Below, one piece after another: positions 1 through 64,000 of a stretch of 64,000 bases of DNA. The notes under the pieces were generated by a model. It ran no database searches, was not told where the DNA came from, and saw nothing but the letters and a program-made list of their open reading frames with translations. Origin of the DNA: Serinicoccus marinus DSM 15273 (GTDB lineage Bacteria; Actinomycetota; Actinomycetes; Actinomycetales; Dermatophilaceae); assembly GCF_008386315.1 (NCBI RefSeq), contig NZ_CP043808.1, forward strand, positions 2,976,001 to 3,040,000, written 5' to 3'. The translations under genes and the position numbers were made by a program. Each line of letters starts with the position of its first letter. The first letter of the stretch is position 1.

Positions 1-341
1 CGACAGGGGCTCGACCTACACGGCGGGCTCGTTCAGCCGGTTGTGCGCCCAGCTAGGGATCCGCCAGTCGATGGGTCGGGTCGGCTCGTGCTTCGACTGC
101 GAGGATCGTGTCTGCGCCACCGCCTGGGGTCTGACCCTTGTTACGACCGGCCCCGCTGGGTGCCCTCGCGTTGACGTGTCGGCCCTGGGTGGTGGCGTGC
201 ACCTGGCTGCTGGCCGGGTGGGCAGTGACCTGATAGGAGCCTGACTCGACCAGGGTCTCATCGCAGTCCTGTCCGCCCACTCCGGCCAGCTGAGCCATGG
301 ACACCGCGCCCGGAGAATGCGAGAGAGGAACCCATAGCCCG
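1..341 (+). ncRNA. IS110 upstream noncoding region, candidate bridge RNA
   Basis: No convincing protein is encoded here in any frame. The stretch lies directly upstream of an IS110-family transposase. Many IS110-group elements carry a long noncoding end upstream of the recombinase gene, and in the characterised member IS621 that end encodes a bridge RNA pairing with donor and target DNA. The region is GC-rich and contains paired segments, but I could not fold it or locate the guide loops, and the element's outer end may lie before the window. Calling it a bridge RNA is inference from position alone. Confidence 0.25.
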
Positions 342-1505
342 ATGCCCAGCATGCAACTTCGCCGCGACGATGTCATTGTCGGCGTCGACACACACAAGGA
401 CAACCACGTCGCCGTCGCGGTCGACGGCCTGGGCGGCCGACTGGGCGACCTCGTCGTGCCCGCCACCCTTGCCGGCTTCGAGGAGCTTGTCGCCTTCTGT
501 GTTGCCTTCATCGGCCCTGAGGGTCGCCTGGTCGCATTCGGTGTCGAGGGCACCGGGTCCTACGGTGTCGGCCTGGCCCGCTACTTACGCCGCCAGGGCC
601 ACGAGGTCCACGAAATCGCCCGCCCGGCGCGAGCCGTGGAACGGCGCCTCGCAGGAAAGAACGACACCCTCGACGCCGAGCACGCCGCACGCCAACTCCT
701 GGCCGGGCACGGCCTGTCCACACCGAAGACCGCTGACGGCGAGGTCGAGACGATCAGGTTGGTCAAGATTGCCTACGACGGCGCCGTTCAGGCGCGCACG
801 ACCGCGATGATCACGCTCAAGGCGACTCTGGCGACCGGGAGTGAGGCGTTGCGGACCGAGTTGGAGAAGCTGACCGATCACCAGCTCGTCCTCGCCTGCG
901 CGGCCTTGGAGGGCCCGACCCCGCTACCGCCGGTGCGGCGGGGCGCACCAGCAGTCGTCCTACCCATCGACCCCGACGCGGCGATGCGGCACGTGCTGTC
1001 CTCGATGGCGAGGCGGTGGCTGAGCCTGCACGAGGAGGCCAAAGCCCATGCCGCCTCGCTGAAGGCCCTCACTGCAGCCGCCGCGCCGCGCCTCGTCGAG
1101 GCCGTCGGTGTCGGCTACGACACGGCCGCCCAGATGCTGATCACGGCCGGCGACAACACGGACCGGATCAAGTCCGAGGCCGCGTTCGCCAAGATGTGCG
1201 GCGCGTGCCCGATTCCCGCCGGGTCCGGCAAGACCAACAACAGACACCGCCTCTACAGGGGCGGGAACCGGCAGGCCAACGCCGCTCTCTACCGAGTCAT
1301 CATCGTCCGCATGCGATGGCACCAACCAACCATCGACTACGTGGCCCGTCGCACCGCCGAAGGCCTGTCCAAACGAGAGATCATCCGCTGCCTCAAGCGC
1401 TACCTCGCACGCGAACTCTTCCGCCTCCTCCCAGCACCCGATACCACGCCCCCCCCCGAGACGAGGAACTCGAGATGGTCGCCTGATCGACTTGACGATC
1501 TATAG
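342..1505 (+). CDS. IS110-family transposase
   Basis: Recombinase of 387 aa, about the usual IS110 length. The N-terminal DEDD RuvC-like domain is seen from VGVDTHKDNH (first Asp), through GVEGTGSYG, to the acidic KNDTLDAEHAAR. The C-terminal Transposase_20 domain follows, with the conserved serine in PIPAGSGKT. I chose the Met at MPSMQLRR, because the 15 codons before it look noncoding and the fold starts a few residues later. A run of nine C lies near the 3' end, so a slip there would change only the last residues. Function: mobilises its own element, probably guided by RNA from the upstream noncoding region. It lies beside IS3 remnants and looks like the youngest insertion in this corner. 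The gene appears intact. Confidence 0.85.
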   Translation: MPSMQLRRDDVIVGVDTHKDNHVAVAVDGLGGRLGDLVVPATLAGFEELVAFCVAFIGPEGRLVAFGVEGTGSYGVGLARYLRRQGHEVHEIARPARAVERRLAGKNDTLDAEHAARQLLAGHGLSTPKTADGEVETIRLVKIAYDGAVQARTTAMITLKATLATGSEALRTELEKLTDHQLVLACAALEGPTPLPPVRRGAPAVVLPIDPDAAMRHVLSSMARRWLSLHEEAKAHAASLKALTAAAAPRLVEAVGVGYDTAAQMLITAGDNTDRIKSEAAFAKMCGACPIPAGSGKTNNRHRLYRGGNRQANAALYRVIIVRMRWHQPTIDYVARRTAEGLSKREIIRCLKRYLARELFRLLPAPDTTPPPETRNSRWSPDRLDDL

Positions 1506-1512
1506 GAGCATC

Positions 1513-1719
1513 AATGCAGCCGCCGAGGCGCTGTTCTCCTCCCTGGAGTGGGAGGTGCTGTGCCGGCACGAGTTCGACACCCGTACTCAGGCCCGCGCCG
1601 TGGTCATCGACTGGGCTTACGGCTTCTACAACCACCAACGCCGGCACAGCGCCGCTGGCATGATGTCACCGGTCAACTACGAGCAGACCACCGCGATGCC
1701 CATCCCGGACGCCGCGTAG
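1513..1719 (+). pseudogene. IS3-family transposase OrfB, 3' fragment
   Basis: The translated stretch EALFSSLEWEVLCRHEF followed by FYNHQRRHSAAGMMSPVNYE is the typical end of the IS3 OrfB integrase core, including the last catalytic glutamate region and the RRHSA motif. The first two thirds of OrfB are missing; the fragment starts just after the IS110 gene. It cannot encode an active enzyme. About 30 bp downstream, the 5' half of an IS3 orfB lies on the opposite strand, so the two may be the rearranged halves of one element. Confidence 0.75.
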
Positions 1720-1752
1720 CCGCAAGCCCTCCACGATCTGGGGGGAACCACA

Positions 1753-2003
1753 GTCATCTTCCTCCGCCCGTACAGCCCCTCGGGCGTGAGCCGGCGCCGG
1801 CCGTGCTGGTCGGTCGTCCAGGCGATGTCCCGCACGGCGTGCATGACCTGGGCGTCGGTGACGGTGCGCGCGGCCACGGCCCGGGTGGCGCACTTCCAGC
1901 TGCGGTAGGTCCGCGCGGCGATCTGGCAGCCCTGCTCGCGCAGCACCCGGCAGATCGACTCGACCGCGTAGCCCTGGGCCCTCATGGTGTCGATGAAGCC
2001 CAT
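1753..2003 (-). pseudogene. IS3-family transposase OrfB, 5' fragment
   Basis: The product begins MGFIDTMRAQGYAVESICRV and continues to a HTH_21-type segment ending YGRRKMT, where homology stops abruptly. The rve catalytic core (DDE) is absent, so it is non-functional. Its ATG lies two bases after the stop of the OrfA gene, the normal IS3 arrangement in which OrfB is made by coupling or by frameshifting. The break coincides with a change of strand of IS3 sequence, since the 3' OrfB fragment nearby runs the other way. Confidence 0.7.
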
Positions 2004-2005
2004 GA

Positions 2006-2317
2006 TCAGCGGTTGCGGGGGTCGAGTTCCCCCACGAAGAAACTCGTGGCCGCCTTCAGGATCGCCACGTCCTCGCGCAACCGCCGGTTCTCGGCCTTGA
2101 GCCGCTTGATCTCCTCGTTCTCGGCGCTGGTGACTCCAGGGCGGTCCCCGGCGTCGACCTCGGCCTGGGTCACCCAGCGACGCACCGACTCCCGCGCCAC
2201 TCCTAGCTGGTTGGCGACTGCGGTCATCGCCTCGGTCACCGTGGCGTACTCCTGCTGGTGCTCTCTGACCAGACGCACCGCCCGGGCACGAAGCTCCGGA
2301 TCGATCTTCTTCGGCAT
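2006..2317 (-). CDS. IS3-family transposase OrfA
   Basis: Small DNA-binding protein of 103 aa with an N-terminal HTH_Tnp_1 domain (MPKKIDPELRARAVRLVREH, then LGVARESVRRWVTQAEVD) and a C-terminal leucine-rich coiled segment (ENEEIKRLKAENRRLREDVA) typical of OrfA. I use the ATG at MPKKIDPE because AGGAGG lies about nine bases upstream; the upstream in-frame Met would overlap that site. OrfA normally binds the element ends and forms the OrfAB fusion with OrfB. Here OrfB is truncated, so this gene is a leftover that may still be translated. Confidence 0.75.
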   Translation of the reverse strand: MPKKIDPELRARAVRLVREHQQEYATVTEAMTAVANQLGVARESVRRWVTQAEVDAGDRPGVTSAENEEIKRLKAENRRLREDVAILKAATSFFVGELDPRNR

Positions 2318-2368
2318 GGTGCTCATCCTCCTGTACTCAAACAGGAGCGGCATCAAACCTGGGCCGGT

Positions 2369-2850
2369 TCAGAGTTCAGGCGCAGGTGGCTGGATCTGCT
2401 GGCTTCAGGTCGTAGCGTCGCGAGTGTCGCTGCCGAACTGGGAATCAGCGATCAGACGATCTACTGGTTGGCGCCAGCAGGAGCGCATCGACCGCGGCGA
2501 AGCGGTCGGGCTGACCAGCCCCGAGAAGGCTGAGCTGACGGCGGCGCGGAAGAAGATCGCCGCGTTGGGGCAGGTGGCGGTGGCGACCAAGGCGGTGGAG
2601 GCGCTCAAGACCGAGGCGGACCCAAAAGTCGGTACGCGGCGGTCGACGTGATCGCCGCCGGGTTCCCGGTCCAGGTCGCCTGGCGAGTCCTCGGCGTTGC
2701 CGAGTGCGGGTTCTACGAGCAGCGCATCCGGCCGCCTTCAGAACGGGCGGTGCGGCACGCCTGGCTGACGGATCTGATCCCTCCGGTCCACCTCGCCTCG
2801 CGCGGCCGCTACGGCGCCCGCCGGGTGTGCGCCGAGCCTCGTCGGCCCGC
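2369..2850 (+). pseudogene. Degenerate IS3-type OrfA/OrfB remnant
   Basis: Three frames have to be joined to read this. The first gives RRWLDLLASGRSVASVAAEL (helix-turn-helix). The second gives WRQQERIDRGEAVGLTSPEK and a coiled segment. The third gives AAVDVIAAGFPVQVAWRVLG and ends around ASRGRYGARRVCAE, the start of OrfB. The frameshifts lie near 2468 and 2628, and the rest of OrfB is missing. It is a dead element on the plus strand, different from the IS3 remnant just before it. Its truncated end lies about 50 bp from the end of the first cysN copy, so the truncation may be linked to the event that created the cysDN duplication (inference). Confidence 0.65.
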
Positions 2851-2893
2851 CCGTCAGCCCACCTGGGTGTCCGCCATTTCTGCCCGCGGGGTC

Positions 2894-4162
2894 TCAGTCC
2901 CGGATCATCCCGGCACCGACGGTGACGCCGGACGCCTGGTCGATGAGGATGAACGACCCGGTGATGCGGTTCTGCTCGTAGAGGTCGACCATGAGCGGCT
3001 GCTGCACCCGCAGCGTGACGCGGCCGAGCTCGTTGAGGCCGATCTCCTCGGCGTCCTGGTCGCGGTGCAGGGTGTTGACGTCGAGGCGGTAGTCGATCTC
3101 CTTGACCAGCGCCTTCACCGTGCGCGTCGTGTGCTTGACGAGCAGCTTGGCCCGCGGCTTGAGCGCGCCCGGCGACATCCAGCAGATCATCGCGTCGAGG
3201 TCCTGGGTCTGCTCCGGCTGGTTGTTGACCCGGGCGATCATGTCGCCGCGGCTGACGTCGACGTCGTCGGCGAGCCGCACGGTCACCGACATCGGGGGGT
3301 ATGCCTCGTCCAGCTGCTTGTCGAAGGCGTCGATCGCCTCGATGGTGCTCGTCATCCCGCTCGGCAGGACGATGACCTCGTCACCGGGCTTCATGACGCC
3401 GCCGGCGACCTGACCGGCATACCCGCGGTAGTCGTGGAACTCGTCCGACTTCGGGCGCACGACGTACTGCACCGGGAACCGGACGTCGCGCATCTCGCGG
3501 TCCGAACCGATGTAGACGTGCTCGAGGTGGTGCAGCAGGCTGCTGCCCTCATACCAGTCCATGTTCTCGCTGCGCGAGACGACGTTGTCGCCCTGCAGCG
3601 CCGAGATCGGGATGACCGTGAGGTCTGGCACGTCGAGCTTGCGCGCGAAGGCCGTGAACTCGGCCTCGATCTCCCGGAACCGCTCCTCGGAGAAGTCCAA
3701 GAGATCCATCTTGTTGACCGCCAGCACCAGGTGCGGCACCCGCAGCATCGACAAGATGACCGCGTGGCGACGGGACTGCTCGGTCATGCCCTGGCGGGCG
3801 TCCACCAGCACCAGACCCAGGTCGGCGGTCGAGGCACCGGTGACCATGTTGCGGGTGTACTGCACGTGGCCCGGGGTGTCGGCGATGATGAACTTGCGCC
3901 GCGGCGTCGCGAAGTAACGGTAGGCGACATCGATGGTGATGCCCTGCTCCCGCTCGCTGCGCAGGCCGTCGGTGAGCAGCGCCAGATCGGTGTAGTCGAA
4001 GCCCTTGTCCTTCGAAGTCTTCTCCACCGACTCCAGCTGGTCCTCGAAGATCGCCTTGCTGTCCAGCAGCAGCCGCCCGATGAGCGTCGACTTGCCATCG
4101 TCCACCGAGCCCGCGGTCGCGAAGCGCAGCAGGTCCATACCGGTCTCGGTGCCCGTGCTCAT
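2894..4162 (-). CDS. cysN: Sulfate adenylyltransferase large subunit (GTPase), copy 1
   Basis: CysN is the GTPase subunit that drives formation of adenosine 5'-phosphosulfate (APS) from sulfate and ATP in complex with CysD. The 422-aa product shows the translation-factor GTPase signature: P-loop GSVDDGKSTLIGR, DTPGHVQYTRNM (G3) and NKMDL (G4), followed by beta-barrel domains. It has no fused APS-kinase domain; a separate cysC lies further along. Its start overlaps the cysD stop, so the pair is translationally coupled. Almost the whole gene is duplicated 8,624 bp away: one internal base differs (Leu here, Val in copy 2, just after NKMDL) and the last residue is Asp instead of Ser. Both copies look functional. 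Confidence 0.93.
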   Translation of the reverse strand: MSTGTETGMDLLRFATAGSVDDGKSTLIGRLLLDSKAIFEDQLESVEKTSKDKGFDYTDLALLTDGLRSEREQGITIDVAYRYFATPRRKFIIADTPGHVQYTRNMVTGASTADLGLVLVDARQGMTEQSRRHAVILSMLRVPHLVLAVNKMDLLDFSEERFREIEAEFTAFARKLDVPDLTVIPISALQGDNVVSRSENMDWYEGSSLLHHLEHVYIGSDREMRDVRFPVQYVVRPKSDEFHDYRGYAGQVAGGVMKPGDEVIVLPSGMTSTIEAIDAFDKQLDEAYPPMSVTVRLADDVDVSRGDMIARVNNQPEQTQDLDAMICWMSPGALKPRAKLLVKHTTRTVKALVKEIDYRLDVNTLHRDQDAEEIGLNELGRVTLRVQQPLMVDLYEQNRITGSFILIDQASGVTVGAGMIRD

Positions 4163-5057
4163 CAGAAGTAGCCCTCCTTCTTGCGGTCCTCCATGGCGGC
4201 CTCGGAGAACTTGTCGTCACCACGGGTGGCGCCGCGCTCGGTGATGCGGGAGGCCGCGACCTCCTCGATGATCTTGTCCAGGTCGTCGGCGTCGGACTCC
4301 AGGCAGCCGGTGAGCGTCAGGTCACCGACGGTGCGGAAGCGCACCTGACGCTCGGTCACCGTCTCGCCGTCGCGCAGCGGGTTGAACTCGCTCTCGGAGA
4401 AGAGCATCCCGCTGCGCTCGAAGACGCGCCGCTGGTGCGCGTAGTAGATCGAGGGGATGTCGATCGCCTCACGGCGGATGTAGTCCCAGACGTCCAGCTC
4501 GGTCCAGTTGGACAGCGGGAAGACGCGCATGTGCTCGCCCTCGTGGATGCGGCCGTTGTAGAGGCTCCACAGCTCGGGGCGCTGGTTCTTGGGGTCCCAC
4601 TGGCCGAACTCGTCGCGGTGGGAGTAGACGCGCTCCTTGGCGCGAGCCTTCTCCTCGTCCCGGCGGCCGCCACCGAAGGCGGCGGTGTAGCCCTCCTCCT
4701 CGATGGCGTTGAGCAGCGTGCCGATCTGCAGCCGGTTGCGGGGCGTCTTGCCGTCGTCGACGACGATGCCGTCCTTGATCGCCTCCTCGACCGAGGCGAC
4801 GTGCAGCCGCACCCCCAGCCGGTCGACCCAACGGTCGCGCGTGGCCAAGACCTCGGGGAAGTCGTAGCCGGTGTCGACCTGGAGCACCGGGAAGGGCACC
4901 TTGGCGGGGTAGAACGCCTTCTCCGCCAGCCGGAGCATGACGATCGAGTCCTTGCCGCCGGAGAACATCAGCACCGGCCTCTCGAACTCCGCCGCGACCT
5001 CACGGAAGATATGGATCGACTCTGCCTCCAACTCGTCGAGCTGGGAGAGTCGGTAGT
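2901..5057. repeat. cysDN direct repeat, copy A (2,157 bp)
   Basis: This block matches 11525-13681 in the same orientation; reading line by line I found one mismatch (A at 3700 against C at 12324). The block ends four codons inside the cysN stop on one side and six codons inside the cysD start on the other. Outside it the flanks are unrelated. Such a pair can recombine to delete or amplify the 6.5 kb between the copies. Confidence 0.9.
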
Positions 5058-5073
5058 TGCCGTCGACTGTCAC
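4162..5073 (-). CDS. cysD: Sulfate adenylyltransferase small subunit, copy 1
   Basis: CysD (303 aa) catalyses adenylylation of sulfate together with CysN. The PP-loop motif of the PAPS-reductase/ATP-sulfurylase superfamily is clear at FSGGKDSIVMLRLAEKAF, and the length is normal. Translation starts at GTG with GAAAGG about eight bases upstream. The first codons (VTVDGNY) differ from those of copy 2 (VSVQGDY); from the next residue (Arg in YRLSQLDELE) the genes are the same. It is transcribed away from the tyrosine-kinase gene, from which it is separated by about 170 bp that must hold both promoters. The sulfotransferase in the window needs the PAPS derived from this reaction. Confidence 0.93.
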   Translation of the reverse strand: MTVDGNYRLSQLDELEAESIHIFREVAAEFERPVLMFSGGKDSIVMLRLAEKAFYPAKVPFPVLQVDTGYDFPEVLATRDRWVDRLGVRLHVASVEEAIKDGIVVDDGKTPRNRLQIGTLLNAIEEEGYTAAFGGGRRDEEKARAKERVYSHRDEFGQWDPKNQRPELWSLYNGRIHEGEHMRVFPLSNWTELDVWDYIRREAIDIPSIYYAHQRRVFERSGMLFSESEFNPLRDGETVTERQVRFRTVGDLTLTGCLESDADDLDKIIEEVAASRITERGATRGDDKFSEAAMEDRKKEGYF

Positions 5074-5132
5074 ACCTGCGCCTTTCCCCTACGAATGCTG
5101 CGCCAGCACGATAGCCGAGTTTCACCCGATCC

Positions 5133-5150
5133 CCCGCATCGCGGTGCGGG
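5133..5150. other. Hairpin in the cysD / tyrosine-kinase intergenic region
   Basis: CCCGCA and TGCGGG form a six-base stem around the loop TCGCGG in the 170 bp between two divergent starts. It could be an operator or part of a leader. No T-run follows, so it is not a typical terminator. Function unknown. Confidence 0.3.
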
Positions 5151-5242
5151 CTGGTGGAATCGGGACGTCGGTAGGAATAGGGTGAACCGCTGGGTCCGCA
5201 CCATTGGCCCATTTCCCTACTACCCAAATGCCCGGAGCGTGC

Positions 5243-6661
5243 GTGGAACTCACCGACTATCTGCTGCTGGTCCGTCGACAGTGGCGGCTCATCCTCGGCG
5301 TCGCTCTCGCTGTCCTGCTGGCGACAGCGGTCGTCACCGCCTTGAGCACTCCGCAGTACCGCGCCCAGGCTCAGGTATTCGTCTCGACCTCCGGCGGTGA
5401 CACTGCAGCTGACCTGGCGCAGGGATCTAACTTCGCTCAGAGGCAGGTCGCGACGTACGCGGACATTGTCACCACTCCGATCGTGCTGGACCCGGTGGCC
5501 GAGGAGTTCGATCTCGACGGATCTGCTTCGCTCTCGCAGCGCACGACGGCCCAGGTGCCGGCGGGGACGGTGCTCATCAACCTCGCGGTGACGGACGAGG
5601 ATCCTCAGCGCAGCGCTGATCTGGCGAATGGGATCGCCGAGCAGTTCTCCCGGACCGTGCAGGACCTGGAGCGCATCGAAGGTAGTGACAGCAGCCCCGT
5701 GAAGGCGACCGTAGTGCAGCCGGCTGCCGCCCCTAGCGGCGCTGCCAGCCCTGACGTGCCGCGCAACCTCCTGCTGGGGGCTGTCCTAGGCCTCCTGCTC
5801 GGCATCGGCGCTGGTGTCCTCCGCGATGTCCTCGACTCCCGCATCAAGGGTGAGTCCGACGTGTCTCGCGTCTCCGAGGAGCCAGTTGTCGGCGCGATCG
5901 CCTTCGACAAGGACGCGCCGGAGCATCCCCTTGTCGTGGAGATCGACCCGCACAGCCCGCGTGCCGAGGCCTTCCGCACCTTGCGCACCAACCTGAGGTA
6001 CATCGAGGCCGACAACCAGCCGAAGACGATGGTCTTCACCTCGACCATCCCGGGTGAGGGCAAGTCGACGACGACGGCCAATCTTGCCCTCACCCTGGCT
6101 CAGTCAGGGGCCACTGTCTGTCTCATCGAAGGAGACCTTCGTCGCCCCCGCCTGCTGGAGTACCTCGGTCTGGAGAACGCGGCCGGGATGACGGACGTCC
6201 TGGTCGGGCGGGCCGATCTCGACGACGTGGTCCAGCCCTGGGGTGACAACATGTGGGTGCTGGGCTGCGGGCCCATCCCTCCCAATCCCAGCGAGTTGCT
6301 GGGCTCGACCGCCATGAGCCGCCTCGTCGAGACCCTAGAAGAGCGGTTCGACTACGTCATCATCGACAGCCCGCCCTTGCTGGCCGTCACCGACGCGGCC
6401 ATCCTGTCCACCCAGGCCGACGGGGTCATCGTCGTCGTCGGCACCAAGCTTGTCCGTCGTGACCAGCTCGACCGGGCGCTGGGCAGCCTGCGGAAGGTCG
6501 ACGCCAACGTGTTGGGCCTCGTGCTCAACCGTCTGCCCACCAAGGGACCGGACGCCTACTCCTACGCCTACGAGAGCTACCAGTCGGACGCAGCGCTCGA
6601 GGCCCAGGGCAAGCGTGCAAAGTCGCGCCGGGCCCGACGCAAGAGCAAGCAGAGCAGCTGA
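5243..6661 (+). CDS. Wzz-domain bacterial tyrosine kinase (CpsD/CapB family)
   Basis: Membrane protein of 472 aa that combines a chain-length (Wzz) domain with a cytoplasmic BY-kinase, the actinobacterial fused form. After a short N-terminus (VELTDYLLLVRRQWRLI) come a first membrane segment, an extracytoplasmic Wzz part and a second membrane segment (NLLLGAVLGLLLGIGAGVL). The kinase follows with Walker A TIPGEGKSTTTANL, Walker A' IEGDLRRP and Walker B VIIDSPPLL. The C-terminal tail holds a tyrosine cluster (DAYSYAYESYQSD), the usual autophosphorylation site. I start at GTG with GGAG six bases before it, not at the ATG 13 codons upstream. Role: controls polymerisation and export of the surface polysaccharide. 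Confidence 0.9.
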   Translation: MELTDYLLLVRRQWRLILGVALAVLLATAVVTALSTPQYRAQAQVFVSTSGGDTAADLAQGSNFAQRQVATYADIVTTPIVLDPVAEEFDLDGSASLSQRTTAQVPAGTVLINLAVTDEDPQRSADLANGIAEQFSRTVQDLERIEGSDSSPVKATVVQPAAAPSGAASPDVPRNLLLGAVLGLLLGIGAGVLRDVLDSRIKGESDVSRVSEEPVVGAIAFDKDAPEHPLVVEIDPHSPRAEAFRTLRTNLRYIEADNQPKTMVFTSTIPGEGKSTTTANLALTLAQSGATVCLIEGDLRRPRLLEYLGLENAAGMTDVLVGRADLDDVVQPWGDNMWVLGCGPIPPNPSELLGSTAMSRLVETLEERFDYVIIDSPPLLAVTDAAILSTQADGVIVVVGTKLVRRDQLDRALGSLRKVDANVLGLVLNRLPTKGPDAYSYAYESYQSDAALEAQGKRAKSRRARRKSKQSS

Positions 6662-6664
6662 TCC

Positions 6665-7526
6665 ATGGAGCTCTCCGGTCGGCAGGCCAACACCCTCCTC
6701 GTCGTGCTGGCGCTGGGGGCGGTCGGCGCGTCGGGCTACGCCATGTGGAACGTCCGGCAGATGCCCGAGCCGTCAGCACAGGTCGCCGACAGCCCGGCAC
6801 CGACCACGGGCGCGAGCACCACGCCCACCCAAGACGCGGAGGACGGTGACGCGGCGCAGACCTCCACCCATAGCTCCGACGACTCGACCACGTCCGCGGA
6901 AGTTGAGCCAACTGAGTCGTCCGACCCGGTGCAGACGACCGAGCAGGCGGAGCCGACCGTGGCCGACTGGAGCTCGGCCTGGAGCGACGACGCTAACCTC
7001 CTGGTCATCGGGGACGGCTACAGCAACCTGGAGTCGCAGTGGGTGCAGCTCTGGGCAGGCCGGCAGGCAGGCGACCGCCTGACACTAATCAGCCACTGGG
7101 GCGAGGCGGCCGACGAGACGTTCAACGACCCGATCGAGCTCTCCGACGGTGAGGGTCCTGACCTGCACGTGTGGAGCGCGAGCCGCGACGGCACGACGAT
7201 CCGCGAGGCCACCAGACGCATCGACCGTTTCATCGATGCCTCCGCACCACCGGACGCTGTCCTCCATCTCCCTGGGGGGCTCGAGCGGCGACGAGGACGT
7301 CGCGGAGCAGCTCGACCGGCTGCTCGAGGAGCTTCCCGACGTGCCGGTACTGGTCGCGGCGGGGCCGTCGGGCCTCTACGAGACGGGGGTGGCCGACGAC
7401 ATTGTGGCCTGGGCCGAGGACAACACCGACCGGGTGTCTCTGATCGATCTGCGCGAGGCGACGTCTGAGAAACCCACTGCCGAGGAGTGGGCCCTCGCCT
7501 TCGACGAGGCCCTCAGCGAGAACTAG
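6665..7526 (+). pseudogene. Membrane-anchored SGNH-like hydrolase, frameshifted
   Basis: Starts three bases after the tyrosine-kinase stop, so the two are co-transcribed. The N-terminus has one membrane segment (LLVVLALGAVGASGYAMW), then about 80 residues rich in Ser, Thr, Asp and Glu (a wall spacer), then an SGNH/GDSL-like fold beginning LLVIGDGYSN. The frame is lost near 7265: removing one C in the CCTCC stretch restores DAVLISLGGSSGDEDVAEQL and the natural C-terminus DEALSEN. Family members occur in polysaccharide clusters, where such folds often add or remove acetyl groups; here that is inference. The classic GDS serine is replaced by Gly in GDGYS. Either a one-base sequence error or a true pseudogene. 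Confidence 0.6.
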
Positions 7527-7550
7527 ACCCGAGGGGCGGTGGCCAGCGGC

Positions 7551-8702
7551 TCAACCGGAGAAGTCGGGCTCGCGCTCCCCGACGCCCAGCATCTGGGCAA
7601 GGGCGGCGATGCATCTTGAGGTGGCGTTGCCGTCTCCGTAAGGGTTCGTGGCATTGGCCATGACTCGGTATGCCTCTGGCTCGTCGAGCAGCCGAGCGAC
7701 CTCGGCGACGACGTTGTCCTCCGCCGTGCCGATCAGCCGCACCGTGCCGGCGGCGACGGCCTCGGGTCGCTCGGTGTTCTCGCGCATCACGAGCACCGGC
7801 TTGCCGAGCGAGGGGGCCTCCTCCTGCACCCCGCCCGAGTCGGTGAGGACGACGCTCGCCAGCTTCATGAGCCGGGTGAACTCCGCATACGCCAGGGGCT
7901 CGGTCACCAGCACGTTGTCCTGCCCCTCGAGGTGGGGCAGGATCGCCTCGCGGACCACCGGGTTTCGGTGAGCGGGCAGCACGATCGTGGTCTCGGGGTA
8001 TGCCTCTGCGAGCCGCCGTAGTGCGCGCCCGACGCCATGCATGGCCTCGCCCCAGCTCTCCCGCCGATGCGAGGTGACCAGCAGCACCCGGCCGCCCGCA
8101 GCCTCCAGCTCGGCCAACCGCTCATCCACGAAGTCCTGTCTCTCGGCCACCGTGTGCAGCAAGGCGTCGATCACGGTGTTCCCCGTGACGACCACGCCAT
8201 CGCCATGGATCCCCTCACGCAGCAGGTTGTCGCGGGAACTCGCCGTCGGAGCCAGGTGCAAGGCACTCACCTGCGAGGTGATCCGCCGGTTGGCCTCCTC
8301 GGGGAAGGGCGACATGATGTCGCCGCTGCGCAGCCCCGCCTCCAGATGGACCACCGGTATGCGGCGGTAGAACGCGGCGATGGCCGCTGCGGCGACCGTG
8401 CTCGTGTCGCCCTGCACCATGAGGGCATCGGGCTGCTCTGCTTCGAGGACAGGATCCAGCCGGTCGAAGACCTTGGCCATGAGCGCGTTGAGGCTCTGGG
8501 CGTGGGCGAAGACGTCGAGGTCGTGATCGGGCACGATGCCGAAGATCTCGTTGACCTGGTCCAGCATCTCTCGATGCTGTCCCGTCACGACGGTGACGCT
8601 CTCGAGACGCGGGTGGTCCTGCAAGGCCCGGAGAACGGGCGCGACCTTGATGGCTTCCGGCCGGGTGCCGTAGACCGTCATCACTCGCTTGCGCGCGATC
8701 AT
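7551..8702 (-). CDS. wecB: UDP-N-acetylglucosamine 2-epimerase (non-hydrolysing)
   Basis: Converts UDP-GlcNAc to UDP-ManNAc in the cytoplasm. The 383-aa product has the normal length and the family motifs: MTVYGTRPEAIK at the N-terminus, VQGDTSTV, HLEAGLRSG, FPEEANRR and TDSGGVQEEAP. I begin at MIARKRVMTVYG, whose ATG overlaps the stop of the upstream dehydrogenase by four bases (ATGA), so the two are translated together. The gene converges on the SGNH-like gene with 24 bp between. Its product is the substrate of the dehydrogenase encoded just upstream and would also feed the WecG/TagA-type transferase near 20 kb. Confidence 0.93.
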   Translation of the reverse strand: MIARKRVMTVYGTRPEAIKVAPVLRALQDHPRLESVTVVTGQHREMLDQVNEIFGIVPDHDLDVFAHAQSLNALMAKVFDRLDPVLEAEQPDALMVQGDTSTVAAAAIAAFYRRIPVVHLEAGLRSGDIMSPFPEEANRRITSQVSALHLAPTASSRDNLLREGIHGDGVVVTGNTVIDALLHTVAERQDFVDERLAELEAAGGRVLLVTSHRRESWGEAMHGVGRALRRLAEAYPETTIVLPAHRNPVVREAILPHLEGQDNVLVTEPLAYAEFTRLMKLASVVLTDSGGVQEEAPSLGKPVLVMRENTERPEAVAAGTVRLIGTAEDNVVAEVARLLDEPEAYRVMANATNPYGDGNATSRCIAALAQMLGVGEREPDFSG

Positions 8703-9940
8703 GCGGTTCCCCGCCAGACACCACGTGTGTCGATCACCGGGATGTCCGGCGTCCATCGACTCTCCTTGAACTCGCGATGATCCACGAGCAGAGCAGCGAC
8801 CTGCGCCGTCTCTGCGACCTCCTCCAAGGAGGCCAGTCGGACGTTCGGCAAGGAGCTGAGGCGCTCCGGCAGCATGTCGACATTGGGCTCCACCGCCAGG
8901 ACCGTCGCCGCCGGAAGACGCTCTGCTAGCTGCGCGGTGATCTCCAGGGCCGGGGACTCCCGCATGTCGTCGATGTCCGGCTTGAACGCCAGGCCGAGCG
9001 TCGCGATCACCGGCGACCTGATGTCGTCCACGGCAGCCATGACCTGACCGATCACGTGCTCCGGCTTGTGGTCGTTGACCTCCCGCGCGGTGCGGATCAG
9101 ACGTGACTGCTCGGGAGCGGCCGAGACGATGAACCACGGGTCGACGGCGATGCAATGACCCCCGACCCCCGGTCCCGGCTGCAGGATGTTGACACGGGGA
9201 TGCTTGTTCGCCAGGTCGATGAGCTCGAAGACGTCAACACCGAGTCGTTCGGAGATCAGTGACAGCTCGTTGGCGAAGGCGATATTGACATCTCTGAAGG
9301 CGTTCTCCGTGAGCTTGGCCAGCTCCGCCGTCACTGCGTCGGTGAGATGGATTTGGCCGCGGCAGAAGGTCTCGTACAGCGCCTTGGCGCGCTCGGCAGC
9401 CGTGGGCGTCAGGCCCCCGACGATCCGGTCGTTCTCGACCAGCTCGACCATGACGCGTCCCGGGAGCACCCGCTCGGGGCAGTGCGCGATCGCGATGTTG
9501 TGATCAGTGCTGCCGTCGGTGCTCAGGTCGGGCCGGGCTGCGCGGACTCTGTCTGCGAGCCGTTGCGTGGTGCCGGGCGGTGAGGTCGACTCGAGGATGA
9601 TGAGTTCACCACCCCGGAGATGTGGGATGACGCCGTCGACAGCAGCGTCGACGTAGGAGAGGTCAGCGGCATACCCCTCGGCGAAGGGGGTGGGAACGGC
9701 GATGATGAAGACGTCTGCCGGCGTGGCATGCCGCTGAACAGTCAGGTGACCGGTGCTCACTGCTTCGGCCACCTGGCTCTCCAGGTCGGGCTCGACGAAC
9801 GGTACGCGTCCTTGGCTCACTGCCTCAACGTGTCGTGCGCTGACGTCCACTCCCGTGACGCGGTGGCCGTGGGTGGCGAGGATCGCCGCAGTGGGCAGGC
9901 CGATGTAACCGAGCCCGAGGACGGCGACGTGCAATGACAC
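8699..9940 (-). CDS. wecC: UDP-N-acetyl-D-mannosamine dehydrogenase
   Basis: Oxidises UDP-ManNAc to UDP-ManNAcA with two NAD+. The 413-aa protein shows the N-terminal Rossmann motif VAVLGLGYIGLPTA, the central domain with EVNDHKPEHV, and the catalytic cysteine in GPGVGGHCIAVDPWF; the C-terminal UDP-binding domain includes GLAFKPDIDDMRES. I choose the GTG preceded by GGAGG (eight-base spacing) rather than the ATG 18 codons upstream, which overlaps the permease gene. It lies 50 bp after the disrupted permease and is coupled to wecB. With no longer gap up to cysD copy 2, it could belong to one transcript: cysD, cysN, permease, wecC, wecB (inference). Confidence 0.92.
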   Translation of the reverse strand: MSLHVAVLGLGYIGLPTAAILATHGHRVTGVDVSARHVEAVSQGRVPFVEPDLESQVAEAVSTGHLTVQRHATPADVFIIAVPTPFAEGYAADLSYVDAAVDGVIPHLRGGELIILESTSPPGTTQRLADRVRAARPDLSTDGSTDHNIAIAHCPERVLPGRVMVELVENDRIVGGLTPTAAERAKALYETFCRGQIHLTDAVTAELAKLTENAFRDVNIAFANELSLISERLGVDVFELIDLANKHPRVNILQPGPGVGGHCIAVDPWFIVSAAPEQSRLIRTAREVNDHKPEHVIGQVMAAVDDIRSPVIATLGLAFKPDIDDMRESPALEITAQLAERLPAATVLAVEPNVDMLPERLSSLPNVRLASLEEVAETAQVAALLVDHREFKESRWTPDIPVIDTRGVWRGTA

Positions 9941-9990
9941 GATTTGTGCCTCCGTGAGTTTCGTTGACGTTGTAGAGCCAGCACGATGGG

Positions 9991-11472
9991 TCATCGCGCA
10001 GCGTCCGTGGTCCAAGTTGTTTCTGCATGCTCGCCCAGCACCAGGCGGCGCATCTCCTCGTCGTCGATCTGCCGGCTCGCGGGGAGCCGCATGACGTAGA
10101 AGACGACGCCCAGCAGCACCCAGACGCCGAGCGCGATCCAGGAGGGCGTGCCCAGCTGCGCCGGCGAGCCGGGGATCAGGAGCAGGCCGAGGAAGAGCAG
10201 GCCGGTCAGCGCCCCCAGGCCGCTGAGCACCTTGCGGCCGGTCGACCGGGTGGACGGCTCGCCCTCGTCGCTCCGCGACCACCGCCAGAGACGGTATGCC
10301 GCGAGGCAGGTGTAGGTGTAGGCGACCGTCACACCGACGGAGGTCATGTCGACGACCCAGAGCAGCGCCTCCCGGCCGAAGAGCGGCGCGATCAGGCACA
10401 GCGCCGCGGCGAACCAGACGGCCCGCCCGGGGGCGCCGGCCTCGTTGACCTTGGCGAAGAACGGCGGCAGCACCCGCGCGCGGCCCATCGCGAAGAGCAA
10501 CCGGCTCGCGGAGACGTAGAAGCCGTTGAGCCCGGTCGAGACGCCCATGACGACCGCCACCGCCAGCAGCACCAGCCCGATCGGTCCGAAGAGCGTCTCC
10601 AGCCCGTCGGCGGTCCCCCAGGCCCGCGCGTCCGCGACCATCTGCGGCCAGGGCTGGGCGACAGCGGTGGCCAGGAGCATCGCGACGTAGATCCCGGCGG
10701 CGGCGACGATGGCCAGGATGATGAGGCCGAAGGCCTTGGTCGGGGAGAAGTCGAACTCCTCGGCGGCCTGCGGCACGTTGTCGAAGCCGACGTAGGCCCA
10801 CGGGGCGATGGCGACGATCATCAGCACCGCGCTGACCGGCGCCACCCCCTCGGGGAAGCCGGGCTCGAGGTTGGACAGCGGCGTGTCCGGGTGCAGCCAC
10901 GTCCCGAGGAGCAGGAAGATGACAGCGGCCAGCATCACCAGGCAGAAGGCATACTGCACGCGGCCGGAGAGCGTCCCGCCGCGCGCGTTGAGCAGCGCGA
11001 AGAGCAGCAGCGCGGCCGAGGCGACGACCACCTCGCCGAGGTAGACCTGCCAGCCCGCCACCTCCCACAGCGGCACCCACTTGACCACCGGCGGCAGCAG
11101 CCGTCGGAAGAGCAGCGCGAGCGCCGACGCGTTGAGCGCGATGATCGAGACGTAGCCCAGGACCAGCGCCCACCCGGCCACGAAGGCGTGGGTCCGCCCG
11201 AAGAAGGAGAAGGCGTAGGCATACTCCCCACCGCTCACCGGGAAGTGCCGGATGAGCAGGCCGTAACTCACCGCGATGAGGCACATCAGCGCCCCACCGA
11301 TGATGAGCCCGAGGCTCGCGCCCAGCGGCCCGGCCTGCGCCAACAGGTCCTGCGGGAGCACGAAGGCGCCCCAGCCGATCGCCGAGCCGAGCGCGACCGC
11401 TCACACCCACTGCGGCTTGAGGGTCTTGCGCAGCTCCTGCCGCTCCACCGAAGCCCCCGCCTGCTCACTCAT
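9991..11472 (-). pseudogene. APC-superfamily amino-acid permease with an internal stop
   Basis: A 12-helix APC-type transporter; the helices are easy to follow, for example ASLGLIIGGALMCLIAVSYG and the conserved VSGGEYAYA. The natural start is ATG at 11472 (MSEQAGASVERQELRKTL), but codon 24 is TGA where the family would have Trp or similar: the frame reads PQWV, stop, AVALGSAIGWGAF. The rest, from 11400 to the end, is open. The stop removes the conserved first helix unless translation restarts downstream at MLPQDLL. A single base change would repair it, so it could be a recent mutation or an error. The substrate cannot be told. It sits between cysN copy 2 and wecC with gaps of about 45-50 bp. 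Confidence 0.75.
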
Positions 11473-11517
11473 GGACGCCGAGTGTAGTCAGGCCGGGAGG
11501 CCTGACCGCGAGGATCG

Positions 11518-12786
11518 TCAGCTGCGGATCATCCCGGCACCGACGGTGACGCCGGACGCCTGGTCGATGAGGATGAACGACCCGGTGATGCGGTTCTGCT
11601 CGTAGAGGTCGACCATGAGCGGCTGCTGCACCCGCAGCGTGACGCGGCCGAGCTCGTTGAGGCCGATCTCCTCGGCGTCCTGGTCGCGGTGCAGGGTGTT
11701 GACGTCGAGGCGGTAGTCGATCTCCTTGACCAGCGCCTTCACCGTGCGCGTCGTGTGCTTGACGAGCAGCTTGGCCCGCGGCTTGAGCGCGCCCGGCGAC
11801 ATCCAGCAGATCATCGCGTCGAGGTCCTGGGTCTGCTCCGGCTGGTTGTTGACCCGGGCGATCATGTCGCCGCGGCTGACGTCGACGTCGTCGGCGAGCC
11901 GCACGGTCACCGACATCGGGGGGTATGCCTCGTCCAGCTGCTTGTCGAAGGCGTCGATCGCCTCGATGGTGCTCGTCATCCCGCTCGGCAGGACGATGAC
12001 CTCGTCACCGGGCTTCATGACGCCGCCGGCGACCTGACCGGCATACCCGCGGTAGTCGTGGAACTCGTCCGACTTCGGGCGCACGACGTACTGCACCGGG
12101 AACCGGACGTCGCGCATCTCGCGGTCCGAACCGATGTAGACGTGCTCGAGGTGGTGCAGCAGGCTGCTGCCCTCATACCAGTCCATGTTCTCGCTGCGCG
12201 AGACGACGTTGTCGCCCTGCAGCGCCGAGATCGGGATGACCGTGAGGTCTGGCACGTCGAGCTTGCGCGCGAAGGCCGTGAACTCGGCCTCGATCTCCCG
12301 GAACCGCTCCTCGGAGAAGTCCACGAGATCCATCTTGTTGACCGCCAGCACCAGGTGCGGCACCCGCAGCATCGACAAGATGACCGCGTGGCGACGGGAC
12401 TGCTCGGTCATGCCCTGGCGGGCGTCCACCAGCACCAGACCCAGGTCGGCGGTCGAGGCACCGGTGACCATGTTGCGGGTGTACTGCACGTGGCCCGGGG
12501 TGTCGGCGATGATGAACTTGCGCCGCGGCGTCGCGAAGTAACGGTAGGCGACATCGATGGTGATGCCCTGCTCCCGCTCGCTGCGCAGGCCGTCGGTGAG
12601 CAGCGCCAGATCGGTGTAGTCGAAGCCCTTGTCCTTCGAAGTCTTCTCCACCGACTCCAGCTGGTCCTCGAAGATCGCCTTGCTGTCCAGCAGCAGCCGC
12701 CCGATGAGCGTCGACTTGCCATCGTCCACCGAGCCCGCGGTCGCGAAGCGCAGCAGGTCCATACCGGTCTCGGTGCCCGTGCTCAT
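11518..12786 (-). CDS. cysN: Sulfate adenylyltransferase large subunit (GTPase), copy 2
   Basis: Second copy of the CysN GTPase, 422 aa, same motifs as copy 1 (GSVDDGKSTLIGR, DTPGHVQYTRNM, NKMDL) but with Val after NKMDL and Ser as last residue. Its neighbourhood contains cysC, cysQ and an SLC13 permease within 5 kb, so this is likely the resident locus and the first copy the derived one, though gene conversion could have run either way. The stop is followed after 45 bp by the permease gene on the same strand. It forms the APS-producing complex with the CysD encoded directly upstream, whose stop it overlaps. Confidence 0.93.
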   Translation of the reverse strand: MSTGTETGMDLLRFATAGSVDDGKSTLIGRLLLDSKAIFEDQLESVEKTSKDKGFDYTDLALLTDGLRSEREQGITIDVAYRYFATPRRKFIIADTPGHVQYTRNMVTGASTADLGLVLVDARQGMTEQSRRHAVILSMLRVPHLVLAVNKMDLVDFSEERFREIEAEFTAFARKLDVPDLTVIPISALQGDNVVSRSENMDWYEGSSLLHHLEHVYIGSDREMRDVRFPVQYVVRPKSDEFHDYRGYAGQVAGGVMKPGDEVIVLPSGMTSTIEAIDAFDKQLDEAYPPMSVTVRLADDVDVSRGDMIARVNNQPEQTQDLDAMICWMSPGALKPRAKLLVKHTTRTVKALVKEIDYRLDVNTLHRDQDAEEIGLNELGRVTLRVQQPLMVDLYEQNRITGSFILIDQASGVTVGAGMIRS

Positions 12787-13681
12787 CAGAAGTAGCCCTC
12801 CTTCTTGCGGTCCTCCATGGCGGCCTCGGAGAACTTGTCGTCACCACGGGTGGCGCCGCGCTCGGTGATGCGGGAGGCCGCGACCTCCTCGATGATCTTG
12901 TCCAGGTCGTCGGCGTCGGACTCCAGGCAGCCGGTGAGCGTCAGGTCACCGACGGTGCGGAAGCGCACCTGACGCTCGGTCACCGTCTCGCCGTCGCGCA
13001 GCGGGTTGAACTCGCTCTCGGAGAAGAGCATCCCGCTGCGCTCGAAGACGCGCCGCTGGTGCGCGTAGTAGATCGAGGGGATGTCGATCGCCTCACGGCG
13101 GATGTAGTCCCAGACGTCCAGCTCGGTCCAGTTGGACAGCGGGAAGACGCGCATGTGCTCGCCCTCGTGGATGCGGCCGTTGTAGAGGCTCCACAGCTCG
13201 GGGCGCTGGTTCTTGGGGTCCCACTGGCCGAACTCGTCGCGGTGGGAGTAGACGCGCTCCTTGGCGCGAGCCTTCTCCTCGTCCCGGCGGCCGCCACCGA
13301 AGGCGGCGGTGTAGCCCTCCTCCTCGATGGCGTTGAGCAGCGTGCCGATCTGCAGCCGGTTGCGGGGCGTCTTGCCGTCGTCGACGACGATGCCGTCCTT
13401 GATCGCCTCCTCGACCGAGGCGACGTGCAGCCGCACCCCCAGCCGGTCGACCCAACGGTCGCGCGTGGCCAAGACCTCGGGGAAGTCGTAGCCGGTGTCG
13501 ACCTGGAGCACCGGGAAGGGCACCTTGGCGGGGTAGAACGCCTTCTCCGCCAGCCGGAGCATGACGATCGAGTCCTTGCCGCCGGAGAACATCAGCACCG
13601 GCCTCTCGAACTCCGCCGCGACCTCACGGAAGATATGGATCGACTCTGCCTCCAACTCGTCGAGCTGGGAGAGTCGGTAGT
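11525..13681. repeat. cysDN direct repeat, copy B (2,157 bp)
   Basis: Partner of 2901-5057, offset 8,624 bp, same orientation. The only difference I found is the base at 12324. The flanks diverge at once on both sides. Confidence 0.9.
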
Positions 13682-13697
13682 CACCCTGGACGGACAC
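12786..13697 (-). CDS. cysD: Sulfate adenylyltransferase small subunit, copy 2
   Basis: CysD of 303 aa, identical to copy 1 except for the first residues (VSVQGDY here). PP-loop FSGGKDS is intact. GTG start with GAAAGG about eight bases upstream. The leader differs completely from that of copy 1, so the two copies may answer to different signals: this one carries an inverted repeat (GGGACTT and AAGTCCC) 20-60 bp upstream. Product and partner: makes APS with CysN. It opens a run of five same-strand genes that continues through the permease to wecC and wecB. Confidence 0.93.
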   Translation of the reverse strand: MSVQGDYRLSQLDELEAESIHIFREVAAEFERPVLMFSGGKDSIVMLRLAEKAFYPAKVPFPVLQVDTGYDFPEVLATRDRWVDRLGVRLHVASVEEAIKDGIVVDDGKTPRNRLQIGTLLNAIEEEGYTAAFGGGRRDEEKARAKERVYSHRDEFGQWDPKNQRPELWSLYNGRIHEGEHMRVFPLSNWTELDVWDYIRREAIDIPSIYYAHQRRVFERSGMLFSESEFNPLRDGETVTERQVRFRTVGDLTLTGCLESDADDLDKIIEEVAASRITERGATRGDDKFSEAAMEDRKKEGYF

Positions 13698-13714
13698 GGG
13701 GCAGCCTTTCGGTC

Positions 13715-13754
13715 GGGACTTCGAGCACGATATAAGACCTGTCGAGCAAGTCCC
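13715..13754 (-). promoter_or_regulatory. Inverted repeat in the cysD copy 2 leader
   Basis: GGGACTT at 13715 and AAGTCCC at 13748 are perfect inverted repeats around a TATA-like segment (GATATAAGACC on the plus strand, TTATATC on the coding strand). It lies 18-57 bp before the GTG. The arrangement fits an operator over a promoter or a leader hairpin. It is absent from the leader of copy 1. No regulator can be named from sequence. Confidence 0.35.
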
Positions 13755-13837
13755 CCATCAGCGACCCTGGACTTCCCTCACTCCCCATCGCACCGCGATG
13801 TGGACAACGCTCTCCGCGGTCGAGACGGCGCGGGGGT

Positions 13838-14284
13838 TCACACGGCGGCGCCCAGCGCCTTCTGGATGTCCGACAGCGCCGTGTCACTGTCCTGATGCTG
13901 CGCGTCTGACAGGACGGGGAAGGCGGGCCAACCGTTGTCAACCCACTCGAGCCCGGCGAACTCCCGCAGCCCGTCATAGCGCGGCAGGACGTGGTAGTGC
14001 ACGTGATGGTCGACCATCATCAGGGCCAGGTAGTTCATGATCTGGTGATCGAACGTCTGGCTCACCGCAGCCTCGATCTTGCGCGTGACATCGGAGAGCA
14101 ACGACATCTCATCCGGCGTGACCTCGCCGAGGGTGAGGGCGAACCTGTTGAGGGACAGGATCCCCGCGCCGAGGGTCGGCTGGGCGGGTCGCACAGACCA
14201 GGTCCATGCTTCGTTCCGATAGACCAGGAGCTCCTCCGTGCGGAACTTCGCCTGGAACTCCTCGAGGGTAGTGGTTTCCGTCAT
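13838..14284 (-). CDS. HIT-family nucleotide hydrolase/transferase
   Basis: A 148-aa protein with the histidine-triad motif DHHVHYHVLPRY, preceded by the usual ILSLNR region. HIT proteins cleave or transfer nucleoside phosphoramidates, adenylylsulfates or dinucleotides; some act on APS, which would fit the sulfate-activation genes on both sides (inference). Start ATG (MTETTTLEEF) with AAAGGA nine bases upstream; the longer open frame before it is not supported by a ribosome site. It is encoded divergently from cysC, sharing about 150 bp. The C-terminal third (PVLSDAQHQDSDTALSDIQK) is not part of the core fold. Confidence 0.8.
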   Translation of the reverse strand: MTETTTLEEFQAKFRTEELLVYRNEAWTWSVRPAQPTLGAGILSLNRFALTLGEVTPDEMSLLSDVTRKIEAAVSQTFDHQIMNYLALMMVDHHVHYHVLPRYDGLREFAGLEWVDNGWPAFPVLSDAQHQDSDTALSDIQKALGAAV

Positions 14285-14435
14285 TGCTGATCCTTTGCTC
14301 GTCACCGTGTGCGCCTGGTGCAGCATCCTCGACGTTCGAGTGCCGCCCAGGGCTACGAACTCTCGGCACCATAGCCGGACCCCTAGCCGCACATCTCGAT
14401 CGAACGTCACCGATGAGGTGACACACTCTCGTGTC

Positions 14436-15509
14436 GTGAGCGATTCCAGCGCCTACCCCGCACTCTTCCCCGGTATGCCCGCGCTCGACGACCTCGAGCT
14501 GGTGCGTCTGGGGCTGCTGGCGCCGGACGACGTGGGGGTGCCGGCGGGACCGGTCACCGTGGTCGACGCCGAGGGGGTGCCGGTCGCCGAGGTGGGCGCG
14601 GACGGCTCGCTCGGCTGGCTCTCGCCACGGTCGTCGCGGCCGTTCGAGGGGTGGCACCTCACCGAGGACGGGGTCGAGCTGCCTGCCGCGCTGGTGGACG
14701 ACGCTGCGGCCCTGGATCGCGTGCCGGAGGGGACGCGCACCCTCGTGGCGCTCGCGTCCACCGACGGTGACGACAACCAGCGAGACCTCGACCTGGTCCG
14801 TGCGGTCCGGCGGGCGGCCGACGACGGGGGGTATGCCCTGCGCGTCGCCCCGGTCGGGCTCGCCGCCCCGGACCGGCGGCAGCGGGTCGAGCAGGTCCGG
14901 GCTGCCCTGGCCGGTGACGACGGCACCGTCCACGACCTGACCGCCGCGACGGGGCACGGGGCATACCGGAGCAGAGGCGTCGTCGTGCTCCTCAGCGGGC
15001 TCTCCGGCTCCGGGAAGTCGACGCTGGCGCGGGCGCTGCGCGACCGGCTCGTCGAGGACGAGGGGCGCGCGGTCTCGCTGCTCGACGGCGACGTCGTGCG
15101 CCGCCACCTGTCGGCGGGCCTGGGCTTCTCGCCCGAAGACCGGGAGACCAACATCCGCCGGATCGGCTGGGTCGCCGCGGAGATCGCGCGGCACGGCGGG
15201 ATCGCGATCGCGAGCCCGATCGCCCCCTTCGAGCGCACCCGCCAGGACGTGCGCGCCATGGTCGAGGGCCGCGGCGGCCGCCTCGTCCTCGTGCACGTCG
15301 CCACCCCGCTCGAGGAGTGCGAGCGGCGCGACCGCAAGGGCCTGTATGCCCGTGCCCGCGCCGGCGAGATCCCCGACTTCACCGGCATCAGCTCGCCCTA
15401 CGAGGTGCCCACCGACGCCACCCTGACCCTCGACACGACCGGGCAGGACGTCGACCCGCTCGTCGACCAGATCCTGGCCGCGCTCGAGCTGCCCGCCACC
15501 ACCGACTGA
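14436..15509 (+). CDS. cysC: Adenylyl-sulfate kinase with long N-terminal extension
   Basis: Phosphorylates APS to PAPS, the sulfate donor. The kinase domain is the C-terminal half (about residues 180-350): P-loop LSGLSGSGKSTLARAL, LLDGDVVRRHLSAGLGF, then the APS-binding DRETNIRRIGW. The first 180 residues are an extra domain (PALFPGMPALDDLELVRLGL and onward), weakly like the PUA-type N-terminus of ATP sulfurylases; standalone APS kinases are only about 200 aa. GTG start; the only Shine-Dalgarno-like sequence is about 15 bases off, so translation may be leaderless. Followed after 41 bp by cysQ. Together with CysDN it supplies the sulfotransferase encoded near 24.5 kb. Confidence 0.88.
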   Translation: MSDSSAYPALFPGMPALDDLELVRLGLLAPDDVGVPAGPVTVVDAEGVPVAEVGADGSLGWLSPRSSRPFEGWHLTEDGVELPAALVDDAAALDRVPEGTRTLVALASTDGDDNQRDLDLVRAVRRAADDGGYALRVAPVGLAAPDRRQRVEQVRAALAGDDGTVHDLTAATGHGAYRSRGVVVLLSGLSGSGKSTLARALRDRLVEDEGRAVSLLDGDVVRRHLSAGLGFSPEDRETNIRRIGWVAAEIARHGGIAIASPIAPFERTRQDVRAMVEGRGGRLVLVHVATPLEECERRDRKGLYARARAGEIPDFTGISSPYEVPTDATLTLDTTGQDVDPLVDQILAALELPATTD

Positions 15510-15550
15510 CCACCGACACCACCGACCACCACACCGTGAGGGGAACCACC

Positions 15551-16315
15551 ATGACCGACGACCACCAGCTCGCCCGCGAGCTCGCCGACCTCGCCGGGGA
15601 GCGCCTGCTCGCCGTGCGCACCGAGCTGCACGCCGCCGGCGTCGAGGGCCGCGAGCTCAAGGACGCCGGGGACGCCGCCTCCCAGGAGGTGCTGGCCGCT
15701 GCCCTGGCCGAGCGCGCTCCCGGTGACGCCGTGCTCAGCGAGGAGGCGGCCGACGACCACGCGCGGCTGTCGGCCGACCGGGTGTGGATCATCGACCCGC
15801 TCGACGGGACCCGCGAGTTCAGCGAGGTGCCCCGCGACGACTGGGCGGTGCACGTGGCGCTGTGGCAGGGCGGCGAGCTCGTGGCCGGTGCGGTCGCGCT
15901 CCCCGCCCGCGGCGTGACCTACGGCACCGACGAGCAGGGCGACGGCATCCCGGCACGACCGGAGGGCGAGCCGCCGCTGCGGCTGGCCGTGAGCCGCTCG
16001 CGCCCCCCGGCCTTCGCCGAGGAGCTCGGCCGGACGATGGGCGCGACGACCGTGCCGATGGGATCGGCCGGGGTCAAGGCGATGTCGGTCGTCGACGGGT
16101 CGTCGGACGCCTACGTGCACGCCGGCGGGCAGTACGAGTGGGACTCGGCGGCGCCGGTCGCGGTGGCTCAGGCATACGGGCTGCACACGAGCCGGGTCGA
16201 CGGGAGCCCGCTGGTCTACAACAAGGAGAACCCGTGGTCGCCCGACCTCGTGGTGTGCCGCCCCGAGGTCGCCGAGGAGCTGCTCGCCGCCCTGTCGACG
16301 ACGGACCTGGGCTGA
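15551..16315 (+). CDS. cysQ: 3'(2'),5'-bisphosphate nucleotidase (PAP phosphatase)
   Basis: Member of the inositol-monophosphatase superfamily, 254 aa. Metal-binding motifs are visible: the EE pair in AVLSEEAADDH, WIIDPLDGTREF, and WDSAAPVAVAQAYG near the C-terminus. In sulfate assimilation it hydrolyses 3'-phosphoadenosine 5'-phosphate, the by-product of PAPS use, and can tune PAPS levels. ATG with GAGGGG eight bases upstream; co-directional with cysC. It ends five bases before the convergent SLC13 permease. A true inositol phosphatase is possible from sequence alone, but the neighbours point to CysQ. Confidence 0.88.
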   Translation: MTDDHQLARELADLAGERLLAVRTELHAAGVEGRELKDAGDAASQEVLAAALAERAPGDAVLSEEAADDHARLSADRVWIIDPLDGTREFSEVPRDDWAVHVALWQGGELVAGAVALPARGVTYGTDEQGDGIPARPEGEPPLRLAVSRSRPPAFAEELGRTMGATTVPMGSAGVKAMSVVDGSSDAYVHAGGQYEWDSAAPVAVAQAYGLHTSRVDGSPLVYNKENPWSPDLVVCRPEVAEELLAALSTTDLG

Positions 16316-16319
16316 CCCA

Positions 16320-18086
16320 CTAGGGCCAGAGCAGCGGGGTGAGCACCACCGTCGCCACGACCACGAGCACGGTGAGCACCCAGCCGAGCCGGGCGTAGTC
16401 GGTGAACCGGTAGCCGCCGGGGCCGTAGACCATCATGTTGGTCTGATAGCCGATCGGCGACAGGAACGAGGCCGACGCGGCCACGGCGACGGCGATCGCC
16501 GCGCCACGCGGGTCCATGCCCACCGACTCGGCGGTCGCCACGGCGACCGGCAGCATGAGCAGCGCCGCTGCGTTGTTCGTCACCAGCTCGGTGAGGACGA
16601 TCGTCGCCAGCACCAGGCCGAGCAGGACCCCGACGGTGCCGAAGGTGCCGAGGGAGGCGACCAGCCCGCCGGCGACCGCGCCGGCCAGGCCCGAGACCTG
16701 CATGGCGCTGGCGAGCCCGAAGGCCGAGGCGATGACGAGGATGACCTCGAGGTCGACCGCCCGCCGGGCCTCCTGGGCGGAGAGCACGCCGGAGAGCACG
16801 AGCGCGACCGCACCGAGCAGCGAGCCCTGCAGGATCGGCAGGACGTCGAGGGCGGCGAGGCCGACCACGAGCACCAGGACGGTGACGGGGATCCAGGCGC
16901 GCGGCGTCGCCGCGGGCGGGGAGCCGTCGAGACCGGCGATGAGCAGGAAGTCGGAGTGGTCGCGCCACCGCTTCCGGAAGTCGGGGTCGGACACGACGAT
17001 GAGGGTGTCGCCGAGCCGGATGGTCTGGGCGCCGAGCTTGCCGTCGACGAGGTGGCCCGACCGGTGGATGCCCACCACCGCGGCCTGGTAGGTCGACCGG
17101 AAGTCCGACTCCCGCAGGGTGCGGCCGACCAGCGGCGACTGGGAGCCCACGACGACCTCGAAGTACTTCGCGCTCTCGCTTTTGAGGTCGAGGACGTGCT
17201 CGAGCTCGGCCGAGCGCAGTCCCGGCATGAGCTGGGCGTCGACGACCTTGCTGACCGAGCCGACGAAGTGCAGACGGTTGCCGCCCCGCAGCACGGTGTC
17301 GGGCCGGACGGGGGCGATGACGGTGTCACCCCGGTCCACCGACACGAGGAACAGACCGGGGAGGGACCGCAGCTTGGCCTCCTCCACGGTGCGGCCGTCG
17401 ACCGGCCCACCGGGCTGCACGATCATCTCGATGGAGAAGCGCCGGCCCTCGCTCTGCAACTCCTCCCGCGCGGAGCGGCGGGCCGGGAGGAGCCTGGGTG
17501 CGACGGCGACGAGGACCAGGAGCCCCAGGATCGCGATGGGCAGCCCCAGCCGCCCGATCTCGAAGAAGCCGATCGCCTCGAGGCCCAGCTCGGTCATCTG
17601 CCCGGAGACGACGAGGTTGGTCGAAGTGCCGATGACGGTGAGCAGGCCCCCGAGCACGGCCGCGAAGGAGATCGGCATGAGGAACTTGCTGGCCGACCGG
17701 CCCTGCCGCTCGCACCAAGCCGTCACCTGCGGGATGAGCATGGCCACGATCGGAGTGTTGTTAAGCAGGGCGGACGCACCGACGGTCGGGGTCAGCACCC
17801 GCAGCAGCGGACGCCGATACCGCCCTTGATCTCCCAGCGTCCGCTGCAGGAGTGGAGCGAGCGCGCCAGTCTTCTCGACACCGGCCGCAACGACATACAG
17901 TGCAGCCACGGTGATCGGAGCGGGGTTCGAGAACCCGGAGAAGGCCTGGGCTGCAGATATGACGTTGAGGACAAGGAGGGCTATCACTCCGCCAAGGACC
18001 GCCACCCACGGGCTCACCCGTTGACGGACCAGGAGGATGAGGACGCCGACGATCACCACGAGCGTGAGCCAGGCGTCGAACGACAC
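16320..18086 (-). CDS. SLC13-family permease with two RCK_C domains
   Basis: Membrane protein of 588 aa with the divalent-anion/sodium-symporter fold in two halves. N-terminal helices start MSFDAWLTLVVIVGVLILL, with the signature LLNNTPIVAMLIPQV and later GTSTNLVVSG. In the middle (about residues 215-390) are two TrkA-C/RCK_C regulatory modules (for example RTVEEAKLRSLPGLFLVSV). The C-terminal half ends ...TNNAAALLMLPVAVATAE and SPIGYQTNMMVYGPGGY. This type often carries sulfate or dicarboxylates; next to cysC, cysQ and cysDN, sulfate uptake is the likely job (inference). It converges on cysQ. Confidence 0.85.
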   Translation of the reverse strand: MSFDAWLTLVVIVGVLILLVRQRVSPWVAVLGGVIALLVLNVISAAQAFSGFSNPAPITVAALYVVAAGVEKTGALAPLLQRTLGDQGRYRRPLLRVLTPTVGASALLNNTPIVAMLIPQVTAWCERQGRSASKFLMPISFAAVLGGLLTVIGTSTNLVVSGQMTELGLEAIGFFEIGRLGLPIAILGLLVLVAVAPRLLPARRSAREELQSEGRRFSIEMIVQPGGPVDGRTVEEAKLRSLPGLFLVSVDRGDTVIAPVRPDTVLRGGNRLHFVGSVSKVVDAQLMPGLRSAELEHVLDLKSESAKYFEVVVGSQSPLVGRTLRESDFRSTYQAAVVGIHRSGHLVDGKLGAQTIRLGDTLIVVSDPDFRKRWRDHSDFLLIAGLDGSPPAATPRAWIPVTVLVLVVGLAALDVLPILQGSLLGAVALVLSGVLSAQEARRAVDLEVILVIASAFGLASAMQVSGLAGAVAGGLVASLGTFGTVGVLLGLVLATIVLTELVTNNAAALLMLPVAVATAESVGMDPRGAAIAVAVAASASFLSPIGYQTNMMVYGPGGYRFTDYARLGWVLTVLVVVATVVLTPLLWP

Positions 18087-18339
18087 GGATGCTCCTCCGT
18101 TGGTTTAGCGCGTGACAGCCTTGCGGTCTGAGATGACGCCTGAGATTGTTGCACCACGCCAGCCGGAAGATCGCCTCAGCCGTGCTTCGAAGCGCGGGAA
18201 TGGCCTCGGCCGTAGGTGCTCTAGGCGCTGATCTGTGTCTTTGGGAGTATGGGTCAGAGCGCTTCGACGGTAGGGTGGCCTCACAATCGAACAGCCGCGG
18301 AAGGTGATCATGAGCACACGACCCCGTTTACGATAGCCC

Positions 18340-19356
18340 CTCGGGCGGGAGCATCGAGACGACACGTGTCGTGGCTACCGTACTGCTCGTTGCCTACCAC
18401 GTCATTGGCGATGACCCGAGCTCTGACTGAGACAGGACTACCCCTCCGCGTACCGATTCTTCGCCGATTTTCTTGTGGACCTCCGCATGCCCTTGTTGGC
18501 ATCCGTCGCAGGCTTCGTCTTCAGTTTGCGTACGCCCCGACCCCAAACCTCCTGGGCGTTCGCACGAGGAAAGTTCGGCGCCTGCTGATCCCTGGCCTCA
18601 CCGCCGTTCTTTGCTTCCCGAGTCTCGCCCACGCCGCCGGGGCTGCAATACGCCGTGCCGATTAATGAGGTATGGAAATTGCTCGTACTCCCATGCGCGC
18701 ACTATTGATTTCTTCAAGCATTGTTCTTGATATTGATGGTTGTCGCATCACTCCACACGCTGTTGCGCATCGATCTTCGTTTCCTCCTCCTAGCATCCTT
18801 CGCGCCTTCGCATTCAGGATTTACTTCAGCACCAACATCTTCTCGATCAACGCTGCCGTCTACCTTGCACCATTCTTCCTAGCAGCCGCATGTGTAGGCG
18901 CTAGCCAAATTTCCGTTAGGATATCGCGCAGCACCGTCCTTTTTGCTTGTTGGTATCTTAATTATGAGCGCTGCCGCCAACATTCTTGGATACTTCTCTG
19001 AGGGCACGCGGTCTCTTGACCGTCGTGACATTCAAAGTCTCGCTTTTGGATTGTCCTGCTGCCTCCTTGCGTACTTCCCCTTGCCTACATGGCCGCGCGT
19101 ATGCCGATATTCTCAATATTCCTATTCTATTTATCTTTACCACGTCTTGGGAACCACCGGGGCGCGCCGAATGCTGCAACTTATGGGTGTAGAAACACTC
19201 TAGCTGCAGTTCTTCATTTCCCTGGGCGCCGGTCTCGTGCTACCCATGATCATCCATCGGCTGGCCCTACTGTCATCTGCGAGTAGACTCAGTGTCCTCG
19301 GACTTCGCCCAGATCGCCCTCTTCGCTCTGGCGCCGTCCGATGGGAGCTTTCTTAG
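18340..19356 (+). pseudogene. Acyltransferase-3 family gene, heavily decayed
   Basis: Pieces of an acyltransferase_3 integral membrane protein (O-acetylation of polysaccharide) can be read in changing frames: VVATVLLVAYHVIGDDPSSD, then YRFFADFLVDLRMPLLASVAGFVF, then RRLLIPGLTAVL, a region with AAVYLAPFFLAAACVG, then FLLVGILIMSAAANILG, the family ending YSYSIYLYHVLGTTGARRM and, after an in-frame TAG at 19201, FFISLGAGLVLPMIIHRLA. At least four frameshifts plus that stop make it non-functional. The total length matches a complete gene of about 340 codons. Its GC content is lower than that of the genes to the left, and it marks the left edge of the acquired polysaccharide region. Confidence 0.65.
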
Positions 19357-19453
19357 ACCTCTACGTTCTTCAACGACGTCTTCGCCTTGGTTACTCTTCA
19401 CTACTTGCCCGTCGAGGAGTGGACGGTTGTTGTCTGCCACCGACCCGCCGTGA

Positions 19454-20209
19454 TCAAGATCTCCGCTCTCGCAGCTGGCGCGGGATGTTCCGAAGCGTGA
19501 GCCACGCTCCCACCGCGTACCTGCGGCGCAGCCGCGGAAAATCGTGAGCAAGGCGGTAGGACCACTCCATGCCCGTACGTCGTAGAAGCTGTGGCGCTCG
19601 CGGTTCTTCTCCGGCAAGGAAGCCAAACCACCCCCCGCACGTGAGTATGAGCGCCGTCGGTAGGTCCTCGCGCCTACTATGGGTCCACAGAGCCTCTTTC
19701 GGCATCCCTAGCCCAACGACCACTATATCTGGCTTGACAGAGTTGACCCTTTCGAGGAGGTCTGCGTCGTCATCGAAATACCCATTCTCGACCAGGACGA
19801 CCTCGCAATCTACTTGAGCACGCAGAGCGTCGGCAGCCTTGTTTGTAGTCTGAATCTGCCCACCCACCATGGCCACTCGTGGCGTTCTGGCCAGTTGGCG
19901 ACCCAGTTCTCTGATGACCGGGATACCAATATCCGTCGTGGCGGACCTAGTGATCGACCCAGAACCCGCGATTCGTGCCAATAAGACGACAGCAGCACCA
20001 TCGGCGTAGACGAGGTCTGCCTCCTCAAGTGCCCGACGGAAAGCGGGGTCACTCAGCGAGTCGAGGCCTCCCACATGAAGCGCGTAGATAAGGCGCGCAC
20101 CGTGGGTGGCGGGTATGGCCGCCTGCATGATGACGTCCTCGGTCGAAGCATCTCTCACGCCAATACCAGCCACGTCGACCGTTGGCCGAGAGTCCCCAGC
20201 GTGGCTCAC
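19454..20209 (-). CDS. WecG/TagA/CpsF-family glycosyltransferase
   Basis: Family-26 glycosyltransferase of 251 aa. Enzymes of this family transfer ManNAc or ManNAcA (WecG, TagA) to a lipid-linked primer on the inner face of the membrane. Visible motifs: LVYADGAAVVLLAR, VVVGLGMPKEALW, and the C-terminal signature GGWFGFLAGEEPRAPQLL with MEWSYRLAHDFPRLRRRY. I start at GTG (VSHAGDSRPTVDVAGIGV), two bases after the stop of the upstream glycosyltransferase. The pairing with wecB/wecC elsewhere in the window suggests a ManNAc(A) donor. An intact gene among damaged neighbours. Confidence 0.85.
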   Translation of the reverse strand: MSHAGDSRPTVDVAGIGVRDASTEDVIMQAAIPATHGARLIYALHVGGLDSLSDPAFRRALEEADLVYADGAAVVLLARIAGSGSITRSATTDIGIPVIRELGRQLARTPRVAMVGGQIQTTNKAADALRAQVDCEVVLVENGYFDDDADLLERVNSVKPDIVVVGLGMPKEALWTHSRREDLPTALILTCGGWFGFLAGEEPRAPQLLRRTGMEWSYRLAHDFPRLRRRYAVGAWLTLRNIPRQLRERRS

Positions 20210-20211
20210 GA

Positions 20212-21128
20212 TCAGACACCCCTGCCAACTCGATGGAGGAGCCCCAGAGCGTGCTCTCCCGCTGGGGGCCAGAGCGCCACAACGCTCGAGAGGGCCCACC
20301 GCCACTGCACTGGGTTTCGACGGGCTGCCCTGGCGGACCAGCGCCACGCGCCCCAGCGGTCACCACTGCATGCATGCGCGAAGGCGATCTGGCCCATGAC
20401 CCGGGCGGCACCGCGACGATCCTTCGCTACGTCCGGGTGATTGCGCAACATCCAGACAGAACTGTCAATCTTGGTGTCCCAGCGTCGCGCAAAAAAAGAG
20501 CTCCGCCCCCACTTCACATGAACGAGCGGCTCATCCACGTGAACAATTGGGTGAATCTGCGATGCCCGCAGCAAAATATCCCAGTCCTCATTCTGGCTTC
20601 CCGGAATCTCTTCGCTGATGAGCCCCAACCGTCCGACTAATTCATCCCGGCGAAAGACAAAGGTGGAGGAGTGCAGCATGGCCATCCGGGATCGCACAAG
20701 CATCTCGTGAGTCACTTGAGGCCCACCAACGCTCCGAGTCGAAGACTGGCCCTCGTAGTCAACAATGATCGAGGACGTCGCCATAGGAGCACTCGGAAAT
20801 TCGCTCAGCGCCTCGATTTGCCGCCGCAGTTTGGTCGGCATCCACTGATCGTCATCGTCGCAGAAGGCCACGATCGGTGCCGCCGTACTCACGATGCCCG
20901 TATTTCGCCCCCCGGCGAGACCTGGCGTCCGAGCGTTCTTCATGACCACGACCGGCCGGTCTCCCTCTCGGCTCAGGCTCTGATCCGGCTCTGATCGATC
21001 GTAGACGACCACCACCTCAATGGGGCCCTCGTAGTCCTGAGCAGCCACGCTCGCGAGGGCTGCGCGCAACTCCTCGGGCGTTCATGGGTCGGAATAATGA
21101 CGCAGACGAGGGGAAGGTGATCAGCCAT
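20212..21128 (-). pseudogene. Family-2 glycosyltransferase, frameshifted near its start
   Basis: GT-A fold transferase of about 305 aa if repaired. It begins MADHLPLVCVIIPTHERP with ATG at 21128; one base is missing near 21078, and the frame then continues EELRAALASVAAQDYEG. The metal-binding acidic run is clear in FCDDDDQWMP and the acceptor region in GSQNEDWDILLRAS. The downstream part (about 285 aa) can only be translated alone from a weak TTG, which would lack the nucleotide-binding strand. Acceptor and sugar unknown. Coupled to the WecG-like gene that follows. Could be a one-base sequence error. Confidence 0.7.
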
Positions 21129-21339
21129 CTGGCGCTCCTGGGTCTAGGACAGTGTGTGACTCGTGGATGTCGAACGATTGGGGTTTCTGCTGCACAGAAC
21201 CGTATCGCCCTAGACCCGGTCTTTCATGAGGTCGGGCTGGCGGGCCCGGCGTGGCCGTGACCTGCGTTCTCGTTTGGATCCGGCGCCTGGGCGTGGCGTA
21301 GCGCCGGCTGGCGCTGCCGGGCTGCGGTTCTCCGGGTGG

Positions 21340-22461
21340 TGATGTCGTGGGTGGACGGGTGTGGTCAGGCTGGCCCGGGGGGGTGGTCGCGATGTTCGGG
21401 AAGACGGCGACGATGACTGCCGCCCACGGCCAGGACGTCGGGATCCGCAGCCGCCGGCGGCGTCCTCCGTGGGTGAGTCGGGCGGGCACGTGCAGGAACC
21501 GGTAGCGCAGCGCCTAGGGGCTCGCACGGCGCCAGGGTCGTGGCGTGACCGGTGAGGGCCAGCAGCCGGGGTGAGGCGGTGAGGTCGGCGTCGATCGTGA
21601 CCAGCAGGGCCAGGTCTGGTTCATGGCGAACTGGCGGGAGGGCAACCGTCCCAGGCCGGAGTCCTTGGCGTGCCGGATGCGGTCCTCGACCCTTGCCTGG
21701 GCGCGGTTGCGGGCCTCCAGGGACGCCAGCTGCCCGGCGCCGGTGTTGGTGACGAAGGCTTGGTAGCGCCACCCGTCGGCCTCCTCGAACAGGGACAGCT
21801 GAGCGCCGGGGTGAGGACGTTCCCGTCGCACGATCACCCGCATCCCCGCGGGCCAGTGGCCCAGGTCGAGCAGCCCGGTCAGCTCGGCGACGTCCCCGCC
21901 GGCGCGGACGCCTCCGTCCGCGTCGATCGCGCTCACCCAGGTCGTGGTGGGGACCAGGGTGATGGCGTCGCGGATCTTCTCGGTGAGCGCGAACCCGACG
22001 GCGTACTCCACCCGGCGGCCACGGACCTGCCTTTGGGCGGTGAGTCAGTCCAGCAGGTCGTGCGAGGCACCGGCGCCGTCGGAGCGGACCAGCAGGTCCT
22101 TGCGGTGGACGGCGGGGACCTGGGCGATCGCCGCAGCCAGGACCTCGATGTGGTCCGCGGCGGTGTTTGAGCCGGCCCGTCCGGTGCGCAGCTTCGCGGC
22201 CAGGAACTCACTCGTGTTGTCGCACCACACGCCCGAGGGGTGGAACCCGAAGGTCCGCTTGAAGGTCGGCGTCGCCTGCTCCTTCTCGCTGTGCGCGAGC
22301 ACGATCGTCGCGTCGACACCGAGGACGCCCGTGACACCCAGGTCGGTCTCGGCGACCTTGCTGGCCGGCACCTCACCGGGGATCAGGGGCCAGACCCGGC
22401 GCCGAGCCCTGGCCCTCGCGGCGGTGATCACCTTCGCCCGTCCCGGTGTGACCTCGTCCAA
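21340..22461 (-). pseudogene. IS1380-family transposase, frameshifted and truncated
   Basis: Pieces match the IS1380 DDE transposase. VLGVDATIVLAHSEKEQATP and LVRSDGAGASHDLLD lie in one frame. EYAVGFALTEKIRDAITLVP with VIVRRERPHPGAQLSLFEE and EDRIRHAKDSGLGRLPSRQF lie in another, and VPARLTHGGRRRRLRIP in a third. The N-terminal 80-100 residues are missing and at least three frameshifts are present. It sits between the glycosyltransferase start and the glycerophosphotransferase, separating what may once have been one polysaccharide cluster. Confidence 0.75.
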
Positions 22462-22480
22462 GGTGCGCCCGTCAGACCGG

Positions 22481-22970
22481 TCCGATCCGTCAGCAGGCGC
22501 AGCCCGACGCGGCCCCCGTGGGCCACTACGCCGACACCATCCGCAGATAACGACAACCCCGACGACGACGACGTACGCTTCGCTTACGGGTGCTTCCTGC
22601 TGGGCGGACCTGGGACCTTAGACAAGTCCAAGTTTTTCTTGCTCGGGGAGCACTTAGGTGCTTCTACGCGCCGATCACGCCGCCACCCGTGAACGATCCC
22701 GGCTAGGCGGTCATGGCCGTCAACTGACTCGAAGGGTGTTCCGGCACGCGCTTCGAAACGAGCACCGACTCCCTGCGTCCCTGGTAAGAGCGCCATGCCC
22801 AGGTAGCCCGCCGACGGCCCCCAACGGTGGGTACCGCGTACGCAGACCGCCCAAAGACTGATATAGTTTAACTTTTGGAAAGACCTAGATGACGGTGCAC
22901 ACCAACAGAGGACGTGGCTACCCATTACTACAATCACCGCCGCCTCCGCCAGCCGCACTCAAGGAGCCTG
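22481..22970. other. 490-bp stretch without a recognisable gene
   Basis: Probably the flank of the IS1380 remnant plus the promoter region of the glycerophosphotransferase gene. The right part is AT-richer (around TATAGTTTAACTTTTGG at 22861) than most of the window, which would suit a promoter. No conserved protein fragment was seen in six frames. Confidence 0.4.
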
Positions 22971-24055
22971 ATGGGCAAGCAGCGAGCACTCTTCGAGTCG
23001 TGGCGAGGTCGCTACAGTGACAGTCCGCGGGCAGTTTCTGAACTGCTCGGTAGGCAGTCTCCTGAGATCGAGCGGGTCTGGGTGGCCGCGACCCGTGCAG
23101 ATTTTCCCCAGGACGTCACCTGCATTCCGCGACACCGGATGCGACACTTCGCACATTTGGCTGCTTGCGACGCCCTCGTAACGAACGACATTGTTACCCG
23201 GCACCTAGTCAAGGGGCCAAAGGTCACTTACGTGCAGGCGTGGCATGGAAACCCAATTAAATTGGTGGGTCTGGACGAGTCACAACCTCGCTACCGCAAT
23301 GGCATGACACACCGGAAACGCATGCTCCGGGACGTGGCCAAATGGGACTACCTGCTGTCCAACAGCACGGAGTACACCAGGATTCTGCGTGGTGCCTTCG
23401 ACTACCACGGCGAGGTTCTGGAGGTCGGCTATCCGCGGAACGACGTGCTCGTCACTGATGACGGAACGCGTCGAAAGGAGATACGGCGCCATCTAGGGCT
23501 GCGGGAGGATCAGCAGGCAGTGCTCTATGCGCCAACCTGGCGAGACGATGCTCAGCGTGAGGGTGGCGGATTTTACCACCCGACGCTGATCGACTGGTCG
23601 TTGCTCGACTCTTCGCTACCGAACGATGTCGTGTCCTCAACCGCTTGCACAACCATGTAAGTGGGGACGAAAAATTGCCTGTACGTCGAGTGCAGGATGT
23701 AAGCAGCTACCCTGACGTCACTGACCTCATCCTCGCAGCTGACGCCATGGTTTCAGACTATTCTTCCATCATCTATGACTTCGCGGTCACCGGCAAACCT
23801 ATCGTTCTCCACGCTCCCGATTTAGCGCGCTATCGCGACCAAGTACGAGGGTTCTACTTTGACTACGAGTCGTGGGCGCCCGGGCCGATCACCCGGTCGA
23901 CCGAGGAGTTGGCTCAAGTGCTGTGCTCGATTGACCAGGCTGCCAATCGACAAACCGACAAGTACACGGACTTCGTCCAACGCTTCTGCACCTTCGACAC
24001 CGGTCATGCCTCAGAGCGGGTTGTCGCGACCCTGCTCGAACGGGGCGCGTTGTGA
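22971..24055 (+). pseudogene. CDP-glycerol glycerophosphotransferase family, frameshifted
   Basis: Transfers glycerol phosphate from CDP-glycerol to a wall or capsule polymer (teichoic-acid TagF/TagB family). The domain begins RALFESWRGRYSDSPRAV; key motifs are YVQAWHGNPIKLVG and, in the second frame, MVSDYSSIIYDFAVTGKPIV. A single missing base near 23633 breaks the frame: adding one G restores NDVVVLNRLHNHVSGDEKL. Start ATG at MGKQRALF with AAGGAG five bases before. About 360 aa when joined; some N-terminus may have been lost to the IS beside it. Its 3' end overlaps the convergent sulfotransferase by 45 bp. The donor would be made by the TagD-like enzyme 2.5 kb downstream. Confidence 0.75.
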
Positions 24056-24937
24056 ATCCCAGCTGGGAAGTTGCTGAAGAACAGCGCTGAGGGCAGCATT
24101 GTGGGGTGCAAAGCGCTGCTCTAGGTCGGTGCGCACCTGATCGCTCATCGCCTCCCGGGGGGCAGCGTTCCATGCTTCCACATCAATGTCAGTCTGCTCT
24201 TCCAGACCAAGCCATAGGCACAGCTTGGCGAATTCCTTCGAGGGGTCTCGGAAGAACCGCTCGGCATCTACTACGTACAGGCGGTTCTCGCCTACTGCCG
24301 CTATGAGGCGGCTGATCTGTGCGGCATACTCACTCCGGCCAAGGTAGGCGTGGTGCTGATGCTCAAAGCTACGATACGAGGGATCAGCAGTTAGACGCTC
24401 GGCCTCTCCATCGACACGGTCGCTCTCGCGGGCGATGGCCTCTTCGAATGGCTCACTCTCGAAACCGCGCCGCAGTTCGTGCCTGTGAGCCGAGTATGCC
24501 CGCTGCACCGGCTCCCGCAGCATGGCTACGAGTTTCGCCTCTGGCAGATCGTCGGCGATCCGCTGCGCCGCTAGTGGGTGAAACATGTAGTAACCACTGC
24601 TCTCGAACGTCTTCACTGGACGGTTTCTCGACCGGAGACGAGCAGTCAACTTCAGCGGAAACTGAGCCCGATACCAACTAAATCCCCGGTCGTAGTTCAG
24701 GTCGAAGTACGCCATGCCCTTCGAAACGGTGGGCCGGACCACTTGTGGGTGGTCACTCAGCAGCCGGAAGAGGGTAGTCGTGCCGGAGCGCTGGGCACCT
24801 ACGATCACGATGTCTGGCACCATCCGCCATCTGGCGGTCCACCGCCCCCAGCGCAGCACGATCGCCTTCACAGCATGCTCGGTCGAGCGCGGCAGTCTAG
24901 TGCGGGCGGCGCGGGCAAGTCGACGGCTCAGCTTCAT
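24011..24937 (-). CDS. PAPS-dependent sulfotransferase
   Basis: Soluble 308-aa enzyme with the two PAPS-binding motifs: the 5'-phosphosulfate loop IVIVGAQRSGTTTLFRLL near residue 45 and the 3'-phosphate motif MLREPVQRAYSAHRHELRRG near residue 140. It transfers a sulfo group to a hydroxyl or amine; in a polysaccharide locus the acceptor is probably the polymer or a lipid-linked unit (inference). PAPS is made by the CysDN and CysC encoded in the same window, and CysQ removes PAP. It is convergent with the glycerophosphotransferase and divergent from the amidotransferase gene. The gene looks intact. Confidence 0.88.
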   Translation of the reverse strand: MKLSRRLARAARTRLPRSTEHAVKAIVLRWGRWTARWRMVPDIVIVGAQRSGTTTLFRLLSDHPQVVRPTVSKGMAYFDLNYDRGFSWYRAQFPLKLTARLRSRNRPVKTFESSGYYMFHPLAAQRIADDLPEAKLVAMLREPVQRAYSAHRHELRRGFESEPFEEAIARESDRVDGEAERLTADPSYRSFEHQHHAYLGRSEYAAQISRLIAAVGENRLYVVDAERFFRDPSKEFAKLCLWLGLEEQTDIDVEAWNAAPREAMSDQVRTDLEQRFAPHNAALSAVLQQLPSWDSQRAPFEQGRDNPL

Positions 24938-25084
24938 CGGTCCTCCTCAGGCGAGTGGCGGCAACCGGCCGTACCCGGCCGGAGGTGTCGGAACACCGCC
25001 CTCGTCCGTGTAGAGCCATCTAGCCGCTTCGGGCGCCGCACACCCTACGGGCGTCCAACGCTTCTGGTATATGTTGGCCTCACT

Positions 25085-26629
25085 ATGTGCGGCTTGCTCT
25101 TCTCCAATGATCCTGCTCTTGAGCACTCTCACTTTATCCATGCCCTGAACCTGATGCGACACCGCGGTCCCGATGTCGCTGGATGCCATGCCCACACCGT
25201 GGGGGCTCACCTTGGGCACAACCGGCTGTCGATCCTCGACCTCGACCGGCGCAGCGACCAACCGTTCGCCAGCAGGGACGGCCGCTACCAGATGATCTAC
25301 AACGGAGAAGTCTACAACTACCGTGAACTGGCCCGTCGATACGGTATCGAGCAACGCACTACCGGAGACACCGAGGTGCTGGTCGAGTTGTACGCACGAC
25401 TCGGAGAGCGGATGCTGGACGAATTGAATGGCATGTTTGCCTTGGTCATCCTTGATACTCGCTCGACTGAAATCTTCGCAGCTCGAGATAGGTTGGGAAT
25501 CAAGCCGCTTTACCACCGACAAACTGGGAACAATCACACACTTTCCTCCGAGATTGCACCCATTCTCGAACTCTATCCAGAGCATAAAATCGACGAAGTC
25601 GGACTGCGCCAGTATCAGAAGCTGCGTACGTTCTTTAACGGACGCACGTTGTATCAGGGAATTTCCATGTTTCCGGCTGGGTGCTACCTCAAAGATGGTC
25701 GCATTCATCGATACTGGTCACTGCCGGAGGGGGAACAGGACCCGCCGTCCGATGAAGAACTCCGCGAACTCGTGGAGAGCGCGGTGGCATATCGCCAAAT
25801 TTCCGACGTGCCGGTCGGGAGTTATCTTAGCGGTGGGCTCGACAGCACCATCGTCGCAGGCCTGGCCGATCGGCCGCATACCTGGACCGTCGGAACCGAG
25901 GAATCGAACGAGTTCGAGTGGGCAACTATCGCAGCGCGGCGATTCGGCACAAAGCATCACGAGGTGCTGACCACAGACAAGGAGTTTCTCAAGACAGCCA
26001 AGGAGATGGTCAGGGCTCGGGGCGAACCTCTGTCAGTGCCCAACGAGGTTCTGCTGTACACCATGACGTCTGCAGTCAAAGAGCACAACACGGTCGTTCT
26101 CAGCGGAGAGGGCGCTGACGAACTATTCTTCGGCTATGACCGAATCTTCAATTGGGCAGCGGCGCAGCAGGGAGACTTTGACATAGATGGCTTCGACCGC
26201 TTTTATTCATATGGTGGCCACCGAGACCCTGAAATCCTTGAAGATGCTCTCTCTCCCTTCATGGGCCGCGGTTCGACTGTAGATGTTGTTGCCGCGTTCT
26301 TCCAGGTGGCTCACTTGCACGGCCTGCTTCGTAGATTGGACAACTCCACGATGTTGTGCAGCGTGGAAGCTCGGGTACCGTTCGTTGATCATCGGCTGGT
26401 CGAGAGGATGGCAGGCGTCGCCTACCACTACCGCGTAGCGAACGGGATCGCCAAGGCCCCCCTGAAACGGGTCTTTTCGGACTTGGTACCACAGGCGATC
26501 GTGAACCGCCCCAAAGTGGGATTCCCTGTTGACCTTGAAAGCGTGTTCAAAGACTACGGACCCATCGGGGCATCACCGATGGACAAATGGCTCACGTTCA
26601 ACCTCGAAGTGTTGGAAACTGATGACTAG
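25085..26629 (+). CDS. asnB: Asparagine synthase-like glutamine amidotransferase
   Basis: 514-aa class II amidotransferase. I start at the ATG giving MCGLLFSND, because Cys2 is the glutaminase nucleophile; an open frame of 169 codons before it is not part of the protein. The N-terminal domain shows LMRHRGPDVAG, IYNGEVYNYREL and ARDRLGIKPLYH; the synthetase domain shows the PP-loop GSYLSGGLDST and LSGEGADELFFGYD. In polysaccharide loci such enzymes amidate uronic acids, for example to make ManNAcA-amide. Whether it does that or makes asparagine cannot be told from sequence. It overlaps the tagD-like gene by eight bases and is thus the first gene of a three-gene operon. Confidence 0.85.
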   Translation: MCGLLFSNDPALEHSHFIHALNLMRHRGPDVAGCHAHTVGAHLGHNRLSILDLDRRSDQPFASRDGRYQMIYNGEVYNYRELARRYGIEQRTTGDTEVLVELYARLGERMLDELNGMFALVILDTRSTEIFAARDRLGIKPLYHRQTGNNHTLSSEIAPILELYPEHKIDEVGLRQYQKLRTFFNGRTLYQGISMFPAGCYLKDGRIHRYWSLPEGEQDPPSDEELRELVESAVAYRQISDVPVGSYLSGGLDSTIVAGLADRPHTWTVGTEESNEFEWATIAARRFGTKHHEVLTTDKEFLKTAKEMVRARGEPLSVPNEVLLYTMTSAVKEHNTVVLSGEGADELFFGYDRIFNWAAAQQGDFDIDGFDRFYSYGGHRDPEILEDALSPFMGRGSTVDVVAAFFQVAHLHGLLRRLDNSTMLCSVEARVPFVDHRLVERMAGVAYHYRVANGIAKAPLKRVFSDLVPQAIVNRPKVGFPVDLESVFKDYGPIGASPMDKWLTFNLEVLETDD

Positions 26630-27071
26630 ACTTACTCCCCCATACAAGGTGGGCTACACCACCGGCGTGTTCGACCTATTCCATGTTGGCCACCTCACTC
26701 TCCTCAAGAACGCGAAGGGGCTCTGTGATCGACTAATTGTTGGTGTGACCGTCGACGAACTAGTCGCCTACAAAAACAAAAAGTCGGTGATTCCATTTTC
26801 TGAGCGGCTCGAAATCGTGCGTAGCATTGAATACGTGGACGCGGCGGTTCCACAGTACGATATGGACAAATTCGAGATGTGGCGCAAGCTGCAGTTCGAC
26901 ATCATGTTTGTCGGGGACGACTGGTACCAGTCACCCAAATGGATGGACCTCGAAACGAAATTCAAGGAGGTTAGCGTTCAGATCCTCTATTTCCCCTACA
27001 CCCAGGGCACGTCCTCAACCTTGATCAATCAGACCCTGAAGGACCTACGCGCTGGGGATGAGACTTCGTGA
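26622..27071 (+). CDS. tagD: Glycerol-3-phosphate cytidylyltransferase-like
   Basis: A 149-aa nucleotidyltransferase of the cytidylyltransferase superfamily. The HxGH motif is in GYTTGVFDLFHVGHLTLLKN and the second signature is around YFPYTQGTSSTLI (ISTT-like). It would form CDP-glycerol from CTP and glycerol phosphate, the donor for the CDP-glycerol transferase encoded 2.5 kb upstream. ATG overlaps the amidotransferase stop by eight bases, and its own stop overlaps the next start (GTGA). Other alcohol-phosphate substrates are possible for this fold. Codon use is less GC-rich than in the outer parts of the window. Confidence 0.85.
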   Translation: MTRLTPPYKVGYTTGVFDLFHVGHLTLLKNAKGLCDRLIVGVTVDELVAYKNKKSVIPFSERLEIVRSIEYVDAAVPQYDMDKFEMWRKLQFDIMFVGDDWYQSPKWMDLETKFKEVSVQILYFPYTQGTSSTLINQTLKDLRAGDETS

Positions 27072-28261
27072 CCCGGGCTGGAGCCGCGGACCCTTTGGTG
27101 TCGGCTGTCAGCCGCCTTTGGCCTGACGCCGACAATGTCAGCATGGCGACTGCCCACCGGTCGCAAAGGCGCGGGTCGAACAACTTTATTGTTGTACCCA
27201 ACGCCCACAATCCACGACTCTTGGTCCCTGCTAATAATCCACGAGCCGCGGCAGCGGCCATGCGCCGTTTCAGTGCCGGCTTATCTGCTCGCGAAACAAT
27301 TCAACGACTCGGGGCATCCGCCGTTCTGCGCATGGCTGGCTCTGCCGTCTTTCGTGATCGGGTTATCGTTTCTAGTGGCAAAGAGAGCCTCGCCTCTCAC
27401 CTAGCAGCCATACTCGGTTATGACGTGGATGTGAGTATTGGGGTAGGGCCAGCACGTGCCAACCGCAAACCTGTCCTCGAGGTCTTTGACCGAGGCGGCA
27501 GGAGCGTTGCCTACGTCAAGGTCGGGGACAGCGAGTCGGCGGAGCGCAACGTGCGCGGGGAAGCTGCTGCGTTGGAGAGAATATCGGGGCGGCTCGACCC
27601 CATGCTCGAGGTGCCATCCGTGCTGCATTCGGGCACCTGGCACGGGATGTTCATTCTCGTGATGTCTTCCCTTCGGACATCGTTCCGGCAACGGCCGAAG
27701 CGTCAGTGGAACTTGCCAACAGAAGCCATGAACGCTCTCGCAGGAGCGTTTGCCGAGGGTTCACGTCCGCTGACCGAGACGCCGTTATGGGGGAGGATGA
27801 CAGAAGCAGTTGATGGCCTCTCCGATACAGCTCTACGAGACGACCTGCACAGCGCATTCGCGAAGCTGGCTGATCGAGTCGGTACGCGCCTGTTGGCTAT
27901 CGGTGCGTGGCATGGTGATTGGACACCCTGGAATATGTCCCGCTGCGAGGATCGAATCCAACTTTGGGATTGGGAGCGCTTCGAGTCTGGGGTGCCAGCA
28001 GGATTAGACTCCTTTCACTACGGCGTCAACGCCGTGACGAGGATTGAGGGGAGTACGCCTCAGGCTGTCCGTGCAGGACTTAAACTTTCCGATAAGGACG
28101 AGAGCTCGGTTCTCGCTGGCATCTATCTAGCCTCGATCACCTGCCGCTACGCTGTTTCGGCCCAAGACGACTTTGGTCACCTCGTAAAGCCGCGGGCACT
28201 CCTGATGCAGCGGTCGCTGATGGACTGGCTCGATCGTCAACCAGCAGACACGCTTAAGTGA
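27068..28261 (+). CDS. APH-fold phosphotransferase of the polysaccharide operon
   Basis: 397-aa protein whose C-terminal half has the aminoglycoside-phosphotransferase/choline-kinase signature: the catalytic loop AWHGDWTPWNMSRCED and the metal-binding Asp in QLWDWERFESGVP. The N-terminal 120 residues are variable and may carry the acceptor specificity. It starts with GTG inside the TagD stop, so it is translated with it. The substrate is unknown; a sugar or polyol linked to the glycerol-phosphate pathway is plausible, while antibiotic resistance is unlikely in this setting (inference). The stop codon lies in the left inverted repeat of the adjacent IS, so the last residues (ADTLK) may have been altered by that insertion. 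Confidence 0.7.
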   Translation: MTRAGAADPLVSAVSRLWPDADNVSMATAHRSQRRGSNNFIVVPNAHNPRLLVPANNPRAAAAAMRRFSAGLSARETIQRLGASAVLRMAGSAVFRDRVIVSSGKESLASHLAAILGYDVDVSIGVGPARANRKPVLEVFDRGGRSVAYVKVGDSESAERNVRGEAAALERISGRLDPMLEVPSVLHSGTWHGMFILVMSSLRTSFRQRPKRQWNLPTEAMNALAGAFAEGSRPLTETPLWGRMTEAVDGLSDTALRDDLHSAFAKLADRVGTRLLAIGAWHGDWTPWNMSRCEDRIQLWDWERFESGVPAGLDSFHYGVNAVTRIEGSTPQAVRAGLKLSDKDESSVLAGIYLASITCRYAVSAQDDFGHLVKPRALLMQRSLMDWLDRQPADTLK

Positions 28262-28298
28262 GGTGTTTCAGCGTTAATGTCCGCTTGGGGCGGTGGGA

Positions 28299-29393
28299 TC
28301 ACACCACATCCGGGTCCTCTGGGTCCGGTTGATTCTGTCGTTGGTTGCGGTGGTAGGCAAGTCGCCGCCGGGCGGCTCGGGCCAGTCCGTCGCGGCGGTC
28401 CTGCCGGATGGCCTCGGCGCGGCCCTCGTGCTCGTCGTCGGGAGTGACGTAGCCAAGGGCGGAGTGCAGCCGGGCGGAGTTGTACTCGGTGCGCACGGTC
28501 TGCAGTTCAGCGCGCAGCACGGCGGGGTCGGTGATCTTGGTCAGGTGCGGCCACTCGGCCTTGACGGTCCCGTTCAGCGACTCGATCCAGGCCTGGTCGG
28601 TCGGGGTGGAGGGGCGGCCGAAGTGCTGGGCGATGGCGACCATGGCCATGAACTTGCGGGTGTTCGCCGAGATCATCTGCGAGCCGTTGTCGGAGACGGC
28701 GAGCAGGATCGGGGTGAGCTCGTCCTCACCGTCCAGGGCCAGCGCACGGTCCAGCGCGTCGGCCCGCGCCAGCGCGATCTCGAGCAGGCCCTCGACCTCC
28801 AGGGCCTGCTCGAACGCGAGCTGGACCTGGGTGTGGGTCTGCTCGACCGAGACGACGGTGCTGATCCACTTGCGCGAGACCAGGTCCTCGATGGACAGGG
28901 CGCCCACGCCGGCGGCGGTGAAGTGCGTTGTGTCGTAGATCCAGATGGAGTTCGGGGTGTATGAGGCCCAGTCCGGGAACGGGCGCCGCTGGCCCGCAGC
29001 GGGCCGTGGTGGGTGACGAAACCGCAGGTCGTGGTCGTTCAGGACCCGGCGCACCGTAGAGGGCGCGGCCCAGAAGAGGTGCTCGTAGGAGCCGCGGTGG
29101 GCCAGGCGTCGGTGGGAGAAGTCTCTCTCACCGAAGGTCTCGAACGCGGCCACGATGGCCTCGATCTCGGCCGGGGTCAGGGCGTTGAGGCTCGCGCCGG
29201 GGCGGGCGTCGACCAGCCCGGCGTCGCTGTCGCGCCGGCGGGTCCAGCGGCGGGCGCGGCGCGCGTCCAGGCCGAGCACGGCGCAGGCCTTCTCCACCGG
29301 CCAGCCACGCTCGGTGGCGTGCTCGACCAGGCCCAGCAGCGCCTCCTTGATGCCGGCCTCGACCCGGGCCGGAACAGGTGCCGTGGGCGTCAA
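28299..29393 (-). CDS. IS transposase OrfB, integrase core
   Basis: 364-aa DDE transposase. A helix-turn-helix region (KACAVLGLDARRARRWTRRR) precedes the rve core: first Asp in NSIWIYDTTHFTA, second in LLAVSDNGSQM, Glu in QAWIESLNGTVKAEWPHL, then the usual RLHSALGYVTPDDEHEGR tail. All catalytic residues are present. The start is TTG overlapping the OrfA stop by four bases, so OrfB is made by coupling or by programmed frameshift. The protein resembles a group variously labelled IS3- or IS481-like; I cannot decide between them without a search. Confidence 0.8.
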   Translation of the reverse strand: MTPTAPVPARVEAGIKEALLGLVEHATERGWPVEKACAVLGLDARRARRWTRRRDSDAGLVDARPGASLNALTPAEIEAIVAAFETFGERDFSHRRLAHRGSYEHLFWAAPSTVRRVLNDHDLRFRHPPRPAAGQRRPFPDWASYTPNSIWIYDTTHFTAAGVGALSIEDLVSRKWISTVVSVEQTHTQVQLAFEQALEVEGLLEIALARADALDRALALDGEDELTPILLAVSDNGSQMISANTRKFMAMVAIAQHFGRPSTPTDQAWIESLNGTVKAEWPHLTKITDPAVLRAELQTVRTEYNSARLHSALGYVTPDDEHEGRAEAIRQDRRDGLARAARRRLAYHRNQRQNQPDPEDPDVV

Positions 29394-29734
29394 ACCGAGC
29401 CCCCTTTTCCCTCGATGAGCGTCAGCTTCACCGCCAGCTCCTTGACCGCCTCGCCCAGCCGGGCGATCTCGGCGTTGGCCTCCTCCAGCTCAAGGTCCCG
29501 CGGGCTCTTGCCGGGTGTGCCGGGCCGGGAGGCGGCCAGCGCCGCCAGCGCACCATCCTTGGCGACCTGCCGCACGCGGATGATCGTGAACCGGTCGACA
29601 CCGGCCTCGGTCGCGGCCTGAGCGATCGTGGCCTCACCACGGACCAGCCGCAGCCAGATCTCATACTTCGCCGACGGTGACAGGACCTTCTTCGGCCGTC
29701 GCCGCCTCGGCATCGAGGTGTTGTTGCTGCTCAT
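29390..29734 (-). CDS. IS transposase OrfA, helix-turn-helix
   Basis: 114-aa DNA-binding protein. The HTH is visible at KYEIWLRLVRGEATIAQAAT to GVDRFTIIRVRQVAK, followed by a helical segment (LELEEANAEIARLGEAVKEL) that could dimerise. I start at MSSNNTSMPRRRR, with GGAGGG about seven bases upstream. It overlaps OrfB by four bases and lies just inside the right inverted repeat, the standard order for a two-gene IS. Confidence 0.75.
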   Translation of the reverse strand: MSSNNTSMPRRRRPKKVLSPSAKYEIWLRLVRGEATIAQAATEAGVDRFTIIRVRQVAKDGALAALAASRPGTPGKSPRDLELEEANAEIARLGEAVKELAVKLTLIEGKGGSV

Positions 29735-29862
29735 CGTGCACCCTCCTGGAGGTCTCACGAGGACCGTACCGATGTTGTTTGATCCAGCGCGTCAAACCGG
29801 ACACGAACGCTCAATCAACTCACAAGCGGTAGCGCTCAGCCCCAGACAGCCTTCCGCGAGAA

Positions 29863-31437
29863 TCACTCCGAGAAGCAGGGTTGAGCGAGCGTTTGGCGCT
29901 GCTCCATCGCACATTTCGGCTGGGACAAAGTTGGTTCTGTGTCCGGAAGAGTGGGCGTGCCCTGAATCGCATCGGTGAAGGCTTTAACCTTGGCTGGGGT
30001 ATCGCCAAGACTCCACGAAGCACTACTGTTGAGGTCCGTGTCGAAGTAGGAGAACGCCACCCCTCCGAGGTCCACTACGTCTTGGTACGTATCGTCCGGC
30101 CAATTGGGCCAGATGGGCGAGGCAACGTCGCTGTATCCAGTCTCTGCAAGGCCCCACGCGACACCTTCTTCCTCAGCCCATTCGGCTAGAGGAGCAAAGT
30201 AGCGAGTCCTGAGATCGACGATGTCGGTGTTGAGACGTCCATCCTTGATCTGCCCGTAACTCTGGAAGACATCGAAGCCGGCAACATCCACCGGCGCGTT
30301 GGGCCAAATGGCCGACAGGTCAAACTCTGCAGGACCGTAGAGTTGGTTCCATCCGGTAAGGATGACCGTGTAACCCACGTTGGGGGCACTCTCGCGCACG
30401 AGTGGAGCCAGCCGTTCCTGCATGCGCTTCCACGCCTGGACATCGCCATCTCCCTCGGGCTCATGGTGGAGGGCCAGCCACACCGGGCCGTCCAGTGCCG
30501 CGAGCCGAGTAGCCAGATCCCTCGTCCAGGCATCACCGCGCCCGTCGGCCATGTCAGTCCAGGAATAGGGCATCTTGAAACTGATCCAAGGGAGTCGTTG
30601 ATGCTCCAGGTCTTCCTTGGCAACGCTGACCGCAGATTCAACCTGATCCGGTCGCCAGTAGGTGCGGCGAACACCTAATTGATGGTTCAGGCTCTCCTCC
30701 CACTCACTCGGGTCCGTGTTTCCACCGTGAGCCCCACCCATGTAGGCCCCGCACTCAGGGACACCTCGACGGTCGTAGGGACAGCCGTTAGTCAACGTCC
30801 CAACACGTGCTTGGGGATCGTTGACCAACGCTTTCATCGTGATTCCATCCACAAGAAGACCTCGATCCGCCGACGACGCATAGAGCAGTGTGTTCACCCC
30901 CAACTGCGCGTCGCTTAGCTCTGAAGTGAAGTTGAAGCGTACGTGCTGCCATTCGTCGTCCGTGAGCCAGAACCACTCTTGGTGGGTTTGCGTGATTATA
31001 CCGGCAACTTCCCGCACCCGTAAGTGTCCACCGGTGGGCACTTGCTCAGCACGCACCCACGCCGACACCTCGTAGGTGGTCCCTCTGGGAGAAGCGGTGA
31101 CCGTGTTCTCTAGATCGTTGAGAACGCCGATGTTGCCCCGAGTGGTCGCCAATCGGACACCAGGCCCGGCCTGCCCGTTCTCGACGTGAGTGATGCTCGT
31201 CACCGCAGAATCGTTAACCTTCCACCCGGTCACGCCTTCGTCGAAGGACCCGTTTGTCACCAACTCCTCACCCTCGGATGACACGGCGTCACTAGACCCA
31301 CCCATGCGTTGGGGCGACGTAGCCTCGGTGTCAGCGGAGGCGGAAGGAACCGCGAGTCCCGGGACCAGAACGACCGACAACGCTAGGCCAAAGTGACCTA
31401 AAGCGTTGTACACCAAGCGGCCGGTCGGAAAAACCAT
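29863..31437 (-). CDS. Secreted glycosidase-like protein with carbohydrate-binding module
   Basis: 524-aa exported protein. A signal peptide (LALSVVLVPGLAVPSASA) is followed by a CBM4/9-type module (LVTNGSFDEGVTGWKVND to about residue 195) and a TIM-barrel-like domain resembling family GH26: LHHEPEGDGDVQAW has the expected acid/base Glu and WGLAETGYSD the expected nucleophile Glu. Such enzymes trim or release the producer's own polysaccharide. I start at ATG (MVFPTGRLVYN) with AAGGAG ten bases upstream. The 5' leader is highly structured and folds over that site. The exact glycan is unknown. Confidence 0.7.
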   Translation of the reverse strand: MVFPTGRLVYNALGHFGLALSVVLVPGLAVPSASADTEATSPQRMGGSSDAVSSEGEELVTNGSFDEGVTGWKVNDSAVTSITHVENGQAGPGVRLATTRGNIGVLNDLENTVTASPRGTTYEVSAWVRAEQVPTGGHLRVREVAGIITQTHQEWFWLTDDEWQHVRFNFTSELSDAQLGVNTLLYASSADRGLLVDGITMKALVNDPQARVGTLTNGCPYDRRGVPECGAYMGGAHGGNTDPSEWEESLNHQLGVRRTYWRPDQVESAVSVAKEDLEHQRLPWISFKMPYSWTDMADGRGDAWTRDLATRLAALDGPVWLALHHEPEGDGDVQAWKRMQERLAPLVRESAPNVGYTVILTGWNQLYGPAEFDLSAIWPNAPVDVAGFDVFQSYGQIKDGRLNTDIVDLRTRYFAPLAEWAEEEGVAWGLAETGYSDVASPIWPNWPDDTYQDVVDLGGVAFSYFDTDLNSSASWSLGDTPAKVKAFTDAIQGTPTLPDTEPTLSQPKCAMEQRQTLAQPCFSE

Positions 31438-31450
31438 GAGTCTGGGGCTC

Positions 31451-31503
31451 CTTGCTGTCAAGGCTTTCCCCCAGCAAGCCTGCGGTAGGGAACCTCACCC
31501 TAC
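31451..31503 (-). promoter_or_regulatory. Structured 5' leader of the glycosidase gene
   Basis: Two perfect hairpins lie just before the start. CTTGCTG (31451) pairs with CAGCAAG (31472) and reaches into the AAGGAG ribosome site. GTAGGG (31485) pairs with CCCTAC (31498) around a seven-base loop. A stem that hides the ribosome site suggests control of translation by a ligand, protein or temperature. I recognise no known riboswitch class. Confidence 0.4.
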
Positions 31504-31599
31504 ACGGCTTCCCACAGTCTGGGTAGTCCCCGAGCGCGAAGATGGGAACGAAAGGAGGCTTCTCACAGATGAGGGTGTAGAGGGGTCGGGCGCGTCGGT

Positions 31600-32824
31600 G
31601 CCGGGGTGAGCCGGACGACTGGTGCCATGTGCTGGGTGAACTGGGCGTGCCGCATGTCTCGCTGCGCACGATGTTCCGCTCGCTGGGCCGAGCCCAGGAG
31701 CGGGGCTACCGCGACCAGGTCGCCGCGGCCTGCTTCGCCCATGCCGCCGCGCACGGTGACCTGTCCCTGGTGCTCTATGACGTCACCACGCTCTACTTCG
31801 AGGCAGAGCAGGAGGACGAGCTGCGCAAGGTCGGCTTCTCCAAGGAGCGCCGGGTCGATCCCCAGATCGTCGTCGGCCTGCTCGTGGACCGGGCTGATTT
31901 CCCGTTGGAGGTCGGCTGCTTCGAGGGCAACAAGGCCGAGACGTCGACGATCCTGCCGGTCGTGATGGCGTTCCAAGAACGTCACGGCCTGGCCGACATG
32001 GTCATCGTCGCTGACGCCGGGATGCTGTCCGCGGGCAACCTCAAGCTGGACGCGGCGAACCTGCGGTTCATCGTCGGCTCCCGGGTCGCGAAGGCACCGG
32101 TGATCTGGCCTCTCACTTCCTCTGGCACGGGGACGCTTTCGCCGATGGGCAGGTCATCGACACCATCACCCCGCGGGTGGCCACCGCCACCGCCCGGGCG
32201 ACCAACGATGCGAAGAAGCGGGCCGAGCCGGTGTGGGACCCAGGGGTGCACGAGCGGTCCTGGCGGGCGGTGTGGGCCTACTCGGCCAGACGGGCCGCCC
32301 GCGACAGCAAGACCCTGACCCTGCAGGAGAACCGCGCCAAGGCCGTCATCGCCGGCGAGAAAGCCGCCCGCACACCCAGGTTCGTCAAGACCAGCAACGG
32401 CGCGAGGAGCCTGTACGAGGCGGCCCTGGCCCGGGCCCGCCGGCTCGTCGGGCTGAAGGGCTACGCCACCAACCTGCCCGCCTCCGTGATGCCCGCGGCG
32501 GAAGTCATCGCTTCCTACCACTCGTTGTGGCAGGTCGAAGCTTCCTTCCGGATGACTAAGAGCGACCTACGTGCCCGGCCCGTGTTCCATCACGAGCGCG
32601 ACGCGATCGAGGCCCACCTCACCCTCGTCACGACCGCCCTCGCGGTCAGCCGACACCTGCAAGACGCCACCGGACTGAGCATCAAGAAGATCGTCCGTGC
32701 GCTACGCCCGCTGCAGTAGATCACCATGAACATCGCCGGACACGAGCACACCGCCGCCGACCCACTCACCGACACCGCGCGCGACATCCTCACCGCGACT
32801 GGCACTACCTGGCCGACACACTAA
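31600..32824 (+). pseudogene. IS1634-family transposase, N-truncated and broken
   Basis: The DDE transposase of the IS1634 group is recognisable from LGELGVPHVSLRTMFRSLGR through LSLVLYDVTTLYFEAEQEDE and FPLEVGCFEGNKAETSTILP to the end SYHSLWQVEASFRMTKSDLR. The N-terminal 100 residues are missing, a frameshift lies near 32110, and an in-frame TAG at 32717 precedes the natural end (TAA at 32822). It is unrelated by position to the IS1634 N-terminal fragment 7 kb downstream, because the two overlap in alignment. Confidence 0.75.
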
Positions 32825-33201
32825 ATTGGCACGACTCGGGAGAAGCACGTGCAGGTCGAGGTCACCTGGGGCATTTACCAGCGGATGATCTCCGCCTACC
32901 GTGACGCCGACCGGTCCGCTGGCCGCATCGAGATGCGCTCGGTCATCGACGCCTCACCGACGGTGTACCGGCGCCGCTGGTCGAGCTGCGCAAGCTCGGC
33001 CGCACCCTGTCCAAGCGGGCCGAGGACGTCCTGGCCTACTTCGACCGGCCCCGCACCAGCAACGGACCCACCGAGGCCGTGAACGGTCGACTCGAACACC
33101 TGCGCGGCCTGGCGCTCGGGTTTCGCAACCTGATCCACTACATCGCCCGAGCCCTGCTCGAGGCCGGTGGATTCAGGCCGCGACTACACCCCGGATTGTG
33201 A
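32825..33201 (+). pseudogene. ISL3-family transposase, 3' fragment
   Basis: Across one frameshift near 32960 the sequence reads VTWGIYQRMISAYRDADR, then PLVELRKLGRTLSKRAEDVL, then TSNGPTEAVNGRLEHLRGLA and FRNLIHYIARALLEAGGFRP. These are the final helices of an ISL3 transposase, including the catalytic Glu in TEAVNGRLE. Everything upstream is gone. Confidence 0.75.
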
Positions 33202-33202
33202 A

Positions 33203-33792
33203 GAGCCGGCATACCCGACGCGGGAGTAGTCGTCGATGACGGTGTGGACGAAGGCGTGGCCCATCTTGGGGCTGTGGTAGTCGTTCCTGGACTTGCGCGG
33301 GGTGCCAGCGCGGTCCTTGTCGCCCTGGGAACGCCCGAGGTAGCGCCCCACCACCGTCCGGGATATTGCCCAGCTTCTTGACGTCGACGTGGATCATCGA
33401 CCCAGGGGGTGCTCGTAGCGGCGCACCACCTCCCCGGTGGCCCGGTCCACGTAGGTCAGCCTGTTCACCCGGCACCGGCGCAGGATCTGGTGGGCGGTCG
33501 AGGGCGCGACACCGCACCGTGCCGCCAGCTGGACCGGGCCCTCCCGCAGCCGCAGACTGATCAACCGCTTGGTCACCGGGGCCGATGTCCTGGTCGGCAT
33601 CGTGGCCGGTCGTGAGGAGCGGTCCAGCATCTCCCGGTCGCCGGCGAGGCACCCGGCCACCCACCGCTCCACCGTGGGCCATGAGCACTGGAACCGGGCC
33701 GCGACATCAGGGATCGGGTACCCGTCCTCGACGACGAGTCGAGCGACCTTCAGGCGGTGCCGCGGAGTCAGGGCTGCGTTAGCGTGGGACAT
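33203..33792 (-). pseudogene. IS481-family transposase, 5' part, frameshifted
   Basis: Starts MSHANAALTPRHRLKVARLV and carries the HTH and linker (PSTAHQILRRCRVNRLTYVD, RYEHPLG). After frameshifts near 33390 and 33350 it reads MIHVDVKKLGNIPDGGG and HTVIDDYSRVGYAG. It ends where the ISL3 fragment begins, so the second half of the catalytic core is missing. Confidence 0.75.
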
Positions 33793-33969
33793 CGGGAGGA
33801 CCTTCCTGTCGAGTGAACCTTCAGCAGTTCCACTCAACCTCGAGAGGGTCCTCCCGTCACGTCACCTCACACCGTGTCCTCACACCGACTCGACCAACCT
33901 GTCCGGTCAGTACAACTAGCCCCGGTGACGTCAGTCTCTGCATCTCAGCCGTTGGGCCTCGCGCCGGAA

Positions 33970-33985
33970 CGGCACTGTGATGCCG
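33970..33985 (-). terminator. Hairpin at the end of the PKD-protein gene
   Basis: CGGCA and TGCCG form a five-base stem around CTGTGA immediately after the stop codon of the minus-strand gene. The stem is short and no T-run follows, so it is a weak candidate. Confidence 0.25.
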
Positions 33986-33990
33986 TCACT

Positions 33991-34861
33991 CGGCTTGGGT
34001 GGTGACGAGGATCGAGAACAGCGCGGCTCGTGCGTTAGCATCGGCTTCCGCAACCACACCGCCAGTCGCGCCAACTGCAATCGCTCCACCGCTATCGGCA
34101 AGCGCAGCCGTCACGTGACCACCCCCGGTACCAACCGAGCCGGTACGCTCCACCTGGCCGGCCGGAAGGGCCCATTCCGTCAGCGATCCTGACTTGCCCC
34201 CCCAGTAACTCACCAACCACGAACCACCCTGGAGAGCATCCACATCTGGCGTGGCGTGCGAATTACTGACGTTAGAGATCTCACTCACCGTGCTGGTGAC
34301 TTGGGCCTGCCCACCCTGTCCACGGTAGGCAACAATACTCAGGTCGGACTTGGCCCACCCGGACGTATTAACCACCACCGTCGAACCAGCATCACCGGCA
34401 GTCGCGGGACGCGACCACAGCTGAGCGGACATGTTCCCACTGGCACGAGACTCTTCCTCGGTCCAGCCCGACGGCCCAGCCACAGTCACAGAGTCGGTGT
34501 TCGCGGTAAAGAACAGCAACAGAAGATCACCGGCCTCCACCTCCCCGGGAACTTGCACAGTGTGCTGGACACGATTTCCATTAGTGCTACCCCCAGCGAC
34601 GAAATCGACGCCCGAAGTCACGGCATACGCGGCCTGGGTCGCGCTACCGGTTTCTCCCTCGGCATCGGTCACCGTCAACTCAACGGTGAATTCGCCAGCC
34701 TCGGAGTAGGTATGCGTGACCGTCTCACCAGCATCAACACCACCATCACCAAAGTCCCACGCATAAGAAACAATCTCACCGTCGTCGGTAGACCCCGACG
34801 CATCGAACGAACACACCAACTCATCACAAACACTCGCGAACGCCGCCACCGGAACCTCGTT
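33991..34861. repeat. PKD-unit tandem repeat, copy A (871 bp)
   Basis: Matches 34876-35746 with no difference seen; period 885 bp (295 codons), so the frame is kept. It encodes one PKD domain plus the following beta-rich domain. Perfect identity at synonymous sites points to a recent duplication or ongoing conversion. Confidence 0.9.
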
Positions 34862-34875
34862 CTGCGGGGGAGCAG

Positions 34876-35746
34876 CGGCTTGGGTGGTGACGAGGATCGA
34901 GAACAGCGCGGCTCGTGCGTTAGCATCGGCTTCCGCAACCACACCGCCAGTCGCGCCAACTGCAATCGCTCCACCGCTATCGGCAAGCGCAGCCGTCACG
35001 TGACCACCCCCGGTACCAACCGAGCCGGTACGCTCCACCTGGCCGGCCGGAAGGGCCCATTCCGTCAGCGATCCTGACTTGCCCCCCCAGTAACTCACCA
35101 ACCACGAACCACCCTGGAGAGCATCCACATCTGGCGTGGCGTGCGAATTACTGACGTTAGAGATCTCACTCACCGTGCTGGTGACTTGGGCCTGCCCACC
35201 CTGTCCACGGTAGGCAACAATACTCAGGTCGGACTTGGCCCACCCGGACGTATTAACCACCACCGTCGAACCAGCATCACCGGCAGTCGCGGGACGCGAC
35301 CACAGCTGAGCGGACATGTTCCCACTGGCACGAGACTCTTCCTCGGTCCAGCCCGACGGCCCAGCCACAGTCACAGAGTCGGTGTTCGCGGTAAAGAACA
35401 GCAACAGAAGATCACCGGCCTCCACCTCCCCGGGAACTTGCACAGTGTGCTGGACACGATTTCCATTAGTGCTACCCCCAGCGACGAAATCGACGCCCGA
35501 AGTCACGGCATACGCGGCCTGGGTCGCGCTACCGGTTTCTCCCTCGGCATCGGTCACCGTCAACTCAACGGTGAATTCGCCAGCCTCGGAGTAGGTATGC
35601 GTGACCGTCTCACCAGCATCAACACCACCATCACCAAAGTCCCACGCATAAGAAACAATCTCACCGTCGTCGGTAGACCCCGACGCATCGAACGAACACA
35701 CCAACTCATCACAAACACTCGCGAACGCCGCCACCGGAACCTCGTT
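34876..35746. repeat. PKD-unit tandem repeat, copy B (871 bp)
   Basis: Second copy of the unit, separated from copy A by 14 bp coding AAAPPQ-type linker residues. Unequal crossing-over would change the number of domains. Confidence 0.9.
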
Positions 35747-38145
35747 TACACGCTCCACCTCGACCTGTCCAGTAGCGGTGTCCTGGTCTCCTGCATCTGT
35801 GGTGATCGTCAAGGTAACGCTATAAGTGTCGTCGGCAGCATATTCGTGAGTGGGCGCCTCGCCAGCGCCAGTGGCGCCGTCACCGAAGTCCCATTCGTAC
35901 GCGGTGATGGTGGATCCCTCGGCCACGGAGGCAGACGCATCGAAGTTACACGTCAGACTCGCGCAGTCATTAGTAAAACTAGCGACCGGTGGCTGTGGTG
36001 CAGCATTTCCGTCGGCGTCTTGGAAGAGGAACATGTCGCGGCCAGCCCAGTTTTTGCCATCGAGGTTCGGCCCAGAGACCGTCTCGGCGGTACCGGGAAC
36101 CGGGTTCGAGGCTTGAGCTCCGGTCGCCAAGTCGATCCGGTGCAGCGCGCCGTTCGAGGTCGCCCAGTACAGATCGTCACTCGTCGCAAACATGCCTCGC
36201 ACATCGTCGAAGTTGATCCCGGCCACGCTATTGCTGGCCACAAAACGCTTGGCACCGACAATGCCGCTTTCAGTGGTCAGGTAGCGGTAGAACAGCTGAT
36301 TGGAACCGCTTAGGGTGAAGTAGACGCGGCCATTGTCGAAGAACATTCCGGTGGCTCGCGAGATGTCGTTGCGCCAATCACGAAGGACGACGAGCTCGTC
36401 TGCCGTGTCCACTGGATCAGGTGTGCCGAATTGGCTACCGTCGAATGTCTGTCGGGTGAAGCTGCCGTCAGACCAAGCAGAGTAGACCTCCCCGTTGATC
36501 ATGAACGTGCCGCGAGCCTTGTCCCAATCTAGGTCGCCGTTCGGGGCCCCTTCTGACTCGCCAATTTCTCCATGATTGTAGTGGCGCGTGGTAAGTGTCG
36601 CTTCCCTGCACCGCCAGCCAAGTAGACGTCGTTGGGGATCGCTGGCGCAGCGATTGGCGGCAACTGCGTTCCGCCCGTCGGCATCAGCGCGATCCGACCG
36701 TGGTACTCCCAGTCGCCGATCCGGTCCGTGTCCGAGGCCACCCACAAACCCTGCTCCGTAGCGAGGAAGTCAAAGACACCGACCCCACGGGTACGGGTCG
36801 GGTTCCAGGAGAACGGCAGGCCGTTAGCCGGATCCAGGGCAGCGATGCCCGGCCGTGAGACGGCGCCCTGACCCGCCCGGTCACCTGCGAACGGGTTGTT
36901 CTGCCAACGCTGGTGGCCCCCCACATACACGGCGGAATCGGTGATCTCAACCGCGTATGTGGTGTCTCCGCCGGTATAGTCGACCCAGGATGGAGCGACG
37001 CCCGTGCCTGTGGCTCCTGTGTCGAATCGAGCGGTCGTGTCGCAGGGGCCGTTGCTTCCGCCATAGGCACCGGTCGTGGATACCACAAAGAAGGATCCGT
37101 CAGGGGAGAAATCCAGATCGCGCATGTAAGAGTCGAACGAACGCGAGCAGGGGGCCTCGTAGAAAGCGGTCTGAAAATCCGCCTGCGCTGCGGAGGTTCC
37201 AGACGTGTCCAGCATGAACACCTGGTGGTTCTTCTGCCCGGCAAGCGTATCGAAGTTGCCAACGGCAACTAGCCGGGTCCCATCGGGATTAACGTCCATC
37301 TTGCTGACTCCGGTGAAACCGCCGTTATGCAGGCCATCGATCGGCAAACTCATGTACGGGTCGAATGCACCAGTCTGCTCGTCAACGGTAGCCAGAGCGG
37401 GCTGCGGGTTACCGCCAACATGGGTAAAACTGCCACCCAGCCACAGCCGACCATTCGCCAACCGCAGATCTCTGACCATGCCTGTAACCTCACCGGGGTC
37501 AAACCCAGCAACCAGCGAACCGTCGGACACCCGGATTCGTGCCAGGTTGCTTACCGGCTGTCCAGCAACTTGGCTAAAACTCCCCCCGATGTATACGGAC
37601 TCGCCATCGCTGGCTGGGATAAGAGCTCGCACCGCACCGTTAGGATTCGGAATAAAGCTTGTACTGATTTGCCCCGTGGACGTGTTAAACGCCAGCAAAT
37701 TTGCCCGAGCTACCGTCGCAGAATTGCCCTCGTTTCGAGCGCTGTTGAAGCTGCCCCCCAATACGACCGTGTCTCCTACCTCAGCCACCTGGTAGACGCG
37801 CCCATTCAGCACGTGCGGTGTCCAGCCCGCTGGATTGTCGCTGACCAGCTGTCCGGCTGGCTGAACACTGGCTTGGGCAGCCGTAGGAGCACCTGTCAGG
37901 AGCACCATGCAGCCCAATATGATCGACATCAGAAGAGATCCGTGGTTGCGGACCACACCTGCCCCCTTCAAGGAAACGTTCGGGCCCGGCCTCGCATCAC
38001 GCAGGCGCGGTCGCTGGACTGGCTTTTGCAATTTTTTGCCGCCGGTGGAAATAAAACTGTATACCACTCGGATCAACCCGCAGCCAACTTGTCAGGCGTG
38101 ATACCTAGTTCGTCCAGCCATTCGTTACCACTGGCGGCAGCCTGC

Positions 38146-38691
38146 CTACAACAACTCATTACCACTCATCGGTTCGCTGGCAGCATTATCCAACAGTTTG
38201 GCATGCGAGATGAATAATGACAGTCCATCTTCGGCAGGGCAACCCTCGCTCTCGTCCTTGAGCGAATCCAACCGACCGACGAACGCGCTTGTGAACTCTG
38301 AGTGGTCGCCACGGCCGATGGACCCTACGACTCGCTCCCAATCTCGCTGCACGTAGGCGATATCGTCCTCGCTCAAATTGCATTGCCGCATCGCGGCCTG
38401 ATCAACTTCGTCAACCTCACCCGACACATCAGGTGTGGTGCTGACTTCGGTGGCCGAGGGGTCGTCCGAGACATCATCGTCGCCGGTGGGTGGCGCGCTA
38501 GTCTCAGCGGCGTCACCGCCCTCGACCTCCACACTGTCGTCTATAGGCGGACCACTTTCTGAGGATTCGCCTGGCGAATCGGCCGATGCAGACGGGCGCG
38601 CCGCATCTCTCGAATTGCTCACGTCAGCTGGGGCCGCAACGCACCCGGCCAGCATGAGTATGGCCGAGCCGGACACAAGAACTCGCTTCAT
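38146..38691 (-). CDS. Small acidic lipoprotein
   Basis: 181-aa predicted lipoprotein. The N-terminus MKRVLVSGSAILMLAGCVAA has a clear lipobox (LAGC), followed by about 80 residues rich in Ser, Asp, Glu and Pro (disordered wall spacer) and a helical C-terminal domain (MRQCNLSEDDIAYVQRDWER to KDESEGCPAEDGLSLFISHA) with two cysteines. No family recognised. It is encoded just upstream of the propeller/PKD gene on the same strand, with 189 bp between, and may help to attach or export that protein (inference). Confidence 0.7.
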   Translation of the reverse strand: MKRVLVSGSAILMLAGCVAAPADVSNSRDAARPSASADSPGESSESGPPIDDSVEVEGGDAAETSAPPTGDDDVSDDPSATEVSTTPDVSGEVDEVDQAAMRQCNLSEDDIAYVQRDWERVVGSIGRGDHSEFTSAFVGRLDSLKDESEGCPAEDGLSLFISHAKLLDNAASEPMSGNELL

Positions 38692-38762
38692 GGTAAGTGA
38701 TCTCCGAAGGTCAAGAGCGGAAGCTGTGAGAGGTTACAAGACGCCCAGGTGGAGTGTATGGC

Positions 38763-38832
38763 CTAGAACCCTCTTGTTCAACCCCCCAATGGTAAAATTT
38801 TCTCAGCACGCCGCCCGTAGTCTCTGACCTGA
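38763..38832. repeat. 70-nt repeated element, copy 1
   Basis: About 78% identical to 41918-41987 in the same orientation. Shared blocks include CTAGAACCC, TTGTTCAACCCCC and ATGGTAA, and the GAAC/GTTC hairpin arms are kept in both. It lies 72 bp upstream of the lipoprotein start and about 110 bp upstream of an IS1634 fragment. It may be an IS1634 left end or a regulatory leader. Confidence 0.5.
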
Positions 38833-38938
38833 CTTCGGCCACATCGTGAGGTTCGGGGGCTGAGCGGGTCGCTGGCCTACTGGTTCGGCCCCCGGTGGAG
38901 CGGAAGTTGTGTACTGATCGGGTCACTAGGGTGGCTGG

Positions 38939-39450
38939 GTGGCTTACGTCCGGACGGTGAAGAGGGCCTTGGGCAGGACGGCCGTGCAGATCGTGTGGTC
39001 GACGGGGGGCTCGAGGCGGATAGAGCAGCTGGGCTCGGCCGCCACGGACGTGGAGGTCGAGCCAAGGCCGCGAGCCGGCCGAAGTTGCTCGCGGGGCAGG
39101 GCGAGCTGGACCTGGGGATCCAACCGCCCCCGGCGGCCGGTGGGTCGCTGCACGTCACGTCCTCACGGATGGGCCACCTATGGGACTCACTGTCGACGGC
39201 GTACGACGCGCTCGGCTTCGACGCCGCCGTCGAGGATGAGGTATTCCGCCAGCTGGTGCTGGCGCGGATCATCGAGCCCACCTCCAAGGCGGACGCTCCT
39301 CGCGTGATCGCCCAAGCAGGCCTTCCCCCGGCCTCGCACCGCACGATCACCCGCCGGCTGCGGCTGTACTCGGCGATCGGGTTCCGGGAGCAGCTGGCCG
39401 CGGCATGCGCGGCCCAGGTCAACCTCGGCCCCGCCACGCTGGTGCTGTGT
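38939..39450 (+). pseudogene. IS1634-family transposase, N-terminal fragment
   Basis: Begins VAYVRTVKRALGRTAVQIVW and, after a frameshift near 38990, continues LLAGQGELDLGIQPPPAAGG, SSRMGHLWDSLSTAYDALGF, FRQLVLARIIEPTSKADAPR and LAAACAAQVNLGPATLVL, where it stops just before the first catalytic Asp. The next IS has inserted at that point. It is not functional. Confidence 0.75.
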
Positions 39451-39496
39451 GAATCGCCCCGGGTCTGGTGGAGGCTCTCATTCCTGGGAAGGATGA

Positions 39497-39925
39497 TGAA
39501 CACCATGGCAGCACCGAGGAAGTACAGCGTCGAGTTGCAGCAGCGCGCGACGAGGATGGCGATAGAGGCCCGGAAGGACCCTGAGAGTGCCCGAGGAGCG
39601 ATCAAACGGATCGCCGATCAACTGGGGGTGCACCCCGAGGCGTTGCGTAACTGGGTCAGGCAGGCCGAGATCGACGGCGGTGTCCGGGCCGGCACCACCA
39701 CCGATGACGCGCAGCGGCTGGTCGAGCTCGAGCGTGAGGTGCGCGAGCTGCGCCGGGCGAACGAGATCCTGAAGACGTCCGCGGCTTTTTCGCGGCTGCG
39801 GAGCTCGACCGCAAGATCAGGTAGAGGTGCCCACCGCGGTGCGGGTCGACTACATCGACCAGCACCGCGACGGGTTCGGGGTCGAGCCGATCTGCACCGT
39901 GCTGAAGGACGCCGGCATGACAATG
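39497..39925 (+). pseudogene. IS3-family OrfA with start of OrfB
   Basis: OrfA reads MAAPRKYSVELQQRATRMAI with the HTH LGVHPEALRNWVRQAEIDGG and coil RLVELEREVRELRRANEILK. In the next frame OrfB starts VRVDYIDQHRDGFGVEPICT and is cut off after about 30 residues. The left end of the element appears at 39447 (TGTGAATCGCCCCGGG), inside the IS1634 fragment, so this element inserted into that one. Confidence 0.75.
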
Positions 39926-40050
39926 ACAAGTCCATTTGGCCCCACTGTGCTGTTCCCCACCCTCGGGGGTGCGGAGGGCGTGGGGACTGCTGCACGGATA
40001 GGTGACATCTGATCTGTGGTGCCGGGAGGTGCTGCTGGAAGGATGTGGAC

Positions 40051-40238
40051 TGTGCCTAAGCCTTACCCCCGAGAGTTCCGCGATGACGTCGAGGACGGTG
40101 TGAAGCCGGGTCCGAGCGCCGCGGAGAACGCCTAGAACCGGGAGCTGAAGAGGAGAGTGCGGCTGCTGGAGCAGGAGAACGAGGTCCTGCGCCGGGCCGC
40201 GGCCTACCTGTCCCAAGCCAAGTTGCCGGGAAAATGAC
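40051..40238 (+). pseudogene. IS3-family OrfA with internal deletion
   Basis: Starts PKPYPREFRDDV, jumps by deletion to DGVKPGPSAAENA, meets an in-frame TAG, then continues RELKRRVRLLEQENEVLRRA and AAYLSQAKLPGK to a TGA. The HTH core has been lost. A different IS3 group from the one before it. Confidence 0.7.
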
Positions 40239-40394
40239 GCTTCTATGCCTGGTGTCAAGCGATGCAGGTCTGGAGTTCACGAAAGACCGCTCGGCAGACG
40301 TAGCGTTTGAGGCAGCGTCGGATTGTCGCGTCTCAAACTTCTTGGCAGACCGGTTATGAGGGCATGATCGGCGTGACCAGGGAGGAGATGGACC

Positions 40395-41681
40395 ATGGGT
40401 AGAGCACCTGTGATCCCGGCAGAGCGCAAGACCAGGATCGTGCTCAGCGTGTTGGCGGGCGAGGTCTCTATCGCGGAGGCGGCGCGCAAGGAGAAGGTGT
40501 CCGAGCAGTCGATCGGCCGGTGGAAGGCCGAGTTCCTCGAAGCGGGAAGGACCGCGCTGGCCTCGGCCGGACCGGGCCCACGACCCGGGAGCAGCAACTG
40601 TAGGCCGAGGTCACCGAGCTGACCACTGCCCTGGGGGAGGCCCATCATGAGGCCCGGGTCTGGAAGAAGAGCGCTGAGGGCCGGCTGGGCCCTTCGAGGA
40701 CCTCGAGGTAATCCGCACCGACGCGGGGATGCCGCCACGAGGTTCTGCCAGCTGATCGGCATCCCCGAACGGACTTACCGCCGTTGGCAGGCCCACGCCC
40801 GCGCCGGGCGCCTGGCCAAGGGCCCGTGGCCGCAGCCGGCACGGCAGGCATCGCGGGAGGTGATCACCGCCCTGGCGGGCAGGCACGCCGCGTGGGGCCA
40901 CCGGAAGGTCTGGGCGATGGCCCGGCACTCGGGACACCGGGTGTCGATGTCGACCACCGCGCGGATCCTCGACGACGCCGGGCTGCTGCTCAAGGCCGAC
41001 TACCAGCGGGAACGACGCCAGCTGGCCCAGGCCCGCAGGGCCGCGTTCGCGCAGGTGCCGACCGGGCCGAACATGGTCTGGCAGTTCGACTTCTCCGAGT
41101 ACGAGACCACCTCCGGCGGGACCTGGCGGGTCGCGGGGATCGCGGACTACTGGTCGAAGTACGAGTTCGGGTGGCACTGGTCACCGACCGCGAACCAGCA
41201 CGACGCGATCGCCGCGGTCCAGCTCGCCCTGACCGAGACTGCGAGCCTTCTGCCCGACGGTGTGGACCTGCTGGAACACCTCGCCGACCCGGTAACCGGG
41301 GAAGTCGTGCCCATCACTTTGGTGACCGACAACGGCGGCCCGTTCCGGTCGGCCAGGTTCGCCGCGTTCATCTCGGCCAGGTTCGCCGCGTTCATCGAGG
41401 CCACCCCGGAGTTGGACCACGTCCGCACCCGAGTCAGGACCCCAGGGCAGAACGGCGTCCGGGAGCGGGCCTTCCAGTCCTTGAAGTACGAACGGCTCTA
41501 CCGCGAGCAGATCGACAACATCCACGACCTCGTCGCTCACAGCGAGACCTTCCGGTCCGAGTTCAACACGATCCGACCCCACGAAGCGCCCTCATGGAAC
41601 CGGCCCCGCGAGGTGCACCTGGGCCTGGCCGACCCCGGCACACCCAACTTTCCCGAGGCCGAAAACCTGCCAGAACCTTGA
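40395..41681 (+). pseudogene. IS3-like integrase-core transposase, disrupted 5' part
   Basis: The first part reads MGRAPVIPAERKTRIVLSVL with an HTH (SIAEAARKEKVSEQSIGRW). Frameshifts and a stop between about 40580 and 40735 break it. The second part is open and long: FCQLIGIPERTYRRWQAHAR, then the rve core with VWQFDFSEYETTSGGTWRVA (first Asp), ITLVTDNGGPFRS (second), and NGVRERAFQSLKYERLYREQ (Glu region). Between the second Asp and the Glu there is an 8-residue tandem duplication (SARFAAFI twice) encoded by a 24-bp repeat near 41349-41396, not expected in the family. Probably inactive. Confidence 0.7.
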
Positions 41682-41691
41682 CACGGGACAG

Positions 41692-41821
41692 ATTCACCGA
41701 CGATCCTGTCCCCGGCTGAGGGGAACGCGCTGATGGGCGCGCTGCGCACGCGCCGGGACCGGGCGATAGTGACCGCGATGCTGCTGGGCGGGCTGCGCCG
41801 GTGCGAGGTCCTTGGCCTGCT
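41692..41821 (+). pseudogene. Tyrosine recombinase fragment
   Basis: Reads ILSPAEGNALMGALRTRRDR and AIVTAMLLGGLRRCEVLGLL, the region around the first catalytic Arg (RRCE) of phage-integrase-type tyrosine recombinases. The rest is gone. At its right edge it is fused in frame to an IS1634 fragment. Confidence 0.65.
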
Positions 41822-41921
41822 CAGTGATGCGAACGGGTTCCCGCTGATGGTGCACGCCTTCGAGGGCAACAAGGCCGCGACGAAGACGACGCTGCCCACG
41901 CTCCGGGCGTTCCTGGACTAG
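41822..41921 (+). pseudogene. IS1634-family transposase, internal fragment
   Basis: Reads ANGFPLMVHAFEGNKAATKT then TLPTLRAFLD and a stop, matching the FP-EVGCFEGNKAET region of IS1634 transposases. Only about 33 codons remain. It ends exactly where the second copy of the 70-nt repeated element begins. Confidence 0.65.
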
Positions 41922-41987
41922 AACCCGTTGTTCAACCCCCACATGGTAATAGTCTCTCGGCACGGCTCCTGTAGCCTCTGAGGCTGA
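41918..41987. repeat. 70-nt repeated element, copy 2
   Basis: Homologue of 38763-38832 in the same orientation. It lies between an IS1634 fragment and the polymerase gene, about 120 bp upstream of that gene's start. Confidence 0.5.
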
Positions 41988-42103
41988 GAGCAGCACCCGG
42001 TGTTCGACATCTCCGCCGCTATCCCGACGCCGATCGGGGGGCCGCCTGTGGAGGGCTGACGACGGAATGGGGCCACCAACGAGTGCAGAGGGGATGTGGG
42101 ACC

Positions 42104-44353
42104 GTGCCGTCGGTTGCGATCCTCCCTGACGTCGTCCAGCACCAGGAGCCGAACCCGCGTCTGAATCACTGGCCCTTGAGCGTTGTGTTGCTCGGTTACC
42201 CGATATGGTGGGTTCTCGGGCTCGCGTACTTCGTGCCACTGATGGTCGCGGTGCCGATGGCGTGGCAACTCTTCCAGAGCCAGCGGATCGAGATGCCCCG
42301 CGGTTTTGGCTGGTGGATGCTGTTCTTGGTCTGGATGGCTGGCGGAGTCTTCCTGCTTTCAGCGGATGCCCCGGGAGCTGTTCCCGGTGGTGCCGATACG
42401 GGTCGTCTCCTCGTTTTCGGGCTCCGAGCCAGCATGTACGTCTCATCTTCCATCGTTCTGCTATGGGTGGTCAACATTGACCGACGCTCCCTCAGCGTCC
42501 GGCGGTACAGCCATCTCTTCGGCTTCCTGTTCATCTTCACGACCGTCGGTGGGCTGATCGGTATGACCTGGCCGGAAATTAGCCTGGCCTCCCCTCTAGA
42601 GATGATGCTCCCAGGATCCCTGGCGAACAACTCTTACGTGTCCTCGCTCGTGCATCTCGACGTGGCAGACGTGCAGAGCGTGCTGGGTGATCCGGAACCG
42701 CGACCTACGATGCCCTTTGCGTATGCCAACACCTGGGGCAGCGTCATGTCACTGACTCTTCCATTCTTCCTCGTGTCATGGTTCAAATTTGGGCGCACCT
42801 GGCAGCGGGTGCTGGCACCCGTGGTGCTTGCTGCGGCAGCGGTGCCCATCGTCTATTCGTTGAACCGTGGCCTGTGGTTCTCGCTGGCTATCGGGGCAGT
42901 CATACTCATCGCCCTCCAATTGCGGACCGGTCGGCCAACCGTCATCGCAGCCACGGTCGTGGTCGGCGCCGCCGTCATGGTTGCGCTTCTGTTGAGCCCC
43001 CTCAGTTCTTTAGTGCAGGAACGCTTCGAGTACCAGCACAGCAACGAGAGACGCTCGCAACTCCTGGTCGCCACGATAGAGAGTACGGCACTGGGCTCAC
43101 CACTTGCGGGCTTCGGAAGCACCCGCGACGTGCAGGGTAGCTTCGCATCAATCGCTGGAGGCTCCACTCCGGACTGCCCTGCCTGCGGGGTGCCTCCGCT
43201 GGGGACGCAAGGTCAACTGTGGACGGTGATCCTCTCGCAGGGCTTTGTGGGCCTTGCGTTGTTCTCGGCCTTCTTTCTCACGGTGCTCTCTTGGGTCTGG
43301 CGATGTAGGTCGCTCGCCGACGCATTGTGCTTGTTTCTACTGACGTTTTTCGGGTTGCAGCTCTTCGTCTATGACACAATCGGCGTGCCTCTTTACACCG
43401 TGATGGCGACGATCGGCTTGGCGTGGCGCGAGCGCCGACACAACCTCAGCGTCAGCTCATCCTCCCTCAGCAGTCACACGCTGGAACGTGTGCTGCACCG
43501 GGTGCATCGCTGCCTTCCGGCAATCCTGGTCGCCACCATCGTTGGGGGCACGGCGGGGCTCGCAACGGCGGCTAGTCAACCGACCCGCTTCAGCGCAAGC
43601 GCCGACATTCTACTGGCCCCGACGCCCCGGTACCTGGCCACACCGAGGGTGACGATCAGAGGATCGCCGACCCGATCACCATCGACACTGAGGCCGCGCT
43701 GGTGTTCTCGCAACAAGCATTGGAACGGCTTCCCGATACCGATACCCCGGCAGATCTACACGATCTGCGTGATCGCATCCAAGTCACGGCGCCACCGAAT
43801 ACTTCTGTTCTCACCATTCAGGTGCGCGAGGACACGGCTGGGCAGGCTCAGGAAATGTTGGAGTTGCTGTCCGCCGCCTATCTGGACTCGCGAAGCGACT
43901 ATTTGCAACAGCGACGTCAACAGGTCCTCGCCGGCCTAGAGAGCGATCTCGACGAAATCGATGCCGAAGCCGCCTCACGCCCCACTGGCTCTGCCCCAAC
44001 ACCCAGGACAGGTTCTCTCCTGGAACGGCAGCGGGGACTGCAGGAGGCCATTCGTCGGGTTTCACTGGCGAGCATCGAAGCGGGCGAGTTAGTCCGGGTG
44101 CATCCCACACAACAGGTGAGCGCGCAAGCAAACGTGTTCATCGTCTCCGGGGCCATGGTGGGCTTTGTGATATTCGCGATCCTGAGTGTACTGACCCCAC
44201 GTGGCGAGGTGGCCAGGCGTCTCGCGCCGACGACATCGCTGATTCGTTCTCCTGTCGACACCTGTCGGCCTAGTGGCTGTCCTTCCTGCGGGCCGCCTGG
44301 AGGACGATGTTCAATTTCAGAGGCGTCGGAGGGTCCAGAGCAGCGCTGTATAG
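42104..44353 (+). pseudogene. Wzy-type polymerase fused to a Wzz domain, frameshifted
   Basis: The N-terminal 440 residues form a polytopic O-antigen polymerase/ligase-like protein: many helices (VVLLGYPIWWVLGLAYFVPL at the start), a large loop, the polymerase-type GFGSTRDVQG, and final helices around LFLLTFFGLQLFVYDTIGVP. It continues without a stop into a Wzz chain-length domain (RVHRCLPAILVATIVGGTAG, then SADILLAPTPRYL). A frameshift near 43650 breaks this; the next frame gives DPITIDTEAALVFSQQALER and AQANVFIVSGAMVGFVIFAI, and further shifts near 44220 and 44260 lead to GLVAVLPAGRLEDDVQFQ. The Wzy part may still be made alone. Start GTG (VPSVAILPD) with AGGGG upstream. Confidence 0.7.
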
Positions 44354-45831
44354 ACGACACCTCCCATAGCGGATGCCATCAGGAAGTTGACCGGTTCCAT
44401 GACGTTGAAGACTGTAAGCAGCAGAAGCGGAACCCCGAATGCCATGAGACTGGCACCAGCGGCCAACCCAACCTGCGGACCGACTGGGGTAATCGCCAAC
44501 TGCCGACGCACTTGGAAGTAGGCCAGCATGCACCTGATGCTGACCGCTAGCCCCCACGCCAAAGACGCCCCGGGTAGGCCCCACAAGGGCACCAAGAAGA
44601 AGCACAGGGCGATATTGACCCCCAGTGCAATCAGGGCGTTGATCAGGCTGGTGGAGCTGCGCCCCGACATCAACAGCAGTGTATCGACTGGGCCGGAGAA
44701 AACCGCCACCATCATCGCAACGGCCATGAGCACGACCACGAGGTTCACGTTTGATCCGCCGTAGTCTTCCCCGAACAGCGCCAAGTAGATCATCGGAGCA
44801 CAACCCACGATGATGTAGATCGGCCAAGATAGTGCGATGCTCCACGCCGTCGACGTCTTGTAGACGTCGCGGAGGGCGATTCGCTCCCCTTGCGTGAGCA
44901 GGACCGTGAACCTCGGCTGTAGTACTTGGCCGATCGCCTGCGTACCGAACTGGCCAAGGGCCACGAACCGGGTGGCCGCCGTGTATATGGCCGCATCCCC
45001 CGGCGACATCAGAGCCGCAATGATGATGATGTCGGCACGTTGGATACCGATCTGCGCCAGGCGTGCAATGCCTCGCGGCCAGGTGAATACCCAAAACTCT
45101 CTGCGCACCAAACGGTAGTTCTGGGAGGGCGATCCCTCTGGGAGGATACAGCGCTCGCGGGTGAATTTCCGGAACAAGAGGTACGACCAAACGCCGGCCA
45201 AGACGTAGGGAATCGCCCAGCTCACCACGAGAGCCAGCAGCGTTCCGGACACCAGATAGGCGACTGCAGCGAGGACTGGCTGCGCTCCGGTCCGGAACAT
45301 CTTGTCCACGATCGCCGTCGTACGCATCCGGCCGAACGCCCGCGTCCCGGAAAGGTAGAAGTCGTTCAGCGCCGCAACAGGCAGCACGAGCGCTAGCGCA
45401 CGCAGCACAGCGCCACCACTGTCATCGAGCCCCAGTACCTGCGCGAGCGAATCGGCCGAAGCCAAGAGCACTACTGCAGCGAGCACGCTGGCAGCGAGCA
45501 CTGGTCGTAGCGCCGCACGGATGACCAGCGGCACCTCTGCTCCGTTGCCTTGCTTCTCATAGCGAAGGAGAAACCGACCCAGGCCAGCGTCGGTTCCCAA
45601 GGTGGTGGCGGCCAGCAGGATCAGGAACATCGACGTGGCCGAGAAGAAGACACCCGCGACTTCGGTCTCATACAGCCGAGTGACCACCAAGACCAACAAG
45701 AATCCTGCGGCGGCAGAGACCATCGCTCCCACCAACCCGATCGCCCCTCCTCGGGCGACTCGCGTCAAGTGCTTGTCGGTGCTAGCTGCTGCCGCTTCCT
45801 CGTCTTCACTGGCGTCGTCAGGACCGGGCAT
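44317..45831 (-). CDS. Wzx-type polysaccharide flippase
   Basis: 504-aa membrane protein of the MOP/Wzx superfamily with about 12-14 helices. It starts with a charged N-terminus (MPGPDDASEDEEAAAASTDK) and then the typical first helices (GGAIGLVGAMVSAAAGFLLV) and LYETEVAGVFFSATSMFLIL; later LNDFYLSGTRAFGRMRTTAI and RADIIIIAALMSPGDAAIYT. It moves lipid-linked repeat units across the membrane. ATG overlaps the end of the Wzz/pseudokinase gene by 14 bp; the 3' end overlaps the convergent polymerase gene. Undamaged, unlike its neighbour. Confidence 0.88.
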   Translation of the reverse strand: MPGPDDASEDEEAAAASTDKHLTRVARGGAIGLVGAMVSAAAGFLLVLVVTRLYETEVAGVFFSATSMFLILLAATTLGTDAGLGRFLLRYEKQGNGAEVPLVIRAALRPVLAASVLAAVVLLASADSLAQVLGLDDSGGAVLRALALVLPVAALNDFYLSGTRAFGRMRTTAIVDKMFRTGAQPVLAAVAYLVSGTLLALVVSWAIPYVLAGVWSYLLFRKFTRERCILPEGSPSQNYRLVRREFWVFTWPRGIARLAQIGIQRADIIIIAALMSPGDAAIYTAATRFVALGQFGTQAIGQVLQPRFTVLLTQGERIALRDVYKTSTAWSIALSWPIYIIVGCAPMIYLALFGEDYGGSNVNLVVVLMAVAMMVAVFSGPVDTLLLMSGRSSTSLINALIALGVNIALCFFLVPLWGLPGASLAWGLAVSIRCMLAYFQVRRQLAITPVGPQVGLAAGASLMAFGVPLLLLTVFNVMEPVNFLMASAMGGVVYTALLWTLRRL

Positions 45832-47329
45832 AGGGCACCGACCGGGCCAGCAGTCGGCGCGGTCCGTCCACATAGATGACGCCGCCGAGCTCCGCAGGCT
45901 CCACAGCCTGCGTGGACATGTTGGCCAGTTCCTGCATGCCTGTCACACCACCAGCAGCCTCGACGATCACCACGTCAACCATCGTGGTGATGACCCGAGC
46001 CCGTGAACCCCGAATTGGGCCTGCGACGATGAGGACCACATCGGCAAGACGCTTCACTTCATCGATCAGTTTCGAAGTTGAGGGCGAAAAGAGCAGATCC
46101 TCGATGTCCTCTTTGGCCATGCCAGCCGGAAGTACCCGCAAGTGGTCCCCTGCCCTCACCAGGGCTTCGCTCAGTTCGATCTGACCCCGAAGCACCTCCG
46201 TCAACCCAGGGTGGCTGTCTGTCCCACCCTGCGGGAGGCCACCGGATGCGTCCACCAGAATCGTGTCCAGCGTGCCACTCGCCGTGGCCTCAGCCATTCC
46301 CCAACTGCTGAGCGGGCATTGCGACTCCGGGATGTCGCTGGCGCTCGCGAGCAAGATAGTCAGCGGACGCTTCCGAAACTGGGTCAATAGTGACACCCGC
46401 AGCTGCCGCCAACTGCTGCCGAACGTCGAGGCTGAGGACTCACCCCGGGTAGGCCCGACGCCTAGGTCACTGAAGCGGACCTGCCCGAGCAAAGGAAGGC
46501 TGGCCGCTTCGATGTCATCGACACCCTGAATACTGGCGTTGCGCTCAGAGCGGAGCACCGCTAAAACAAGCCCTGCGATGAGCCCAAGAATCAAACCTCC
46601 AAGGCTGTAAAGCGCGCGACTGTTGAGGAACCCCGAGGAGGAGATAGCAGCCGGGGTAATGACTTGGCCAGGATCAGAGGATCCCATACCCATCTCGCTC
46701 AAAGTCGTGCGAAGTTGGCCAATCTGGGTAGACACCGAGTCAATTTGCCCTTGTAACAAAGTGCGCTCCTGCGAGGGTATGGGTGCTTCATCTAGGTCGC
46801 GAAACAGCCGGTCAACCTCCTGAACGCGCTGTTCGATCTGCGCCTCGATCCGTTCAGTCAGCTCATTGCTTCGTCCCTCCGACCGTGCTCGGCGGTAGTC
46901 GAGATACGCCTCGGAGAAGGCGTCCGCCCGCCGAACCGCCATATCCCCGTCAGTCGCGGTGTACTCGAACTCCAGGATTTGCGTGTTAGGCGGCACCGTC
47001 ACCGAAAGGCCCGCCAGCAACTCCTCGGACGCAATCGCCACGCCCAACTTCTCGGCACTTAATCGCGCCACAGCATCAGAGGAGACCAACTCTGCCTCGG
47101 TGAGCAGGTTCATCAAGTCCTCACCCGAGCCATCAGGAGAGAACGGGTTACCCTCGAGGGGAGCAATGAGTACCGCAGTCCTTGCCGTCACGCTGTCGGC
47201 ACGAAGGGTTCCTCCCACAAAGCCGAGCGCTGCGCCCACGACGGCCAGCACGATCGTGAGAATAAGGCCGCGCCGCAGCGCGGCGCCTAGGAGCATGCCG
47301 CGCGAAGACGGACCCAGTTCTTGTGCCAC
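45818..47329 (-). CDS. Wzz domain protein with degenerate BY-kinase domain
   Basis: 503-aa membrane protein. First helix LTIVLAVVGAALGFVGGTL, a Wzz extracytoplasmic region with coiled coil (RIEAQIEQRVQEVDRLFRDL), second helix YSLGGLILGLIAGLVLAVL, then a cytoplasmic domain laid out like a BY-kinase: LTILLASASDIPESQC in place of Walker A, DTILVDASGG in place of Walker A', ADVVLIVAGPI in place of Walker B. The GKS/T of Walker A is absent and no tyrosine-rich tail follows, so it cannot bind ATP in the normal way. Likely a structural partner of the active kinase near 5.2 kb (inference). GTG start with GGGGAG nine bases before. Confidence 0.8.
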   Translation of the reverse strand: MAQELGPSSRGMLLGAALRRGLILTIVLAVVGAALGFVGGTLRADSVTARTAVLIAPLEGNPFSPDGSGEDLMNLLTEAELVSSDAVARLSAEKLGVAIASEELLAGLSVTVPPNTQILEFEYTATDGDMAVRRADAFSEAYLDYRRARSEGRSNELTERIEAQIEQRVQEVDRLFRDLDEAPIPSQERTLLQGQIDSVSTQIGQLRTTLSEMGMGSSDPGQVITPAAISSSGFLNSRALYSLGGLILGLIAGLVLAVLRSERNASIQGVDDIEAASLPLLGQVRFSDLGVGPTRGESSASTFGSSWRQLRVSLLTQFRKRPLTILLASASDIPESQCPLSSWGMAEATASGTLDTILVDASGGLPQGGTDSHPGLTEVLRGQIELSEALVRAGDHLRVLPAGMAKEDIEDLLFSPSTSKLIDEVKRLADVVLIVAGPIRGSRARVITTMVDVVIVEAAGGVTGMQELANMSTQAVEPAELGGVIYVDGPRRLLARSVPYARS

Positions 47330-47538
47330 AGATAATCTCCCCTGTTGGTTCGGGCCGCCGTAGTGTCCACCGGGATGGACGACATGCAGTTTGACGATTT
47401 ATGATAAGCGAGGCACTTTACGCCCGATCATTGACTACTGCCCAACTGACCGGAAGGGCCAGTCGACATCAGTTCGGACGCCGCACAGGGTGCCGTCGTA
47501 GATCTGGCCATGCGGTGCCACGCGTCGAGACACAATTG

Positions 47539-48801
47539 CTAGCTCAGGCCGGGAGCCTTTCCTGCCTGTTGGTCTGTGGCCCACATTCCGGTCAGCCCCC
47601 GGAAGTGCGCGATGAACTTCTCGTGCTCGTGCTCGGGGTAGTGCCCGCGCACGGTGTCGACGAGCAGCCGGTCGAAGTCGTCTGACTCGACCCAGTCGAG
47701 CACCCGCTCGGCCAGGTGCGGCAGGTGCTGCTCGCACCACTCCCAGTAGCGGTCCGTCTCGAACTCGGCGTCCGCCAGCTCGCGATAGCCCTGCATCTTC
47801 TCCTGATAGGTGCGGTCCGGGTCGTCACCGATGGCGAAGTAGTCGCGCGGGTTGCGCACGCCGATGGCCGACTTGCGGCCGGTGACGAGGCAGTACGTCG
47901 ACCACCGGACCAGGGCCGTGATGGCCCAGGGGAAGTAGTAGTGCAGCGAGGTGATCGCGACGTCCGGGCAGGCGTTGGCGTAGTCGATCGGGTAGACCTC
48001 GTCCCCGGCCACCAGCATCTCGGCGGAGTTGAACTCCCAGCCGAAGAAGGCGTTGACCACCTTGCTCACGGTCTCGGCCTCCCACCCGGCCTGCGGGGAG
48101 AGGAAGTCGTGGGTGACGGCATACCGGTTGTGCATCGGCTCGTCCGGGCGGAAGTCCATCACCATCGTCTCAGGACCGATCGTCAGCGCCCGCGCGAAGC
48201 TGTCGTAGTCGACCGTCGCCTGCAGGTGCATGAGCATGCTGCCGGACTCGTCGTAGGCCTGGTGCAGCCCCTCGACGTCCTTGACCTTGGAGACCCCGCG
48301 CCAGCCGCCGCCATCGAACGGCTTCATGAAGAGTGGGTAGCCGACGTCCGCGGCGATGGTCTCGAGGTCGAAGGGGTCGTTGTACTTGCTCGAGGTGTAG
48401 GCCCAGCGCACGTTGTCCACCGGGTTCTTGTAGGGCACCAGCACCGTCTTGGGGATCTTCATGCCGAGGCGCAGCATCGCGACGTAGGCGCTGTGCTTCT
48501 CCATCGACTGGAACGTGAACGGGCTGTTGAGCAGGTAGGTGTCGTTCATCAGCGACGCCTTCTTGAGCCACTCGCGCGGGTGGTAGTACCAGTACGCCAG
48601 CCGGTCGATGACGAGCCCGTGCCGCACCGGATCAGTGAGGTCGAAGGGGTGGATGCGCACCCGCTCGCTGGTGATGGAGTGCGTCTCGCCGTCCGCCTCC
48701 ACCGGCCCCACGAGCGACAGGATCGACTCGAAGGCGCGCGGCCAGTCCTCCTCCGCACCGAGCAGCAGACCGATCAGATGCGTGCGCACGTCGTTGGTCA
48801 T
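47539..48801 (-). CDS. ATP-grasp family protein
   Basis: 420-aa soluble protein of the ATP-grasp superfamily, which joins a carboxylate to an amine or thiol through an acyl phosphate. Supporting features are the lid/lysine region YPLFMKPFDGGGWRGVSKVK, METMVMDFRPDEP-like strands, and metal ligands near DEVYPIDYANACPDVAI. Substrate unknown. An esterase-like protein is encoded 1.9 kb away on the same strand, and such genes are often neighbours in bacteria; here they are separated by the nuclease cassette. Start ATG (MTNDVRTHL). Full length, no damage. Confidence 0.7.
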   Translation of the reverse strand: MTNDVRTHLIGLLLGAEEDWPRAFESILSLVGPVEADGETHSITSERVRIHPFDLTDPVRHGLVIDRLAYWYYHPREWLKKASLMNDTYLLNSPFTFQSMEKHSAYVAMLRLGMKIPKTVLVPYKNPVDNVRWAYTSSKYNDPFDLETIAADVGYPLFMKPFDGGGWRGVSKVKDVEGLHQAYDESGSMLMHLQATVDYDSFARALTIGPETMVMDFRPDEPMHNRYAVTHDFLSPQAGWEAETVSKVVNAFFGWEFNSAEMLVAGDEVYPIDYANACPDVAITSLHYYFPWAITALVRWSTYCLVTGRKSAIGVRNPRDYFAIGDDPDRTYQEKMQGYRELADAEFETDRYWEWCEQHLPHLAERVLDWVESDDFDRLLVDTVRGHYPEHEHEKFIAHFRGLTGMWATDQQAGKAPGLS

Positions 48802-48886
48802 GGGCGGAAGGTTAGCGCCTCGGTGTCCGTCGCGTCAGGGGGAGGCCGGGTATGCCCGTGCCCGGGCCGTCGCGGACAATCGAGGA

Positions 48887-49342
48887 GTGCTCTCCCCCGG
48901 TCCCGGTCGCCTCCTCCGCCTGCTCGCCGACGCCGAGGCGGTGACCTGGGCGCTGCTGCTGGTGGGCATGGCGTTGAAGTACCTCACCGGCACCACCGAC
49001 CTGGGCGTGAGCATCGCCGGTCCCGTCCACGGCTTCGTCTTCCTCGCCTACTGCGTCGTCGTGGTCATCGTCGGCCTCGACCAGCGCTGGGGCGCCCGGC
49101 GCATCCTGCTGGGCCTGGCGAGCGCCGTGCCGCCCTTCGTGACGATCCCCTTCGAGCGCTCGGTGCGCCGCCGCGGCCTGGCCGGCGAGCGCTGGCGGCT
49201 GCGCGAGGGCACCGGGCACACCGCGGTCGAGCGGGCACTCGCAGCGGTGCTGCGCCGGCCGCTGCCCTCCGCGCTGGTGGCGCTGCTGTTCGTGGCAGGC
49301 GTCTTCAGCGCGCTGCTCGCGGTCGGACCTCCCGTCGGCTGA
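48887..49342 (+). CDS. DUF3817 membrane protein
   Basis: 151-aa integral membrane protein with three to four helices: AVTWALLLVGMALKYLTG, GPVHGFVFLAYCVVVVIVGL, LLGLASAVPPFVTIPFERSV and a last helix ALVALLFVAGVFSALLAVG. The DUF3817 signature (helix, KYLTG, HG-FLAY) is clear; function unknown. GTG start with only AGGA directly before it, so translation may be leaderless. Its final 24 bases, including most of the stop codon, occur again at 50630-50653, on the far side of the nuclease cassette. Confidence 0.8.
   Translation: MLSPGPGRLLRLLADAEAVTWALLLVGMALKYLTGTTDLGVSIAGPVHGFVFLAYCVVVVIVGLDQRWGARRILLGLASAVPPFVTIPFERSVRRRGLAGERWRLREGTGHTAVERALAAVLRRPLPSALVALLFVAGVFSALLAVGPPVG
49318..49341. repeat. 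24-bp direct repeat flanking the nuclease cassette, left
   Basis: Identical to 50630-50653, same orientation. This copy is the last codons of the DUF3817 gene (coding AVGPPVG). The pair looks like a duplicated target or an attachment site. Confidence 0.75.
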
Positions 49343-49420
49343 CCGGCTGGCGCGGCCAACGCTCCACCGCGACCATCGGCCACCCAGCCACCCAGCCACC
49401 CAGCCATCCCGCACCCGGCA

Positions 49421-49506
49421 ACCGCGGTGGGTATGAGTAGCCATCGCGACACCGAGCCACCGCGGTGGGTGTTCGTTGCCATAGCGACACAGAGCCACCG
49501 CGGTGG
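49421..49506. repeat. 38-bp-period palindrome array, left of the nuclease gene
   Basis: The ten-base ACCGCGGTGG (core ACCGCGGT is a perfect palindrome) occurs at 49421, 49459 and 49497, exactly 38 bp apart. The 28 bp between are partly conserved (GCCAT, then GCGACAC, then GAGCC). It is preceded by a short ACCCAGCC tandem run (49380-49404). No protein is encoded here. Confidence 0.75.
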
Positions 49507-49562
49507 TTGGGCCTGTGGATGAGATCGGCGCGGGCACGGGCCGAGCGGTCACGCTGAGACTC

Positions 49563-50504
49563 ATGAAGACGGTGATCTCGCGCCGCCAGGCGCTCGCGCA
49601 GGGCATGACGACCGGGCAGATCCGGCACAAGCTCGATCGTGGTGACTGGCAGCAGCCATTCAGGGCGACCTACGTCCAGCACACGGGGCAGGTCACGTGG
49701 CTCGAACGCGTCGAGGCGGCGGTATCGGCTCGGGGTCCCGGTGCCGTGGTCAGTCTCCGTTGCGCTCTGCACCTGTGGGGCCTCACCCGGGAGCAGCCGG
49801 CGATCATCACGTTGGCCGAGCATTTCGACACCCACCGCAGCGGCGCGCTCGAGGGCGTCAGGGTCCGACGACGTCGTCGGCTCGCCACCGCTCGGCGCTA
49901 CGGGCTGCCGGTCAACACGCTGCCACAGACCATCATCGACGTCATCGCCCTTCGTCCCAGGGACAGCGACGACATGATGGCGCTCATCACCCGAGGAGTG
50001 TCCTCACGCAAGGTCACGGTGCCCGAGCTGCGCGACGAGCTCACGCACCATCCGCGACACCCGGCGCGCGAGGTCCTCACGGAGACCCTGACCGCCGCCG
50101 AGGAAGGCCTGGGCAGCGCCGCCGAGGCACGGTATGCCCGCGATGTCGAGGCGGCGCACGCCCTCCCCCGGATGCAACGCCAGGATCCGATCAGCCGTGC
50201 CGACGGCGGCACCCTGGCCCGCACGATGGACTTCCGCGACCGCGCGCGCGGGCTGGGCGTCGAGATCGACGGCAACCTCTGGCACCGGGAGAAGCAGCTC
50301 GCCGACCGGCGACGCGACCGTGAAGCAGCAGGAGCCGGTGGTGTGGTGCTCCGCGCCGGATGGGTGGAGGTGGTGGTCGACCCGTGTCGGCTGGCCGCCG
50401 ATGTCGGGGCTGCCCAGCAGGCACGCGGCTGGACGGGTATGCCCCGACCCTGCGGGCACACCTGCGCCATCGCGACCGACCCCCGCTGGGCAAGCGCCGG
50501 CTGA
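49563..50504 (+). CDS. AbiEi-like N-terminal domain fused to a PD-(D/E)XK-type nuclease domain
   Basis: 313-aa protein. The N-terminal half resembles AbiEi antitoxin-type winged-helix proteins (ISRRQALAQGMTTGQIRHKL, WQQPFRATYVQHTG, VSLRCALHLWGL). The C-terminal part resembles DUF559/Vsr-like endonucleases: MDFRD, then LGVEIDGNLWHREKQLADRR with the E-x-D pair and RRRDREAAGAGG. Active-site residues look plausible, but a lysine is not obvious. It stands alone in a cassette bracketed by palindrome arrays and 24-bp repeats. Its last codons (CAIATD) resemble the inter-palindrome sequence GCCATCGCGAC. Possible roles: self-mobilising nuclease, defence or DNA repair; none is proven. Confidence 0.65.
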   Translation: MKTVISRRQALAQGMTTGQIRHKLDRGDWQQPFRATYVQHTGQVTWLERVEAAVSARGPGAVVSLRCALHLWGLTREQPAIITLAEHFDTHRSGALEGVRVRRRRRLATARRYGLPVNTLPQTIIDVIALRPRDSDDMMALITRGVSSRKVTVPELRDELTHHPRHPAREVLTETLTAAEEGLGSAAEARYARDVEAAHALPRMQRQDPISRADGGTLARTMDFRDRARGLGVEIDGNLWHREKQLADRRRDREAAGAGGVVLRAGWVEVVVDPCRLAADVGAAQQARGWTGMPRPCGHTCAIATDPRWASAG

Positions 50505-50525
50505 GACCGAGCGAACTGGTCGACG

Positions 50526-50597
50526 ACCGCGGTGGGTTGGTGTAGCCGGGGCAACGAGAAGCCACCGCGGTCCAGGAGCGGCGGTGCTCACCGCGGT
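50526..50597. repeat. 38-bp-period palindrome array, right of the nuclease gene
   Basis: The core ACCGCGGT occurs at 50526 and 50564 (38 bp apart, as in the left array) and again at 50590 (26 bp). Between the first two, GCC and AGCC positions of the left array are kept. It begins 22 bp after the nuclease stop codon. Confidence 0.7.
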
Positions 50598-50629
50598 CGG
50601 AAAGTGTCGCCCGGGCAACACAGGCCGCG

Positions 50630-50653
50630 CGCGGTCGGACCTCCCGTCGGCTG
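50630..50653. repeat. 24-bp direct repeat flanking the nuclease cassette, right
   Basis: Exact repeat of 49318-49341, here noncoding, 34 bp before the end of the esterase gene. The distance between the copies is 1,312 bp. Confidence 0.75.
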
Positions 50654-50687
50654 CCGCGCGCGGTCGGCCCCGGGGGCGCGGGCCGCC

Positions 50688-51431
50688 TCAGCAGAAGCGC
50701 GGCAGGTGGTGCTCCAGCTGCTTGCGCCACCACGGCCAGTCGTGGGCGCTGTCGTGGCCCCACAGGTCGAACTCGTGCGGGATGCCCTTGTCGGCCAGGA
50801 TCCCCGCCATCCGGTGCGCCCCCGGCAGCGACTGGGTCGGGTGCACCTCGAAGGCGCCCTGACCGGCGACCAGCAGGATGTTGGCGTGCTCGCGCACCCA
50901 CTGCAGGTGGTCGCCCTCCATGCCCGCGACATACGCCGTGGGGTTGACGAAGTAGGTCGCCTCGCCCAGCTCGCCCCACCCGTGCCACGAGCTGGGGTCG
51001 AAGTTGCCGGACAGGCTGATGCCGACGCCGAAGACGTCGGGCCGCTTCAGCGCGAAGTTGACCGCGTGGAAGCCGCCCATGCTGGCCCCGACGGTCACGA
51101 TGCGGTCGTGCCCCGGTGAGTCCTCGTCGACGAGCGGCACCACCGTGTCCAGGATCCAGCGCTCGTATGCCCCGTGCCGGCGCGCCCGCTCCTCGGTCGG
51201 CAGGCTGTTGTCGCTCCAGGTCAGGTGGTCGAAGGAGTCGACCGCGTAGAGCTTGATCCGGCCGTCGGCCAGCAGCGGGGCGACGGCGTCGAGCATCCCG
51301 TTGTTCTCGAAGTCCCACGCCCGGCCGGCCTCGGAGGGGAAGACCAGCACCGGCCGGCCCCAGTGGCCGTAGCGGATGACCGCGCCCCGTCCGACGCCCT
51401 CGGTGTCGAGATCGATCTGCTCGCGCTCCAT
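50688..51431 (-). CDS. Esterase-family alpha/beta hydrolase
   Basis: 247-aa protein of the esterase-D-like alpha/beta-hydrolase family. The nucleophile elbow is GASMGGFHAVNF, the catalytic His lies in GHDSAHDWPWW, and a likely Asp is in the preceding strand. I start at ATG giving MEREQIDLDTEG; the longer open frame upstream is not supported. Substrate unknown. It was probably the direct neighbour of the ATP-grasp gene before the nuclease cassette and DUF3817 gene came between them (inference); a ligase and an esterase acting on the same ester or amide would make sense. Confidence 0.75.
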   Translation of the reverse strand: MEREQIDLDTEGVGRGAVIRYGHWGRPVLVFPSEAGRAWDFENNGMLDAVAPLLADGRIKLYAVDSFDHLTWSDNSLPTEERARRHGAYERWILDTVVPLVDEDSPGHDRIVTVGASMGGFHAVNFALKRPDVFGVGISLSGNFDPSSWHGWGELGEATYFVNPTAYVAGMEGDHLQWVREHANILLVAGQGAFEVHPTQSLPGAHRMAGILADKGIPHEFDLWGHDSAHDWPWWRKQLEHHLPRFC

Positions 51432-51584
51432 GGCTCTCCTCACCCGGCTCGACCGCCGGCCGACCCGACGTGGGGGCAAGCCTGCCACACCTCATACATC
51501 GCGCACCGGCGGTTCACAGCAGGCACATAGCCCCGGGCGGCGGAATGGACTCACACCACCGGACACCACCCCCGAGGAGCACCC

Positions 51585-52202
51585 ATGAACGCCTTGATCC
51601 TGCCCGCCGTCGACCTGCTCGCGATCGTCCTGCTGACCTTCGCGATCTACCTCCCCCGGCACCGGCGCACCGAGCTGGTCCCGGCCTTTCTCGGGGTCAA
51701 CGTGGGGGTGCTGGCCGTCAGCATGGCCCTCACCTCCTCGGCCGCGGCGGTCGGTCTGGGCCTCGGGCTCTTCGGCGTCCTGTCGATCATCCGGCTGCGC
51801 TCCAGCGAGCTCAGCCAGCGCGAGATCGCCTACTACTTCGCCGCGCTCACCCTGGGTCTGCTCGGTGGCATCGGGGTGACCAGCCTCACTGTCGGCACCG
51901 GCCTCATGGCGCTCGTCGTGCTCGCCCTCGCGATCGGCGACCACCCGCGGGTCGCCGGGCCGCAGGAGGAGCTGCAGCAGCAGCTGGTCGTGCTCGACCG
52001 GGCCGTCACCGACCCCGACGAGCTGCACGACCGGCTGCGGGCGCTGCTCGGCGGCGAGGTCGTCACCGCCCGCACGGTGCGCCTGGACCTGGTCAACGAC
52101 AGCACGCAGGTCGAGGTCGGCTGGCGGGCGTCCGGCAGGACCTCGCCGACGGTGCAGGCCCCGGCCGGCGCCTCCGTGACCCGCGAGGCGGTCACCCGAT
52201 GA
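51585..52202 (+). CDS. DUF4956 membrane protein
   Basis: 205 aa with four helices (VDLLAIVLLTFAIYLPRH, VPAFLGVNVGVLAVSMAL, VGLGLGLFGVLSIIRLR, YYFAALTLGLLGGIGVTS), then a soluble C-terminal domain of about 80 residues. The SIIRLRSSELSQREIAYYF motif is characteristic of DUF4956. These proteins are commonly encoded beside VTC-domain proteins, as here: its stop overlaps the next start (ATGA). Thought to take part in a surface or polyphosphate-linked process, but no biochemical role is established. Confidence 0.8.
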   Translation: MNALILPAVDLLAIVLLTFAIYLPRHRRTELVPAFLGVNVGVLAVSMALTSSAAAVGLGLGLFGVLSIIRLRSSELSQREIAYYFAALTLGLLGGIGVTSLTVGTGLMALVVLALAIGDHPRVAGPQEELQQQLVVLDRAVTDPDELHDRLRALLGGEVVTARTVRLDLVNDSTQVEVGWRASGRTSPTVQAPAGASVTREAVTR

Positions 52203-52957
52203 GCCCGCTCGCCAGCCTCTCCCCCATCTCGCTGACGGACCTGGTCGCCGAGTCGGCCCTGCTCACCCGGGTGGACCGCAAGTACCTCCTCACCACCGCC
52301 CAGGTCGACGCCGCCCTCACGGACCTGCCCGCCGGGACGCGCGTCCTGGAGATCGAGGGCCTGCGCCGGTTCGACTACGCCTCGACCTACTTCGACACCG
52401 AGGACCGACAGAGCTACCGCCTCGCCGCCACCGCGCGACGCCGTCGCTGGAAGGTCCGCACCCGCTCCTACCTCGACACCGGGACCTGCTGGCTCGAGGT
52501 CAAGACCCGCGGTCCGCGCGGCACCACGGTCAAGGCGCGCCAGCCCCACCCCGTCGGTATGCCGTCCGCCCTCACCGCGGACGCGGCCGGCTTCGTGGAG
52601 CGCACACTGCGCGACCAGGGGGTGCCGCTGCCCCGGGACGGGTGGGACGCGGCACCCGCGCTCGACACGGCATACCGCAGGACGACGCTTGCCCTCGCCG
52701 ACGGCGCCCGAGCCACGATCGACACGGCGCTGCGCTGGACCTCGCCGGACGGCACCGAGCTGGCGCCCGACGGAGTCGCCATCGTCGAGACCAAGGGCGG
52801 GTCCACCCCGACCTCGCTGGACCGCGCGCTCTGGGCCGCCGGTCACCGGCCGGTGCGGATCAGCAAGTTCGCCACCGGCCTGGCCCTGCTCGACCCGACC
52901 CTGCCCGCGCACCGCTGGCACCGCCTGCTCACGACCACCGGCCCGTTGGCCGCCTGA
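52199..52957 (+). CDS. VTC-domain (polyphosphate-polymerase-like) protein
   Basis: 252-aa protein with the VTC/CYTH-like tunnel fold: RVDRKYLLTTAQVDAAL (basic phosphate-binding start), FDYASTYFDTEDRQSYRLAA, RRRRWKVRTRSYLDTGTCWL, EVKTRGPRGTTVKARQP and VAIVETKGGSTPTSLDRALW. In yeast the VTC core makes polyphosphate; bacterial homologues in DUF4956 operons have no proven activity. Translationally coupled to DUF4956, and followed after 27 bp by a lipoprotein of carbohydrate-binding type, which completes a widespread three-gene unit. Confidence 0.8.
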   Translation: MSPLASLSPISLTDLVAESALLTRVDRKYLLTTAQVDAALTDLPAGTRVLEIEGLRRFDYASTYFDTEDRQSYRLAATARRRRWKVRTRSYLDTGTCWLEVKTRGPRGTTVKARQPHPVGMPSALTADAAGFVERTLRDQGVPLPRDGWDAAPALDTAYRRTTLALADGARATIDTALRWTSPDGTELAPDGVAIVETKGGSTPTSLDRALWAAGHRPVRISKFATGLALLDPTLPAHRWHRLLTTTGPLAA

Positions 52958-52984
52958 CCCACCACCCACCGAAGGAGAACCACC

Positions 52985-54568
52985 ATGAGCACCACCCGCA
53001 CCCGCCTGCGCACCACCGCCGCCAGCCTCGCCGTCGCCGCCCTGATCGCCGGCTGCGGCGTCCAGGGGAGCACCGGCAGCACCGCCGCCGGCAGCACCGT
53101 CAGCACGAGCACCTCTGACAGCGAGGACTCGACCGAGGAGACGAGTGCCACGGCCGAGGAGAGCGCCGCGGCGTCCGAGGACGGCGAGGCCGCCGACGAC
53201 GACACCGAGGAGGCGATCGGCAGCGTCGGCCTCACCACCCACGCCGACGGCGACGAGGCCGACTACGACGCGGCGAGCGCGGTGTCGGTCGAGCTGGCCG
53301 ACGACGGCGGCAGCAGCGCCGGGAGCGGTGTCGAGGTCAGCAGCACCGAGGAGGGGACCGACCTGGTGACGATCACCGAGGCCGGCACCTACGTCCTCTC
53401 CGGGACCCTGACCGACGGCCAGGTCGTCGTCGACGTGCCCGAGGAGGACGACGTCACCGTCGTGCTCGACGGGGTCGAGATCACCAGCTCGCTCGGGTCG
53501 GCGCTGCAGATCAGCTCCGCCGAGGACGCGACCGTCGTGCTCGCGGACGGCTCGGACAACGCCCTGACCGACCCCGAGACGTATGCCCAGACCGAGGCAA
53601 GCGTCGACGAGGAGACCGGCGAGGAGGTGGACGCGCCCAACGCGGCGCTCTACTCCACCGCCGACCTCACCATCGCGGGCACCGGGGTGCTGACCGTCGA
53701 GAGCTACGGCAGCGACGGCATCACGAGCAAGGACGGCCTGGTGATCCTCTCGGGTGAGATCACCGTCAACGCCGTCGACGACGGGATCCGCGGCAAGGAC
53801 TTCCTGTCGATCCAGGGCGGCACCCTCACGGTCACCGCCAACGGCGACGCGCTGAAGTCGGACAACACCGAGGACGGCACCGGCATCATCGCCGTCTCGG
53901 GTGACTCGACCGAGATCACCGTCGCGGCCGGCGACGACGCCGTGAAGGCCGAGAACGTCATCGACCTCGTCGACGGCACCCTGACCGTCACCCAGTCGCT
54001 CGAAGGACTCGAGTCGGCCCGGATCGTCGTCGAGGGCGGCACCACCGAGGTCACCGCGAGCGACGACGCGCTCAACGCCGCCTCCGACACGGTCACGCCG
54101 AGCGTGGAGATCAGTGGCGGCGAGCTCACCCTCACCTCGGACGGCGACGGTCTCGACTCCAACGGCACGGTCACGATGACCGGCGGCACGGTCGTGGTCA
54201 ACGGACCCACGATGGACGGCAACGGCGCCGTGGACGTCGACGGTGACTTCCTCCTCTCCGGCGGCACCCTCACCGCGGTGGGCAGCGCCGGGATGATGAT
54301 GGCACCGTCCACCGACAGCGAGCAGGCCTCGATCGCCACCGCTCTGTCCGGCTCGGTCGCGGCCGGCGAGACGCTCACCGTGACGGACGCCGACGGCGCC
54401 GTCGTCGCCGAGGTCGAGGTGACCAAGGACACCGCCTCGCTCGTCCTGTCCACCGCCGACCTGGTGGCCGGAGAGACGTATACCGTCACCGCCGGCGGCA
54501 CGGAGATCGCCACGGCGACGGCCGGGGAGTATGCCCAGGGCGGCATGGGTGGTGGGCCGCGCCCCTGA
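52985..54568 (+). CDS. Carbohydrate-binding domain lipoprotein (Cthe_2159 type)
   Basis: 527-aa lipoprotein. Lipobox ALIAGCGVQ follows a short signal peptide. Then about 80 residues of Ser/Thr/Glu/Asp spacer, then a right-handed beta-helix of the Cthe_2159 carbohydrate-binding family: repeated turns such as TYVLSGTLTDGQVVVDVPEE, GSDGITSKDGLVILSGEITV, VDDGIRGKDFLSIQGGTLTV and SDGDGLDSNGTVTMTGGTVV. Many Asp residues suggest calcium binding. The C-terminus is Gly-rich (GGMGGGPRP). ATG with AAGGAG upstream. With DUF4956 and VTC proteins it forms a conserved module of unknown function at the cell surface. Confidence 0.8.
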   Translation: MSTTRTRLRTTAASLAVAALIAGCGVQGSTGSTAAGSTVSTSTSDSEDSTEETSATAEESAAASEDGEAADDDTEEAIGSVGLTTHADGDEADYDAASAVSVELADDGGSSAGSGVEVSSTEEGTDLVTITEAGTYVLSGTLTDGQVVVDVPEEDDVTVVLDGVEITSSLGSALQISSAEDATVVLADGSDNALTDPETYAQTEASVDEETGEEVDAPNAALYSTADLTIAGTGVLTVESYGSDGITSKDGLVILSGEITVNAVDDGIRGKDFLSIQGGTLTVTANGDALKSDNTEDGTGIIAVSGDSTEITVAAGDDAVKAENVIDLVDGTLTVTQSLEGLESARIVVEGGTTEVTASDDALNAASDTVTPSVEISGGELTLTSDGDGLDSNGTVTMTGGTVVVNGPTMDGNGAVDVDGDFLLSGGTLTAVGSAGMMMAPSTDSEQASIATALSGSVAAGETLTVTDADGAVVAEVEVTKDTASLVLSTADLVAGETYTVTAGGTEIATATAGEYAQGGMGGGPRP

Positions 54569-54580
54569 CCCGCACTCGTT

Positions 54581-54599
54581 GATTTTCCTCGCGGAAATC
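54581..54599 (+). terminator. Short hairpin after the lipoprotein gene
   Basis: GATTTTCC and GGAAATC form an imperfect stem 12 bp after the stop codon. No T-run. Confidence 0.35.
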
Positions 54600-54614
54600 C
54601 GTCTGCAGGATGAC

Positions 54615-54646
54615 GCCCCGGTCTGGTGACCTCACCAGACTGGGGC
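54615..54646. terminator. Long stem-loop, probable transcription terminator
   Basis: GCCCCGGTCTGGTGA and TCACCAGACTGGGGC form a 15-bp stem with one mismatch and a two-base loop. Stable in either orientation, so it can act on both strands. High-GC actinobacteria often use such stems without a T-run. Confidence 0.6.
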
Positions 54647-55046
54647 GAGTGCAGTCACAGGATCGCGTGCGTGTCGTCGAGGGAGATGCAGAGGGACACT
54701 CTGGCCGGACCCTAGGTCAGGCCGAGCTGGTCACCTCGGACCACGCCGTGATGCGGGTGGGCTACAGGGAGCCCACCCCGTCGCTTCCGCTGCACGTCGT
54801 GCTCGTCCCTGTCGCGGCAGGGGGCGACAGGGACGAGCACACCAAGATCGACGTGGTGGAGGTGCTCACCGCCGAGAACGGCGAGAGTATGGTGGCGCTC
54901 CGCCTCGCGCGGGCGTCCCCGGGTGGACGCAGCCTCGGGTGGTCGGTCTCGCCTCGCTGACCTCCAAGCCCTGGTGGTGCAAGCTCTTCCCCTCGATGTG
55001 CTAGACCCGTCATCTGCGTTAATGACGAACCACGGAAGGAGTGGTC

Positions 55047-56354
55047 GTGACCGGCACTGCTCCTGAGGTACGACGGACCCTGGCGCAGCAGCACTGGCGA
55101 CGAGCAGGTCAGGCGGCGAACGTCCTGGCCGTGCTGACGGCCGGGCTGCTCGACCTCGTGACCGCCGGAGTGCTGTCCGGTCCGCTGCGCACCTTCGGCG
55201 GCATGGAGATCTCGGGTCTGGCCATGGCGCCTCCCGTGCTCGTCATGGTCGCTCTCCTCTTCGTCAGGAGGCGCTATCCGCTGCCGGTCCTGCTGGCGAC
55301 CACCGGCATCTCGATCGCCGCCATGCTGGTCTTCACCACGGCGCAACCGCTCTTCTGCGTCCTGGTCGCCCTGCACGCAGCGTCGCGACGGGGCAGCCTG
55401 CGCCGTTCACTGCTCGCCCTCGGGATCGCCCTGACCACGGTTCCCATGGTGGTGCTCGCGGTGCACAGGTCCTACGACGACCCCGCGCCGCTCGACTGGA
55501 TCTTCCCCGGCGTGTTCTTCACCGTCGTCGTGATGACCGCTTGGGGGGTCGCGACCCGCGACCGACTCTCGCACGAGCGCAACCGGGACCTGCACGGCGC
55601 GATCGACGTCCGCGCCGAGGAAGCTGCGCACGCCGAGCGGCAACGCATCGCCCGCGAGCTGCACGACATCGTCGCCCACTCGGTCAGCGCCATGATGATG
55701 CAGGCCGCCGGCGCCCGCGCCATGAGCCAGTCCGTCGCGAAGGACGCACCGGACGACGCACGGTTCGACACGGTCCAGCGCGCCCTCGGCACGATCGAGT
55801 CGACCGGGGCGCAGAGCATGCGCGAGCTGCACCGGCTCCTCGGCGCGCTGCGCGAGGACCAGATCCACGGCCACCTGCCCAGCAGCCTCGACCTCGACCA
55901 CGCCCCCAGCGCCCAGCCCGGGCTGGACGACATCGACGCCCTGGTGGAGGTGCCGCGCAGCAGCGGCCTCATCGTCGAGGTCCACCGCTCGGGGCACGCG
56001 CGGACGGTCGACCCGTCGGTGGGCGCGGCGGCATACCGGGTGGTGCAGGAGTCGCTCACCAACGCGCTCAAGCACGCCGGGCGCGGTGCGCTCGTGGACG
56101 TCTACCTCGCGTGGCAGGACACCGAGCTGCAGGTGCAGGTCCGCTCCCGCGCCAGCCACGGGATGCGTCCGGGGACTCCCAACGGCGGCACCGGGCTCCG
56201 CGGGCTGCGCGAGCGGGTGGGGCTCGTCGGCGGGAGTTTTGAGGCCGGGTGGTCCGGTGAGGAGTTCATCAACACCGCCGTCCTGCCGGTGCGGCCGCCC
56301 ACGAGCGGAGGCCCGGCCGAGCGGCCGGCACCCGGCACGGCGGGGTGGGAGTGA
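55047..56354 (+). CDS. Sensor histidine kinase, NarL/HisKA_3 type
   Basis: 435-aa membrane kinase. About five N-terminal helices (VLAVLTAGLLDLVTAGVLSG, APPVLVMVALLFVRR, TTVPMVVLAVHRS and others) sense an unknown signal. The dimerisation helix with the phospho-accepting His is ERQRIARELHDIVAHSVSAM; the HATPase domain has ESLTNALKHAGRG (N box) and GTGLRGLRERVGLVGGSF (G box). GTG start preceded by GGAAGGAG; a GTG six bases earlier would overlap that site. The stop overlaps the start of the response regulator gene, its cognate partner. Long intergenic space upstream may contain its autoregulated promoter. Confidence 0.88.
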   Translation: MTGTAPEVRRTLAQQHWRRAGQAANVLAVLTAGLLDLVTAGVLSGPLRTFGGMEISGLAMAPPVLVMVALLFVRRRYPLPVLLATTGISIAAMLVFTTAQPLFCVLVALHAASRRGSLRRSLLALGIALTTVPMVVLAVHRSYDDPAPLDWIFPGVFFTVVVMTAWGVATRDRLSHERNRDLHGAIDVRAEEAAHAERQRIARELHDIVAHSVSAMMMQAAGARAMSQSVAKDAPDDARFDTVQRALGTIESTGAQSMRELHRLLGALREDQIHGHLPSSLDLDHAPSAQPGLDDIDALVEVPRSSGLIVEVHRSGHARTVDPSVGAAAYRVVQESLTNALKHAGRGALVDVYLAWQDTELQVQVRSRASHGMRPGTPNGGTGLRGLRERVGLVGGSFEAGWSGEEFINTAVLPVRPPTSGGPAERPAPGTAGWE

Positions 56355-57016
56355 GCATCACGGTCGTGATCGCCGACGACCAGCAGGAGGTCCGCGAGGG
56401 CCTGGAGATGCTGCTGGGCGTGCACGGCGACATCGAGGTGGTCGGCCTCGCCGCGGACGGCGACGAGGCGGTCGCGCTGACCGAGCAGACCTCGCCCGAC
56501 GTCGTCGTCATGGACATCCGGATGCCGGGGACGGACGGCATCGAGGCCACCCGCCGGATCGTGCAGGAGTGTCCGGAGCAGGGGGCCGTCACGACTGTCC
56601 TCATGCTCACGACCTTCGACCACGACGACGCGCTCTACGGCGCGCTGCGGGCCGGGGCGTCGGGCTACATGCTCAAGGACGCCGCCCCCAGCCGGCTGCC
56701 CGACGCGATCCGGCAGGTTGCCGCGGGCGAGTCCTGGATCGACCCGAGCGTGGCGGGCAAGGTCATCGAGACCCTGCGCGACACGGCGCCGCGGGACGCC
56801 CAGGGGCTGCCGGACCTCGACCTGCTCTCCCCGCGCGAGCTCGAGGTGCTGAAGCTCATGGGCGACGCGCCCTCCAACACCGACCTCGCCCGGCAGCTCT
56901 ACGTCTCCGAGGCGACGATCAAGACCCACATCTCCCGTTTGCTCATGAAGACCGGCAGCTCCGAGCGCGCCCAGCTCGTCGCCCTGGCCTACAAGACCGG
57001 TCTCGTCCAGCCCTGA
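56351..57016 (+). CDS. LuxR/NarL-family response regulator
   Basis: 221-aa transcription regulator. The receiver domain has the acidic pair VVIADDQQE, the phospho-accepting Asp in VVVMDIRMPGTDG, and the conserved Lys in GYMLKDAAPS. The LuxR-type HTH is LSPRELEVLKLMGDAPSNTD to LYVSEATIKTHISRLLMKTG. GTG start overlaps the kinase stop by four bases, so the pair is made together. Targets cannot be told; the dap operon begins 177 bp downstream on the same strand but has its own upstream palindrome. Confidence 0.9.
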   Translation: MSITVVIADDQQEVREGLEMLLGVHGDIEVVGLAADGDEAVALTEQTSPDVVVMDIRMPGTDGIEATRRIVQECPEQGAVTTVLMLTTFDHDDALYGALRAGASGYMLKDAAPSRLPDAIRQVAAGESWIDPSVAGKVIETLRDTAPRDAQGLPDLDLLSPRELEVLKLMGDAPSNTDLARQLYVSEATIKTHISRLLMKTGSSERAQLVALAYKTGLVQP

Positions 57017-57145
57017 CCCTTCTCTGAGGGCCGCGCGGCGTACCAAGTTCGTCGCCTCGCGCGGGAGGACGGGGAGCCGTGACCGCCGGCCCGCAGGAGA
57101 TCCTCCGGCCTGCGCGCTGATCCGCAGGAAATGCGCCCTGACCTG

Positions 57146-57162
57146 CGAAAACGCCGTTTGCG
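57146..57162 (+). promoter_or_regulatory. Near-palindromic operator candidate upstream of dapB
   Basis: CGAAAACG-C-CGTTTGCG is a 17-bp inverted repeat with one mismatch, 32 bp before the dapB GTG. Position and symmetry fit a repressor site for the dap operon. Confidence 0.35.
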
Positions 57163-57193
57163 AGGCCTCCGTGAGCGCCGACATACTCGTCCG

Positions 57194-57895
57194 GTGCCCA
57201 CCCGCATCGGACTCTTCGGCACCGGACGCCTCGGCTCGGCGATCCGGCGGCTCGCCGACTCCCGGGACGACGTCGACGTCGTCTGGGCAGTCGGCAGCGG
57301 CGAGCCCGAGCCCCGGGAGGCGGTGGACGTCGCGATCGACGTCAGCACCGGCACGGCCGTCGCCGCGCACCTCGCGTGGGCGCAGCTCAGCGGCACCGAT
57401 CTCGTGGTCGGCGCGACCGGCTTCGACCCCGCGCTGCTCGACACCGAGCTGGGCGTGCGGGTGCTCGTCGCACCGAACTTCTCCCTCGGTGTCGCCCTCG
57501 CCCGCCGCGTGAGCAGACTGCTCGGCGGGTATGCCGCCGCGCACCGCGCTGCGGGCATACCGGTCGACCTCGCGGTCACCGAGACCCACCACCGCCACAA
57601 GGTCGACGCACCCAGCGGCACCGCGCTCTCCCTGCGCGACGCGCTGGCCGACGCTGCCGGTGCCGGCGCAGCGGACGTCCAGACCACCAGCCTGCGACTC
57701 GGGGAGGTCGTGGGCGAGCACGAGGTCACCCTCGCCTCCCCCACCGAGACGATCACCCTCCGGCACACCGCACACGGCCGCGACCTCTTCGCCACCGGGG
57801 CCCTGACGGCCGCACTCTGGCTCACCGACCGGCCCGGACCGGGCCTGTTCACCCTCGACGACCTCGCCGAGGACCACCTGAAGGAGACAGCATGA
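57194..57895 (+). CDS. dapB: 4-hydroxy-tetrahydrodipicolinate reductase
   Basis: 233-aa NAD(P)H reductase of the diaminopimelate pathway. The Rossmann loop is [18 protein letters not shown], and the catalytic/substrate motif is [15 protein letters not shown] (His pair, Lys, Asp). It is a little shorter than E. coli DapB (273 aa) because the N-terminal domain is compact. GTG start (VPTRIGLF) chosen as the first codon of the fold. Stop overlaps the dapA start (ATGA). First gene of a five-gene operon that leads toward lysine or DAP. In many actinobacteria dapB lies elsewhere, so this may be a second, specialised copy. Confidence 0.88.
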
Positions 57896-58914
57896 GCAGC
57901 AGCCTCACCGCAGCACCGTTCACCGGTCTCGGCGTCGCCCTGGCGACGCCGTTCACGACCGGGACCGACGCCGTGGGCGGCTCGCGAAAGCCCGCTGTCG
58001 ACCACGACGCCTTCGGCCGCCTCGTCGAGCACGTGATCGCCGACGGGCGGGGGATCGACTGGCTCGTCGTCCTCGGCTCCACCGGCGAGGCCGCCACGGT
58101 CACCGACGTCGAGCGGCACGCGCTGGTGCACCAGGCCGTCGAGCTGGCCCGCCGCGACGACCGCCGCATCCCGGTCGTCGTGGGGGTCGGGCACAACGAC
58201 ACCGAGCGCACCTGCGAGCTCGCCGCGCAGGCCGCGGCCGCCGGGGCCGACGCCCTGCTCGTCGTCACGCCGTTCTACAACAAGCCCCAGGTCAGCGGGC
58301 TGGTAGCGCACTACCGCGCCGTCGCCGACGCGGCGCCGGGGCTGCCGATCATCGCCTACAACGTGCCCGGCCGCACCGGCTGCAACATCACTCCCGAGGC
58401 GCTGCGGGCAATCTGGGAGATCGACCAGGTCGTCGCGATCAAGGAGAGTTCGGGCGACCTGCGCCAGGTCGCCCGGATGTGCCAGGAGGCGCCGCAGGGC
58501 CGTGCGGTGCTCGCCGGGGACGACGACCTCGCGCTGGCCGGCATCGCCGTCGGCGCGCAGGGGCTGGTCTCGGTGTGCGCCAACGTGGTACCGACCGAGA
58601 CCCGGCGCCTCGTGCACGCCGCCATGGCTGGCGACCTGTGCCTCGCCCGCGAGACCGTCACGCTGCTGGCGCCGACGATGGCAGCGATGTTCGTCGAGAC
58701 CAACCCGGTGCCGGTCAAGGCGGCGCTGGCGTGCCTCGGGCTGGCCACCGCACAGGTACGGCTGCCGCTCTCCCCAGCCGAGCCGGACACCTTGTCGCAG
58801 GTCCAGACCGCGCTGGCCGACCTGCAGGCCGCCCGCCGCGATGGCTCGGCGTCGATCGGCCGGCTGCCGGAGCGAGTCGCCGTCCCGCACGACACCTCGG
58901 CGCTGGCGTCGTGA
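57892..58914 (+). CDS. dapA: 4-hydroxy-tetrahydrodipicolinate synthase
   Basis: 340-aa class I aldolase that condenses pyruvate with aspartate semialdehyde. TIM-barrel motifs: [19 protein letters not shown], the catalytic Tyr in [11 protein letters not shown] and the Schiff-base Lys in [14 protein letters not shown]. It has a C-terminal extension (residues about 305-340, [18 protein letters not shown]) beyond the usual 300 aa. ATG overlaps the dapB stop; its own stop overlaps the dapD start. Coupled translation along the operon points to a single metabolic route. Confidence 0.9.
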
Positions 58915-59756
58915 GCACCGTCGGCACCATGGAGTCCATGACTCCGCAGGACACGACCGACGACACCTCGCTGCGCCAGGTCTTCGCCGAGGGCAGCGGC
59001 ATCGACCCGACGGTGCAGCACGTGGAGGAGCTGCTCGCCGGGCTGGAGGACGGCTCGATCCGGGCCGCCCGTCGCGCCGAGGACGGCACCTGGGCCGCGC
59101 ACGGCTGGGTCAAGCGCGGCATCCTCGCCGCCTTCCGGCTCAGCGAGACCGTCGAGCTCGACTGGCCGGGCGGCAGCGTCGACAAGTCGCTCGTGCCGGC
59201 GCGCCGGATCACGGCGGGCGACGGCATACGCCTCGTGCCGGGCGGCACCTCCGTCCGCCGCGGCGCGCACCTCGCGCCTGGGGTCGTCGTCATGCCGCCG
59301 AGCTATGTCAACGTCGGCGGGTATGTCGGCGCCGGCTCGATGGTCGACAGCCACGTGCTCGTCGGGTCGTGCGCGCAGGTCGGCGAGCGGGTGCACCTGT
59401 CGACGGCCGTGCAGCTGGGTGGCGTGCTGGAGCCGGTCGGTGCCCGCCCGGTCGTCGTCGAGGACGACGTCTTCGTCGGGGCGCAGTGCGGGCTCTACGA
59501 GGGCGTGGTCGTGCGTCGCGGTGCCGTGCTGGCACCGGGCGTCACGCTGACCTCGGGGACGACGATCTACGACCTGGTCGACCAGCGGGAGCTGCGCGGC
59601 GAGGTGCCCGAGCGCGCCGTCGTCGTGCCCGGCTCCCGCCCGGCGCGCGGTGACTACGCCGACGTCCTCGGGCTCTCGCTCTACGCCCCGGTGATCGTGA
59701 AGTACCGCGACACCGCGACCGACGCCGCCACGGCGCTCGAGGAGTCGCTGCGGTGA
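58911..59756 (+). CDS. dapD: Tetrahydrodipicolinate N-succinyltransferase
   Basis: 281-aa trimeric left-handed beta-helix enzyme. After an N-terminal helical domain ([20 protein letters not shown]), the hexapeptide repeats run through [78 protein letters not shown]. It succinylates the ring-opened amino acid with succinyl-CoA. GTG at the dapA overlap is the likely start; ATG codons 18 and 27 bases in are alternatives. The succinylase route is thus encoded, but no desuccinylase (dapE) or epimerase (dapF) lies in this window. Confidence 0.9.
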
Positions 59757-60919
59757 GGACGGCCTCGCGGGTGGCAGGCCAGGGCCTGTCACCCATCCGA
59801 CGCATGACGCTCGGAGCCCCGCCGGACGCGATCAACCTCGGGCTCGGCGAGCCCGGGTGGCCGCTGCCGACCGGACAGGCCGCGCGTCCCGACGAGGGCT
59901 CGGCCGACCTGTCCTACGGGCCCAACACCTCCGACCCGGCTCTGGTGGAGGCGATCGCCGGCTACGCCCAGGCCCGCGGTTCGGCCACGGTCGGTCCGGA
60001 CGGGGTCATGGTCACCGCCGGCAGCCAGGCGGCGCTCTTCGCGCTCTTCCAGGCGTATGCCGAGCCCGGATCGGCCGTGCTCGCGCCCGACCCCGGCTTC
60101 GTCGCCTACCCCACCCTCGCCCGGCTGTGCGGCGCGACGCCGGTCGGCTACCCGCTCGGCCCGGACGGTGACCTCGACGCTGACGCGCTGCTCGCGGTGC
60201 TGGGCGAGCACGGGCATACCTCCCTGGTCGTGCTCAACCACCCCGCCAACCCGACCGGTGGGTTGGCCTCTGCCGACGCGCTCGATCGGGTCGCCGAGGC
60301 GTGCGCGGAGCGCGACGTGCTGCTCGTCAGCGACGAGGTGTATGCCGAGCTGTGGGTCGACGGGCCGCCCGCCTCGCTGCGTGATGTCACGCACACGGGC
60401 GTGGTGCTGGGGTCGATGAGCAAGGCCTTCGGCGCGCCCGGGCTGCGGATCGGCTGGGTGACCGGTGACCCCGAGGTGCTCGCACCTGCTCGACTGGTGC
60501 ACAACGCGATGACGACGGCCCCGTCGCGGCTATCGCAGCGCGCCGCGCTCGCGCTGCTCGGGGCCGCCGGCGAGGTGCTCCCCGCGGCGCGCGAGCAGCT
60601 CCGCCTGCGCTGGGACGCGGTCGAGCGACTGGCCGCCAGCGGAAAGGGACATCGGTCTCTGGGCGACGGGCCCCCGAAAGCTCGGTCCAGAGATGCGGCG
60701 CGCGCGGGGTTCTACCTCTGGCTCCCGCTCCCGGGCGACGTGGACCCCAACGACACCGAGGCCTTCGCGCTGCGACTACGCGACGAGGGCGGCGTGACCA
60801 CGATCCCCGGCACCGCCTTCGGAGTGCGCGGCTCGGGCTTCCTGCGGGTGAGCCTCGGCGGGCCGGTGGAGGATCTCGAGGAAGGACTGCGGCGCCTGGC
60901 GCCCTGGTGGAAGGCATGA
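59753..60919 (+). CDS. dapC: Succinyldiaminopimelate transaminase
   Basis: 388-aa PLP-dependent class I aminotransferase. Cofactor and substrate motifs: [43 protein letters not shown] and the PLP-lysine in [17 protein letters not shown]-terminal Arg in [14 protein letters not shown] start overlaps the dapD stop. Between about residues 297 and 315 there is an extra 15-17-residue insertion ([17 protein letters not shown]) encoded by an inverted-repeat segment (TCTCTGG at 60656, CCAGAGA at 60687); relatives go straight from the helix to [11 protein letters not shown]. It keeps the frame, so the enzyme may still work. Confidence 0.87.
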
Positions 60920-62112
60920 TCTTGACCGCTGCGACGACCGACCTGTTCGCCTTCGACGAGGCGAGACTGGCCGAGCTCACGACCCGGCACGGCACGCCGT
61001 TCTTCGCCTACGACCTGGCCGCGGCGCGGGAGCGCTTCACCGGGCTGCGGGCCGCGCTCCCGGCCCGGGTCCGGCTCGCGTATGCCGTGAAGTCCAACCC
61101 GGGGCTGCCCCTGCTGGAGACCTTCGCCGAGCAGGGTGCATGGTTTGACTGCGCCAGCGCGGGCGAGGTCTCGACCGCGCTGGCGGCCGGCGCGACGGGA
61201 CAGGGCATGGTCTTCGCCGGACCGGCCAAGACCGAGCGCGACCTGCAAGCGGCGCTGTTTGCCGGTGCCCGGATCCAGGTCGACGGGATCGAGGACGTGG
61301 CGCGGCTGCACGACCTGCACACCGGGGACCACCCGCTGCCCGTCAACGTCCGCGTCAACCCTGCCGCGGGTGTGTCGGAGGTCGCGACCATCATCGGCGG
61401 TGGAGGCCCGAGCGCCTTCGGCGTCGACGAGGAGGTGATGGAGGACTTCGTGACGGAGGCGGCCCGCTACGACCGGGTCGAGATCAGGGGGCTGCAGGTC
61501 TTCGCCGCGAGCAACGAGCTGGACGCGGGCAGGTTGCTGGCCAACCACCGCACCGCGCTGCGGATCGGGCAGCGGCTGCAACAGCTGGTGGGTCGCGAGC
61601 TGGACCTGATCGACATCGGCGGCGGGCTCGGCATCCGGTATGCCCTCACCGAGCCGACGCTCGACGTCCGCGCCCTGGGCGCCGGGCTGGGTCGGATCCT
61701 GGCCGAGCACGACTGGTTCACCGGTGAGCTGCTGCTGGAGCCGGGTCGCTGGCTGTCCGGCCCGACGGGGGTCTACGCCGCGCGCGTGGTGCGGACGAAG
61801 GTCTCCCGCGGCGAGCGCTTCGTCATGCTCGAGGGCGGGATCAACCACCTGCTCCGGCCGCTGCTGACCGGGCAGTCGTTTCCGACGCTGGCCGTCCGCA
61901 ACGGCGAGGGGGTGCTGGCGGGCGAGTCCTCGGCCGCCACGCTGGCCGGGCCGCTGTGCACGTCCTTGGACCGCGTGGGGACCGGCGACCTCCCCACCGA
62001 CCTCCGCCCTGGTGACGTCGTGGTCTTCGGGCAGACCGGTGCCTACGCCTACACCCAGGCGATGAGCCATTTCCTCTCGCACGCGCTTCCGGAGCAGCAC
62101 TGGGTAGGCTGA
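60916..62112 (+). CDS. lysA: Diaminopimelate decarboxylase-like PLP enzyme, atypical
   Basis: 398-aa fold-type III (alanine-racemase fold) decarboxylase. PLP-lysine region RLAYAVKSNPGLPLLETFAE; glycine loop DIGGGLGIRYAL; C-terminal phosphate and active-site region RPLLTGQSFPTL to VVFGQTGAYAYTQAMSHFL. The HIGSQ-type motif of true LysA is missing: at that position it reads GLQVFAASNELDAGRLLAN. The specificity may therefore not be meso-DAP; relatives without HIGS act on other basic amino acids or acyl-linked substrates. ATG overlaps the dapC stop. Last gene of the operon. Named lysA only by context and fold. Confidence 0.7.
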   Translation: MILTAATTDLFAFDEARLAELTTRHGTPFFAYDLAAARERFTGLRAALPARVRLAYAVKSNPGLPLLETFAEQGAWFDCASAGEVSTALAAGATGQGMVFAGPAKTERDLQAALFAGARIQVDGIEDVARLHDLHTGDHPLPVNVRVNPAAGVSEVATIIGGGGPSAFGVDEEVMEDFVTEAARYDRVEIRGLQVFAASNELDAGRLLANHRTALRIGQRLQQLVGRELDLIDIGGGLGIRYALTEPTLDVRALGAGLGRILAEHDWFTGELLLEPGRWLSGPTGVYAARVVRTKVSRGERFVMLEGGINHLLRPLLTGQSFPTLAVRNGEGVLAGESSAATLAGPLCTSLDRVGTGDLPTDLRPGDVVVFGQTGAYAYTQAMSHFLSHALPEQHWVG

Positions 62113-62135
62113 GCCGGCCGTCGCTCCCGTTCACC

Positions 62136-63059
62136 TCAGATCGTCACGACGATCTTGCCGCCGGGACTGCCCTGCTCGGAGAGACGGTGCGCCTCGGCGA
62201 TGTCAGCCAGCTCGAAGGTGCGCGCCACGTTGACCCGCAGCGAGCCCGCGTCGACCAGGGCGGCGAGCGCGTCGAGGTGGTCACGGTCCGGCCGCACGAA
62301 GACGTACTTCCCGCCGAGCTCGCTCACAGCGGCGGCGTCTATCACCGACGCCACCCGCGCTGGGTCCTTGACCTGCGCCGCCGCGTCCGCGAGCGCGTCC
62401 CCGCCGACGAGGTCGAGGACGGCGTCGACGGGCTCGGCGAGCTGCTCGCTGACCGGCCCGGCGTGGTGGTCGAGGACCTTGGAGGCGCCGAGACCGCGGA
62501 CCAGGTCGTGGTGCGCGGGCGAGGCGGTGCCGATCACCTCGGCGCCGAGCGCGGCCGCGATCTGGACCGCGAGATGGCCGACGCCACCGGAGGCCGCGTG
62601 CACGAGCACCCGGTCGCCGGCCTGGACCTGCAGCGCCTCGGTCAGCACCTGGTATGCCGTGAGTCCGGCCAGCGGCATCGCGGCGGCCTCCTCGAAGGAC
62701 AGGTCCTCCGGCATACGCGACACCGTGCGCTCCGGGGCGGGGACGAGCTCGGCGGCCGTACCGTGGGAGACGTCGTCACGGCGGACGTAGCCCCAGACCC
62801 GGTCGCCGACCTGCAGCCCGGTGCGGACGGCGGGGCCAACCGCCTCGACCACCCCGGCGACGTCCCAGCCGGGGACGATCGGCAGGTGGTGCGGGTAGGC
62901 GCCCTGCAGGTAGCCCTCCCGGATCTTCCAGTCGACCGGGTTGACGCTGGTGGCGTGGGCGCGGACCAGCACGGTGTCCGGCCCGACCGGCGGGTCGGGC
63001 CGCTCGCCCACGGTCAGGACGTCGGCTCCGCCGAAGGTCTCGTAGCTCGCTGCACGCAT
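62136..63059 (-). CDS. Zinc-independent MDR-family NADPH oxidoreductase (quinone reductase-like)
   Basis: 307-aa medium-chain dehydrogenase/reductase. GroES-like N-domain (MRAASYETFGGADVLTVGER, VNPVDWKIREGYLQG, PGWDVAGVVEAVG), Rossmann loop VLVHAASGGVGHLAVQIAAA; the zinc-binding cysteines of alcohol dehydrogenases are absent, so it is a quinone oxidoreductase or enoyl reductase type. ATG preceded by GAGGAGG eight bases away. Convergent with the dap operon (24 bp between stops) and unrelated to it in function as far as can be seen. Confidence 0.82.
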   Translation of the reverse strand: MRAASYETFGGADVLTVGERPDPPVGPDTVLVRAHATSVNPVDWKIREGYLQGAYPHHLPIVPGWDVAGVVEAVGPAVRTGLQVGDRVWGYVRRDDVSHGTAAELVPAPERTVSRMPEDLSFEEAAAMPLAGLTAYQVLTEALQVQAGDRVLVHAASGGVGHLAVQIAAALGAEVIGTASPAHHDLVRGLGASKVLDHHAGPVSEQLAEPVDAVLDLVGGDALADAAAQVKDPARVASVIDAAAVSELGGKYVFVRPDRDHLDALAALVDAGSLRVNVARTFELADIAEAHRLSEQGSPGGKIVVTI

Positions 63060-63129
63060 GGGGTCGTCCTCCTCGGGTCGGGACCGTGCGTGGGTGACGC
63101 ACGGCAGGGAGAACGCCCACGCGCGGACA

Positions 63130-64000
63130 CTATTCCTGGGGCGTCGCGGCGGGCGTGGGCTCCGGCTCGTCGTCCAGGTCACGCATACCCCGCACCGGGG
63201 AGAGCGCCACCGGGAGCGTCGCCACCGCCATGAGCACCGTGCCGGCCAGCGCCGTCGGCCAGGCGCCCCACACCGTCACGAGCACGCCGGCGACCAGCGC
63301 CCCGACCGACAGCGCACCCCAGGAGAGCAACCGGTAGGCCGAGTTGACCCGCCCCCGCAGCCGAGCGGGCACCGCGAGCTGACGCACCGTCACCGCCTGC
63401 GAGTTCGCCACCCCGATGCCGAGCCCGGAGACCAGGAAGGCCACCGCCAGCACGACCAGGGACCGCAGGCTCGTGCTCCCGCTGAGCAGCACCCCGACCA
63501 GCGGGGCGGTGTTGCCCAGCAGCATGGACACCACGAGCGAGCGTCCGTAGCCCGCCCAGCCGGTCAGCCGGGCACTCAGTCCGGCCCCGAGGAAGGCCCC
63601 GACCCCTCCCGCCATGAGGACCAGCCCGAGCGCGAGCGGGCCGTCGCTGCGCCCGCCCACCACCGCGACGGTCAGCGCCAGCATGAAGACCTCGTTGCCG
63701 AGGTTCCACACCGTCGCCTCCGCGGCCAGCGCCCGCACGACGCGGTGGCGCAACATCGTGACCAGACCCTCCTTCGCCTGCGCCAGCGTGCCTCCCTCCG
63801 AGGGCTCCACCTCCGGCTCCGCCAGCCGGACGCGGCGCAACAGCAGCGCCGAGACGAGATGGGTCGCGGCGTTGACCAGCACGGCGACCGGCGCCGTCAC
63901 CGCCTGCACGAGCGCACCACCCAGGCCGGACCCGCCGATGCCGACGGCCGACTGCGTCGCGGTGATCCGCGCGTTGGCGTCCGGCAGCTGCTCCGGTGTG
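63130..64000 (-). CDS. MFS transporter, partial (runs off the window)
   Basis: The C-terminal 289 residues of a major-facilitator transporter; the N-terminus lies beyond position 64000. Read from the window edge: TPEQLPDANARITATQSAVG, a loop between helices typical of the MFS_3 enterobactin-exporter-like group, then helices APVAVLVNAATHLVSALLL, LALTVAVVGG, LVLMAGGVGAFLGAGL, LVVLAVAFLVSGLGIGVAN and SVGALVAGVLVTVWGAWPTA. It ends with an acidic tail (DDEPEPTPAATPQE). Substrate unknown. Confidence 0.8.
   Translation of the reverse strand, partial: TPEQLPDANARITATQSAVGIGGSGLGGALVQAVTAPVAVLVNAATHLVSALLLRRVRLAEPEVEPSEGGTLAQAKEGLVTMLRHRVVRALAAEATVWNLGNEVFMLALTVAVVGGRSDGPLALGLVLMAGGVGAFLGAGLSARLTGWAGYGRSLVVSMLLGNTAPLVGVLLSGSTSLRSLVVLAVAFLVSGLGIGVANSQAVTVRQLAVPARLRGRVNSAYRLLSWGALSVGALVAGVLVTVWGAWPTALAGTVLMAVATLPVALSPVRGMRDLDDEPEPTPAATPQE

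Follow-up and report, generated by a model that had tools for sequence, protein, structure and literature searches.

The window analysed here is a 64-kb stretch (G000:C1:2976001-3040000) of the 3.42-Mb genome of Serinicoccus marinus DSM 15273. In it a gene for a nuclease-like protein is flanked on both sides by copies of a short palindrome, ACCGCGGT, and the following features were located there:

48887-49342, forward strand: DUF3817 neighbour gene, GTG start inferred from the sequence
49318-49341, forward strand: 24-bp direct repeat, left copy, at the 3' end of the DUF3817 gene
49347-50675 (about), no strand: segment that the sister genome G012 lacks; GGC overlap at the junction
49421-49466, no strand: element copy 1, left array, 46-bp imperfect palindrome made by pairing of ACCGCGGT
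49459-49504, no strand: element copy 2, left array, 46-bp imperfect palindrome sharing an 8-bp end palindrome with copy 1, fold z -6.5
49563-50504, forward strand: gene for a fusion of an AbiEi fold and a Vsr/EDxHD-like nuclease, 313 amino acids, ATG at 49563 and TGA ending at 50504
50526-50571, no strand: element copy 3, right array, 46-bp imperfect palindrome made by pairing of ACCGCGGT
50590-50635, no strand: element copy 4, degenerate, 46 bp with two mismatches; as a single strand it does not fold better than shuffles
50630-50653, forward strand: 24-bp direct repeat, right copy, without counterpart in the orthologous cassette of Serinicoccus kebangsaanensis
50688-51488, reverse strand: putative esterase neighbour gene, convergent to the nuclease-like gene

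The palindrome occurs at positions 49421, 49459, 49497, 50526 and 50564, with the exact 38-bp spacing within arrays on both sides of the gene that a sequence-only reading of this DNA had described, and a sixth copy lies at 50590. Two copies of ACCGCGGT 38 bp apart form one 46-bp imperfect palindrome. The arrangement ACCGCGGT-N30-ACCGCGGT, with up to two mismatches, was found four times in the window against 0.15 expected, a number reached by none of 100 shuffled sequences; exact 38-bp-spaced pairs number six in the whole genome. Single-strand folding was better than that of shuffles for three of the four window copies (z of -3.1, -6.5 and -4.0) and no better for the fourth (50586-50639; z +0.4). 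A match to Rfam sR34 overlapping the left repeat (E 0.46) was below the gathering score and was taken as chance.

Fold matching assigned residues 1-180 of the protein to the AbiEi antitoxin fold, with a strong match, and residues 184-290 to the Vsr/EDxHD homing-type nuclease fold; PADLOC AbiEi models also match the N-terminal half. The protein class proposed from the sequence, AbiEi-like with a PD-(D/E)XK-type nuclease, is thus upheld. Across 39 family sequences, residues D223 and H241 are invariant, and E188, E234, D236, R251 and D252 nearly so. Pfam matches among these 39 members were to AbiEi_4 (22), DUF559 (9), MTES_1575 (5), AbiEi_1 (5) and AbiEi_3_N (2), and none was to a transposase family; in fold libraries specific to the homologues, no further enzyme family was clearly listed besides AbiEi and Vsr-type. 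For the window gene itself, no AbiEii nucleotidyltransferase toxin gene is adjacent, its neighbours being the DUF3817 and esterase genes, and no intron or intein was seen around it. A third neighbour near the cassette gave only a sub-threshold ATP-grasp-type Pfam match. The cassette had been suggested to split an ATP-grasp/esterase pair: several distant members of the genus do have the ATP-grasp-like gene next to the esterase, but in the present group the DUF3817 gene also intervenes. The nearest named homologue among 7994 scored candidates sharing most words is that of Serinicoccus kebangsaanensis (81% identical), and dN/dS between these two orthologues is 0.18.

At the thresholds used, family matches were found in 26 of 31 genomes of the genus, 101 of 119 of the order and 147 of 197 of the class, with up to 15 per genome. 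The flanks printed for eight genus homologues suggested that each gene has its own palindrome on both sides, with a sequence that differs by lineage. We then used a flank score, the best local alignment in either orientation of the 350 bp upstream with the 350 bp downstream, with a cut at 40. Control ORFs of the order set were 600-1500 bp long and came from 20 stretches of the same group. In a first run, which left out L046 (N run), L077 (short) and L064 (partial), 46 of 57 homologues reached the cut, against 2 of 136 control ORFs. A stricter run also left out the short loci L059, L060, L061, L062 and L067 (one of these five had reached 40 earlier), and gave 45 of 52 homologues against 2 of 136 controls for the order set. 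For the class set, from which L263, L266, L269, L271 and L278 were left out, as were L256 and L257, which repeat order-set loci, it gave 17 of 23 against 0 of 142 of its own controls. Controls with a gap of at least 80 bp on both sides never reached the cut (0/30 in the order, 0/39 in the class). Shared flank elements were present in 17 of 20 loci of a third set, hand-picked from weaker family matches with one per genome, and in 11 of 17 loci (10 of 13 without those already counted) of a fourth set, originally gathered for other reasons, with L127 left out at a contig edge. Pooled at score 40, the element is common to both flanks in 79 of 95 loci of the first three sets and in 11 of 17 of the fourth, against 2 of 278 controls; 16 of the 95 and 6 of the 17 have no shared element.

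In most cases the two flanks share a hairpin whose stem measures about 20-25 bp and whose loop is short, and in many members there is just one hairpin per side; L313, L328 and L330 carry long inverted or array-like repeats in place of simple hairpins. In the order set, 22 of 52 homologues scored at least 24 for a hairpin in both flanks, as did 2 of 136 controls and 2 of the 30 gap-matched ones; in the class set these figures were 13 of 23, 1 of 142 and 0 of 39. The window locus first scored 53 through the 24-bp repeat, and 43 through the palindromes once that repeat was masked. Arrays or hairpins hence recur around most homologues tested, at unrelated sites; the sequence-only reading had proposed to look for such recurrence of the 38-bp arrays. 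Serinicoccus marinus also encodes a distant paralogue (G000:C1:2766400-2767197; L007, L123; 29% identity) flanked at either end by different repeats of its own (CACCCTTGTGC and related sequences); its flank score of 37 is just below the cut. A further family match in this genome (G000:C1:3365697-3366476; L121) is bracketed by a 40-bp hairpin-like element, starting CGACCGTGGAAGTG, in inverted copies, and scores 53.

The sequence of the element follows the relatedness of the protein. Using 55 of the 75 flank-tested loci (score of at least 45, minus L258 and L282), 1485 pairs were compared: elements were alike in 26 of 89 pairs with a protein identity of 60% or more and in 1 of 1396 pairs below it, and control segments 1.3 kb away were alike in 4 of 89 and 0 of 1396 pairs, respectively.

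Copies of the elements are also dispersed away from the genes, and in three element families (R1, R2 and g19) they track the cognate gene, with exceptions. Covariance model R1 was built from 13 elements of G000 and G013, ten of them gene-flank copies (window and L037) and three dispersed G000 copies. At E 0.01 it matches 12 of 31 genus genomes: 8 of the 9 with a clade-1 gene (at least 56% protein identity) and 4 of the 22 without, namely G012 (strong) and G004, G011 and G022 (weak). The remaining carrier of a clade-1 gene, G001, has no R1 match at this threshold. At E 1e-4 the figures are 5 of 9 and 1 of 22. R1 sites away from the gene number at least 11 in G013 and three in G000; among the matches listed, G030 has R1 only beside the gene, and G018 and G029 have one weak site each away from it. 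Model R2 was built from 19 elements, all of them gene-flank copies beside clade-2 genes of five genomes. At E 1e-3 it matches all five genomes with a clade-2 gene, and in each of them nine or more of the listed sites lie away from that gene; beyond these, G000 and G012 have a single site apiece and the 24 remaining genomes have none. In both cases the counts cover both strands, with 150 candidates scored per genome. Fisher tests gave p values of 5e-4 (R1) and 1e-4 (R2), which overstate independence because the genomes are related and the R2 carriers are close relatives; and since R1 and R2 were built partly or wholly from gene-flank copies, the matches to those copies are partly by construction.

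The third family is a hairpin of genus g19, CGTTGCCTCCC-N-GGGAGGCAACG, with 13 copies in G141 (two beside a gene) and 8 in G128 (one beside a gene). It is absent from six other genomes, of which G042, G058 and G073 have no family match at 1e-10, G102 has three, and G115 and G088 have one each. All 21 hairpins are 43 nt long. In the inner stem, which the search pattern left free, we counted 22 both-side changes against 7.1 ± 3.3 in shuffles (0/500 as high) and at most 7 when the pairing was slid; the cells paired and the covariation score were likewise beyond all 500 shuffles. The numbers of pairs changed (4 against 2.7) and of pair types (10 against 8.6) were not outstanding, with 72 and 66 of 500 shuffles as high.

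The position of 24 dispersed sites relative to genes was recorded. This set includes four site pairs that represent the same place in two species, and L214 and L215 were left out. Ten sites are in convergent gaps, eight in tandem gaps, none in divergent gaps and six inside a crudely called ORF, and the background of 186 gaps of at least 40 bp comprises 37 convergent, 103 tandem and 46 divergent ones. Divergent gaps thus account for 0 of 18 dispersed sites against 46 of 186 in the background (p 0.008). At L203 (G013) and L209 (G012) a ACCGCGGT array lies inside a long ORF in both species, possibly as an in-frame insertion. Another tandem repeat that is dispersed, with a period of 32 bp and the core CCAnnnGCGRCGCYCGGTGGG, was seen at L237, L245, L249 and L232 (G004, G019) and at L198 (G013); it occupies some of the intergenic spots that bear ACCGCGGT arrays in sister species, and no cognate gene for it was found among the loci examined.

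We traced twelve R1 sites through four genomes. Ten were comparable (L196 and L202 had no comparison), and missing flanks made G012 unreadable at S205 and G004 and G019 unreadable at S207. A clean presence/absence difference was found at one of the ten, S205, beside the end of a neighbouring gene: G013 has a 255-bp array there, and 0 bp (G000, G004) or 5 bp (G019) lie between the same flanks in the others, with no target duplication seen. Neither a target duplication nor a target motif was found across the ten sites. At S197, S204, S207 and S210 the number of units varies or remnants remain, and at S208 and S206 the element is missing in some genomes, with unrelated sequence in its place. All three dispersed G000 sites are common to relatives, so they do not speak for current activity.

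Whole cassettes differ in position too. In the class genus g81, 6 of 16 compared pairs (among them L260/L280, L265/L267 and L272/L277; the pairs overlap in members) have in common no more than the roughly 1.0-1.1 kb that reach from one hairpin to the other, and lie at unrelated loci; 8 of 16 share flanks on one or both sides. L260 and L277 occupy one locus, with flanks 86.6 and 83.5% alike, and here the cassette (76.6%) is inverted with breakpoints at the hairpins. The two hairpins within each of L260, L265 and L277 are 92-98% alike, against 31-79% between these cassettes. The same trend was seen for L090-L094 and L091-L096, and no such trend for L270-L272, L041-L043, L086-L087 and L048-L051. 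In G059 a cassette considered as a recent duplicate was uninformative, since the whole compared 12.5-kb region is duplicated and inverted, or this is an assembly effect: L119 and L120 (G059:C54) belong to a 12.5-kb stretch present twice on one contig in opposite orientation with 100% identity.

Comparison of genomes thus yields two-sided repeats specific to each gene, their dispersal, tracking of the gene with exceptions, co-variation of the stem, one presence/absence difference and one inversion. A gene between its own hairpins, with scattered copies of them, points to a mobile repeat whose enzyme would have no relation to the one already known. We consider it probable, from sequence comparison, that this is a system of REP-like repeats served by an AbiEi-Vsr fusion in place of a tyrosine transposase. 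Two marks of REP/RAYT systems, a two-sided flanking repeat (here not always a simple palindrome) and dispersed cognate extragenic copies, are present. As described for REPs and RAYTs (PMC2817692, PMC3733652), the gene lies between palindromes whose sequence is particular to each lineage, copies lie outside genes, often clustered, between convergent or tandem genes, and the palindromes are maintained by compensatory change. The analogy drawn from the window alone, alike in layout and different in enzyme family, therefore stands, given the two-sided arrays and the AbiEi-Vsr protein. The differences are that RAYTs are IS200/IS605-type tyrosine (Y1/HUH) transposases, that the dyads here are roughly symmetric and mostly 43-60 bp long, and that no GTAG/GTGG head of REPs was seen by eye in alignments A3, A4 and A6. 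The hosts here are Actinomycetes, whereas RAYTs have been proposed to have arisen after the gammaproteobacteria branched (PMC2817692). CGTC-tagged REPs, apparently without a dedicated transposase (PMC3733652), are likewise REP-like palindromes without a RAYT, but here a cognate gene exists. RAYTs already provide a layout in which a gene lies among its own scattered palindromes, but the enzyme and the absence of a GTAG head in these alignments place the present system outside the REP/RAYT group. The words Actinobacteria, Micrococc- and Streptomyces do not occur in the text of PMC3733652, and among titles and abstract openings, with most subscription papers outside this scope, no literature linking AbiEi-DUF559 proteins with palindromic repeats was found.

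We infer that this protein binds and cuts the dyads and drives their spread. AbiEi is described as binding two 23-bp inverted repeats 3 bp apart (PMC7319586), so that a dyad of 43-49 bp has the size expected for an AbiEi pair, and the EDxHD enzyme I-Bth0305I is reported to dimerise on a target of nearly 60 bp (PMC3943268). Upstream of the window gene, paired arms of a size similar to those of AbiEi are present. The AbiEi half would read the cognate dyad, the protein being most likely a dimer with one AbiEi half per arm of about 21-23 nt, and binding to the upstream copy could autoregulate the gene. The nuclease half would most likely cut or nick the dyads, perhaps when they are extruded as hairpins, after which the element would be copied or recombined as the break is repaired. 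The number of units could in this way grow or shrink in 38-bp steps, elements could reach gaps between genes, and the hairpin-gene-hairpin cassette could invert or move. The system differs from I-Bth0305I and Vsr (PMC3943268) in its attached AbiEi half, its link to repeats and the lack of a visible intron or intein, and from the type IV toxin-antitoxin proteins AbiEi and Rv2827c (PMC7319586) in having a fused nuclease half and no adjacent nucleotidyltransferase toxin gene, and dyads that are dispersed and on both sides.

A wider reading, on which we are evenly divided, is that Actinomycetes hold an independent origin of REP-like elements, in which AbiEi-type operator dyads became self-spreading through fusion of their binding protein to a Vsr/EDxHD nuclease. 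This would have given class-wide homing hairpin cassettes, with enzymes and hairpins co-evolving, paired hairpins tending to stay alike, and cassettes inverting or moving between hairpins. In the REP papers cited here RAYTs are the sole dedicated partner enzyme type of REP-like palindromes; a second, unrelated partner would mean that nuclease-tied hairpin repeats arose more than once, and if the enzyme were shown to drive the spread, the RAYT-like kind would have an independent origin. Very many genes whose sole annotation is AbiEi-domain or DUF559 protein would gain a suggested role, REP-like spread would become testable with a new nuclease and defined substrates, and the many pairs of protein and dyad sequences may help in the study of changing DNA recognition.

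The strongest alternative, which we regard as unlikely, is autoregulation only: the dyads would be AbiEi-type operators, the dispersed copies a regulon or spread otherwise, and the nuclease would have some separate task, for example in phage defence or repair. AbiEi and Rv2827c are reported to bind 23-bp inverted repeats in their own promoters (PMC7319586), the dyads here equal AbiEi's in size, the AbiEi fold match is strong, and PADLOC models match the N-terminal half. Operators alone, however, account poorly for copies downstream as well as upstream, for the avoidance of divergent gaps (0 of 18 dispersed sites against 46 of 186), and for multi-unit arrays and the inversion of a cassette. It seems very improbable that the hairpins act at the 3' ends of genes as terminators or processing sites of RNA, functionally unlinked to the protein. 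Such roles have been considered for REPs (PMC3733652), and hairpins between convergent genes with co-varying stems fit a transcribed structure, but this would leave unexplained why the element sequence follows the gene lineage, why dispersed copies track the gene and why control genes have no shared flanks.

The REP-like reading also has to be set against the model proposed from the window alone, an insertion-sequence-like cassette that duplicates the 24-bp 3' end of its target gene. The two 24-bp repeats are identical as claimed, one of them at the DUF3817 3' end, and no further copy occurs in the window at up to three mismatches. In Serinicoccus kebangsaanensis (L037) the orthologue occupies the corresponding position. 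Its arrays are larger on either side and advance mainly by 38 bp, with 27-bp steps interspersed, and its right side lacks a 24-bp copy (best match score 19, against 36 for the left-hand counterpart). In G012 the flanks are 96 and 98% identical and the cassette is absent; the empty site does hold a single, diverged 24-bp copy, as anticipated, but the junctions fall 6 and 22 bp past the repeat copies and not at them. The repeat is thus not a conserved boundary, and its role as a target duplication marking the ends of the unit is not supported. G004, G019, G003, G028, G027 and G020 have no cassette at this locus either. G012 lacks the gene, yet strong elements are present at five of its sites. 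The empty site there may therefore reflect loss and not the ancestral state, and loss is at least as likely as gain in the window genome. Exact repeats, the G012 empty site and cassette-only homology at different loci in another genus speak for the insertion model, and the orthologous cassette without such a repeat, the offset junctions and the possible loss in G012 against it; we give it little credence.

In a ToxIN-like type III pair, a tandem-repeat RNA, toxI, neutralises a nuclease toxin, and 38-nt tandem repeats upstream of a nuclease-like gene resemble toxI repeats in length, but with repeats that are two-sided and dispersed, many members with a single hairpin on each side, and a fold that is AbiEi plus Vsr, such a system is the least probable reading of all.

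In five syntenic clade-2 cassettes (L048-L052) the flanks are about 89-95% identical and the gene with its arrays 82-86% in most pairs; from this lower identity, the clade-2 cassette seems to evolve faster than its surroundings.
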